This document shows positions 1-40,840 of a DNA stretch of 40,840 bases, one piece after another (position 1 is the stretch's first letter; each line of letters begins with the position of its first letter). The notes below the pieces were generated by a model. The model saw only the letters and a list, made by a program, of their open reading frames with translations. It was not told the origin of the DNA and searched no databases. The position numbers were made by a program, and so were the translations under genes. Source of the DNA: a virus; IMG/VR virus record IMGVR_UViG_3300044707_000115, positions 1-40,840 of that record. One strand, 5' to 3'.

Positions 1-127
1 TGGAACGAGAGCCAGCTGTAGGGCTGACCGAACTGCGACAGACCTTCGTTGACCTTGAGCACGTACTGGCTCTTGTCGAGCGCAGCGATGGCAAGGCCGC
101 TGTGGACGGTGCGGTTCATGTAGAACG
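1..127. repeat. Terminal direct repeat, copy 1 (circular junction)
   Basis: These 127 bases are identical to the last 127 bases of the window. The capsid gene reads continuously across the junction when the ends are joined, so the window is a circular (or circularly permuted) genome with one overlap. An overlap of 127 bases equals a common assembler k-mer length, so it is probably an assembly artefact and not a physical terminal repeat. Confidence 0.95.
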
Positions 128-965
128 CGGCCCGACCCATGCCCATGTTGGGGATGCGGTACAGGGCGCGGCTCATCAGCTTGATGATCGCGGTCGCAGC
201 AGAGGGAAGCTGCGTGGTGGCCTGCGCCATCAGGTCACTGATGTCGATGTTGCAGATGCGGACCACATAGCGCCAGTCCTTGACCACCAGACCGTTCTTC
301 CACTGGTAGCGAGTGGCGTAAGCCTGAAGACGGGTGCCATCGCTGTTGTAGACGGTCTGCTCGCCGAGGTCTTCGTGGATCAGGCCGGCGCTGCTGCCCT
401 TGGGGAAGGGGCAGTACACGGTCTGGTCACCCCACACGACGAGGTAAATCGACGTGTTGTCTGAACCGCTGCCACCGGCGGTGATTACGTTCTGCGCATT
501 GTTTGATCCGGACAACGACGAGTAACGCGGCGCCAGGCCGAGAAACTGCTTCGGATCGGTGGAGGGGTTGCCATAGAACATCGTGGTCGCCTGGGTCTGG
601 TTCATGGCCTCAAGGAAGGCCACGTCCTCGGACAGACGGAACTGCGCGGTGTTGCCGTTCAGCATCGCCAGATCCTTGTCGACCTCGCTGCGGGCTTCCA
701 GAATGCCGCAAGCCTCATCGACCTGAGCGGTCGTGCTCTTGCTGTTCGGGATGCCCTGGTTGAGTGCACGCCAGTACACCGAGGGAAGCCCGGTGCGGAT
801 GACGACGCGCTCGCCCGTGGGGAGGTTGCCTTCCTTGAAGACGCAGTCCTCAAGGATTTCGTTCGACTGCGAGAGGAGTTCCGCGATGACCGGGACGCGG
901 CCATCCGGATCGGTGCGCTTGGCCCAGTCGGCCAGCGTCAGATTCGACGTAGAGAGAGTTGCCAT
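1..965 (-). CDS. Major capsid protein (N-terminal 321 residues; continues at 40713)
   Basis: This is the main shell protein of the head. The gene starts at ATG 965, with an AAGGA ribosome site about 8 bases upstream, runs leftward to base 1 and finishes at TAA 40656-40658 after closing the circle. The whole product is 340 residues. The sequence begins MATLSTSNLTLADWAK and has the Asn/Gln-rich middle and Arg/Tyr-rich helical segments common in podophage coat proteins of the HK97-fold type. I assign it from this general look and from context, because it lies directly downstream of scaffold and upstream of a Bbp16-like cement protein. It is split only by where the circle was cut. Confidence 0.88.
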   Translation of the reverse strand, partial: MATLSTSNLTLADWAKRTDPDGRVPVIAELLSQSNEILEDCVFKEGNLPTGERVVIRTGLPSVYWRALNQGIPNSKSTTAQVDEACGILEARSEVDKDLAMLNGNTAQFRLSEDVAFLEAMNQTQATTMFYGNPSTDPKQFLGLAPRYSSLSGSNNAQNVITAGGSGSDNTSIYLVVWGDQTVYCPFPKGSSAGLIHEDLGEQTVYNSDGTRLQAYATRYQWKNGLVVKDWRYVVRICNIDISDLMAQATTQLPSAATAIIKLMSRALYRIPNMGMGRAAFYMNRTVHSGLAIAALDKSQYVLKVNEGLSQFGQPYSWLSF

Positions 966-990
966 TGTGTGGTTCCTTTGTTGGAGTTAG

Positions 991-1665
991 TTACGAGTAC
1001 AGAACATCGGCCAGATCGGAGAACGACTTGGGGCCGGCCTTGGCCTGCCCGGTCGAGCCCGTCACGACACGATCCTCACTGATTGCCTTGCCTGCGCGGA
1101 AGAACAACCGGACGATCTCCGGGTGATTCCCCAGCCCAGACTCGTTGAGCAGTGTGCGGAGTTCGGCGGTTCCGAACGCATCCAGCGCCTTCTTGGCAAC
1201 GGACAGATTCTCGGCAAGCGCGGGGCCGCCGAATTCCTTGTCCTGCTTGGATGCCTCCATCCAAGCGCCCTGAACGGCCTGAATCTGAGCCATTTGACGT
1301 TCGGCCATCTTCGGGCCCATGACGTCAAGCAGCTTCTGCGCAGCGTCCTGACTCAGTTGAAGCTCCCGTGCGACCTCCGAGTACGCGGTGATGGTGTCAC
1401 CGTCAAACTCCTGACCTTCAGGAGCCTTGAATTCGTACTTCTCAGGCGCAGTCGGCTTGGCGTCGGCGGGTGCCTCGGCGGCCTTCTCTGCCTGTCCGGT
1501 CACAGGGGCGTCCTGCGCCTTGGCCGTATCGGCGGGCGCAGTCTGAGGTGCAGACGCCTTCTGCTCGCCATACAACTTCTCTGCCGTCGCGGAGGTGTTG
1601 CTGGCATTCGATGATGTGGGCGCCTCACTGGTTGGGGTCGCCAGCATCGTCGTTGGTTCGTTCAT
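991..1665 (-). CDS. Capsid scaffolding protein
   Basis: A 224-residue acidic protein expected to direct prohead assembly and then leave the head. The first 80 or so residues are low-complexity Ala/Pro/Thr/Glu. They are followed by a helical, Gln/Glu/Lys-rich stretch that is probably coiled coil, and the C-terminal third ends in DLADVLYS. This composition and the place just before the major capsid gene are typical of podophage scaffolds. ATG 1665 has a GAAGGA ribosome site 8 bases upstream. The first 41 bases overlap the end of the Bbp19-like gene, which suggests coupled translation. No protease motif is visible. Confidence 0.75.
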   Translation of the reverse strand: MNEPTTMLATPTSEAPTSSNASNTSATAEKLYGEQKASAPQTAPADTAKAQDAPVTGQAEKAAEAPADAKPTAPEKYEFKAPEGQEFDGDTITAYSEVARELQLSQDAAQKLLDVMGPKMAERQMAQIQAVQGAWMEASKQDKEFGGPALAENLSVAKKALDAFGTAELRTLLNESGLGNHPEIVRLFFRAGKAISEDRVVTGSTGQAKAGPKSFSDLADVLYS

Positions 1666-1969
1666 TCGTGTGTTCCTTCAACATGACCGGATAAAGTTCC
1701 GGGCATACGGCATGGATAATACCAAGTAACTGTAGGCCGTAGTTACGGTTACCTTCAGAGAAGGCCATTGTCATGCTGTTGGTGGCGAACGATGACCGGA
1801 ACACTCCGGCCCTGTCCAGCAACCGCCACACCATGCGCCGGCCACGCTTGTTGTTCATCAGCCACTTGACGTCGGCGGCCTCGTTCTCGCGTTCAAGGCG
1901 TTCGCGCTGGTCGCGCTCGGCCTTGCTGCGCTCTTGTCCACGGATATCAAGTGGGTCGTAATTGCTCAC
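1625..1969 (-). CDS. Bbp19-like phage protein
   Basis: A 114-residue, charged and mostly helical protein. It starts at a GTG codon (1969) as MSNYDPLDIRGQE, followed by an Arg/Glu-rich helix and then NNKRGRRMVWRLLDRAGVF. I recognise this as the conserved small family named after Bordetella phage BPP-1 Bbp19, which lies between portal and scaffold genes in many podophages. Its role is not established; position suggests head assembly. No strong ribosome site precedes the GTG. It overlaps the scaffold start by 41 bases. Confidence 0.75.
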   Translation of the reverse strand: MSNYDPLDIRGQERSKAERDQRERLERENEAADVKWLMNNKRGRRMVWRLLDRAGVFRSSFATNSMTMAFSEGNRNYGLQLLGIIHAVCPELYPVMLKEHTNERTNDDAGDPNQ

Positions 1970-2009
1970 GGCGGAACTTTATGGAGTTACTGATTTCCTA
2001 CGGGCACCG

Positions 2010-2804
2010 TCACGTGCTGGTGATCTTGAGATTCCACGCCTCGAGCGTGATGAACTCGTTGGCGGTCGCAATCTGCCCGGTGATGGCGAACGTCTGCGCG
2101 ATGCCGAATCCGCCAGTCGGGGTCATGGTGACGTTTGCGCCAGTTGACGCACCGTGTCCGGGTGCCGCAAGAGCGTTTGAAACTAGGGTCGTGGCGCTGT
2201 TCGCCCACGCCTGCTTATCAACGGACAGGCTCACGTTCGATGCGGCAACAGTCTGCGAATACCATCCAGCATCGCCGATGTTGACCTTGAAGATCTTGTT
2301 GTTGGCGCTTCCCGTCATCGCAAACAGCGCGTCAATCTCAAGTTCCATGCCGAGCTTGATCGCGTTCGCCGGAATGGTCACCGAAGCAAGAGTAATGTCG
2401 TTACCGACAACCGTCACGGTTGGAGTGCCGAGACCGGCAGCGTACGGGTAGTTGATGGTGATCTTCGTAGTGGCCGCGCTGACATCGGTGACGGTGTACA
2501 GGCCGTTGACGCCAGTACCGCCAGCCCAGGTGACGCGGACGAGCTTGTTCTGCGCGACTGCGTTCGTGAGGCTATGGATGCCGGCGCTCACCAAACGCAC
2601 GCTGCCGCTGCTGTCCTCGTAGGTCAGCGTGGTGAAAGTCGCGGCAGGAGCGACGATTGACACAGCTGTGGTTGTAGTAGCGTAAGTCGGCTCGTTCCGC
2701 ATGATCGAGAAATACATCTCGCCGCCGTCCGCGTCCTTGATGCCGATGATGTCGTTGGTCGTGCTGTCGTACAGGAAATTGTTGCCTTGCTTCAGGTATG
2801 GCAT
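2010..2804 (-). CDS. Putative head-associated structural protein
   Basis: 264 residues, rich in Thr, Ser, Ala and Val, with a predicted all-beta character. The start MPYLKQGNNFLYDS and the following phrase IGIKDADGGEMYF resemble the short N-terminal attachment segment seen on head-decoration and fibre proteins, where a value-of-data style loop precedes a beta domain. It sits between portal and the Bbp19-like gene, so a head surface or head-vertex protein is likely. This is inferred from composition and place; I do not recognise a named family. ATG 2804 lies 10 bases after the portal stop. Confidence 0.5.
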   Translation of the reverse strand: MPYLKQGNNFLYDSTTNDIIGIKDADGGEMYFSIMRNEPTYATTTTAVSIVAPAATFTTLTYEDSSGSVRLVSAGIHSLTNAVAQNKLVRVTWAGGTGVNGLYTVTDVSAATTKITINYPYAAGLGTPTVTVVGNDITLASVTIPANAIKLGMELEIDALFAMTGSANNKIFKVNIGDAGWYSQTVAASNVSLSVDKQAWANSATTLVSNALAAPGHGASTGANVTMTPTGGFGIAQTFAITGQIATANEFITLEAWNLKITST

Positions 2805-2814
2805 GGTGGTCCTT

Positions 2815-4527
2815 TCAAACTTCCAGCGCCGATGGGCTGGTGTATCCGCTGAACATGTTCATCACGTCGGTCAATGCGTTCTGTTGCCCAGTCGGAGCCT
2901 GCGCCATGTTCTTGACGGTCTGCGACGACTGTTGCAATGCCGCTGACTGCTCCTTGGCCGCCATCGCCTGGTTGCGGGCGGTGCGGATGGCCGCGACCTC
3001 CTTGTCGGCGATGATGAGCGACGGGTCCACGCCAAGCATGTCTGCGTAGATGTCGGCCCACTGGTCGCTGTCGAACTTGTCGAGGATGTCCGGCTTCATC
3101 GTGGCGATCTGGCCGAGGTTGCCGACGAAGCGGTCGACCGAGTTCGTGCCGATGGCACGCTGTGCCTGGGCGAGCATGCTGACGAACTCGACGTTCAGGT
3201 CCATGCCCTGCAACTCCTCGGGTGCCGGCGGGATGATGCCGCCCTGCAACATGCGCGTGAACGTGATGTCCACCAGCGGGTCGAGCAGTTCGTTGTGCAG
3301 GCGCTCGAGCACGGGCCCGAGCATGAGCAACTTCTCCTCGTGGCGCTCGGCGACTTCTGTGGCCGTCATGCGGGTGTTCGGCTGGCCCGCCAGCATCAGG
3401 AACATGTCGGCATAGAACGCACCACGAACACGCTCGCGGCAGTCCTGAATGTCGTTGAGCAGGTATTGGAGGTTGAGGTTGACCTCAAACGCCGTCTTGA
3501 TGCCGGCTGACGCGCCGTCCACGAACGAGATGCCACCGGGCAGCGTCTCGACGTCGCGGTTCTTCATCGACACGGGCACCTGGAGCGGCGGCTTGGTCTG
3601 GTAGTCGATGGCTTGGGCCTTGCGCAACTGCTCGTGCTGTAGCTGCTTGATGTCGCCAAGCGACTCCATGCCGGGGCTGTTTCCGTAGATGTCGCCGCCG
3701 GCGGTGGCCCAGCGCGGGACGAGCGCAGGGAACTGCTCGAACCCGCTCTCTCGCAGGAACACGCCGTCCTCGCCGCCGACCTCGAAGTACCACGAACCCC
3801 ACGGCATGTTCTTGTTGTCGCGCTTCTTGTGGTCGCGGTCGGATCGCGGTTCGATGGCGTGGATGACCGGAATCCACTGGTCGAGCGTGCCACGGTCGTA
3901 CATGTTGCGCACGGTCGTGGAGCAGTTCTTGTAGCCGAACTCCTTGACCATCGCGGCGACCGTCATCTCGAACTCGCGGTACAGCGTGTCAACGCGGCCC
4001 TGCGCGTCGGTGGCAATGCAAAACTCGCCAGTCGTGACGGGGTAGTGGTGGATGACGTTCTTGAAGTCGGGCAGCACGATGCTCGTGGCCGTACCGAACG
4101 CGCCGAGTTCCTCGTACATCGTGTGCAGGGCGCGGTAGGTGTTCGACTTCTGAAACACCAACTGCATGCGGCGCGTTACGTCGTCCAGCCACAACTTGAC
4201 GGGCTGGTACGAGTTTAGTTCCGGGTCGGCGGTTGCCAGCCTGAACCACTGCCGTGCCGGGCTGGTCGCGCCAGCCATCATGCCGGCACCGAGCGTGCGC
4301 AGTGCGCGGGTGCCTGTGTTGTCGTAGATGTTGTTGTGCCGGCGCCAGCCCTTGTCGCGGTCTTGGCGGAAGTAGCGCCCGTTGCGCGGGAGCAGGTAGG
4401 TCGTGATCTCCTGCCAGTGCGAAAGCCACGACGCCCGCTCAGACTTGAGCTGCCCCCATCGCGTGAACAGCTTGTCGCGTGTCGGTGCGCTTGGATAGGA
4501 CTGCGCGTCGCTGGTGTATTCGCTCAC
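2815..4527 (-). CDS. Portal (head-to-tail connector) protein
   Basis: 570 residues, forming the dodecameric ring at the packaging vertex that passes DNA between head and tail. Early motifs include WLSHWQEITTYLLPRNGRYF and RALRTLGAGMMAGATSPARQWF, which are diagnostic of the T7-like bacteriophage head-to-tail connecting family. PGMESLGDIKQLQHEQLRKA lies mid-protein, and RMTATEVAERHEEKLLMLGP before a helical C-terminus. Length is normal for the family. The gene follows a small Ala-rich protein by 2 bases and precedes the structural gene at 2804, as in other BPP-1-like podophages. Confidence 0.93.
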   Translation of the reverse strand: MSEYTSDAQSYPSAPTRDKLFTRWGQLKSERASWLSHWQEITTYLLPRNGRYFRQDRDKGWRRHNNIYDNTGTRALRTLGAGMMAGATSPARQWFRLATADPELNSYQPVKLWLDDVTRRMQLVFQKSNTYRALHTMYEELGAFGTATSIVLPDFKNVIHHYPVTTGEFCIATDAQGRVDTLYREFEMTVAAMVKEFGYKNCSTTVRNMYDRGTLDQWIPVIHAIEPRSDRDHKKRDNKNMPWGSWYFEVGGEDGVFLRESGFEQFPALVPRWATAGGDIYGNSPGMESLGDIKQLQHEQLRKAQAIDYQTKPPLQVPVSMKNRDVETLPGGISFVDGASAGIKTAFEVNLNLQYLLNDIQDCRERVRGAFYADMFLMLAGQPNTRMTATEVAERHEEKLLMLGPVLERLHNELLDPLVDITFTRMLQGGIIPPAPEELQGMDLNVEFVSMLAQAQRAIGTNSVDRFVGNLGQIATMKPDILDKFDSDQWADIYADMLGVDPSLIIADKEVAAIRTARNQAMAAKEQSAALQQSSQTVKNMAQAPTGQQNALTDVMNMFSGYTSPSALEV

Positions 4528-4529
4528 GA

Positions 4530-4919
4530 TTACCCTCCGAGGAGTGAACTGCGACCAAGCGCCAGATCCTGCGGGTTGACGCCAGTCGGTCCAGTCAGCA
4601 TGGTGCTGGTCGGTCCGCCACCTGCGCCTTCAGCTGCGCCAGCCATGATCTCGCCCATGTTGGGCTGCCGGCGGTTGGCTGCTGCCATCGCCTGCGCACT
4701 GCGGCGCTGCTGCGATGCTGCCTGTGCTGCGGCCTGCTGCTGGGCCTGCCGTTGCTCGCCGAGCGCCTGCTTCTGAGCCTTGTCGGCACGTTCGCCGGCA
4801 TACATCGAATAACCCAAACCGCCAGCTGCTGCTGCTGCTCCTGCGACAGCCGCGCCAGTCGCTGCTGCTGCTGCTGCCGAAGCACCGAGAGCCGTACCGA
4901 TTGCCGTGAATAAAGCCAT
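4530..4919 (-). CDS. Small Ala/Gln-rich protein of the packaging-portal region
   Basis: 129 residues. Residues 1-40 are a hydrophobic Ala/Gly stretch that could span or insert into a membrane. Residues 43-80 are Gln/Ala-rich and probably coiled coil, and the C-terminus is Gly/Pro-rich, ending TGVNPQDLALGRSSLLGG. Proteins of this build are found beside portal genes in related podophages and may be minor virion or ejection components; no function is established. It lies 1 base after the acetyltransferase stop and 2 bases before the portal start, so it is co-translated with the packaging genes. Confidence 0.55.
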   Translation of the reverse strand: MALFTAIGTALGASAAAAAATGAAVAGAAAAAGGLGYSMYAGERADKAQKQALGEQRQAQQQAAAQAASQQRRSAQAMAAANRRQPNMGEIMAGAAEGAGGGPTSTMLTGPTGVNPQDLALGRSSLLGG

Positions 4920-4920
4920 G

Positions 4921-5373
4921 TCAAATCTCCTTGGAATGCATCCGCTCGGTCAGAGTGTAACCCATGATGCCGAGGATTCTTGCGGCAGGTGTCTCATCTC
5001 GCCCATTCATCACCAGATCGCTCATCGCCACGTACTTCAAACCGCGTTGCTTGGCCTCGCGCTCAAACGCCTGCATGAGCCTGATGCCAGCCATGCCACG
5101 ATGCGCAGGATCCACCCACCACGCGAGCTCCACAGCAGTCTGCATGTGCGGAGCAAACCAGAGCGGGCCGACCACGCCAAGCATGACGCCGATGATTTGC
5201 TCGCCGTTGAGCGCAACAAACGAAACTCCACAGTCGATGACCGCGCTTATACCGTTCGCTAGTTGCTCGTCGGTCAGATGGTCGTTGATCGACCTGTACT
5301 CGCTGTACTGGATGAACTGCCTGCCCATCGTCAGCAGCGCAGGAACGTCATCGCGGGTTGCTGGTCGGATCAT
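4921..5373 (-). CDS. GNAT-family N-acetyltransferase
   Basis: 150 residues. GNAT enzymes move an acetyl group from acetyl-CoA to an amine. The fold is visible: MIRPATRDDVPAL opening strand and helix, the core strand VELAWWVDPAHRG leading into the acetyl-CoA pyrophosphate loop RGMAGIRLM, and a final beta strand near GYTLTERM. ATG 5373 overlaps the terminase stop as ATGA, which fixes this start; a longer upstream open frame is only the shadow of terminase. Phages of this type often carry a GNAT between terminase and portal. The substrate is unknown; a virion or host protein are both possible. Confidence 0.85.
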   Translation of the reverse strand: MIRPATRDDVPALLTMGRQFIQYSEYRSINDHLTDEQLANGISAVIDCGVSFVALNGEQIIGVMLGVVGPLWFAPHMQTAVELAWWVDPAHRGMAGIRLMQAFEREAKQRGLKYVAMSDLVMNGRDETPAARILGIMGYTLTERMHSKEI

Positions 5374-6689
5374 TGCATGCCCTCGTATGGGTCGTAGTCG
5401 CCTGGTCGAGTGTCGATCCGGTCGCGCACCTCGCGTGGGAGCTGCTTGCCGACGGGGAACGCGAACGTCAGAGCCAGCGCGTCGGCGATGTCCGGGCTGG
5501 CCCCTCCCTGTAGCCGGCGCTTGATGTCGTCCTTGGATTCGAGCACGCGCCTGCCGTTGGAGTCGTACGAATACGTGGGGGTGGCGAGTTCGGCCTTCAG
5601 GTACGGGTCGTTGGGAATCGAGCCGCCCTGCTCCATCCACTCCCGCATCGTCCACCACATCTCGGTGCGCTTGTTGACGAACAGGCCGGGGTTGTTGGCC
5701 TTGCCGCCGAAGTTGATCTCGACGATCCCGTAGCCCAACTGGCGCAGCCGGTCGATCACGCCCGCCCCGCCGCCGACGTCGATGAACACGCCGTCCGGAT
5801 CGCGCTCCTCGATGACGTTGGCGACACGGCCAGCCAGGCCCATGTTGTCGATCCCACGGTAGACCTGCGGCTCGAACACGACGAGCCCTTGGCGCAGCAC
5901 GATCACGCTGCGGTCGTCACCGAACCGGGCAGGGTCAACGCCAACGACCAGCGGAGCGTCCACGATGTCGCCGTCGGGGTACTTGCGCCGTGCCGCTGAC
6001 TCAGCGTCGGACAGGGTAATGAGCTGGTCGTCGCCGGCGGCGCTGAAGTCACACAGGTACTCACGAGCGAACGCCGTTTCGGGCATGTCGCGGCGCAGGC
6101 GCTTGACCTCGTCACGGTCGATGGCGTCCGTATCATCGACGGTATAGAGGGCAGACCACCAGTCCTCGAGGCCGTTGGAGCGGTAGAACAGCTCGCTGAA
6201 CAGGTTGATGCCAGACGGCGTGCCAATGAACATCGCCCAGCCCTTGCGGTCGGACAGGGCAGGCTGAACGATGTCGGTCCAGACCTCGGGCTTGATTTGC
6301 GCGACCTCGTCAATCACGCAGCCGTCTAGACGGACGCCGCGCAGGGCGTCGGGGTTGTCGCCGCCGAACAGGCGGATAGTGGCGCCGTTGTGTTTGAACA
6401 CGACGGCCAGATCCACTTCGTTGATGTCGATGGCCCCGGTCGTGCGCATGGGGCGCAGTTTGTCCTTGAGACGCGCCCAAGCGATGGCCTTGGCCTGGCG
6501 CAGGAACGGAGCGATGTACACGTAGAACCCGAGCGGCTGCTTGCATTTCAGAGCCTTGTCCAAAAGCTCCATGATGGCAAGTTCCGTCTTGCCGGCACGG
6601 CGGTGCAGGGCGAGCACGGTGAACCGCTTGCGCTTGAGATGGCACTCACGCTGCCACTGGCGCGGGTTGTAGTCAAGACTTATCGGCAC
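5370..6689 (-). CDS. terL: Terminase large subunit
   Basis: 439 residues: the ATPase and nuclease motor that pumps DNA into proheads and cuts concatemers. The Walker A variant HRRAGKTE is at residues 29-36 and Walker B is CVIDEVAQ. The coupling motif IGTPSG follows. The nuclease domain shows GVDPARFGDDRS, FIDVGGGAGVIDRL and DIADALAL, which supply the acidic metal ligands. The length matches complete enzymes. Its ATG overlaps the end of the small-subunit gene by 17 bases and its stop overlaps the acetyltransferase start. Packaging style (headful or site-specific) cannot be read from the sequence. Confidence 0.95.
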   Translation of the reverse strand: MPISLDYNPRQWQRECHLKRKRFTVLALHRRAGKTELAIMELLDKALKCKQPLGFYVYIAPFLRQAKAIAWARLKDKLRPMRTTGAIDINEVDLAVVFKHNGATIRLFGGDNPDALRGVRLDGCVIDEVAQIKPEVWTDIVQPALSDRKGWAMFIGTPSGINLFSELFYRSNGLEDWWSALYTVDDTDAIDRDEVKRLRRDMPETAFAREYLCDFSAAGDDQLITLSDAESAARRKYPDGDIVDAPLVVGVDPARFGDDRSVIVLRQGLVVFEPQVYRGIDNMGLAGRVANVIEERDPDGVFIDVGGGAGVIDRLRQLGYGIVEINFGGKANNPGLFVNKRTEMWWTMREWMEQGGSIPNDPYLKAELATPTYSYDSNGRRVLESKDDIKRRLQGGASPDIADALALTFAFPVGKQLPREVRDRIDTRPGDYDPYEGMQ

Positions 6690-7227
6690 TTGGCACGCCC
6701 GTGATGACGGTCAGGTTCACGCCGCCGGCATGGTCAACCCCAACCTTGTCGCCGTACTTCTTGGGGTTCCACTTGGCGAGGAGCTTGAGCCGCGTCTCGA
6801 CCTGGAGGCGACGCCATGCCACCTCGACCTGATCGGCAGGCTTAGTGTCGGCCAGTTCCTTGCACTCGTCGGCAATCACGTCGTGCCCGTCCTCACGCGC
6901 CTGCGCGATGCGTAGGTCAAACGCTGGATCCTTGGCCCTCCAGTCGTAGACCACGGTGAAATGAGGCTTGCCTTCAAGTCTGCACCATTCCCGCAGCGGC
7001 TTGCCAGCGGCCAACCATGCGACGAGTTCGTCGGCTAGGTCTTGCGGGACGGGCTCTGGCGGTCGGCCTATCGGGCGCGGCGCTTGGCTGCCTTCGCCTT
7101 GTCCGCCCTGACGAACTCCTTTGCGACGCTCATAGGGACGCCGACCTTCTTTGCGAACGACCGGGAGTGCGCTGCCGCCTGCATCAGGCGCTTCTGTGCG
7201 GGTGATTTGCTTGGCATCAGGTTTCAT
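6673..7227 (-). CDS. terS: Terminase small subunit (start uncertain)
   Basis: The small subunit recognises phage DNA and loads the motor. The conserved part begins near codon 53 with IGRPPEPVPQDLADELV, where related proteins usually begin with a Met before GRP. It then shows a helix-turn-helix-like region (GKPLREWCRLEGKPHFTVVYDW), a helical oligomerisation region (VEVAWRRLQVETRLKLLAKWNP) and the common C-terminal KYGDKVGVDHAG. The first in-frame ATG, 7227, gives 184 residues, but residues 1-52 are low complexity and lie over a 49-aa gene in another frame. The expected start position is ATA (7071-7069), overlapping that gene's TAG. An AUA start, the long form or a frameshift are all possible. 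Confidence 0.8.
   Translation of the reverse strand: MKPDAKQITRTEAPDAGGSALPVVRKEGRRPYERRKGVRQGGQGEGSQAPRPIGRPPEPVPQDLADELVAWLAAGKPLREWCRLEGKPHFTVVYDWRAKDPAFDLRIAQAREDGHDVIADECKELADTKPADQVEVAWRRLQVETRLKLLAKWNPKKYGDKVGVDHAGGVNLTVITGVPSADKS
7068..7217 (-). CDS. Small basic phage protein overlapping terS start
   Basis: 49 residues, too short for routine calling. It begins MPSKSPAQKRLMQAAAHS and continues with a basic FAKKVGVPMSVAKEF helix and an Ala/Lys/Arg tail. I recognise this as a very widespread small phage protein type (MPSKSxAQ..LM.A....FAKK.GIP..VAKEF..AD). Its function is unknown; the basic charge suggests nucleic-acid binding. The start overlaps the preceding gene's stop as TGATG, which supports real translation. 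Its stop TAG overlaps an ATA codon at the conserved beginning of terS, so it occupies the region otherwise called the terS N-terminus. Confidence 0.75.
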   Translation of the reverse strand: MPSKSPAQKRLMQAAAHSRSFAKKVGVPMSVAKEFVRADKAKAAKRRAR

Positions 7228-7462
7228 TCTTATATGAAAGATGGATTTCCAGTCCAACGGATTCGGCGATGGCGATTGCGCTGGCGAGGTTGCATCCCTT
7301 GCGCCTGATCTTGGGGGCGTCAGAAAGTAGGCACCGCACGTTGTGTGCCGCCATGCGGTCCTCGGCGTCCATGCGAACAGCCAGCGCGTTGGTGATCTGT
7401 CCGGTCTGTGCCATGTGCTCGCGCACGGCGGCCTTCCAGTCATCGAAGCTTCGTACGATCAT
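7217..7462 (-). CDS. Small helix-turn-helix DNA-binding protein
   Basis: 81 residues. After an N-terminal helix (SFDDWKAAVREHM) the spacing of TGQITNALAVRMDAEDRMAAHNVRCLL and KGCNLASAIAIAESVGL follows a small XRE-like five-helix arrangement, in which an index helix is followed by a recognition helix and a packing helix. It may regulate phage transcription or assist packaging initiation, since it lies just upstream of the terminase genes. ATG 7462 is 12 bases after the previous stop. There is no clear second domain. The helix-turn-helix call rests on pattern only. Confidence 0.55.
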   Translation of the reverse strand: MIVRSFDDWKAAVREHMAQTGQITNALAVRMDAEDRMAAHNVRCLLSDAPKIRRKGCNLASAIAIAESVGLEIHLSYKNET

Positions 7463-7474
7463 GGCGTGATTATA

Positions 7475-7762
7475 TCAGTCCTTGGTGCTGTTTATGCCGA
7501 AATCTTGGATAGTCGCAGCCCAAACCAACCGCGGTGTGCCCGGCCCCATCCACCGTGCCTCGATCTCGTCGGTGACGAAGCACCGTGCTTCAACCTGGGT
7601 CATGCCCTGATCGTCGCGTAGGCGTGCTGCGATCATGTCCGCGCTGTAGACGACCACGGGCGGCCCTGCCTCGCCGGCGCGGGGGTAGTGCACGCCGAGG
7701 ATGCAGTCATCTAGGCCCGCCAGCAGCACCTGCTTCCCCGATGACTTGCGCTTGCGTGCCAT
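7475..7762 (-). CDS. Conserved small phage protein
   Basis: 95 residues from ATG 7762: a basic start MARKRKSSGK, then VLLAGLDDCILGVHYP, PVVVYSADMIAARL, DGMTQVEARCFV and MGPGTPRLVWA. The order G-x-DDCILGV, VYSxDxxxxxL, GMTxxEAxxFV and GxGTPxxVW is a recurrent small phage protein family in which a bound-nucleotide-free alpha-beta fold is usual; no biochemical role is known. The start overlaps the last 56 bases of the replication gene. An upstream in-frame extension is low-complexity shadow of that gene, so I rejected it. Confidence 0.7.
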   Translation of the reverse strand: MARKRKSSGKQVLLAGLDDCILGVHYPRAGEAGPPVVVYSADMIAARLRDDQGMTQVEARCFVTDEIEARWMGPGTPRLVWAATIQDFGINSTKD

Positions 7763-8606
7763 GACCGGGATTGTACGGGGCGGCGAGTCGTGCCCTCCAC
7801 ACGGCTGCGATGTTCCGGACGCTCTTGTCGGCGAGATCGTTGCGCACGACTGTCGCTGGGGATTGACCGCCTTCGAGGTATTCGGCGAGCCATCGTCGGT
7901 ACATGGCCTCGGCCTCGCCATCAGCGAGGCCGTTGGTTCGCAGTTTGGCGAGCGTGAGCTCGCGCTCCTGCTCGACCTTGGCGGTCATCACGGCGATCCC
8001 GTCGGCGATGACCTCGTCCTCGGTGACGGCCCTCTGCTGTCCGTCCTCCCCCTTGACATACCAGTCCCCCGCCCCCGCCCGTTCGACCCGTGTACGCCAG
8101 GCTGGCTCGCGCATGAGCAAACGCTTCATCGCGTCACGAGCAAGGGGGGTAGGGGGGGTTTTGATTCTCTTTGACTCTGATTCTGATTCTGACTCTGAAT
8201 GGCATTGCGTGGGCAATGCTCGCGCATTGCTCGCGCATTGCGTCGGCATTGCGGGCGCAGTGCGTGCGCATGGTTCTGGGCGCTTGTATCGGGCTGCCGC
8301 AGCACGCTTCGCGTTGTTGCTAACTGCTTCTGCCTTCTCGACTTGCGTGCTACGGACGCTCTCTAACTTGGCGTTTCGGAGCCGACCGTCCTCGTCGCTG
8401 CGCTTGAACTTGTCTCGGATTATCAGCCAGTCACCTTCCTGCATCTGCATTGCGCCTGCAATGCGTGCGCATTGCTCCATGCAGTCTGGCACGCTGCCGT
8501 TGTCCCACTGGAACACCAGCAGGCTGATGTAGATCCCGCGCTGGGCAGCCGACATGTGGCCGACCGACGCGGCCCATTCCTTCGTGTACAGGGGAAACCA
8601 ATGCAT
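7707..8606 (-). CDS. DUF1376 (YdaU-like) replication initiator protein
   Basis: 299 residues. The N-terminal ~100 residues (MHWFPLYTKEWAAS, MSAAQRGIYISLLVFQWDNG, LRNAKLESVR) form the DUF1376 winged-helix-type domain seen in YdaU and other putative phage replication initiators. A variable middle includes a SESESESES run, and the C-terminal part is helical (VRNDLADKSVRNIAAVW). ATG 8606 is chosen because GGAAGG lies about 7 bases upstream. The gene contains ten copies of a 7-bp motif set at 11-bp steps, so it probably carries its own origin, as lambda O does. No helicase or primase is encoded, so it would recruit host machinery. Confidence 0.75.
   Translation of the reverse strand: MHWFPLYTKEWAASVGHMSAAQRGIYISLLVFQWDNGSVPDCMEQCARIAGAMQMQEGDWLIIRDKFKRSDEDGRLRNAKLESVRSTQVEKAEAVSNNAKRAAAARYKRPEPCARTAPAMPTQCASNARALPTQCHSESESESESKRIKTPPTPLARDAMKRLLMREPAWRTRVERAGAGDWYVKGEDGQQRAVTEDEVIADGIAVMTAKVEQERELTLAKLRTNGLADGEAEAMYRRWLAEYLEGGQSPATVVRNDLADKSVRNIAAVWRARLAAPYNPGHGTQAQVIGEAGAAGGPR
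8163..8199. repeat. Hexamer repeat (GATTCT/GACTCT), AT-richer than surroundings
   Basis: Tandem copies of GATTCT or GACTCT follow one another at about 6-base steps next to the iteron array. They encode the Ser-Glu run of the replication protein on the minus strand. AT content is visibly higher here than in flanking DNA. By analogy with lambda ori this could be the strand-opening element. Confidence 0.6.
8202..8278. repeat. Iteron array, 7 x 11 bp: candidate replication origin
   Basis: Seven direct units begin at 8202, 8213, 8224, 8235, 8246, 8257 and 8268, exactly 11 bases apart: GCATTGCGTGG, GCAATGCTCGC, GCATTGCTCGC, GCATTGCGTCG, GCATTGCGGGC, GCAGTGCGTGC, GCATGGTTCTG. The core is GCATTGC; the last unit is degenerate. 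An 11-base period is not a multiple of three, so it cannot come from a repeated protein motif, and it places every unit on one face of the helix. Lying inside a replication gene beside an AT-richer repeat, it looks like an initiator-binding array. Confidence 0.8.
8447..8475. repeat. Second iteron cluster, 3 units at 11 bp
   Basis: GCATTGC (8447), GCAATGC (8458) and GCATTGC (8469) again lie exactly 11 bases apart, within the 5' half of the same replication gene and about 170 bases from the main array. The middle unit is also the reverse complement of its neighbours. It may be an additional initiator-binding site. Confidence 0.65.
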
Positions 8607-8941
8607 GATTCTGCCTTCCGTCCGCCATGTAGCGGACAAATGAAATCCTGAGGAGACAGCGGGGAGCGAGTGCGAGCTGACCCGCTGCCCCCCAGGTTGG
8701 GTTGTTGAGCGTTTGCACTCGCTCTGGGGTCACAGTCTAGCGTGTCATTTCATCGGATGCTGGAGCAAATGCACTACACATTTGGACATCTGTAGCGCAA
8801 TGGGACACAACGCCTGAGCGTCTGTCCCCGGCGGCAGGTTCGTTACCCCAATGTTCCGGCGCTGCGGCGTACCTCGCGGCCTTCAGGCAGCACCCATGTC
8901 GGCAGTCGAATCCGACGTCACCGCGCCCCTATCCTACCGCC
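8607..8941. other. Intergenic control region upstream of the replication gene
   Basis: 335 bases between two divergently oriented genes. It holds a perfect 10-bp inverted repeat, GAGCGAGTGC at 8664-8673 and GCACTCGCTC at 8715-8724, with flanking G-runs. Outside it are ATGAAAT near 8639 and ATTTCAT near 8741 as a nested outer pair. Open frames here are short or shadows. I see no convincing sigma70 promoter, although both flanking genes could need one. The symmetry suggests a binding site or an RNA structure in the replication gene leader. Confidence 0.5.
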
Positions 8942-9481
8942 ATGCGTCACTGCAACCTGCCGTACCACATCTATGTCAATGTGAACAATGTCGCGCTCGG
9001 TCCAGAGATGCCAGCCGGCACGACTCGCGGCATCCTGCACGGCATCTACTGCCGGCCCGGGCAGGCCATCATGGGACACGTCCTGCTCGAGAGCGGAGCG
9101 CACTGGTCTGGGATGCTGTGGCATCTGATGAGCACCGGGTACACGTTCATGGAGCAGCCGCTGACGTTGCAGCCGTGGGGCGCGATGGGCGAGGACATTG
9201 AGGCCTGGCATTGTCACTACCTAGAGGGACTAGTTTGCTCGTCAATTCAAGGAGTGGCATTGCACGGTCGTCACACCGGAATCATCATCGACTGGCGGGA
9301 CGGGTTCAGCAGGTACCCCGACGAGCACAAGCCGCTGAACATGGTGCACCTGAACGGCGGCCAGTTCGCGCTGCTCCCGAACAACTACCTGATGTTCAAC
9401 GACAAGCACCTCGTGCGCCCGGCAGCACGTCCAACCGTCAGCAACTACCGGCGCAACTCCGAGGTCATTTGGGGTCCGTGA
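8942..9481 (+). CDS. Lone plus-strand protein of unknown function
   Basis: 179 residues, oriented against all neighbours in the leftward unit. The protein is rich in His, Trp, Gly and Met, with segments GILHGIYCRPGQAIMGHVLL, HWSGMLWHLM and TIIIDW-like HTGIIIDWRDGFSRYPDEHK. No signal peptide or membrane helix is seen. Third codon positions are mostly G/C, as in genuine genes here. The conserved-looking core and length suggest a globular protein; I do not recognise the family. ATG 8942 has no good ribosome site; ATG 9020 is an alternative. The last 17 bases overlap, tail to tail, the HExxH gene at 9465. It may be separately expressed cargo. Confidence 0.6.
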   Translation: MRHCNLPYHIYVNVNNVALGPEMPAGTTRGILHGIYCRPGQAIMGHVLLESGAHWSGMLWHLMSTGYTFMEQPLTLQPWGAMGEDIEAWHCHYLEGLVCSSIQGVALHGRHTGIIIDWRDGFSRYPDEHKPLNMVHLNGGQFALLPNNYLMFNDKHLVRPAARPTVSNYRRNSEVIWGP

Positions 9482-9734
9482 GCCGGTACCCCAGTTTCCA
9501 CAGCAGGCGGCTCAGGTCGTTGGCGGTCGAAGCGACGGCATCCTCGTCTAGTTCCGGCCTCGCGGCGTGAAGAGCCTCGTGGATAATCGTGTCGAGCATT
9601 TCCTGCTCGGACTGACCGCGTCGAATGCGAATGATGCGCGTGTCTGCACTATCGCCGTGCTCAACCTCGCCGTAATTGACGAGGTGATTCACGAAGCGGA
9701 ACACCCAGTACCGTTGGCCCAGGCGCACACGCAT
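9465..9734 (-). CDS. Small HExxH zinc-metalloprotease-like protein
   Basis: 89 residues. The motif TIIHEALHAARPELDEDAV puts H52, E53 and H56 in a classic HExxH zinc site, with acidic residues at 61-64 as possible third ligands. An alpha helix and DLSRLLWKLGY follow. Small phage proteins with this minimal zincin core are common, but their substrates are unknown. ATG 9734 follows the previous stop by 6 bases. The 3' end overlaps the convergent plus-strand gene, so read-through from either side would produce antisense RNA. Confidence 0.65.
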   Translation of the reverse strand: MRVRLGQRYWVFRFVNHLVNYGEVEHGDSADTRIIRIRRGQSEQEMLDTIIHEALHAARPELDEDAVASTANDLSRLLWKLGYRLTDPK

Positions 9735-9740
9735 GGCAGA

Positions 9741-9875
9741 TCACTTGAATCCGCGCTTCATCGCCTTGTACGCGCTGGGGCTGACGGTGGACTTTGACTT
9801 GGGTCGGCTGGTGCCGGCTGCCCGTCGTGCGTTGATGTTCGCGTACAGGCCGCGCTTTGCTGCTTTCTTTGCCAT
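9741..9875 (-). CDS. Small basic phage protein
   Basis: 44 residues, too short for routine calling. The start MAKKAAKRGLYANINARRAAG and end SPSAYKAMKRGFK are strongly basic. This matches a common small phage protein type (xKKGLYANIxAKRxRxxxG) whose function is unknown. ATG 9875 lies 2 bases after the stop of the 88-aa gene, whose 3' end supplies a GAGGAAG ribosome site. In other phages it accompanies the same Cys-containing small protein seen here, which supports both being real. Confidence 0.75.
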   Translation of the reverse strand: MAKKAAKRGLYANINARRAAGTSRPKSKSTVSPSAYKAMKRGFK

Positions 9876-9877
9876 GT

Positions 9878-10144
9878 TCACTTCCTCGATGTCTTGCCGC
9901 TGCACTTCCACTTAGCACGCGAGAGCCGGAGCGGGCTGTTCGGATCTCGTGCCGCCTTGGGGTGCTGCTTCATCTGCGCGAACGAGCGTGCGCAGTATGC
10001 GTCACCCTTGGCGGTGCCAGGCTTGATGCGGTCGCCGCCGCCCTTGGCCTTGCCGGCCTGACCGTAGCTCACAGTGCGGGTGCGTCCGGTTTCCGGGTTG
10101 CGAACGGTCTTCGCGAATCGTTTGCCCTTGGATGGTGTCGGCAT
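9878..10144 (-). CDS. Conserved small basic phage protein (YCARS motif)
   Basis: 88 residues, Lys/Arg/Gly-rich. The central GTAKGDAYCARSFAQMKQHP and the C-terminal SPLRLSRAKWKCSGKTSRK are diagnostic of a widespread uncharacterised phage family with two invariant Cys (residues in YCARS and KCSG). A single zinc or disulfide site is possible. ATG 10144 is preceded by AGGAGC at 4 bases. It lies between the phosphoesterase and the 44-aa basic protein. Confidence 0.7.
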   Translation of the reverse strand: MPTPSKGKRFAKTVRNPETGRTRTVSYGQAGKAKGGGDRIKPGTAKGDAYCARSFAQMKQHPKAARDPNSPLRLSRAKWKCSGKTSRK

Positions 10145-10176
10145 GTTGCTCCTATCTGTCCTTCTGAAACGGTCAG

Positions 10177-11073
10177 TTACTGCGCCTCGCGCACTTCGTA
10201 GCGAAGTCTACGCGCTGGGGTTCCGTTGACCCGAGCATGATCCATGTAGAACCGAAGCCAGAGCGCACCCTTGGGCTTCGGCGGCATGCCCTTCTCGACA
10301 GCCCATCCGTTCTGCTCGCTGAACTCGTCCTTGTAGCCGGGGCTGCGAACGTGCATGACTCGGTCGAGGTAGGGTCGCCCGTGCAGGGACAGACGCGCCC
10401 GCTGAATGGGCATAATCCACTCGTCGTGCGTGTGGCCTGTCCAGATGATGTCGGCATCGGGCAGGTACACCGCCATGCGTGCGGTCTGGATCGTGCCTCG
10501 GGTCACGGGTCCGCCGCCACCGTACCCGTGGTGCATGTACATGACAATGCTGTTGCCTACGACCTGGCGACGGTCCTTCTGCCGCACAAGGAATCGCACC
10601 CAGTTCGCGTAGCTGCCGGCGTGTGCTTGGCATTGTGCGTTGCGAACCTTGGTTGCCTCAACCAAACGCTCGTTCATGTCCGTTTCGTGACGGCGCTTCA
10701 CGGCAGTTTCGTGATTGCCTGGCGCAAAGATCATCGCCATGTCGGCGTGCGGAGCGATGTAATCGGCTGTCGTTCGGATCACGGTGTCGAGGTACTTGCC
10801 GTGCTGATGCTCTGGCCGGCAGGCGCTTGTGTCGCTACGCGGATCCCACTTCCCCTGCATCAAACACAGGAAGTCACCATTAGACATCCAGTATGCACCA
10901 CGCTCGCGGCACTGCCGCATGTGCTTCTCGAACATGCTGCGGTCGGCGTGCGCGTTGTCGATGTGGGCATCGGATACCAGCAAGAAGTACTGCTCCCATC
11001 CCGCACTCAACGAATCACCGTTCATCTCCACGGTAAACGAACCGGGCTGATGCTGGACGATGGTCGCGCTCAT
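10177..11073 (-). CDS. Calcineurin-like metallophosphoesterase
   Basis: 298 residues. All five metal-binding blocks are present in order: SDAHIDN (D35, H37), SNGD (N65, D67), PGNHE (N120, H121), MHHGYG (near 180) and GHTHDE (near 213). These bind a two-metal centre that hydrolyses phosphate mono- or diesters. The substrate is not evident; phage members include nucleic-acid phosphatases and DNA end-processing enzymes. The start overlaps the upstream tail-fibre-like stop as ATGA. The enzyme precedes the small proteins and the replication gene in the leftward unit, which would suit DNA metabolism. Confidence 0.88.
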   Translation of the reverse strand: MSATIVQHQPGSFTVEMNGDSLSAGWEQYFLLVSDAHIDNAHADRSMFEKHMRQCRERGAYWMSNGDFLCLMQGKWDPRSDTSACRPEHQHGKYLDTVIRTTADYIAPHADMAMIFAPGNHETAVKRRHETDMNERLVEATKVRNAQCQAHAGSYANWVRFLVRQKDRRQVVGNSIVMYMHHGYGGGGPVTRGTIQTARMAVYLPDADIIWTGHTHDEWIMPIQRARLSLHGRPYLDRVMHVRSPGYKDEFSEQNGWAVEKGMPPKPKGALWLRFYMDHARVNGTPARRLRYEVREAQ

Positions 11074-11762
11074 GCCAGTTTGATCGCGTTGATTTGTGTG
11101 GCGTTGTTGCCGCTGCCAAGCGTAACAGTTGCTGCCTTGAGCAGTTCGGCGCTGGACCCAACGCTAGTGGCTGCTTGGATATAGATCGTTGTCGTTGATG
11201 CCAGCACGATTGTGGCTGCGACGAATAGGTTGGCGCTATTCGGGTTCACACTCGGGTGGTATTCCGAGGTACTGGCGTAATGCGTGGTCTTGTTCGTGAT
11301 GCGCAGGAATCGCGTGGCAGCAGTCGTTGCTGCTCTGTTGTGTGTCGCGTGCGCCATAACCAACCATGTCCCAGCCGACAGGGAAATGCTCGGTCCGTCG
11401 TACCACTGATTGCTGACGCTCAAGGCAACGTCCGATGCCAGAGCTGCCGTGGCATTTGTGATGGCTGCCGCCGTCGGGGTCGTCGCGGCCCATACTGATC
11501 CATCCCAAGCGATGACCTGACCGCTGGTTGCGCCTGACTGTGTCAGCTCACCAATGCCGTGCGTGTGCGCATCGGGACGCCTGGAATCGCTCAGTCGTGC
11601 ATCGTCGCCGGCACACACCGTGGTGTTTATCGTTCCAACAGGAAGTAGATCGACACCGATCTTCCCCGTGATGTCCGATGCATCATGCGTATGCCGACGC
11701 GAAGCTTTGTTTGCAAGTTCGCGTGCGATGCGTGGAACTGTGCGCAGGTCACGATCAGGCAC
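11070..11762 (-). CDS. Tail-fibre-like protein with HxH motifs
   Basis: 230 residues, first gene of the leftward unit, starting at GTG 11762. RRHTHDASDITGKI and AGDDARLSDSRRPDAHTHGI carry two HxH motifs in the setting typical of fibre shafts, where trimers hold metal ions along the axis (as in T4 gp37). The C-terminal half is Thr/Ser/Ala-rich with SISLSAGTWLVMAHATHNRA, typical of fibre or C1q-like heads. It is far from the tail module at 19-40 kb. It may be an accessory fibre. No ribosome site precedes the GTG. Confidence 0.65.
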   Translation of the reverse strand: MPDRDLRTVPRIARELANKASRRHTHDASDITGKIGVDLLPVGTINTTVCAGDDARLSDSRRPDAHTHGIGELTQSGATSGQVIAWDGSVWAATTPTAAAITNATAALASDVALSVSNQWYDGPSISLSAGTWLVMAHATHNRAATTAATRFLRITNKTTHYASTSEYHPSVNPNSANLFVAATIVLASTTTIYIQAATSVGSSAELLKAATVTLGSGNNATQINAIKLA

Positions 11763-11836
11763 GACATCAGATTACGGACCCGAATAATGCAAACGGCTAC
11801 AACCAAAAAAATTGGCAAATGCTCATGTTGACCCAC

Positions 11837-11865
11837 TTGACGCACGATATACAGGGCTGTATAGT
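11837..11865 (+). promoter_or_regulatory. Early rightward sigma70 promoter
   Basis: TTGACG (-35, 11837-11842) and TATAGT (-10, 11860-11865) are separated by exactly 17 bases. The predicted start of transcription lies near 11872, about 30 bases before the first rightward ATG. A palindrome overlaps the spacer and -10. A preceding TTGACC at 11829-11834 forms a direct repeat of the -35. Confidence 0.75.
11848..11863. promoter_or_regulatory. Operator-like palindrome in the early promoter
   Basis: TATACAGGGCTGTATA is a perfect inverted repeat of TATACAG with a GG centre, covering the promoter spacer and most of the -10. A bound protein would block polymerase. A close relative, TATAAGGGACTGTATA, lies ahead of erf at 16889-16904. 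Confidence 0.65.
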
Positions 11866-11872
11866 CCACCGA

Positions 11873-11906
11873 GCCGCATGACGTGGCAGAAAGAGGATGA
11901 CATGCA
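11873..11906 (+). repeat. Duplicated leader/ribosome site, copy 1
   Basis: 34 bases from GCCGCATGACGTGGC to GATGACATGCA, including AGAGGA and the ATG of the first early gene. It matches 12103-12136 with one mismatch. Confidence 0.85.
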
Positions 11907-12111
11907 GAACTTCACACCAACCATCAAGTGCTTCACTGTGACCGATGCCGAACGCAAGTCCGACATTGTGGCCATCATCAGGATCTACAGCCCACGCCTG
12001 GGATGGCGATGGGGCGCGGAGGGTTATGCCGGCTGGCAGTTTGCGAACACCCGCAGCGAAGCCGTCAGCAAGGCGATTCCTTGGTACCGCAAGACCACCA
12101 ACGCCGCATGA
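11902..12111 (+). CDS. Early small protein, paralogue 1
   Basis: 69 residues, first gene of the rightward operon. ATG 11902 is preferred because AGAGGA lies just upstream in the duplicated leader; ATG 11878 has no ribosome site. The chain reads FTVTDAERKSDIVAIIR, a Trp-containing middle and FANTRSEAVSKAIPWYRK. The next gene shows the same order (VTxAER, Trp, FxRxEAVxxA, YR), so they are tandem paralogues. No function is recognised. The position suggests a host-takeover or regulatory role; that is inference. Confidence 0.65.
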   Translation: MQNFTPTIKCFTVTDAERKSDIVAIIRIYSPRLGWRWGAEGYAGWQFANTRSEAVSKAIPWYRKTTNAA

Positions 12112-12136
12112 CGCGGCAGAAAGAGGATGACATGCA
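12103..12136 (+). repeat. Duplicated leader/ribosome site, copy 2
   Basis: Same 34 bases as 11873-11906 with one change (C for T). It spans the end of the first early gene and supplies the ribosome site and ATG of the second, as expected from a tandem duplication. Confidence 0.85.
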
Positions 12137-12416
12137 CCACTCACCGTTCAAGTTTCTTGATGTGACCAGCGCTGAGCGTGACGCTGGTATTCGTTCTGTG
12201 TTGACCTGCAAGGCGGACGGCAAGCCCAACTGGATTGCCGAAATCTCGCAGTCCGTGTGGGCCGTCGGGTTCAGCCGACGCGAAGCGGTCAAGGCCGCCG
12301 TCGCCAAGTACCGCGAAGCCGTCGCCGCCGAGGCCATCGACGAGACCGAGCCCGACTACGGAGGGGCGATGGATTCAACCGGCATGATCCACTCCGACGC
12401 CGAAGGGGGACTGTGA
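12132..12416 (+). CDS. Early small protein, paralogue 2
   Basis: 94 residues. The first 60 align with the preceding gene: FLDVTSAERDAGIRSVL, a Trp pair, then GFSRREAVKAAVAKYRE. The C-terminal 30 residues are an acidic extension (IDETEPDYGG). ATG 12132 is set by AGAGGA in the duplicated leader. The stop overlaps the next ATG as TGATG. Function unknown; a small alpha-beta binding protein is plausible. Confidence 0.65.
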   Translation: MHHSPFKFLDVTSAERDAGIRSVLTCKADGKPNWIAEISQSVWAVGFSRREAVKAAVAKYREAVAAEAIDETEPDYGGAMDSTGMIHSDAEGGL

Positions 12417-12661
12417 TGCACGGGATTGCAAAAATCATTGAAAACGCTCTGTTTTCCGAAGGCGTGCGCGTCGCCCCTGCGAACTTTGGGACTCACACGC
12501 GCTGGTATATCACACGCGGTAACGCTGGATTCAATGGGCCGATCAATAACGGCAACGGCTACGCAAGCGAACAAGCAGCGATCAATGCAATAGCTCGCTT
12601 TGAGGAGAGCGCAAGGATCAAGCGTGCAAAGATCCTCGCGATGATGGAGAGAGGACTGTGA
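12416..12661 (+). CDS. Early small protein, possible paralogue 3
   Basis: 81 residues beginning MHGIAKIIENALFSEG. The middle has TRWYITRG and GNGYASEQAAINAIARFEES, which resembles the W...GFxSxxxAVxxAxxxYRE plan of the two preceding proteins with lower similarity. The C-terminus is basic. Its start overlaps the previous stop as TGATG. The 16 bases around that junction (12408-12423) are repeated at its own 3' end (12653-12668), another sign of duplication. Function unknown. Confidence 0.6.
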   Translation: MHGIAKIIENALFSEGVRVAPANFGTHTRWYITRGNAGFNGPINNGNGYASEQAAINAIARFEESARIKRAKILAMMERGL

Positions 12662-12975
12662 TGCACGGCCTACCCCTGTTCGACATTGTTGAGGCAGCAA
12701 GTCGGCGTGATGCCGGCATGTCGCTGGCCGCGCAGTCCCGTGAGCTCCTGCTGACGCAGGCCCGCCTGCTGGCGCACGAGCACGCAGCACGGCATGGCAC
12801 CGTGACCGCCGATGACGTGGCGGCGCTTATGTCCGCAGCCGGGATGAACTACGCTGACCTTGGCAATGCCGCTGGCAGCGTGTTCCGCGATGGATTCGTC
12901 TGGACTGGCGACGTTCGCCAGTCAGCCCGTGTCAGTACTCACCGCCGCCTCGTGCGGGTTTGGAGAATCGCATGA
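12661..12975 (+). CDS. Putative winged-helix small protein
   Basis: 104 residues. A helical N-terminus (LLLTQARLLAHEHAARHG) is followed by TVTADDVAALMSAAG, LGNAAGSVFRDGFVWTG and a basic end STHRRLVRVWRI. The plan of a helix preceding TADDVxxxL, then LGNAxGSVFR and a beta wing near VWRI is seen in small phage proteins with a winged-helix look. DNA binding is possible but not shown. ATG 12661 overlaps the preceding stop as TGATG; its stop overlaps the next ATG as ATGA. Confidence 0.6.
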   Translation: MHGLPLFDIVEAASRRDAGMSLAAQSRELLLTQARLLAHEHAARHGTVTADDVAALMSAAGMNYADLGNAAGSVFRDGFVWTGDVRQSARVSTHRRLVRVWRIA

Positions 12976-13292
12976 CCACAGAGCACACCATCGACATTGA
13001 TCTGGATTGGCTGGATGACGACAACGTCAAGGCCATCGAGTTCGCGCAGGAAAACCACGTCGTCGGCATCATCACCGCGCACTGGAGCGAGGAGTCGTAC
13101 GAGGACTTTGACCAGCACGGCAACTCGTACCCGTCCACGGCGTGGAAGCTGTGGACATGGACGCTTGAGGGCGTCCTCGTCAACGGGCATCAGATGCACA
13201 TGCCTGACCTGCCTGCCGGCATCACGGCTGCGTTTGACGCGCACGGGTGCGAGAAAGAACTGATGCGCGAACAGCCGAGGAGCCGGGAATGA
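12972..13292 (+). CDS. Small acidic protein of unknown function
   Basis: 106 residues with a very acidic first half (IDIDLDWLDDDNVKAIEF, HWSEESYEDFDQHG) and a Trp-rich middle (AWKLWTWTLEGVL). The end is mixed-charge with CEKELMREQPRSRE. The ATGA overlap with the preceding stop fixes ATG 12972 over an in-frame ATG 12 bases earlier. No family is recognised. Strong acidity could suit a DNA-mimic or inhibitor, but this is only a possibility. Confidence 0.6.
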   Translation: MTTEHTIDIDLDWLDDDNVKAIEFAQENHVVGIITAHWSEESYEDFDQHGNSYPSTAWKLWTWTLEGVLVNGHQMHMPDLPAGITAAFDAHGCEKELMREQPRSRE

Positions 13293-13705
13293 TAATCGCC
13301 ATCATTGCTGCCGCGCTGGTCGTGCCGCCGCCTGCCGGAACAGACGTGAACCGCATCCTGACCGCCATCGCAGCCGTTGAGACTAGCGGCGAGCGTCAGC
13401 CGGACCGTGCCGTCGGCGACAACGGGAAGGCGCTCGGTCGTTTCCAGATTTGGGAGGTGTACTGGAAGGACGCCTGCGAGTACGACAAGTCGCTTCGTTC
13501 GCGCCCGTACACCGATGTCACCGACCCCGAATACGCCAAGCGCGTTGTCATCGCCTACCTCTCGCGCTACGCACCGGACTGGTCGATTGACACGGTGTCG
13601 AGGATCCACAACGGAGGGCCACGTGGCGCAACAGGGAAGCGCCGGAGAGCCACGGACGGCTACGCGGCCAAGGCCGCACGGGAGTACGCACGATGCGATA
13701 CTTGA
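13289..13705 (+). CDS. Lysozyme/transglycosylase-like protein, putative endolysin
   Basis: 138 residues. A short hydrophobic start (MIIAIIAAALVV) suggests a signal or signal-anchor. The enzyme core has AIAAVETSGERQPDRAVGD with a likely catalytic Glu, then NGKALGRFQIWEVYWKDA, and a final helix VSRIHNGGPRG, the plan of soluble lytic transglycosylase-type muramidases. It would cleave peptidoglycan. ATG 13289 overlaps the preceding stop as ATGA; an in-frame start at 13247 would hide the hydrophobic start. Its 3' end overlaps the methyltransferase by 13 bases. It lies in the early operon and not with the lysis genes at 18 kb, so its timing is unusual. Confidence 0.65.
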   Translation: MIIAIIAAALVVPPPAGTDVNRILTAIAAVETSGERQPDRAVGDNGKALGRFQIWEVYWKDACEYDKSLRSRPYTDVTDPEYAKRVVIAYLSRYAPDWSIDTVSRIHNGGPRGATGKRRRATDGYAAKAAREYARCDT

Positions 13706-15594
13706 GTGTGTGCAGCGGCATTGAGGCCGCGAGCGTAGCGTGGCATCATCTCGGATGGGAGCCTGTTGGGTTCAGCGAGATTGAGCCGTTTCCTGCGGCG
13801 GTACTTGCGCACAGATTTCCAAACGTCCCTAACTACGGGGACATGACCAAGTTTGAGGAGTGGCCAATTGAACGAGGAACCATTGATGTCCTTGTGGGGG
13901 GAACCCCTTGTCAAAGCTTCAGCGTTGCCGGACTGCGACAGGGACTCGCCGACCCTCGCGGAAACCTCATGCTTACCTACCTGGCGATCGCTGATCGCCT
14001 GCGCCCACGATGGCTCGTGTGGGAAAATGTCCCCGGTGTTCTGTCGAGCAACGGAGGACGGGACTTTGGAACCTTCCTCGGGGCGTTGGGGCAACTCGGG
14101 TATGGGTGGGCCTATCGGGTGCTTGACGCTCAATACCTGCGAGTGGGGCGATGGCCCAGAGCCGTCCCGCAGCGCAGGCGACGTGTCTTCGTTGTCGGAT
14201 GTCTTGGAGACTGGGCCGCTGCCGGAGAAGTACTCGCTCTCGCCGAGGGCTTGCAGGGGTATCTGCGCTCGCGCCGAGCGAAGGGGAAAGGAGTTGCCGC
14301 CGATGCTGAAGGCGGCGCTCGAGGCGGTTGCTACTGGAACGGAGAACAGGTCGCAGCAACCCTGACTCGCAAGGGCTGCGATGATCGGATGCCTGACAAG
14401 GAAAGGATGTTTGCGGTCTTGCAGCCGACCGCCTACCGATGGCAGAACGACCGCGACGGCTTGCAGCAGGATGATGCCGTCGCCGCGCTGCGAGCTTCGC
14501 AGGGCGCGAGCGGGTTCCACGAGATGAATCACCCGGTGATCGCGCAGCCCGTCCCATACGACCTGTTCCAGATCACCGCCCCGGTGAATCGTCAGAACCG
14601 CGTACCTGGCGACCCGTGCCACACGCTCGCCAAGGACAACGCGGCCCATGCGGCGATTGCCATCGGCACCGACTGCTACAACGGCGCGATCACGGGCGAC
14701 GTCGCCGCCACGATGGGAACACCGGGAAGCAGCGTGAACGCATCAGGGCCGACGGTCATGCAAACTATGGCGTTTGATTGGCAGTCCGGTGGCGACAGCC
14801 GTGGCCCTGACCCGAAAAACACCGCGCAATTACTGCGATGCCAAACGCCAGCGGTGGCTCATGTCGAAACCTTGCCGCAGCAAGGGTATGATGCGTTCCA
14901 TGCCAGCACACAAGAAACCAACGCCGTTGCGACATTGCGAACATTGCGGAACCAAATTGGAGAGGAAGCGTTTGCCGCGTGGGGACTTGGAATACTTGAT
15001 TCACTTCAACCGCAGGAAGTATTGCGGGCGCGTTTGCATGGCCTTGGCATTCGATGCGCGACATTCAGCCGTAGTTGGCCCATCGACTGCGCGATATCAC
15101 GCAAGGAAGATCGTGCCACTTGGGCCATGCAATCGGTGCGGGAAGCCCAAGGCGAAGGATGTCCATCACTTGGATGGCAACTACCTCAACAACTCGCCAC
15201 AGAACTTGGAGCGTATTTGTCGGAGCTGCCACGTCCAGGCGCACAGACGGAAAGGTTCGTGCGCGATCTGTGGCTCGCTGGTGAAGGGATTGGGTTTCTG
15301 CGAGAAGCACTATCAGCGTTTCAAGAAGCACGGCGACCCGCGCATCGTGAAGGTCAACCAGCATTGCACGCCATGCAGGTCAGACGATTGACGGCAACCG
15401 AATGCGAGTTTTTACAGGGATTTCCGCGCAACTGGACGCTGATCCCCTGGCGGAAGAAGCCAGCCGAGGACTGCCCAGACGGGCCGAGGTACAAGGCACT
15501 CGGGAACTCGATGGCCTGCAATTGCATGGCATGGATCGGCGAGCGTATCGCCGCGTATGAGAGTCAAACCCCTAACCAGAAGGAGCACACATGA
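13693..15594 (+). CDS. C5-cytosine DNA methyltransferase
   Basis: 633 residues. It transfers a methyl group from S-adenosylmethionine to cytosine. Motif I is LSVCSGIEA; motif IV is GGTPCQSFS with catalytic C73; motif VI is ENV at 111-113; motif VIII is QRRRR from Q160; motif X is YKALGNSMA near the C-terminus. RLTATECEFLQGFP precedes motif X as usual. Length is well above typical (about 330-450) because residues ~200-570 hold a long variable region. Two other genes are encoded in the +1 frame within it, at 13886-14365 and 14891-15391. It may protect phage DNA from host restriction. No partner nuclease of a restriction system is seen. Confidence 0.92.
   Translation: MRYLSVCSGIEAASVAWHHLGWEPVGFSEIEPFPAAVLAHRFPNVPNYGDMTKFEEWPIERGTIDVLVGGTPCQSFSVAGLRQGLADPRGNLMLTYLAIADRLRPRWLVWENVPGVLSSNGGRDFGTFLGALGQLGYGWAYRVLDAQYLRVGRWPRAVPQRRRRVFVVGCLGDWAAAGEVLALAEGLQGYLRSRRAKGKGVAADAEGGARGGCYWNGEQVAATLTRKGCDDRMPDKERMFAVLQPTAYRWQNDRDGLQQDDAVAALRASQGASGFHEMNHPVIAQPVPYDLFQITAPVNRQNRVPGDPCHTLAKDNAAHAAIAIGTDCYNGAITGDVAATMGTPGSSVNASGPTVMQTMAFDWQSGGDSRGPDPKNTAQLLRCQTPAVAHVETLPQQGYDAFHASTQETNAVATLRTLRNQIGEEAFAAWGLGILDSLQPQEVLRARLHGLGIRCATFSRSWPIDCAISRKEDRATWAMQSVREAQGEGCPSLGWQLPQQLATELGAYLSELPRPGAQTERFVRDLWLAGEGIGFLREALSAFQEARRPAHREGQPALHAMQVRRLTATECEFLQGFPRNWTLIPWRKKPAEDCPDGPRYKALGNSMACNCMAWIGERIAAYESQTPNQKEHT
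13886..14365 (+). CDS. Overprinted ORF in +1 frame of the methyltransferase
   Basis: 159 residues, lying wholly inside the methyltransferase at its motif IV-VIII region. ATG 13886 has GAGGA 7 bases upstream, a good ribosome site. By eye third codon positions are mostly G/C in this frame, more so than in the methyltransferase frame. Product begins MSLWGEPLVKASALPDC, is Cys/Ser/Gly-rich in the middle, and ends with a basic helix (LSPRACRGICARAERRG) plus LPPMLKAALEAVA. I recall similar chains from other phages but no function. Translation is not proven; conservation could come from the methyltransferase alone. Confidence 0.45.
   Translation: MSLWGEPLVKASALPDCDRDSPTLAETSCLPTWRSLIACAHDGSCGKMSPVFCRATEDGTLEPSSGRWGNSGMGGPIGCLTLNTCEWGDGPEPSRSAGDVSSLSDVLETGPLPEKYSLSPRACRGICARAERRGKELPPMLKAALEAVATGTENRSQQP
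14891..15391 (+). CDS. HNH endonuclease overprinted in the methyltransferase
   Basis: 166 residues in the +1 frame of the methyltransferase. HCEHCGTKLERKR and KYCGRVCM form a first Cys4 zinc knuckle. CNRCGKPKAKDVHHLDGNYL, NNSPQNLERICRSCHVQAH is a complete HNH core with its zinc Cys pairs. CAICGSLVKGLGFCEKHYQRFKKHGDP is the basic C-terminal zinc module usual in phage HNH enzymes. AAGGG lies 4 bases before ATG 14891; ATG 14900 is an alternative. Third positions are mostly G/C in this frame and poorer in the methyltransferase frame. It would nick or cut DNA, as a homing or packaging-linked nuclease. Confidence 0.8.
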   Translation: MRSMPAHKKPTPLRHCEHCGTKLERKRLPRGDLEYLIHFNRRKYCGRVCMALAFDARHSAVVGPSTARYHARKIVPLGPCNRCGKPKAKDVHHLDGNYLNNSPQNLERICRSCHVQAHRRKGSCAICGSLVKGLGFCEKHYQRFKKHGDPRIVKVNQHCTPCRSDD

Positions 15595-15848
15595 GCTACG
15601 AACCGAAGCCTGACACCGGAGCGATGTTCCAGAACCGCAAGCAGCACGACCGCCAGCCTGATTGGCGCGGCAACTGCATGGTGAATGGGGTGGTCATGGA
15701 GATCGCCGCCTGGACGAAGACCACGAGCAAGGGGACCGAGATGCTGTCGCTGAAGTTTAGCGTTCCCCGTGAGCGCGAGGATGCTCCAGCAGCGCCGGTC
15801 AAGCAGGCCAATCACCGTCCGATTCCCGACACCGACATCCCGTTCTGA
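15591..15848 (+). CDS. Small OB-fold-like protein with SSB-type C-terminal tip
   Basis: 85 residues beginning MSYEPKPDTGAMFQNRKQ, then DWRGNCMVNGVVMEIAAWTK and KGTEMLSLKFSVP, the strand order of short phage proteins related to DUF736 or minimal OB folds. The end, IPDTDIPF, matches the acidic DIPF tip by which single-strand binding proteins contact partner enzymes. A role at replication forks or with the ERF/RusA system is likely but not shown. ATG overlaps the methyltransferase stop as ATGA. Confidence 0.6.
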   Translation: MSYEPKPDTGAMFQNRKQHDRQPDWRGNCMVNGVVMEIAAWTKTTSKGTEMLSLKFSVPREREDAPAAPVKQANHRPIPDTDIPF

Positions 15849-15856
15849 GCGACAAA

Positions 15857-16084
15857 ATGACCTTGAGGCAGACACGCATCCCGGCTGACTTTGGCACCGT
15901 GGTACTGACGCTGAAGGGCGGCGAGTCCGCCATCCTGACGCTTGAGGACAAGGTTGTCGCCGTGTTCAGACCAAGCAGCACGAAGGCGACCAAGGTTCGC
16001 GTTAGCGCACCAATGCAAATCGCTATCTGGCGCACCACTATCATTGAGGACGATGATGCACGACGACCTGATGCGCCGGATTGA
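15857..16084 (+). CDS. CsrA-like RNA-binding regulator (tentative)
   Basis: 75 residues. After MTLRQTRIPADFG, the chain VVLTLKGGESAILTLEDKVV matches the CsrA start (LILTRRVGETLxIGDxVx). VRVSAPMQIAIWRTTI matches its most conserved part (VRIGVNAPKEVxVHREEI), including the Arg used for RNA binding. The N-terminus is about 10 residues longer than typical CsrA. CsrA dimers bind GGA in mRNA leaders and block or stabilise messages; a phage copy could remodel host translation. No ribosome site is evident. The match is by eye and needs a profile search. Confidence 0.45.
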   Translation: MTLRQTRIPADFGTVVLTLKGGESAILTLEDKVVAVFRPSSTKATKVRVSAPMQIAIWRTTIIEDDDARRPDAPD

Positions 16085-16295
16085 TTCGTACCTCGCCGGA
16101 AACGCGCCTGACCTGGACGGTGTCACGTTGGTGCGAGAGTGCCGTACTGCCTTGGCTTTGCGCACGCTACAGGCAAGCCTGCTCGAGCAACGCATCGAGG
16201 ATCTGCGTGCATCGCACATGCGTGCCCGCATCGCGCTACAGGATCTGATGACCAAGCATCAGGACACACTGCGATACATGCACAGGGACACGTGA
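16056..16295 (+). CDS. Small helical protein of unknown function
   Basis: 79 residues from ATG 16056, five bases after GAGGA. MHDDLMRRIDSYLAGNAPDL is followed by a long Leu/Arg/Glu-rich helix (LVRECRTALALRTLQASLLE, QRIEDLRASHMRARIALQDL), probably coiled coil. It overlaps the end of the CsrA-like gene by 29 bases and the next gene as TGATG. No family is recognised. Confidence 0.55.
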   Translation: MHDDLMRRIDSYLAGNAPDLDGVTLVRECRTALALRTLQASLLEQRIEDLRASHMRARIALQDLMTKHQDTLRYMHRDT

Positions 16296-16597
16296 TGCCA
16301 GAGACTGACGAGGACATCATCGACCGCATTGATGTCCAGCCGTTCGTCAGCCCGATCTTGGCCGAGGCACGCGATGAAATCATCTACCTGCGAAACGAGA
16401 TGGCGCTCATCATGCGAGGGTGCAACGAGCTCAAGCAGAAACTCCTGACCTATGAGCGAACGCCTGATCGAATTCACCGTGCCGGGTATGGCAGCACCGC
16501 AAGGGAGCAAGCGCTTGGTACGCCTGCGGAACGGGCGGACGGTGATGTTCGACCAGTGCAAGCGCCTGAAGTCGTGGCGGGCCGCCGTCGCGTATGA
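16295..16597 (+). CDS. Small coiled-coil protein overlapping rusA
   Basis: 100 residues. The convincing part is the first 55: MPETDEDIIDRIDVQPF, then AEARDEIIYLRNEMALIMRG and LKQKLLTYE, a short coiled coil of a kind common in phage early regions. The remaining 45 residues overlap the rusA start by 146 bases and are low-quality Ala/Arg/Glu sequence. This is an unusually long overlap here and may reflect loss of the original stop codon. Start is fixed by the TGATG overlap. Confidence 0.5.
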   Translation: MPETDEDIIDRIDVQPFVSPILAEARDEIIYLRNEMALIMRGCNELKQKLLTYERTPDRIHRAGYGSTAREQALGTPAERADGDVRPVQAPEVVAGRRRV

Positions 16598-16883
16598 GGC
16601 TGGCCGAGCGTGGATCGGGCCGCCGGCTGCGGCTGCCTGCACCATAAGCGCCGAGTTCGTGTTTGAGCGGCCAAAGAGTCATTGGCGCAAGGCTGGAACG
16701 TTGACCAACAAGGCACCGCTGCACCCGGGCAAGCCTGACATCGACAAGTTGTGCCGCGCACTGCTCGACGGTCTGACCGGCGTCGTGATGGTCGATGACT
16801 CGCAAGTCGTGTGGCTGAACGCACATAAGCGTTACGGGTCGCAGTCGGAAACCTTTGTCACGATTTCTTACGCAGCCCGTTGA
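16452..16883 (+). CDS. rusA: RusA-like Holliday-junction resolvase
   Basis: 143 residues. It resolves four-way DNA junctions as a metal-dependent dimer. IEFTVPGMAAPQGSKR opens the chain and KPDIDKLCRALLDGLTGVVM then DDSQV supplies the conserved Lys/Asp metal-binding set of the RusA family. Length is normal (E. coli RusA has 120). The gene begins inside the end of the preceding small gene. It would debranch recombination or replication intermediates before packaging, working with the ERF protein encoded next. Confidence 0.9.
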   Translation: MSERLIEFTVPGMAAPQGSKRLVRLRNGRTVMFDQCKRLKSWRAAVAYEAGRAWIGPPAAAACTISAEFVFERPKSHWRKAGTLTNKAPLHPGKPDIDKLCRALLDGLTGVVMVDDSQVVWLNAHKRYGSQSETFVTISYAAR

Positions 16884-16908
16884 CAGCGTATAAGGGACTG
16901 TATACAGT
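16880..16908 (+). promoter_or_regulatory. Putative promoter and operator ahead of erf
   Basis: Consensus TTGACA (16880-16885), overlapping the rusA stop, is followed by TATACA at 15 bases or TACAGT at 17. TATAAGGGACTGTATA (16889-16904) resembles the operator of the early promoter, and ACTGTATACAGT (16897-16908) is a perfect palindrome of the same half-site CTGTATA. The shared layout suggests the same regulator. Confidence 0.5.
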
Positions 16909-16914
16909 TCCCGC

Positions 16915-16933
16915 GTCGAACGTGGTGTTCGAC
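16915..16933. promoter_or_regulatory. Inverted repeat upstream of erf
   Basis: GTCGAAC and GTTCGAC, perfect 7-bp arms separated by GTGGT, in the erf leader. The arms look like an operator; GAAC-N5-GTTC is near, but not equal to, the Gram-positive LexA box spacing. It could also form a small hairpin in the erf mRNA. Confidence 0.45.
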
Positions 16934-16948
16934 ACATTGAGGATGCAC

Positions 16949-17719
16949 ATGCGTACGAGTCAAACCATCGGGGCGCTCGCCAAGTCATTGGCAATCGCCA
17001 ACACCCAGATCAAGAACCCCAACCTTGACAGCGTCAACCCGCACTTCAAGAACCGCTACGCCAGCCTGGGCGCGATCCTGAACGCAATCCGCGTTCCGTT
17101 TGCAGCTCAGGGTCTGACGCTCGTCCAGTCGATCAACACCGACAACGGCATGGTGTCGGTCGAGACGACCGTCATGCACACCAGCGGCGAGTTCATCGCC
17201 GAGACGGTCAGCATGCCGTTCCCCGAGCGTGCCACGGTTCAGACCCTCGGGTCGATCTGCACCTACCTGCGCCGGTACAGCGCCGCCGCAATCGCCGGCA
17301 TCGTCGGCGAGGAGGACGAGGACGGCGAGCAAGACCGTCAGGACCGCACCAGCAGCCCCGCAAAGCCCGCCCCTGCCCCTGCCAAGGCCGCACCCGCCCC
17401 GAGGCCAATCGAGACCGTCGAGGCCGTCAAGGAGCCCGCTAGGCCGTCCGCGCCCGCCGACAAGTACCCGGACAACTGGGAGGGCAAGGCCGTCGTCCTT
17501 CGCGTGGCCGAGCGCAAGGGCAAGCCAGTTGCCATCCAGATCGACGGCGAGCACGGAACCGCTTGGATCACCACCGACGTTCCCGAGTTCGTGACGCTCG
17601 CCAAGGAAGCCGGCGAGGGCACGCTCGAACTCTCCCGTGTCAACGGCACGCTCACCATCATGCGCTGGCGCCAGCCCAACGTGACCGTCCCCGCACCCAC
17701 CACCGAACTCCCGTTCTGA
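16949..17719 (+). CDS. erf: ERF-family single-strand annealing protein
   Basis: 256 residues from ATG 16949, six bases after GAGG. ERF proteins anneal complementary single strands in phage recombination and genome circularisation. The core is FKNRYASLGAILNAIRVPFA, GLTLVQSINTDNGMVSVETT and TLGSICTYLRRYSAAAIAGI, ending in an acidic GEEDEDGEQD. An Ala/Pro-rich linker (residues ~145-190) leads to a small beta C-terminal domain (NWEGKAVVLRV, AWITTDVPEF) that is not in minimal ERF proteins. The last residues, TELPF, resemble an SSB-type tip. It has its own putative promoter. Confidence 0.88.
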   Translation: MRTSQTIGALAKSLAIANTQIKNPNLDSVNPHFKNRYASLGAILNAIRVPFAAQGLTLVQSINTDNGMVSVETTVMHTSGEFIAETVSMPFPERATVQTLGSICTYLRRYSAAAIAGIVGEEDEDGEQDRQDRTSSPAKPAPAPAKAAPAPRPIETVEAVKEPARPSAPADKYPDNWEGKAVVLRVAERKGKPVAIQIDGEHGTAWITTDVPEFVTLAKEAGEGTLELSRVNGTLTIMRWRQPNVTVPAPTTELPF

Positions 17720-17732
17720 AAGGTGATTACAT

Positions 17733-18239
17733 ATGAGCCTTTACGCCATCTCAACTGACCTCGCCACCATCGTGGACCGCCTGCTCGACACACCGGAATC
17801 GCCGGAGGTGCAGGCCGAACTCGCCACCGTCCTCGAGGGGCTCGACAACGCCCTCACCGAGAAGGCCGAGGATTACGTCCTCGTCATCCGCGAGCTGGAG
17901 GCCCGGGCCGAGGCCCGTACCGCCGAGGCCCGCCGCATGCGGGAACTGGCCGGCTGCGACTCGGCACTGGCCGAACGCCTCAAGGAACGCCTCAAGGGCG
18001 CAATGGAGGGCACCGGACGCCTGAAGATCGACACCGAGCGGTTCAAGATCAGCGTCCAGCGCAACGGCGGCAAGCAGCCTGTCGCCATCGACCCGACCGC
18101 GATGGACCTGTGGGACGGCAAGTTCGTGCGCGTCAAGCGAGAGCCTGACGCCGACACGATCCGCCAAGCGCTCGAAGCCGGCGAGGATATCGTCGGCTGC
18201 TCCCTGATGGAGCGCGGAACCAGCCTGCGGGTACGCTGA
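17733..18239 (+). CDS. Gp157-like siphophage-type protein
   Basis: 168 residues, last gene of the rightward operon. Residues 1-100 are a long coiled coil (VLEGLDNALTEKAEDYV, LEARAEARTAEARRMRELA, RLKERLKGAME) followed by RLKIDTERFKISVQRNGG and VKREPDADTIRQALEAG. This is the Gp157 family, often next to recombination genes and reported in phage-resistance contexts in streptococcal phages; its mechanism is unclear. AAAGGTG precedes ATG 17733. It may help the ERF system or limit superinfection. Confidence 0.8.
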   Translation: MSLYAISTDLATIVDRLLDTPESPEVQAELATVLEGLDNALTEKAEDYVLVIRELEARAEARTAEARRMRELAGCDSALAERLKERLKGAMEGTGRLKIDTERFKISVQRNGGKQPVAIDPTAMDLWDGKFVRVKREPDADTIRQALEAGEDIVGCSLMERGTSLRVR

Positions 18240-18262
18240 TTAAACGTCTCAGTCTCATCCTC

Positions 18263-18303
18263 GCCCCCGGTGGAACGCATGATGCGGGAAGCCGGGGGCT
18301 TTC
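18263..18303 (+). terminator. Rightward intrinsic terminator
   Basis: GCCCCCGG (18263-18270) pairs with CCGGGGGC (18292-18299), followed by TTT. A smaller inner GCAT/ATGC stem lies in the loop. It sits 24 bases after the last rightward gene. Confidence 0.7.
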
Positions 18304-18315
18304 CATTCAAGACAA

Positions 18316-18350
18316 CAGGCCCGACACGCATTGAGTACGCGCCGGGCCTG
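18316..18350 (-). terminator. Leftward intrinsic terminator
   Basis: CAGGCCCG and CGGGCCTG form an 8-bp stem; read leftward it is followed by TTGTCTT. It ends the leftward unit after the 39-aa gene and faces the rightward terminator. Confidence 0.6.
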
Positions 18351-18377
18351 CCCACCAAATGGCGGGATTTGTCGGTG

Positions 18378-18497
18378 TCAGATCTTGCTGCCGTACTTGC
18401 CGCGCAGCACCCAGCCGGCGCCAACGCCAAGAACGAGTGCGAGGCCGGCGAACCAGATGTTGCCGAGGAAGTCGGAGAACGCAGAGGCGAGGATCAT
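18378..18497 (-). CDS. 39-aa single-TM protein, candidate lysis protein
   Basis: Too short for routine calling. Starts at ATG 18497 overlapping the preceding stop as ATGA. Residues 13-31 form a hydrophobic helix (IWFAGLALVLGVGAGWVL) followed by a basic tail (RGKYGSKI). This size, with one membrane helix and a positive C-terminus, resembles small holins or pinholins, or toxin-like peptides. It is last in the leftward unit, next to the lipobox protein. Holin function is inference. Confidence 0.65.
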   Translation of the reverse strand: MILASAFSDFLGNIWFAGLALVLGVGAGWVLRGKYGSKI

Positions 18498-18970
18498 CGT
18501 TTGCCTTTCTTGAGTCGTCGATAGGCGGCATCGAAGACCGGGTCACGCGCCCGCATCGCCGCCACAAACTCCCGCTCGGACTCCGGGCGGGACGGGTCTA
18601 GCATATCAGCAGCCAGTTCAGCCGTGGCAACCTGGCGCCTCGGCAGCCACCCGATGGCGATCCTTATGGCCGTAAACGCCCCAGACTGCCACAGGACGAA
18701 CGCCACCGCCACGCCGGCCAGCGCGATCCCCCACCACTTCAGGGTGGACAGCCATGCCGGCACCCGGTCCTGAACGCCCGGCAGCTCGCCGTGGATGTCG
18801 GCGGCCAAACCGTCGATGACCTCGGCATGGTGCACCACGACCGCGTCGTCGGCCTGCTGGCCGTGGTGGCGCAAGACCTGGGCCTCGGCCCGGATCTCGT
18901 TGCTGCGGTCTGCAATGCGCTGCACGGGGCTGCACGAGGCCAACAACAGCACGAGCACACCCAATTTCAT
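18494..18970 (-). CDS. Lipoprotein with a membrane helix, candidate u-spanin
   Basis: 158 residues. MKLGVLVLLLASC is a signal with lipobox LASC, giving an outer-membrane lipoprotein anchored at C13. Residues 14-75 are helical and His/Asp-rich, and 79-104 form a transmembrane helix (WWGIALAGVAVAFVLW). A 50-residue charged cytoplasmic tail follows. A lipid anchor plus one inner-membrane helix is the plan of a unimolecular spanin, which fuses the two membranes at lysis. The long cytoplasmic tail is unusual for that class. ATGA overlaps join it to both neighbours. Confidence 0.6.
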   Translation of the reverse strand: MKLGVLVLLLASCSPVQRIADRSNEIRAEAQVLRHHGQQADDAVVVHHAEVIDGLAADIHGELPGVQDRVPAWLSTLKWWGIALAGVAVAFVLWQSGAFTAIRIAIGWLPRRQVATAELAADMLDPSRPESEREFVAAMRARDPVFDAAYRRLKKGKR

Positions 18971-20406
18971 GGCTTGCTCAGAAGCTTCTGCATGGCAATC
19001 GACATGACCGCGTTATAACCGTCCTGCGTCAGATGCACTTCGCCAACACCAGTGCCGGTGTAATACCCAGCAGCGGTCAATTGTGGGCCACTCAGGCATT
19101 GCTGCAAATCGAGTGCTGTAACGTTCCGATTCGCCGGCGCCCAACTGTTCAACCACTGACGATCCTCTGCTAGCAACGCCTCACTTGCAGATGAGTATCC
19201 ATCCAACGGGTGTGTGGCGCTCACCACAAATGCGAGCTTGCTGGAGTCAAACCCGGCAGCAGACCACTCAGCCGTCAGCGTAGCAATCATGGCGTCCATG
19301 TAGCCGACGAAACTGTATCCGCCAACAGCACTGTTGACGCCCGAATTAATCCAGATGATGACACGCCCGGATCCGCCAGCAGCGATTTGGCGAGCAACGA
19401 TTTCGCTGAAGTACGTTCGCAAGAAAGTTCGGCTACTAGCCGTCGATCCCGTAATCACCCCTGAAATAGTCGCGCTGGATTGTCCACTGCCATAGTGCAG
19501 TTGATTGACCGCGCAGCCCTTGGTCACCTTGTAAACGCAGTCATAAAGGACGTGCGCTGGTCCAGTAGCAAACCCAATGTAGTTCCAGCCGAAGATGATC
19601 GCCGATGCTGGCGAGGTAGACGGCATGGTGAACGCCATGTCAGACGCTGTCCTGACATATCCGGATGCGTTGTAGGTGCTGGCGCTTGCGGTTGCCAAAG
19701 AGAAATACGAACCACTCGTCACGCGATATGCAGTCAGATTCAGCGAACCGCCGCTAGTGCTGGATTGCACGTGCGTGACTCGATATCGCAAAGCCGTACC
19801 AGGTTGATTCCACGTTGGCAATGCTGGCGATGGGGCCGCACCGCCCGGGTACGTTCCATTCAGCTGCGCAAATGTTTGCGCAGTCGCCGCAGCGGCAACA
19901 TAGCAATAGTCAAAGCCCGTCAGAGCGTGCGGCAAGAACGTGGTAGCCGGTACGGCCATGTTTGTCACATCCGCAGGACCAGCCGTGCTGCCGCGTTGCA
20001 CGTTTCCGGCGGGAGCCAATACGTTGCCGAAATAACCAGCCAACGTGGTAATGACACCCGATTCCTCAGTCACCGTCTGCACGGTTAGCGTCGTGCCGCT
20101 ATTCGCCATGACTGGAATCAATGGCGACGAATACGTCTGGATGCCGAACGCATTCATGTTGCGCAGCCAGGCGCGTGTCCATCCCCCACCACCGCCGCCA
20201 GCGCCAAGGTACGAGTAGCCTGTGTTGCTGTCACCAATCGTGATGACATCGACGCTGTCTGCGCCGCCGGCAGCATCTCGCAGAAATGTGCTAGCCAATG
20301 AACTGCCGTATACGCCATTCATCGATGACGTTTGGCTCAAGGTCAAAATGCCGGATTCCAAATCCGGCGATTCCGGCCTACTGAATCTGTTGAACACGCG
20401 CCGCAT
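18967..20406 (-). CDS. SGNH/GDSL-type esterase, probable tail-associated
   Basis: 479 residues. VDVITIGDSNTG holds block I with nucleophile S60. RVIIWINSGVNS matches block III (GxN) and GEVHLTQDGYNAV near the end supplies the catalytic His (H458) with E456 where Asp is usual. The core is interrupted by a ~200-residue beta-rich insertion. SGNH esterases on phage tails remove O-acetyl groups from capsule or O-antigen. It follows a beta-helix tailspike, suggesting that the two act on the same polysaccharide. ATG overlaps the previous stop as TGATG. Confidence 0.8.
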   Translation of the reverse strand: MRRVFNRFSRPESPDLESGILTLSQTSSMNGVYGSSLASTFLRDAAGGADSVDVITIGDSNTGYSYLGAGGGGGGWTRAWLRNMNAFGIQTYSSPLIPVMANSGTTLTVQTVTEESGVITTLAGYFGNVLAPAGNVQRGSTAGPADVTNMAVPATTFLPHALTGFDYCYVAAAATAQTFAQLNGTYPGGAAPSPALPTWNQPGTALRYRVTHVQSSTSGGSLNLTAYRVTSGSYFSLATASASTYNASGYVRTASDMAFTMPSTSPASAIIFGWNYIGFATGPAHVLYDCVYKVTKGCAVNQLHYGSGQSSATISGVITGSTASSRTFLRTYFSEIVARQIAAGGSGRVIIWINSGVNSAVGGYSFVGYMDAMIATLTAEWSAAGFDSSKLAFVVSATHPLDGYSSASEALLAEDRQWLNSWAPANRNVTALDLQQCLSGPQLTAAGYYTGTGVGEVHLTQDGYNAVMSIAMQKLLSKP

Positions 20407-20966
20407 CAGAGAACGGCATGGAACGCGCCCATCTTGGGCGTGTTCGCATTGGTGCCCTTGAACTGCAAGGTGATGTATTGGTGACCGACCGTGTCGATGA
20501 TGATCTGACTGGCATTGTCGGCAGCCGCACTAATAGTGCCTGGGGTATAGAGACTCACGGCAGGAACACCGCCAGCGACCGACACGGTATTGAAGAAGTA
20601 GTGCGTTTCGCCACCAATCGACAGGCTGGCGATGGTCGAACCAAGCGTCAGCGATAGATCGGCAAGAATGGTCGGCACGTAGATTGCCGTACCAGAGCTG
20701 ATGTAGTTACTCCACCCAACGACGCGCAATCCAGCCGTCGTAAACGTGGCTGCCGTCGGAGCAACAGACGCGCTGCAAAATGGAACCAACCTCAACAGGC
20801 TCGGCTTGTCTCCTAGGTTGGACGGCAACAATGAAGTTGCGCTAGTAGTGCTCGGAGCCGTGGCGGTCGGTTTTGCTGCGTCATAACTAGCACCGGAAAC
20901 GATGCCAATCAAACCAGTTGTGAGGTAGTTGGGCTTGTCGGTAGCGATGACGATGTCGGTCGGCAT
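20406..20966 (-). CDS. Unknown beta-rich tail-region protein
   Basis: 186 residues, rich in Ser, Thr, Ala and Val. Alternating hydrophobic strands (PTILADLSLTLGSTIASLSI, GGVPAVSLYTPGT, HQYITLQFKGT) suggest a jelly-roll-like structural protein. No catalytic motif is seen. It lies between the holin-like gene and the esterase, so it may be a fibre-associated or spike-associated subunit. Not recognised. Confidence 0.5.
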   Translation of the reverse strand: MPTDIVIATDKPNYLTTGLIGIVSGASYDAAKPTATAPSTTSATSLLPSNLGDKPSLLRLVPFCSASVAPTAATFTTAGLRVVGWSNYISSGTAIYVPTILADLSLTLGSTIASLSIGGETHYFFNTVSVAGGVPAVSLYTPGTISAAADNASQIIIDTVGHQYITLQFKGTNANTPKMGAFHAVL

Positions 20967-20975
20967 GGTGTGTCC

Positions 20976-21200
20976 TCAGTTCACTAGTTTAGCGAGCCAA
21001 TTGCCGGCCACGCCGACGATTGCGCCAATCGCAGCCGACACCCCCATGAGATATCCGCGAGCGTGTTCCAGGCTGCGCAGCCGGGCGTCGTGGTCCTTGA
21101 GCTCGTCCTGCGCCATCTGCTGCATGGCGAGCAGCGAATCAACCTTGCCCTCCAGGCGGCCAATGGCGAGGAACAGTTCGTCGTGGTGGGGGGAGGTCAT
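20976..21200 (-). CDS. XhlA-like membrane protein, candidate holin
   Basis: 74 residues from ATG 21200, which overlaps the tailspike stop as ATGA; a longer frame upstream is a shadow. Residues 8-46 are a coiled coil (IGRLEGKVDSLLAMQQM, DELKDHDARLRSLEHAR) and 48-70 a membrane helix (LMGVSAAIGAIVGVAGNWL). This coiled coil plus C-terminal helix is the XhlA/haemolysin-type plan found with holins. It could be holin or a lysis accessory protein. Confidence 0.6.
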   Translation of the reverse strand: MTSPHHDELFLAIGRLEGKVDSLLAMQQMAQDELKDHDARLRSLEHARGYLMGVSAAIGAIVGVAGNWLAKLVN

Positions 21201-22912
21201 GTCTGCGTTCCGATCACCGTACCATCGGTGTCGCTTGTTGGGAAATTGGCAGATGTTGAGATACGCACATCTCCTGTTGAATCCACCCACATCTTGAAGA
21301 ACACGCCGACCTGCGATGACGGGACGAAGGACGGATTCAACCAACCCCCAGCCGTAGTCTTGAATTGAGACGAACCATCAGTCTCGACGCTGCCGACGTA
21401 AAACCGCGTTGCATCTCCGGTCTTCACCGGATATCCGGTATCCGAATCAAGCGCCCAAGTTGTCGTAGACAACTCCAACGCACCGTAGGAGTTCTGCGAG
21501 TCCTCGTACAAATAGCAGTAATACCGCGTATTAGCTGATAGGCCGGAATTGCTGATGGTCAACCCGGCAGATGGGATGCGAGTCGCAATCCATTCTCCTG
21601 ACGTTGACGTTCCGGATGCCGATACGCGGCGGCGCAACGGCATGGCGTTGCCCGTACTAATCCGGTTAGAGGCAGGTTCCGGTCGCAGCAGAACCGTTGT
21701 CGCATTGAAGACAACGAGCGTGCAGTCAATGTCTACCTGCGGGAACAGCCATCCAGAGAACCTTGTCTGGCCGGCATAATCGAAATTGTCCCACACACAG
21801 TTGATGACGCGACAACTCTTTGGATCTGGCCCGGAACCGATTCCGCCGCCGGGATCAAGCATGAACGCGGTGTACGGGTTGTTTCCGCTGGTAGCCCGTA
21901 CGAACACACCGTTGATGTTCACCGCCTCAACGATGCCGGGACCAATCTGAAAACCCGTCGTTGCATTCAACGGCGAGTCCGCGCTGTACATCTGGATGTT
22001 CTCGCATCGCAGGACGCGCAGCGTCCTGAACCATGCGTGACGCAATTTGTTGTTCTCGAACGTGGTATCTACGAGTGAAGCGCAATTAGCTGCCCCTGAT
22101 TCGGTCGGACAGCACAAGCCGACGTTCTCGTTCGTCACGAATGCGCTGCTCTCCACGGTCAGAATCTGGCCCTTCCAAATCATTCCTCCGGTGGTTGGCA
22201 CGGCACCTGATGCGCTATATGCCTCCGCGGTCCCGCAACTCTCCACGAACACATGCCGGAGCCGCAGATAGCTGATCTCGTTGAAACCGCTGTCGGCCTT
22301 CGACGTGATGCCCCATCCCGGGCAGGCATGGACGCGGACATTCTCGATCTCGACCATGTTGCTGCCGTCATCATCTCCAAACTCGCACTTGATCTGGATT
22401 CCGTGAAGCGACTGGCTTGTGATGAACAGGTTCCGCAAGACCATCTGGAACGCGCCTTGCAGGAAGATTCCGACGCCGTTGGACGTTGAGGTGCCGCGAG
22501 TGATCGTCATGCCCTCAATGAATCCTCCGAGCGTCGCCTCAAAGTCGCCCGATGCTGCCGCGCTCTTTACGCTGATGGCAGGGCCATTTGCCCTGTTGTC
22601 GATGATCGTTGACTGAATACCGTCACCGAGCAGACGCAGCGACTTGGCGTAGTTCCCAGATGCAGCAGGAGGATGCCATTGCAGCGACGATGTGATCTTG
22701 TACGTTCCTGCTGGCACATACACGATCTTGCCAGCCGCCGCCGTGATCGCTGCCTGGATCGCCGCCGTGTCATCCGCCACGCCATCGCCGACCGCACCGA
22801 AGTCCTTGACGCTCACGACATCGCGGAGCTTGTCGAGCGCAGTGCGCTGGGTCGCGCCGGAGCCGGCGGCGAGGAACGTCACCTGTTCAGAGGTTGGTTT
22901 GGTTTGGGGCAT
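21197..22912 (-). CDS. Beta-helix tailspike, probable depolymerase
   Basis: 571 residues. VSVKDFGAVGDGVADDTAAI and VYVPAGTYKITSSLQW are the signature of pectate-lyase-like right-handed beta-helix tailspikes, and repeated turns continue through residue ~400 (MTITRGTSTSNGVGIFLQ, VFVESCGTAEA). The last ~130 residues are a separate beta domain (NTRYYCYLYEDSQNSYGALE) likely for trimerisation. The N-terminal head-binding part is short, so it may attach to another fibre. It probably degrades surface polysaccharide. Confidence 0.82.
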   Translation of the reverse strand: MPQTKPTSEQVTFLAAGSGATQRTALDKLRDVVSVKDFGAVGDGVADDTAAIQAAITAAAGKIVYVPAGTYKITSSLQWHPPAASGNYAKSLRLLGDGIQSTIIDNRANGPAISVKSAAASGDFEATLGGFIEGMTITRGTSTSNGVGIFLQGAFQMVLRNLFITSQSLHGIQIKCEFGDDDGSNMVEIENVRVHACPGWGITSKADSGFNEISYLRLRHVFVESCGTAEAYSASGAVPTTGGMIWKGQILTVESSAFVTNENVGLCCPTESGAANCASLVDTTFENNKLRHAWFRTLRVLRCENIQMYSADSPLNATTGFQIGPGIVEAVNINGVFVRATSGNNPYTAFMLDPGGGIGSGPDPKSCRVINCVWDNFDYAGQTRFSGWLFPQVDIDCTLVVFNATTVLLRPEPASNRISTGNAMPLRRRVSASGTSTSGEWIATRIPSAGLTISNSGLSANTRYYCYLYEDSQNSYGALELSTTTWALDSDTGYPVKTGDATRFYVGSVETDGSSQFKTTAGGWLNPSFVPSSQVGVFFKMWVDSTGDVRISTSANFPTSDTDGTVIGTQT

Positions 22913-22924
22913 GGGATGAGTTTG

Positions 22925-25345
22925 TTAGGCGAGGAAACACATAATTTGCACGTCGATGATTGCGCCGCCAGTACTCAAGGCTGCGGACCAGTTCGTGGAT
23001 ACTCCTGCAAGCGTGGCCAACTGAATTGCAAGACGCGTGCGCGTCACTCCGTTGATGTTCTTGGTTTCCAAGAACGGGACAACGGTGTACGCGACTCCAA
23101 CATTGTTGAATACAATTGCGGCAGTAAACAGCGGAGAATTCGATGGCTGTTGCTGCGTATCAAACGTAAATACGGACGGAGACGCACTCCCTATCTTTCC
23201 TCCAAAAGCAAATGCCGTAGTTGCATCCGCTCCCGTAGGAGTATTCTGAAGCGTCGTGCTGGAATTCGCGACGCGTCCAACATACAGATTGCCAGATGTA
23301 TCATCGACGCGGTGCTGCAACGTTCCCGCCGTGTTTTGAATCCGCGTCTTGAAACACTGCAAATTCTGTCCGTTGATGCTGAACGTACTAGATGAGTAGT
23401 TGCCCTCTCCGTCGTTGCTTGCGCCAGACGCATTTCCTCCGACATATGTACCGTTCGCCAACTTGATGTTGCCGTTCGATACGACGATGCCGGACGGAGT
23501 TCCTGGGAATATGTATTCCAGTCCTTGGATTGACCACGTTGTGCAGGCTGCTCTCTGTTCAATCAGGTGAGAGATCGTCGTGCTGTTCGCAAGTGAGATG
23601 GTCAGTCCGTCGATTGACGTGTTGCCGACGAGATCAAGCGGCAACGATCCGGTGGCTGGAGCCTCAATTTCAAGTCCGTTGACTGTTGCAAGATTCAACG
23701 CAGCAGACTTTACGGAACACGCATAGGCCACGAGGTCGTTGCACACGACATGCGGCCCGTCGATGACGAACCCGGTGCTGCACGACCACACATTGATGTG
23801 CGAATAAGAAGTCACGTTCCCGAGCACGTCGAAACCCGTTGCGTTCGGAAGATCGCGCACATGAACGTTTCGGATTGCGCCCTCGGTTCCGTGTGGATTT
23901 GCTCCTCGTCCCAACTGAATGCCGTGGGTGATCCCGGACTCGTTGTTTCCATACATGCCAATGCCGTCGATGACGATCTTGTTGGCGTTTCCGTTGTCCG
24001 TGAGCCATGCGCCGGTCGTTCCGGACTTGCACTTCAAGGCAGTCAACCATCGACCACGACCCGTCACATGACAGGCCGGTGGAAGCACAATATTGCCGAC
24101 GATGTATGTACCGGATTGAAGATGCAGAGGGAGAATTGATGTCCCAGACACAAGTCCGGTATTGGTCGTTGCCGCAATCGCCTTCGTGAAGGCTGTCGTC
24201 GAATCTGTCAGATTATCCGCAGAAGCTCCGAACCATTCCGGCATGATGCACGGCACGGACGTGGCGGAAAAGACGATGATGCCGGAACCAGCAAAAGTCG
24301 TGTTGAGATATGCAAGAAACGGCCCGTTGATCGTCAGCGTCACGCCGGAATTGACCGTGATGACCGCGCCATTTTCGACCCATACGTTGATCGTCGATGG
24401 AATCGTCAAATTGCTTGAAATCGTGACATCTTGGTTGATGATGAACGTTGCCGGATTGGCGCCAAATGAAGCAATGGCACTCGTAATGTTCCCGGCAAAG
24501 TCCGCAAGTGTCACCCATTCATTGAACTTGCTCGCCGCGCTGCGGGCGACCGCGCCAGTTCCCGCCGGCGTGTAGGTGACGAGATCCGCGCTGGTCGCGC
24601 CGATGTTGCTCGTCAGGAAGTTCACGAACTCGATGTTGTCGGTCCCGGCCACCGGAGCAGCCGAGAACGTCAGCGTCGTGCCGGCAATCGTGTAGGTGCT
24701 CCGCTGCTGGTACACGCCGCCGATGTAGACCTGGGCGCTGTTGCCAATCGCACCGGGGTCGCTTGCCAACGTGAACACCGTCTGCGCGCCCGTGCCGCTG
24801 AACACCTGCCGCGTGATCGTGGCCGGTGCACCGCTCGATCCAGCCGTCACGACCGACGGAAGACCGTTGGCGTCAAACGACAGAAACGAGTTGGCGCGTT
24901 CAGTCTTCGTCGGCAGCTCCATGTTGAGCGTGCCGTCCGAAATCGGGATCTTCAGTGTCCGGTCGCCGATGTCGGCGATCTGCTGGATCTGGATCGTGGC
25001 TCGGTCCAACGAGTCGGTGATGACCTCTGGGTAGAACCCACCCTGATTCGTCAGGTCGGTGGGCTGGAGGTTGGCGATGTCCGACGTGATCGTCAGCGTG
25101 AATCCCGACGCCAGTGCGCCGGCGGTCAGGGTGACGGTGCCGCCCGGGTTGCTGTTCTGGTCACCGTTGAGCGATACCGTGTAGTCGGTCGTGAGCACTA
25201 GCGTGCTCTCGGTGCCCGTGCTGACGGTCAGCTTGATGACGTCCAAGTCCGTGGCAGCAAAGACTTTGAACGTGAACGGGAACGCGCTGGCGGTCCCATT
25301 ACCAATGAACGGCCCAGCGATTCGCGTCGTGCTGCTAATCGTCAT
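22925..25345 (-). CDS. Tail fibre/tailspike with T7-type N-terminus
   Basis: 806 residues. Residues 1-125 (IAGPFIGNGTASAFPFTFKV, TDYTVSL, SDIANLQPTDLTNQGGFYPE, SLDRATIQIQQI) match the T7 tail-fibre N-terminal domain that docks to the tail. A second similar copy occurs at ~180-245 (TRQVFSGTGAQTVFTLASDP). Residues ~300-650 look like a right-handed beta-helix (TFIINQDVTISSNLTIPSTI, PEWFGASADNLTDSTTAFTK). The C-terminus is a receptor-binding beta domain. It probably carries host specificity. Confidence 0.82.
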   Translation of the reverse strand: MTISSTTRIAGPFIGNGTASAFPFTFKVFAATDLDVIKLTVSTGTESTLVLTTDYTVSLNGDQNSNPGGTVTLTAGALASGFTLTITSDIANLQPTDLTNQGGFYPEVITDSLDRATIQIQQIADIGDRTLKIPISDGTLNMELPTKTERANSFLSFDANGLPSVVTAGSSGAPATITRQVFSGTGAQTVFTLASDPGAIGNSAQVYIGGVYQQRSTYTIAGTTLTFSAAPVAGTDNIEFVNFLTSNIGATSADLVTYTPAGTGAVARSAASKFNEWVTLADFAGNITSAIASFGANPATFIINQDVTISSNLTIPSTINVWVENGAVITVNSGVTLTINGPFLAYLNTTFAGSGIIVFSATSVPCIMPEWFGASADNLTDSTTAFTKAIAATTNTGLVSGTSILPLHLQSGTYIVGNIVLPPACHVTGRGRWLTALKCKSGTTGAWLTDNGNANKIVIDGIGMYGNNESGITHGIQLGRGANPHGTEGAIRNVHVRDLPNATGFDVLGNVTSYSHINVWSCSTGFVIDGPHVVCNDLVAYACSVKSAALNLATVNGLEIEAPATGSLPLDLVGNTSIDGLTISLANSTTISHLIEQRAACTTWSIQGLEYIFPGTPSGIVVSNGNIKLANGTYVGGNASGASNDGEGNYSSSTFSINGQNLQCFKTRIQNTAGTLQHRVDDTSGNLYVGRVANSSTTLQNTPTGADATTAFAFGGKIGSASPSVFTFDTQQQPSNSPLFTAAIVFNNVGVAYTVVPFLETKNINGVTRTRLAIQLATLAGVSTNWSAALSTGGAIIDVQIMCFLA

Positions 25346-25443
25346 CGCTTGCTCTCCGGCGTGGCGGTGCCAGTAATCATCCCCCGAATCATATCGTAGG
25401 TCGATTCGGGTTCGATCAAATATCGACGCTTGGCGAGGTTCAC
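25342..25443 (-). CDS. 33-aa micro-gene between giant protein and tail fibre
   Basis: GTG start at 25443 overlaps the giant-protein stop (GTGA) and its stop overlaps the tail-fibre start (ATGA), so it fits the gap exactly. Product: MNLAKRRYLIEPESTYDMI followed by RGMITGTATPESKR. It is basic at the N-terminus with no membrane segment. Function unknown; translation coupling or a small virion part are possible. Confidence 0.5.
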   Translation of the reverse strand: MNLAKRRYLIEPESTYDMIRGMITGTATPESKR

Positions 25444-28400
25444 CTCTTCACCCCCGTTAGTGGGGCAAGCACGGCCTCGCCGCCCTCCACCTCTTCCTCC
25501 ACCACCGCGTCGATGCCGTCGATGGTGCGGTTGATTTGGGCGCTTGGGATGCCGGTCAAGGCGCCCAGCAGATTGATGGCGGATTTGCGGAACGCACGGT
25601 CAAACTCCAACTGCGCGGCCTGGTTGGTGAACGTGTACGCCTCACCAATGAGCCGCAGGCCGGCAGGGCCGCTATAGCCCATCCGGACACCCTCGGCCCC
25701 GGTGACGATCTTCGACGCACCGCTAAATTCGCGCACGATGATCATCGTGCCCATCATGTACTCCAGCTCCGCAGCGGCTAGGTCGCGGGCGAGCGCCTCG
25801 GGGTCGAACTCCTCATCGTCGGGCTCTGGCTGAATGGCGTTCTTGATGGCGTACCCGAGCACGACCGGGACAACGAACAACATGACATAGTCCGCCGCCA
25901 ACTTGCCACGCGCACGGGCTGTCATCGTTTGTACGGCAGCCATGTTGTATACGGTGTTCATATACGAGTAGAACACGGTAAACAGCTTCATCGCAGGACC
26001 GCCGCGTTCTACCGCCGCCAGGTCGGCCAACAGACCGCTGCCTTGACTGTCGCGGACTGCCTGACCAGCAAGAGCCACAGCCGTTGCATCGTCCTTGCCA
26101 GCATCCAGCGCCTTCTGGTAGGCGCCGAGCCATGTCGGAATATCAACGGCCCGCTGCATGGTCATCATCAGGAAATAAGTGCCCGATGTAACCCGGCGGC
26201 CAATGTCGGTCTGTCCACGCACCCGGTTCTTGATTTCGTTGATCTCCCGGAACTGAGTGCGACCACGCTCGGCCATGAACGGATCCTTCTCAGCAACGCG
26301 CTTGGCAGCACCTGGGATGTCGCTGACGAACTCAGTAATGCCCCACCCGATGTACTTGGCACCAACCCGAATGATGCTTTGGTTGAATCCCGTGATCTGC
26401 ATGGCTGCACTGACCACGTTGAACCCCAGACCTGATGCGCTGATGCCTTGCCGCAACCAAGACAGGACCGCCTCGCCGGCGGCCTGCTGACCACGGCCAC
26501 CAGTAGCGTTGTCCTTTGCCCAATCACGCAGCTGCTTCAGGAATTCTGGCCCACGAGTTTCGCGCACGGCGTTGGCGAACTTCTCGTTGCGAAGCAGGCG
26601 TTGCGTCGAAATCAACCACTCATGCCAAGCCAGGTCGTGAATCACGTCGTTCACCCCGGTGAACGCAGCATCAAGCGTGTACAGCAGCGGGCGCCCGACA
26701 ACTTCCGTGGCGCGTTGTTTCGTGAACGACCGGCGCGTCGTGGCCGCTGTATATGAACCCTGTAGGTCGCGCTTGGCTTCCTCTACTGCATCGATGGTTG
26801 CCACCCGATCCGACGCGACAGGGTCGTACTTGATCGGGTAGTAGCCGCCCTGCAAGGTCAGGTTCTTGCCGTCAGCCGTGCGCACCGTGAACGGAACTGG
26901 TTCCACCCACTGCGGTTCCTTGCCGTACAGCCGACGCTCCTTCGCTGCGATCTCCGGTCGATAGCCATCAATGAAATCCCAAACCGCCTGCACGGCCAAC
27001 CATTCTGCCTCGGTCAGGCTTTCGAGGATGGGTTGGATCTGTTCCATCGTCCATCCCTCGCCGTCCAGCAGGCGCTGGCGGTTGCCGTCGTTGCCGACGT
27101 TCATGGCGATGGCAATCCGCGCCTCGCGGTTCAGGCTGCGCTGGATGGTGCTGAAGAACATCCCCTTGCCGCCCATGTTGCCGAGCGCAAACACGGGCTT
27201 CAGGATTTCGCCGATCTTCATCGCTGCCACCGATCGCATGGTGGTTTCCATGTTCGATGCGTCGTTGGCTGTGCGAATGATGGCGTTCCACAGCGGACCA
27301 TCGTCCTCGCCGCCATCAAGGATCCGGACGATTGATGCTGCCTTCAGGTGTTGAGCGGCGAACCCACGCAGGGCCGCGGCGGTACGACCAATGTTGGTCA
27401 GGGGGGTACGGGGGTCAATTTGCAACCCGCGCTCAGCAGCCACGGCGCGAATGCGGGCAACGATCCCATCCCGGGTTTCCTCGAAATCTGCGAGTTCCTG
27501 CGCCAGCCGCATCTTGCGCTCGTACTTCGCGACGTGTTCAATCTGTCGCACGGCATCCACCAGGTCGCGGAATTGGTTGACGGTCATCTCGCGATAGTTG
27601 ATGCGCCGCGCCTCGTTGGCAATCTCCGGCGCAATGTCAGGTACTAGCCCAGCCTCCTCCTGCGCGGCGAGGTAGGCAGACAGCGCCTTGCGTTCATCAA
27701 GACGCTTGATGCTGACACGGGCAACCTCAAACCGCTCCAGCATCTGCGCAATCTGGTCGGCAGCCTCAGCGCCCATGCGCTTGACGTTGGTGTCACGCAG
27801 CACCCGGCGCAGATACTTCACCTGCTTGTCGATCTCCTCCTTCGCCAGCATGGCCTCGCGGGCCAACTGGTTCTGGACGAGCTGCTGGCGCTTGGCGCGG
27901 CGGGCAACCTCTGCCGGCTCCCGACCGCCGTACTTGGCGCGGAACTCCTCAAGACGCTCCGTAGCCTTGACACTGGCCTCCACGCCAGCTTGTGTAGACG
28001 TTACGGTTGCCTCAAATGGAGTTTGACCCGCAGCAATGGCTTCGTTGTAAGCCTTCGTTTCTGCGGCCCGTCCCGCCGTTACAGGGTCTTGCGGCTCCCG
28101 GTAGGCCGTGGTGGCCGTCCGCGCAGCCTCGGCTTCAGCGGCCTCATAGCGCCTCGGATTGAGCGTCCGGATAACTACATCGCCGATGATGTCTTGAGCG
28201 ACCTGACGGGCCGCCTGCAACATGTCGTTGGCCGGGCGCCGCTGCTTCTCAAGCCACCGCTGCTCAACCGCGATGAACCGCGCACGAGCCTCGTTGTGGA
28301 TCGCCATGTCCACGGCTGCCTGACGGGCCTCCGGGGTCGCCAGGTCGGAGTTCTCGTCTAGCATCCGCTGGTCGGTGCGGGCGTTGATCTCGTCCTTGAT

Positions 28401-31400
28401 GGGCTTGGCGGCGAGCAGGGCATTGATGAGTTCAACGCCGCTGCCGAACCCGTACACCTCGGCCACAATGTCGGGGTGCAGACCACCTTCCTGCACCATG
28501 CCGTACTTGCCGTACTTCAGGCTGGCCGGGTCGAAATCTGCCGGCATGATCGCCTTGACGGTCGCAAGATCGAGCTTGGAGATCCCAGCCGCGGTGGCCG
28601 TCTCGCCCGTCTCTGACCGCACAACCCCGCGCTTCAACAGTTCCATCGCCCGGTACACGGGTTCCAACTGCACCTGCGCCGAAACCTCCTCGCGGATCTC
28701 CTTGCGGGCGCGGTCGTGCTTGGATTGCATCTCGCGCAGGTACTTGCTCTGGGCGTTGCTGTACCACTGCAACTCCTTGAGCGTGGCCTTCGTGAGTTCC
28801 GCCGTCGCCGCGTCGGTCGCGTCCTGCTCGAGCGCCTGATACGCTGCCCACTCCGCATCGTTCATACCGCTCTGTTCCTGCGTCTGGAACATCGCCTTCA
28901 TTCCACGCACGGCCTGGGCGCGGGCAATCTGCTCGTCGGTCGCCAGCATGCGGTCCATGACGAGCCGGATCTCGCTGTTCATCATGGGCAGGTCACGACC
29001 AAACTGCGCCTTGTACGTCGCGTTCAATTCGTCTCGGATTGACTTGTACACGCGCTTCAACCAAGCGGAGAACTGGTTGAACAGCGACTGCATCTCCACG
29101 CTCGGCGCCTTGCCCTCGTGCAGGTAAATCTCGAACGAGTACGCGAACTGCTCGTGGTACTGGCGCTGCTGGTCAATGGTCAGACTCGACCACTTCGCCA
29201 GACGTTCCGCCGGCGTGGCTCCTTCAATCCCGAACCACCGCAACAGGGCGTCCATGTCCGCCTTCAACTGCTGCGGCCCCGTGGCGCTGCGGGCGATGTC
29301 GGCGAGAATGGTCAGATACAAGTGCGCCGTCTCGTGCGCGAAGGTGCTGAAGTCACGCCCCTCGCGGAGCGTGGTCATCAGCTTGGCTGGGTCGAAGTCG
29401 CCACGCGGGGCGCGGGCCGCTTGGAATAGCGGAAGGCCAGACTCCAACTTCTTGACCATCTCGGGCGTGACGGTAAAACCGGGCTGCTGTTGAACATCCG
29501 CCGAAACCACACCAACAGACTTGACCTCTACAACGCCGTTGTAAATCTTGGCTGCTCTGCTAAACGCATCAAATGCGTCTCCATTCAATTGCGCAAAACT
29601 GACCGACATAGTGTCGTCAACACGTCCATAGTCCTCGTCTTCAAACCCACGAATGCTCATTTCCGTCAAGAACTCGTCTACGTCTTCTGCATTGCCAAAC
29701 CTAATTTCCCCATTTCGAAGTTCGGTTTGAGCCCCTGGTATTACGACAGCACCGAGCTTCCCGCCGCCGTACTTCTTGAGCAACTTGTTGACCGCCGCCG
29801 GGACGATCTTGTCGTAGAACTCAATCATCCCCTTGCCGCCGACCTTCAGGCCGTCTCCGCGAACATCTACCCATCCATCCTTATTGGGCTTTCCGTTGAT
29901 CGCCTGGTCGGCAACATCTTTGCCAACCGTGTCGGCAAGTTCTTCAGCCGTCATCACTTTCTGGCCAGATTCGCTAAAGCCATCACGATTACGAAAAAGT
30001 GGACTTCCGTCAACGCCTTCAATGTAAGTCAGATACCTTCCATCCGCCTGCTTGTTGACCGATAGCAATGAAACCTGCTTGCTCAAGTCATAGCGATCCG
30101 CGCTCTGCTTCCCGTTGATAAACGCCACGCGGTCGTAGTTGCCTTGCGTAGCCTCAAGCATGATGTGCTTCAGCGCAAGGGCTAGCCAGCCGTCCGTGGT
30201 TTCGACGAACGGGGCAAGCGGCACGGCAACAGGTTTTATGAACGCAAGTGCATTTGCCTTTGCCTCATCAATTGTGTTTCCATAAAACAAACTGCGTCCG
30301 ACAATTCCAACTGGCAACTCAACAACCGCCATCGTCGCGTCATATGGAGAGGTTCCCGGTTCATATAGCTTGGTTCCTGCTGGCAACGTTGAAAGCATCG
30401 GGCTTGCAAAACCCTTCTTTCGTCCAGCCTGCCCCCAGTCGCTTTGGATCTCCTCAACAAACAACACGCGCTTCCCGTCCGCATCGACGCGGTCGTTTAG
30501 GCGGAAGTGCACAAGGACGTTTGGCTGCTTCCAATGGCTTGACCGAAAGCCTTCGCTATCCCCTGGCGCTTCGTCTAAACGCCGTTGTGCTTCTTGTTCT
30601 TGTGGACTTCCTTGCCCATACTTGCGCCATGCCCTCGCATGAGCTTCTGCCAAACGCGAAGTTGGAGACGGCAGTGTAATTAGCACCTCGCGGTAGTTTG
30701 TGCCGCCGGGGAGCGTGTACTGACCGAACTTCGTTGTAGTTTTGCCGCTACGCTGCACGCGCTTCACGCGCACGCCGTTGTTCTTGAGGAACTCGGCCAC
30801 GGCCTCCTTCGTGACCTTGCCCTCCTGCATGTCGAGCCAGTCCGTCAGGCCGCTCCAGTTAACCTCGTCCTGCTTGACCTCGCCCTTGTTGACGAGCCCC
30901 TTGATCCGCTCCTTCCACCCGGACGGCGCGATGCTCTTGGCGTCGATGGCATCGACCGCCTTGGCAAGCGCGGAGTAGAAGCCTGGACTAACGGGAGCCT
31001 GCTCAAACATCGCCGCCTGCTCAAACACCTTGGGGCTTGTGATGTCGAACCGGCGAGACAGCGGGACGACGTTGCCCTGCTCGTCGCGGGTGACGGCTTC
31101 CTGTCCCTGAACCCTTGCCGCCTCGTCCACCATGCGCTGCGCCGTCGCCATGTCGCCGCGCTCGACGGCGGCCATGTAGTCGGCGTCGATGCGGGCGGCT
31201 TGCTCAAGCTTTGGAACATCGACACTAAGGCCATGCTCTGCAAGCCATTCGCGGAGTTCCTGGACCACCTCTTGACGTGGCGTGTTGTAGCGATCCTGAT
31301 TGGCGTACACAAAGCCGCTTGGGTTGCCACTCGGCAACTCATGATCCGAAACGCGAACTGCGCGATCCTCGGGAATTCTGGGGTGCGTGTAATACCGCGA

Positions 31401-33716
31401 GCCGTAATCGGATGTGTATTCCAACGCGAAGCCAGCCCGTTTCAACATGCTATCCAATTCAGATTGCAAAGCAAAACGACCATCCGATGCCGAGCGGATT
31501 TTTTCATCTGTCGCGAGTGATTCCTTTCGTTCGCGCTCCATGCGTTGCTCTACAGCAGGTCGTCGTGCATCATCAATACGCTGTGCAAGTTCTGGATTTT
31601 CCCTGTCCCACTTCGCCGAAGCCGAACTAGCGGCCTGTGCCGCACGCACGCGACCGTTCGGTTTGCCAACAAATCGTTGCCTCGCAGCGCGAATAAACTC
31701 GTCGCGTTGCTTGATGGCCTGTTGAACATCCTCCGGGATTCCATCGCCGATTTGTCGCTCTGCTTGTTCAAACTGCTCTATGGATAACGCTCCGCGGGCC
31801 TGCTCAAGCGGCTGGCCTTCCTGCACCGCCTGGGGTCCACGAACGCGGTATGGGTATCGCTCGTAGAACTGTTCCGGCGTAATGCCCATACGCGCAGCCT
31901 GCGTCACAGCGAGGTCGCGGAACAGCTCGGCGTTGGCGCGGACCTCAATGTCCTGCATGCCCGTCTGGCGCAATTGCTCGGCCACGGTCGTCTCTACCTT
32001 CTGGGCAGACTCCACGAACGCGGCGTCTGCTTCCTGCCGCTCGGCTAGAGCCGCCTGGGCTTCCTGACGCAACGCATCGCGCTTACGGCTGAACTCCTGT
32101 GCCTGCGCAACGCTCATAGCCTCCGGGCTCAGGCGCATATGCGGGCGCAGCGCGTCACCAAGCTGCGTGCCCGACAACTTGGCTCCGTAGACCGCCGTCG
32201 GAATCGTGATGTCACCGCCGTTCTCAAGCGCGTTCTGCAACTGCTCGCGGATGCCGGGCAGCACCTTCTCAAGTTCCGTAACGCTCAGTCCGCTTTGCGC
32301 GAGAACCTGGGCCGCAGCCTCAGCCTCGACGTAGACCGTGTCGGCGGTCGTACCCTTGGCCTGACTGGCGAGAAAGCCCTCGTAGGCGTCGAGGTTGCGC
32401 TTGGGGAGCTTGCCGTCCTTCTTGGCCGCGTCAAGGCCGTCGAAGAACTCCTGCTGCTTGGCAGCGACGTCTGCACGCTTGACATCAACGACGAAGTTTG
32501 CGGTCGGTCCGATACCGCCAAGTACCAGACTTCCTTGGAATCCTGCAATGCCAGCGTCAACCAGCCGCGTCATTGCATCCTTGAATGACGTTTCGCTGTC
32601 GATACCGTCCATTGCCTTGGCAATTTCCTCGCTGGCGATTGCCACGAGTTCCTGACCAACTTCCTCAGCGGTGTTTGTGCCAACCTGTTTGGTGTATTCC
32701 TTGCCTGCAATCGCCATTGCTGCGCGAGTAGTTGGCTTGGCAATAGCCGCATCGACACTTTCCTTGATGAACTTTGTTGCCAAAGTCTTGAACGGACCAG
32801 CAGCGATCTTGGCGCCGGCCAGTTCAATGATGCCGTTCAGCAACCCGCCAGTCAGGGCGGCATATTGAGCCGTGTCTGGATCAACGCCCTCGTTGACCAT
32901 ATCGCGGTACAGGTTTCCTGCCTCAGTCTGCGTCGTGGTTGCCATGAGGCCGCCGGCACCAAACGAAACAAACCCGGCTGCTGCACCCTTTGGCCCAAGA
33001 ACAGCACCACCAGCAGCAGCTCCGGCAAGAGCGGTAGTTCCGACAGACCTGGCCGTTGCCAACTGTTGGGCGACGACTTCTGCTGTCATGCTCACAATGC
33101 CACCCGATGGGATCGCGCCAAGACGCTTATCAAGAAACTCAAGGCGTGCAACGTCGGCTGGCGTTGCCGAACCAAACATTTGCCGCGATGCCAATTCACC
33201 GCGTTCAACAACCATCATTCCGCGCTCGGCGCCACCAACAATGTCAGCCTGCGGCTTGAAACCAAAGAACCAATTCGGTGCATCCAGAAATGATGCAACT
33301 GTGTCAAACAAACTCGACGTCTTGTTCAACGAGTCAAGATCGTCGTGCGCCTGCGCTGCGAACACAGGGTCAAGCAATGACTCAGCGAATCGTGGGTTGT
33401 TCTGCAACATCCCACTGCGCTGCACGCTGGCAATCATCGAACGCCGACGCAGTTCCTCCATGTTGCGCAAACCCAAATCCTGACCAATGCCCAGAGGCTT
33501 GCCGAGTTTCGTCGCCTCGGCGGCTTGGTCTGGATTGATGCCCATGACGGCTGACAACGATCCAATAGCCGGCGGTTGCGACAAGGCGCGCATAGATGGC
33601 GCCAATTCCATGAATGGGTTGTCAGGCTGCGCGACGGGCTGCGCAGGCTTCTGATACATGCTGGAAGCGATTTCAAGGAACGGGTTGACTTCCGTCGGCG
33701 TTTCTTCGTTCTGCAT
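25440..33716 (-). CDS. Giant internal virion/ejection protein with polyvalent and zincin regions
   Basis: 2,758 residues, one fifth of the genome. Residues ~220-265 are hydrophobic Ala/Gly-rich. Residues ~950-1400 carry the region typical of large polyvalent phage proteins (NWSGLTDWL, VDADGKRVLFVEEIQSDW, KGMIEFYDKIVPAAVNKLLK). HETAH at 1461-1465 with E1522 following (HEQFAYSFE) is a zincin metallopeptidase motif. Long coiled coils fill ~1600-2300. A membrane helix (YVMLFVVPVVLGYAI) lies near 2615. It is in the place of T7 gp16, so it probably enters the cell with DNA. Its start overlaps the previous stop. Confidence 0.82.
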   Translation of the reverse strand: MQNEETPTEVNPFLEIASSMYQKPAQPVAQPDNPFMELAPSMRALSQPPAIGSLSAVMGINPDQAAEATKLGKPLGIGQDLGLRNMEELRRRSMIASVQRSGMLQNNPRFAESLLDPVFAAQAHDDLDSLNKTSSLFDTVASFLDAPNWFFGFKPQADIVGGAERGMMVVERGELASRQMFGSATPADVARLEFLDKRLGAIPSGGIVSMTAEVVAQQLATARSVGTTALAGAAAGGAVLGPKGAAAGFVSFGAGGLMATTTQTEAGNLYRDMVNEGVDPDTAQYAALTGGLLNGIIELAGAKIAAGPFKTLATKFIKESVDAAIAKPTTRAAMAIAGKEYTKQVGTNTAEEVGQELVAIASEEIAKAMDGIDSETSFKDAMTRLVDAGIAGFQGSLVLGGIGPTANFVVDVKRADVAAKQQEFFDGLDAAKKDGKLPKRNLDAYEGFLASQAKGTTADTVYVEAEAAAQVLAQSGLSVTELEKVLPGIREQLQNALENGGDITIPTAVYGAKLSGTQLGDALRPHMRLSPEAMSVAQAQEFSRKRDALRQEAQAALAERQEADAAFVESAQKVETTVAEQLRQTGMQDIEVRANAELFRDLAVTQAARMGITPEQFYERYPYRVRGPQAVQEGQPLEQARGALSIEQFEQAERQIGDGIPEDVQQAIKQRDEFIRAARQRFVGKPNGRVRAAQAASSASAKWDRENPELAQRIDDARRPAVEQRMERERKESLATDEKIRSASDGRFALQSELDSMLKRAGFALEYTSDYGSRYYTHPRIPEDRAVRVSDHELPSGNPSGFVYANQDRYNTPRQEVVQELREWLAEHGLSVDVPKLEQAARIDADYMAAVERGDMATAQRMVDEAARVQGQEAVTRDEQGNVVPLSRRFDITSPKVFEQAAMFEQAPVSPGFYSALAKAVDAIDAKSIAPSGWKERIKGLVNKGEVKQDEVNWSGLTDWLDMQEGKVTKEAVAEFLKNNGVRVKRVQRSGKTTTKFGQYTLPGGTNYREVLITLPSPTSRLAEAHARAWRKYGQGSPQEQEAQRRLDEAPGDSEGFRSSHWKQPNVLVHFRLNDRVDADGKRVLFVEEIQSDWGQAGRKKGFASPMLSTLPAGTKLYEPGTSPYDATMAVVELPVGIVGRSLFYGNTIDEAKANALAFIKPVAVPLAPFVETTDGWLALALKHIMLEATQGNYDRVAFINGKQSADRYDLSKQVSLLSVNKQADGRYLTYIEGVDGSPLFRNRDGFSESGQKVMTAEELADTVGKDVADQAINGKPNKDGWVDVRGDGLKVGGKGMIEFYDKIVPAAVNKLLKKYGGGKLGAVVIPGAQTELRNGEIRFGNAEDVDEFLTEMSIRGFEDEDYGRVDDTMSVSFAQLNGDAFDAFSRAAKIYNGVVEVKSVGVVSADVQQQPGFTVTPEMVKKLESGLPLFQAARAPRGDFDPAKLMTTLREGRDFSTFAHETAHLYLTILADIARSATGPQQLKADMDALLRWFGIEGATPAERLAKWSSLTIDQQRQYHEQFAYSFEIYLHEGKAPSVEMQSLFNQFSAWLKRVYKSIRDELNATYKAQFGRDLPMMNSEIRLVMDRMLATDEQIARAQAVRGMKAMFQTQEQSGMNDAEWAAYQALEQDATDAATAELTKATLKELQWYSNAQSKYLREMQSKHDRARKEIREEVSAQVQLEPVYRAMELLKRGVVRSETGETATAAGISKLDLATVKAIMPADFDPASLKYGKYGMVQEGGLHPDIVAEVYGFGSGVELINALLAAKPIKDEINARTDQRMLDENSDLATPEARQAAVDMAIHNEARARFIAVEQRWLEKQRRPANDMLQAARQVAQDIIGDVVIRTLNPRRYEAAEAEAARTATTAYREPQDPVTAGRAAETKAYNEAIAAGQTPFEATVTSTQAGVEASVKATERLEEFRAKYGGREPAEVARRAKRQQLVQNQLAREAMLAKEEIDKQVKYLRRVLRDTNVKRMGAEAADQIAQMLERFEVARVSIKRLDERKALSAYLAAQEEAGLVPDIAPEIANEARRINYREMTVNQFRDLVDAVRQIEHVAKYERKMRLAQELADFEETRDGIVARIRAVAAERGLQIDPRTPLTNIGRTAAALRGFAAQHLKAASIVRILDGGEDDGPLWNAIIRTANDASNMETTMRSVAAMKIGEILKPVFALGNMGGKGMFFSTIQRSLNREARIAIAMNVGNDGNRQRLLDGEGWTMEQIQPILESLTEAEWLAVQAVWDFIDGYRPEIAAKERRLYGKEPQWVEPVPFTVRTADGKNLTLQGGYYPIKYDPVASDRVATIDAVEEAKRDLQGSYTAATTRRSFTKQRATEVVGRPLLYTLDAAFTGVNDVIHDLAWHEWLISTQRLLRNEKFANAVRETRGPEFLKQLRDWAKDNATGGRGQQAAGEAVLSWLRQGISASGLGFNVVSAAMQITGFNQSIIRVGAKYIGWGITEFVSDIPGAAKRVAEKDPFMAERGRTQFREINEIKNRVRGQTDIGRRVTSGTYFLMMTMQRAVDIPTWLGAYQKALDAGKDDATAVALAGQAVRDSQGSGLLADLAAVERGGPAMKLFTVFYSYMNTVYNMAAVQTMTARARGKLAADYVMLFVVPVVLGYAIKNAIQPEPDDEEFDPEALARDLAAAELEYMMGTMIIVREFSGASKIVTGAEGVRMGYSGPAGLRLIGEAYTFTNQAAQLEFDRAFRKSAINLLGALTGIPSAQINRTIDGIDAVVEEEVEGGEAVLAPLTGVKR

Positions 33717-35806
33717 TATGGGTTAGCCTTCTGCCGGCGCTGGTACTCAAGGTACATAGTCGCCATGTTGGCCTGATTGACAGCTTGTCCGTTGGCTTGC
33801 AATGCCGTACGAATCTGTGCCTGCGTCTCAGTTGGAATATCGGCCACGATGTCGGCGTATGCCTCAGATGCCTGTTCTGGTGTCATGGCTGCGATGACAT
33901 TGCTTTCGCCGTACTCTTCAAACGCACGGTCCAGCAACAACGTGTCAATGACGTGCTGCTTCTCATCACGGTTGAGCGACCTACCAAGGCGCGTCTGCTC
34001 GTACGAGATGGCTTGCTTGACGTTGTCGCGGAACAGCAGGCTTGCACGCAGCTGATCTTTGTCCCTAGTACTTGGAAACGCCAGAGTGTCCAGCCCATTG
34101 CGCACCAGCGTTGATTCCAACTGGTCAGCATCGACCGAAGCCTGCGCCATCTTGCTCGGGTCCGCCGTGTCCTTCAACAACTTGACGTACGTGCCTGGCG
34201 TCAGGCGATTGCGGTTCTTGTCCAAGTAATCGACACTCAACACGCTCGGGTCACGGGCGATCTCCTCCATAACGACGAGTTCGTCGGTTTCCCTCTGCCC
34301 ACTCAGCAACTTGGCCTGATCGGTCGGCTTCAGCGTGCCCCACAATTCAGGTGGGATCTGTCCGACGTTGTTGCCGGGGACCGCCAAGAACTCGGTAATC
34401 GAGTCCATGCGGCCACGGTATTCCTCCTTGATAATCGCGTCCTCCTGCGCAAACTGAGTGCGCAGGTTCGACTGCACCTGCTTGCGGACCTCGGGGTCAG
34501 GGATGCGCTCGGCCACGTTCAGCGCGTCGCGCAGCGTCAGCGGTCGGCGTGCCTCGTCGCGGTCTGAGTTGTCCAACGAGTTTAGGTTGCGCGGGTCGAT
34601 GGCTTCGCCGTTGCGGGTGGCTGTGTATCCGATGCGATACAGGCCGTCCTCAGCAGCTTCGTCCTTCCCGACCATACCGAGCAGGCCGCCACGAGTGACT
34701 GTCTGGCCTTCCGCAAGCATCCCAAAGACATCGACATTGTTGAGCGTCAGCGTGGTGCCATCGGTCGTTTCAATCGTAACCGTGTTGCCATCGACGCTCG
34801 TGATGGTGCCGTTGGCCGGCGCGTTGACGGGAGCGCCCGGAGGCGCCTCGATGTTGACGCCCTTGCCATCAACGTTGATGCGACCGTTCTCAATGATCTG
34901 GTCGAAGTTGCCAGTTCCGGCGGGCGTGTCGAGCACCCCGGTCGTGCGGATATTCGTAGTCAACTCGTCCACCATCTGACGCTTGCGGTTGGCGTCAAGC
35001 GATGCAATCATCGCGTCACCCTTGGCAGGATCGATGCGGTTGAGCTCCAACTGCTTGCGCACGTAGTCGAGCCCGTCCTGATACTGGCTGTCCATCATCA
35101 GTCGGTTCACGACGCCCTGCGCAGCCTGCGTGTAAACCGCGTTCTCTAGTTCGCGCATCTGGGCGCTGTCCTCGGCGTAGCCGCGCAGGCGACCCACGGT
35201 GCGGATCTCGTTCAGCGCCACGCCTAGGTTGGTGTTGTATGCGCCGGTTGGGAGCCCGTCGGTAGTGACGGCATCGCGCTCCTTGTAGTCCTGAATGGCA
35301 AGGTTGACGTACTGGTTGGCTCGGGCGGTGGCCTCGTTCCCAGCGTATACCTTGACCTGCTGGTCGCGGTGCGTCTGCACCTGCGCCTGGAATGTCATCA
35401 TGTTGCGGGCGAGGACGTTCTGATAGAGCCGCTTCTGGCCCTCGTTCAGGCGGTCCATGCTCGCCTGTCCGGCCTGAATCAACTGCTCGTTGACGCTGAC
35501 GTATGACGTTTCGGCGTCCTTGCCGGCGGTGTTCAGGTAGCCGTTCTGGCCACGCATGATCTCGTTGGCCTGTTGCAGGAATGCGACGTCGCTTTCCTTG
35601 GCAGCGGCCTCGTCAATCTGGTCCTGCATCGCATCGCCGATGCTGAACGCCGTCATGCCTGCGCGGGTCAACTGCTGTCCGAACTGCTGGACCTGCTCGC
35701 CCGTGTAGTTGCGCATTGGCTCCACGGCGGGAGCCTGGAACTGGCCAATGTCACCGCCGCCGGGCGGGTTGACTTGCGGGACGAAGGTGGTCGGGACGGT
35801 TGGCAT
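33716..35806 (-). CDS. Internal virion protein with degenerate M23-like domain
   Basis: 696 residues, in the place of T7 gp15. The N-terminal 300 residues are helical and Gln/Ala/Asn-rich. Residues ~310-405 follow the M23 peptidase plan (GVNIEAPPGAPVNAPANGTI, NTVTIETTDGTTL, EGQTVTRGGLLGMVG, GEAIDPRNLN). The zinc ligands are missing: no HxxxD before the first strand and GLYRIGY replaces HLHFE. It is therefore probably a binding module, not an enzyme. The C-terminal part is helical (NRLTPGTYVKLLKD). It likely forms the ejection apparatus with its neighbours. Confidence 0.75.
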   Translation of the reverse strand: MPTVPTTFVPQVNPPGGGDIGQFQAPAVEPMRNYTGEQVQQFGQQLTRAGMTAFSIGDAMQDQIDEAAAKESDVAFLQQANEIMRGQNGYLNTAGKDAETSYVSVNEQLIQAGQASMDRLNEGQKRLYQNVLARNMMTFQAQVQTHRDQQVKVYAGNEATARANQYVNLAIQDYKERDAVTTDGLPTGAYNTNLGVALNEIRTVGRLRGYAEDSAQMRELENAVYTQAAQGVVNRLMMDSQYQDGLDYVRKQLELNRIDPAKGDAMIASLDANRKRQMVDELTTNIRTTGVLDTPAGTGNFDQIIENGRINVDGKGVNIEAPPGAPVNAPANGTITSVDGNTVTIETTDGTTLTLNNVDVFGMLAEGQTVTRGGLLGMVGKDEAAEDGLYRIGYTATRNGEAIDPRNLNSLDNSDRDEARRPLTLRDALNVAERIPDPEVRKQVQSNLRTQFAQEDAIIKEEYRGRMDSITEFLAVPGNNVGQIPPELWGTLKPTDQAKLLSGQRETDELVVMEEIARDPSVLSVDYLDKNRNRLTPGTYVKLLKDTADPSKMAQASVDADQLESTLVRNGLDTLAFPSTRDKDQLRASLLFRDNVKQAISYEQTRLGRSLNRDEKQHVIDTLLLDRAFEEYGESNVIAAMTPEQASEAYADIVADIPTETQAQIRTALQANGQAVNQANMATMYLEYQRRQKANP

Positions 35807-35813
35807 GGGTACC

Positions 35814-36503
35814 TCAGAATCGTTCGGTGGCTACGCCTTGCAGCAGTTCGTCAATGCGCTTGTTCCGGGCCCAATTGGCGCCGATATCGACTGCGCTTCC
35901 GAGCAGGCTGGTAGCCGCCCCGAAGCCCGGCATGATCGTGCCGGCTGCGCTCGACAGGTTCCGGCTCGACAGTTCGGCCATCGTGGCCTGCGTGCCGAGG
36001 TTGAACGCCTGCAACCGGGCAGCCTCCTGCGCCCGTACGGTCGATGCGTTGATGGCGAGCCGGTCGATCTCCTTGACCAGATCCATGCTGGCTACGACTT
36101 CCTTGGCCGAGCCCTGCCCCAGCGCCACCCCACGAGCAGCCATCCCGGTGCGAGCGCCTGCACGGGCCTGACCTGCCCGCATGGTGTACTGGCCGGCTGC
36201 GGCCTGACCCTGCTGACCGACCTGCGTGGCGGTGAATTCGGCTGCCCGGCGGTTGATGCGCGTCATCTGCGCGGAGAACGCCGCGTTCTGCGCCTGCATC
36301 TTGAGCTGGTTCTGCTGTGACTTCAGCGAGTAGTACGAGCCGATGGCCCCAGTAAACGCGCCAAAGATCGACGCGATGTTGCCGCCGATTTGCAGCCCCT
36401 CGGCAACGCCCGACCAGTTGATGGAACTCGGCTGCGGTGGCGCCATTTGCGCACCAAAGGTGCTGTACCCGGCAATGAATTGAGTCTGTGGGAATGCCGT
36501 CAT
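35814..36503 (-). CDS. Virion core (gp14-like) internal protein
   Basis: 229 residues. A hydrophobic segment (GLQIGGNIASIFGAFTGAIG) is followed by an Ala/Gln/Arg-rich helix (QQNQLKMQAQNAAFSAQMTR) and Gly/Ala segments. This matches the T7 gp14 type, a core protein that helps form a channel through the outer membrane. It follows nozzle and precedes the other ejection proteins, the T7 order. ATG 36503 is 2 bases after the nozzle stop. Confidence 0.7.
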   Translation of the reverse strand: MTAFPQTQFIAGYSTFGAQMAPPQPSSINWSGVAEGLQIGGNIASIFGAFTGAIGSYYSLKSQQNQLKMQAQNAAFSAQMTRINRRAAEFTATQVGQQGQAAAGQYTMRAGQARAGARTGMAARGVALGQGSAKEVVASMDLVKEIDRLAINASTVRAQEAARLQAFNLGTQATMAELSSRNLSSAAGTIMPGFGAATSLLGSAVDIGANWARNKRIDELLQGVATERF

Positions 36504-36505
36504 CG

Positions 36506-39199
36506 TCAGTCTCCTAGCGCAACTTCAAGGGTCAGACCCACGACCGTCAGGGGCAGCGGGTCGGCTTGCCGGATGTAGACCTGGCCGCCGGCCCGCCAGG
36601 CTGGCTTTAAGTCAACGTCGATTTCGTCGGACTTCAGGCTAGGCGGGGTGCCGTATGGCTCAGTCGTGCGCTGCTTGGCCTCCACAAGCCGGTCAGCCGT
36701 TGGGCCCACGAAGATGCCGCTCGACTTAAACACCCGCAAGTATGCCTTGTTGACGTTCTTATAACGCCCCTGCCCGTAACCGTCGATGCTCATCACCGCC
36801 GGCAGGGTCTGTAGATCGCTCTCGTAGGGCAGGCCGACGTGGATCAGGACTGCGGCACGGTCTAGCGTCACGGAGCCGCTGGAGACGGTTTCCTGAGGCT
36901 GTACGGCCCCGTCAGCGAGGATGCTGACCGTTGCCCCCTCCAGATGACCCAAGCCGCTCACGCTGTCTCTAGCGAACGCCCAGACGGTCGTGGCGGTGTT
37001 GCGCAGGGCGACGGGCAGCGTGACGTCTACCCGGGCCGTCGCCACCGTCGTGCTGCTCGTACCGATGATCCGCAGGCGGTACTTGTTGCCCGCCGAATCG
37101 GTCAGGACGATGGCGTCATTGACGTCGGTCGTTGCCGGGAACGCGAAGATCGGGGTGCTGGACGTGATCGTCAGCACGTCTGACGGACCCCAAGTCGTGC
37201 CGCCAGAGACAGTTACAGTCGTTGCCGTGGTGTTCGTGCCGTCGTACGTCAGGCCCGCGTCCACAAAGAAGCACGCCTCAAGCGTCGTAATCTGCCGGCT
37301 GGCCATCCGCTCGATGTAGCGCACCGAGTTGCCGTTGATCGTGCGCTTGACGACCACGTACACGCGGTCCTCGTTGCCCTCGGCCACGGCGGTGCATGAT
37401 TCATACAGGCCCAGTGTGTCGTGCTGCGCCCAGGCGCCGATCTGCTGCTCGGGCATGTAGGTCAGGCTCAACAGGTTGCCGTTGCTGCTGACGAACCACA
37501 GGATCGGCTGCGGGCTCTTGCTGTAGCACATGTCCACCAGCGTCAGGTCGTCGAACAGGTGGGCTGCCCGGATGGACAGGTCGCCCGTCACGAAGCCGCT
37601 AGCCTGCCACGAGTAGCCGAGCTCGCGCACGTGACCGCCTCGGGCAGCGCAGTACACGACCGTGTTGTTCACGATCTCGGGCTGGACGTCGTTGGCGCCG
37701 ATGTACGACTGGGGTCGCACGCTGATGGTGGTCGGCGTCAAAGCGTCGGAGTTGATCGGGCTGACCCGCCACTCGGCACTGCTGGTCAACAGCAGCAACT
37801 GGGTCAGCGGGACAATGTGGTTGATCGTGTTGACCTCGCGGGCAGCCACGCGCAGGTTGATGCGGTCGCTGTCCTTGACCGGCAGCGAGTAGGACAGGTC
37901 GCTTTCCGTGCCCGAGCGAGTCATCCAGATCGTCTGCGGCGCGTTGTTCGTGCCGGCGAAGATGCGTCGCTGCTCAAAGTATGACACCGAGCGCGGGTAG
38001 TTGTTTGCGCTGTTGAACGGCGTTTCAACGATGGGCGGAGTGATGCCCATGTCAGGCGCGATGTTGTCATCGTCAAACGACGTGGCAGCCGTCTGCCCGA
38101 TGTATCCGTACAGACCGCTCTGACGCTTGTACACGTTGTACCGGAGCGCCCCCGCGACTGCGCTCCAGCTGATCGTGTTCTTGGCGCCAATGGCGTTCAG
38201 GTTGTTGATGACGTTGCCGCTCGGGCTTGCCGCGCTCTCGTCCACCGCGTTCTGCGCAATGGCCGTCACGACGTAGTAGTTGTCGAAGTCGAGGCTCTTG
38301 TCACCGAACTGCACGAACCCGCCGCTCGCCCATGCGGTGTAAGCCGTCGTATCGACCGGGATGCCAGTGTCGTACGCCTTGACCGAGAACGTGTTCGTGG
38401 CCGGCGTCGTATTGACGAGGTAAAACCCACTCAACTGCGTCATCGTGCCGCCGTTGATGTACACGCTGTCGCCGATGGCGAACCCGTGATTGCCGACCGT
38501 GGTCACAACACCTGGGTTTGCCTGCGTGATGCCCGTGATGTTGAGCGCGTCACCTCGACTGGCCGTGACCGTTGGGGCGCCAGGCACTGCGACAGGGGCA
38601 ACGAACGTGATCGCCGTCAGGGTCCAGGTCGTCGCGCCGAGTCGGCGCAGTTCACGCGGCGCGTGATTAGGGTGCACGAGCGTCAGGACGTCGCCCGACT
38701 GCACGTAGTGGATCGAGAACAGGTCGGCCTCTTGGTAGGGCGACGGGATCTCGTAGGCGCTTGACGGCAGCGGATACCAGTACGTGGCGTTCGGCGGTGC
38801 GTTGCCAGTCGTGGCCGCAATGCAGTAGTAGTTCACCCCACCCGAGGACACCAAGTCACCCACCACGTACGCGGTCGCACCGTTGTAGGCCGCCGGCGAT
38901 CCAGCCTGCAACGTGCTGCCCTGCGTGTGGAATCGGATATAGCCCTGCCCAAACTCGAGCACCATCGTCTGCGTCGTGCTGTACGTGAACGGCAGCAGTC
39001 GCGTGCTCTTGGTGCTGTCCTTGACCGTCGCCACGTAAGTGGTGCCAGGTCGGTTCTCTGCCGGCCCCTGCGGGGTTGGGATGAAGTTCCGCAGCTTGGC
39101 GGCTCCAGTCTGGAACTTGATGTCATCAATACGCCCGAACATCTCCGGCGACAGTTCGCCGCCTGCGAACGACCTGTTATAGATGCGGGTGCTTGGCAT
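36506..39199 (-). CDS. Tail nozzle (tubular protein B-like)
   Basis: 897 residues. The start, RIYNRSFAGGELSPEMFGRI and RNFIPTPQGPAENRPGTTYV, is diagnostic of the T7 gp12-like nozzle. It forms the hexameric tip of the short tail. A ChiC-like chitin-binding type module lies at ~105-145 (YNGATAYVVGDLVSSGGVNY, YCIAATTGNAPP). A fibronectin-type III-like segment follows near 300-390 (ISWSAVAGALRYNVYKRQSG). These inserts, absent from T7 gp12, could contact surface glycans. Confidence 0.85.
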   Translation of the reverse strand: MPSTRIYNRSFAGGELSPEMFGRIDDIKFQTGAAKLRNFIPTPQGPAENRPGTTYVATVKDSTKSTRLLPFTYSTTQTMVLEFGQGYIRFHTQGSTLQAGSPAAYNGATAYVVGDLVSSGGVNYYCIAATTGNAPPNATYWYPLPSSAYEIPSPYQEADLFSIHYVQSGDVLTLVHPNHAPRELRRLGATTWTLTAITFVAPVAVPGAPTVTASRGDALNITGITQANPGVVTTVGNHGFAIGDSVYINGGTMTQLSGFYLVNTTPATNTFSVKAYDTGIPVDTTAYTAWASGGFVQFGDKSLDFDNYYVVTAIAQNAVDESAASPSGNVINNLNAIGAKNTISWSAVAGALRYNVYKRQSGLYGYIGQTAATSFDDDNIAPDMGITPPIVETPFNSANNYPRSVSYFEQRRIFAGTNNAPQTIWMTRSGTESDLSYSLPVKDSDRINLRVAAREVNTINHIVPLTQLLLLTSSAEWRVSPINSDALTPTTISVRPQSYIGANDVQPEIVNNTVVYCAARGGHVRELGYSWQASGFVTGDLSIRAAHLFDDLTLVDMCYSKSPQPILWFVSSNGNLLSLTYMPEQQIGAWAQHDTLGLYESCTAVAEGNEDRVYVVVKRTINGNSVRYIERMASRQITTLEACFFVDAGLTYDGTNTTATTVTVSGGTTWGPSDVLTITSSTPIFAFPATTDVNDAIVLTDSAGNKYRLRIIGTSSTTVATARVDVTLPVALRNTATTVWAFARDSVSGLGHLEGATVSILADGAVQPQETVSSGSVTLDRAAVLIHVGLPYESDLQTLPAVMSIDGYGQGRYKNVNKAYLRVFKSSGIFVGPTADRLVEAKQRTTEPYGTPPSLKSDEIDVDLKPAWRAGGQVYIRQADPLPLTVVGLTLEVALGD

Positions 39200-39202
39200 T
39201 GG

Positions 39203-39883
39203 TCAGCGTCCTGCGATCCAGCCCGTGATGTGTTCCGGCTTGATGTTGCGCTGGTTGGCGTCCGACATGCGGGCTTGCTGCAAGTACGCCATCATCATCT
39301 GCGCCTGCCGCTTGCCCTCAGCCGCGCCCTGATCGCCCTTGATGACCGGGCCGGCAAGCATGGCGGCGAGGTGGTGCGACAGCGCCATGACGAACAGCGG
39401 GTCGAACTTGGTGGGGTCGGTGACTAGCGCCTGGTATCGCAGCAGCGCGTTCTCTTGATCGGTATACAGCACCTTGTTGCCGGACGTGTCGGTCTCGATG
39501 CTGTAGGGCTGCGGCACGTAGCGCCCGGCAGCGACCAGCGGTGCGTAGTTGTGCAGGAAGTCTGGGGTGTCGCTTGGGACGAACTTCGCTGCGTAGTCGT
39601 TCTCAGCGTCGTGCGGCAGCACGCTGACGGCAACCATCATGTCGCCGGGGCAGGCATAGGCGTACTTCCACATGGAGTACGGCATCGAGACCTGCGCGAG
39701 CAGTGCGCGGCGAGACGCGAAGTTCCAGGCGTGCATCTGGAGCAGGCTGTCCCGGGCGATGGGGTAGAACCGGGCACAGTGCTCGGCCTGCGCTGACCCC
39801 TCTGGTGGGTCGATGCTGGCGATGGAGGCGTCGTCGCCGAGGTGCGCGAGTGCCAGATTGCAGATCTCAACCACGTTTGCCAT
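39203..39883 (-). CDS. Tail adaptor (tubular protein A-like)
   Basis: 226 residues. MANVVEICNLALAHLGDDAS is the standard start of T7 gp11-like adaptors. WNFASRRALLAQ and PVIKGDQGAAEGKRQAQMMM follow. It connects portal to nozzle as a dodecameric ring. GGAGG lies about 7 bases before ATG 39883. A hairpin at 39901-39933 separates it from the capsid genes. Confidence 0.88.
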   Translation of the reverse strand: MANVVEICNLALAHLGDDASIASIDPPEGSAQAEHCARFYPIARDSLLQMHAWNFASRRALLAQVSMPYSMWKYAYACPGDMMVAVSVLPHDAENDYAAKFVPSDTPDFLHNYAPLVAAGRYVPQPYSIETDTSGNKVLYTDQENALLRYQALVTDPTKFDPLFVMALSHHLAAMLAGPVIKGDQGAAEGKRQAQMMMAYLQQARMSDANQRNIKPEHITGWIAGR

Positions 39884-39900
39884 TCGATCCTCCTAGCAAA

Positions 39901-39933
39901 GAGGGGCGCCGGGTGTTTAGGCCGACGCCCCTC
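39901..39933 (-). terminator. Hairpin between capsid and tail genes
   Basis: GAGGGGCGCCGG (39901-39912) pairs with CCGACGCCCCTC (39922-39933) over 12 bp with one mismatch (one G-U wobble in the leftward RNA). Leftward it is followed by TTTGC and then the adaptor ribosome site. A weak terminator that sets the capsid-to-tail ratio, or an mRNA-stability element, are both possible. Confidence 0.55.
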
Positions 39934-39952
39934 CAGAGTCACATGCGTCGTA

Positions 39953-40150
39953 TCAGTCCGCCGTGACGGTGGTCTTGGCTGGCCGGCCTCGCTTGGGTCG
40001 CACCACAGGCACGACTTCAGGCTGCTCCGGTTCGCGGGGCGCGTCGAGCGGCTCGACGTTCCCGTTGGCAGGACCGTTGTACTCGAAGACTTCGCCCTCC
40101 TTGCGGAGGCCGTTGTCGATGAAACACGTCACGAGTGCGCGGACTTTCAT
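39953..40150 (-). CDS. Small protein with AT-hook-like tail
   Basis: 65 residues. MKVRALVTCFIDNGLRKEGE and VFEYNGPAN resemble small head-region phage proteins near capsid genes. The C-terminus has Pro/Glu-rich spacing and then KRGRPAKT, an AT-hook core (GRP flanked by Lys/Arg). It could bind the minor groove of packaged or host DNA. The role is unknown; a head-completion protein is another possibility. Confidence 0.55.
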   Translation of the reverse strand: MKVRALVTCFIDNGLRKEGEVFEYNGPANGNVEPLDAPREPEQPEVVPVVRPKRGRPAKTTVTAD

Positions 40151-40151
40151 G

Positions 40152-40628
40152 TCAGGTCACCGAGAAGCCGCTGGCGTAGAACTTGCGACCGTCCTGGATG
40201 TCCATGACGACGTAAGCGCACACGCTGCCAGTGGTCGGGGTGCTTCCGATCGTGGTGTACCGAGCGCCGATGTACCGCTGTCCGGTAGACAGGAGCTGCG
40301 GATTGAAACGCACAGCGAACTGCGCGTTCGCCGTCAGGCTCAGCTGCGGAACGGGTCCAGAAGAACCGATCACAGTCACGCCGGTCGAAAGAGCGTCGTT
40401 CGTTGCGCCAATGATCTCGAACGTTAGCGAGGTCAGGGTGTTGTATGCCGCAACGCACGTGAAGATCATAAACAGATCCGCGCCTTCGCCAATGTCACGG
40501 GCGACCGAAAGGTCAATCGTGTTGGTCGAAAGAACGGGCGTACCAGAAACAGGAAGCGCCGCCTGTCCGGTTGCAACACCGGACGCCGGGACGGTTCCAG
40601 AGACGACGAGATTGTTGTCAAGAATCAT
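40152..40628 (-). CDS. Bbp16-like capsid cement protein
   Basis: 158 residues, mostly beta. MILDNNLVVSGTVPASG and SVARDIGEGADLFMIF match Bbp16 of phage BPP-1, which forms jelly-roll cement on the capsid. RYIGARYTTIGS and CAYVVMDIQDGRKFYASGF end the chain. AAAGGA precedes ATG 40628. It directly follows the major capsid gene, the BPP-1 order. Confidence 0.8.
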   Translation of the reverse strand: MILDNNLVVSGTVPASGVATGQAALPVSGTPVLSTNTIDLSVARDIGEGADLFMIFTCVAAYNTLTSLTFEIIGATNDALSTGVTVIGSSGPVPQLSLTANAQFAVRFNPQLLSTGQRYIGARYTTIGSTPTTGSVCAYVVMDIQDGRKFYASGFSVT

Positions 40629-40655
40629 TGTGTTAGTTCCTTTCTGTCGGTCCTA

Positions 40656-40840
40656 TTAGGACACGACGGCTTCGGTGTTGATGATGGCATCCACGCGGCG
40701 CAGGGGCACGCCTTGGAACGAGAGCCAGCTGTAGGGCTGACCGAACTGCGACAGACCTTCGTTGACCTTGAGCACGTACTGGCTCTTGTCGAGCGCAGCG
40801 ATGGCAAGGCCGCTGTGGACGGTGCGGTTCATGTAGAACG
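40656..40840 (-). CDS. Major capsid protein, C-terminal part (continuation)
   Basis: Bases 40713-40656 complete the capsid gene begun at 965, ending at TAA 40658-40656 after TEAVVS. Bases 40714-40840 duplicate the start of the window. Confidence 0.88.
   Translation of the reverse strand, partial: FYMNRTVHSGLAIAALDKSQYVLKVNEGLSQFGQPYSWLSFQGVPLRRVDAIINTEAVVS
40714..40840. repeat. Terminal direct repeat, copy 2
   Basis: Identical to 1-127; see the first copy. Confidence 0.95.

Follow-up and report, generated by a model that had tools for sequence, protein, structure and literature searches.

The DUF1376 gene and its genome context

The window, by which we mean the whole stretch of viral DNA analyzed (40,840 nucleotides, IMG/VR record IMGVR_UViG_3300044707_000115), encodes a putative replication initiator on its minus strand. 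The gene occupies 7707–8606 (ORF 7707–8639, likely ATG at 8606, stop codon at 7707–7709) and, on the basis of ORF calls and Pfam and PHROG matches, comprises an N-terminal DUF1376 domain, a disordered linker, and a C-terminal domain. The protein belongs to the PF07120 (DUF1376) family (E = 1.2e-10, 42 bits against a curated Pfam cut-off of 30.1), and its PHROG matches are annotated either as "primosomal protein" or without function. No homologues of the protein were found among sequenced phages using tblastn. The DUF1376 domain (8361–8603, minus strand; Pfam residues 13–93) is predicted to be a winged-helix-like DNA-binding domain, with an AlphaFold2 pLDDT of 86. Foldseek comparison with phage proteins returns DUF1376 and Lin1244-like matches at E < 1e-3. 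In a fold search of the PDB, the winged-helix matches are weak and none is significant; we therefore only infer DNA binding by this domain and have dropped the PDB matches as proof of a winged-helix fold.

Residues 111–155, encoded by 8142–8276 on the minus strand, form a linker predicted to be disordered (AlphaFold2 full-length pLDDT <50). Because of this predicted disorder, the DNA encoding the linker can accommodate DNA signals, and indeed 8142–8276 is coextensive with the main iteron array, a 6-bp tract, and a C-rich element, all described below. At four other loci (L014, L056, L061, and L075), the initiators are short and end shortly past the origin region, the C-terminal half apparently being missing.

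Past the initiator gene lie the genes for the small (6673–7443) and large (5370–6689) terminase subunits. Scanning of the window ORFs turned up neither a DNA polymerase nor a helicase, which would fit reliance on the host replisome, and no helicase loader is seen beside the initiator gene in the window. In isolated relatives, the initiator gene is followed by a gene for an IstB/DnaC-like loader or a DnaB-like helicase. The window also encodes an ERF recombinase and a C5 DNA methylase; the ORF of the latter (13693–15594, 633 aa) has family matches in two stretches separated by a long unmatched middle, perhaps an insertion. GC skew, one of the checks proposed in the initial annotation, does not turn at 8.2 kb, which is weak evidence against an origin there in a 41-kb, possibly incomplete phage contig.

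Two iteron arrays lie within the putative initiator gene

The main array (8202–8274) consists of seven units of GCAWTGC plus 4 bp with a period of 11 bp: GCATTGC at 8202, GCAATGC at 8213, GCATTGC at 8224, 8235, and 8246, GCAGTGC at 8257, and GCATGGT at 8268. Five units are thus exact, one has a mismatch at the center with both arms intact (GCAGTGC), and one is degenerate (GCATGGT). Tandem Repeats Finder (TRF) reports the array with periods of 11 and 33. The initial annotation had described seven copies of GCATTGC at 11-base steps, the last degenerate. The steps and the count are as described, but the motif is not directional: unit 2 is the reverse complement of the others, so the recognition sequence is an odd-centered palindrome, GCA-W-TGC. 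That description had also overlooked a second cluster of three exact GCAWTGC units at 8447, 8458, and 8469 (8447–8475), again with an 11-bp period, inside the part of the same gene that encodes the DUF1376 domain. The whole window contains 20 GCAWTGC matches, 8 of them inside the initiator gene.

The repeats are constrained as DNA

Since the array sits in the linker and three 11-bp steps make 33 bp, equivalent to an 11-residue protein repeat, it could in principle have no function as DNA and simply reflect a low-complexity linker built of repeats of 11 residues (CxxNAxAMxxQ, for example). We therefore compared the gene with a synonymous null in which its codons were shuffled 20,000 times. The gene contains 8 heptamers (shuffle mean 1.5, maximum 6) and 6 pairs of heptamers 11 bp apart (mean 0.1, maximum 4), so synonymous shuffling does not reproduce the array. 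Furthermore, a column-by-column comparison of 16 close relatives, window included, shows that none of the 54 heptamer arm columns varies, the arms of the second cluster being unchanged across all 16. Third-codon positions are variable in 0/18 cases within the arms versus 32/124 elsewhere in the region (p ~0.007, hypergeometric), while the heptamer center (W) varies in 2/9 cases, with a change of amino acid. Arms without silent changes around a center that tolerates amino-acid changes indicate that the motif is constrained as DNA. The repeats are clearly real, driven neither by chance nor by the protein, and are under DNA-level selection within the initiator coding sequence.

The same conclusion is reached from arrays that lie outside the initiator coding sequence, of which there are three independent cases. 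In the mutually related loci L033 and L024, the DUF1376 protein stands alone, with a length of ~120 residues; the array and its tract are intergenic, about 0.8–1.3 kb from the DUF1376 gene. In L006 (5206–5600), two full array-plus-tract modules are arranged in tandem, 344 bp apart, downstream of the DUF1376 stop codon, and in L040 the array starts immediately beyond the stop codon. Protein sequence cannot explain these arrays. Together with the shuffles and the invariant third-codon positions, they uphold the earlier statement that protein repeats do not account for the array, and we consider the chance that it is a mere linker by-product to be practically negligible.

The 11-bp phase is retained in relatives

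We gathered DUF1376 relatives by N-terminal protein patterns alone, leaving 47 genes after dereplication; as the patterns were seeded from array-bearing loci, this set is not fully blind. The 47 genes contain 117 GCAWTGC motifs against 37 expected from synonymous shuffling, whereas the control motif GCASTGC stays inside the null range. Among spacings of ≤60 bp, 94/102 (92%) differ from a multiple of 11 by at most 1 bp, the common ones being 11, 22, 23, 33, 44, 45, and 54 with few others, and 65/102 are not multiples of 3, which again speaks against a protein repeat. The feature kept in these sequences is the 11-bp phase rather than the reading frame. Conservation of the phase in relatives, proposed at the outset as a check, thus holds, and the opposite outcome, a conserved protein with a lost period, is not what we see: genes with the same N-terminal domain retain the period, and relatives without GCAWTGC repeats have another N-terminal domain accompanied by other repeats.

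Searching IMG/VR for four heptamers in phase yielded 74 stretches, in metagenomic contigs of which some are partial; the sequence sets are redundant until dereplicated. We tested 49 of these records: a DUF1376 match at E ≤ 0.01, a threshold that is lenient for small records, is present in 33, and 7 more match Lin1244_N above its cut-off; L095, which carries the other repeat described below, was left out of this count. An array without a recognized initiator beside it is seen at the viral loci L017, L038/L074, and L073. Not every array match in a genome is to be taken as an origin. Several of the 19 matches in genome contigs resemble minisatellites, being near-perfect and located in unrelated genes or intergenic DNA; L128, L129, L131, and L132, among others, are of this near-perfect kind, consisting of 11-bp GCAWTGC units in bacterial sequence that appears unrelated.

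The small and large terminase genes come next in the window, which would suit a partition (centromere-like) or DNA-packaging site. In other phages, however, the arrays accompany the DUF1376/Lin1244 gene and not the terminase, and the scan of the window ORFs revealed neither ParA nor ParB, which makes such a site highly improbable.

A tandem short-repeat tract abuts the main array

Next to the main array lies a tandem 6-bp tract (8160–8198, minus strand; GAGTCA/GAATCA on the coding strand, A-rich), which corresponds to the adjoining AT-richer hexamer repeats of the initial annotation and is a candidate unwinding or single-strand loading element. TRF assigns it a period of 6, and period-6 identity is 0.86 over the best 28-base stretch. 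In relatives, a tract directly follows the last iteron, with units of 5 bp (AAAGG, AGAAG), 6 bp (CCCAAT, CACCAA), or 7 bp (CACCAGA, ACCAAGA). The tract exceeds the synonymous null (p < 0.05) in 61 of the 69 genes listed. As the null is exceeded, and as units of 5 and 7 bp do not fit a whole number of codons, the tract is not codon driven, a further argument against a by-product of the linker. On the coding strand, the tracts of the DUF1376 set are rich in A and C, those of the Lin1244_N set in A and G. We also looked by eye for TnnT, the motif of the DnaD recognition element. It occurs in most tract classes, not all, and is expected in T-rich strands; we did not retain it.

Directly past the tract, beside the edge of the exchanged block described below, is a C7-TA-C6 element (8144–8158, minus strand; G6-TA-G7 on the plus strand). 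Double C-runs past the tract are also present in the DUF1376 genes of L014, L054, L061, L123, L235, L245, and L263, and ydaU of the E. coli Rac prophage has an element resembling that of the window. The double C-run is possibly a G-quadruplex-capable strand or a recombination junction.

The N-terminal domain and the repeats are exchanged together

BLASTN comparison of four related phages (L095, L092, L108, and L111) with the window delineates an exchanged block at 8167–8799 (~630 bp), spanning the upstream region of the gene, the DNA-binding domain, the iterons, and most of the tract. On either side, ending at 8166 and resuming at 8800, the DNA is ~90%–97% identical to the window, and the C-terminal half of the initiator is almost identical, while the interior of the block is unrelated save for a 77% identical upstream stretch (8614–8794) in L108/L111. 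The replacement block carries another DUF1376-like domain, another repeat, a 20-bp palindrome (AGGGTGGCT..AGCCACCCT) with three copies in the linker and one in the domain, and a 6-bp tract of the CAACNA type. In phages that are otherwise ~93% identical, domain and sites are exchanged together and therefore move as one unit, as expected if the domain reads the repeats. Such near-identical phages with differing domain/repeat pairs could allow an initiator-iteron specificity code to be read from natural swaps.

Binding of the repeats by the product of their own gene would explain this joint exchange equally well if they were operators through which the DUF1376 protein represses or times its own operon instead of starting replication. 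Several features make this unlikely: the main array lies ~330–400 bp into the coding region, and the arrays of L006 and L040 beyond the stop codon; the short-repeat tract, which operators do not need, is retained throughout; and a loader or helicase gene lies past the initiator gene in isolated relatives.

Related initiators carry other recognition sequences

The alignments of the DUF1376 and Lin1244_N initiators are related (hhalign E 2e-7). Within the Lin1244_N set, a sister initiator family, many members carry GTTSAAC, again as 7+4 bp, and GTTSAAC at 11-bp steps also occurs in DUF1376-related genes of Moraxella phage Mcat20 and Bordetella phage IFTN2. GCAWTGC at 11 or 22 bp is found in isolated Vibrio and Acinetobacter phages. 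On the tree of the Lin1244_N domain, the repeat type switches several times. A one-to-one rule between clade and iteron does not hold in this family: GTTSAAC clusters on the tree, yet several changes are needed. Many distantly related phages thus appear, from sequence comparison, to share one layout with differing recognition sequences, an unexpectedly wide reach for this arrangement.

That GCAWTGC accompanies quite divergent initiators (DUF1376 and Lin1244_N) might suggest that the heptamers are read by a host protein rather than by the phage initiator, the array still being an origin or a host-factor site. The several changes of repeat type inside one initiator family argue against this, as does the fact that near-identical phages, which probably have hosts in common, have swapped the repeat together with the N-terminal domain, and we consider a host reader very unlikely.

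Proposed mechanism and comparison with known origins

In the mechanism that we propose, the iterons, odd palindromes in helical phase (GCAWTGC at 11-bp steps), are bound by the DUF1376 domain at the N terminus of the protein. The stacked complex of domains and iterons would strain or open the abutting short-repeat tract, where the host DnaB helicase would be loaded after recruitment by either the initiator's C-terminal half or a loader. Binding, opening, helicase loading, and origin activity are all inferred from sequence. The locus is very likely an origin embedded in the DNA that encodes the disordered linker of its own initiator, lambda-O-like in arrangement and outside the lambda O family. 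Such a function would offer a role for DUF1376, a domain of "unknown function," and the arrangement would provide a simple sequence rule for locating origins in metagenomic phages. Our literature search, which was thin on subscription journals, found nothing that ties DUF1376 or GCATTGC to iterons.

In the lambda origin, the initiator gene carries four iterons of ~18 bp each midway along its length, where the DNA-binding half meets the C-terminal half, and an easily opened tract follows them. The window has the same order, with iterons mid-gene between two protein halves and then a tract, and relatives have the loader or helicase downstream. Unlike lambda O, the window protein has no lambda O domain (DUF1376 is its only Pfam match), and its 7-bp palindromes at 11-bp steps are not lambda-type iterons; the tandem tract of the 5/6/7-bp class and the second cluster in the domain-coding region are further differences. 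The lambda-O-like origin suggested in the initial annotation is therefore supported by comparative evidence as a functional likeness but not as family membership. Iteron plasmid origins also have phased direct repeats adjoining the opening region, similar to the phased repeats beside a candidate opening tract here; in the window, in contrast, the iterons are short odd palindromes inside the initiator coding sequence.

In bacterial oriC, DnaA boxes are accompanied by DnaA-trios or the DnaD recognition element, short tandem repeats that are read as single strand (PMC10201434). The phage tracts resemble this arrangement in that double-strand sites are directly abutted by short tandem repeats. The phage units differ in being 5–7 nt and not 3, and the sequences are unrelated. 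The tract could nonetheless be a second part of the origin that acts through its specific sequence: a ladder read as single strand, the phage counterpart of DnaA-trios, although we hold this only tentatively. It is similarly conceivable, if somewhat doubtful, that unit length (5, 6, or 7 nt, clade specific) and sequence evolve with the initiator, and a large class of phages may, with the same reservation, share a two-array origin composed of an 11-bp double-strand array and a 5–7-nt ladder. If the ladder reading is true, the idea of a sequence-coded loading ladder in origins would extend beyond bacterial oriC.

The Rac prophage of E. coli K-12 has a similar organization, with the DUF1376 gene ydaU followed by ydaV (annotated as a putative ATP-binding protein). 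The ydaU linker contains TGTTCAA-type repeats and a C7TAAATC7 element (L293, 10505–10590, NC_000913); its repeats differ in their less regular spacing (33, 33, and 12 bp). The origin of Rac, oriJ, is active but normally kept repressed (PMC3945230). The literature we found does not state that oriJ is positioned at ydaU, and we put forward the ydaU linker as a candidate for its place. The arrangement described here would thereby provide a candidate, testable origin for many uncharacterized phages and prophages, including this named region of Rac.

A lambda-like run-off replication origin has been proposed in Bartonella, with palindromic repeats in an O-like gene of a phage remnant (Guy et al., 2013; PMC3610622); this O-like gene, gene 4 of the ROR, lies upstream of a helicase gene (PMC3610622). 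We also find 4-unit GCAWTGC arrays in DUF1376-like genes of Bartonella prophage-like loci (L115, L116, L126, and L130). An attempt to tie these by sequence to the experimentally mapped run-off origin, which might have served as an experimental anchor, established no link: they apparently belong to another prophage-like locus, and the array was not found in genes near Toprim proteins. The DUF1376-like gene of L130 belongs to phrog_3992 (primosomal protein), and in L116 and L130 a second short, related-looking gene lies ahead of the array-bearing gene.
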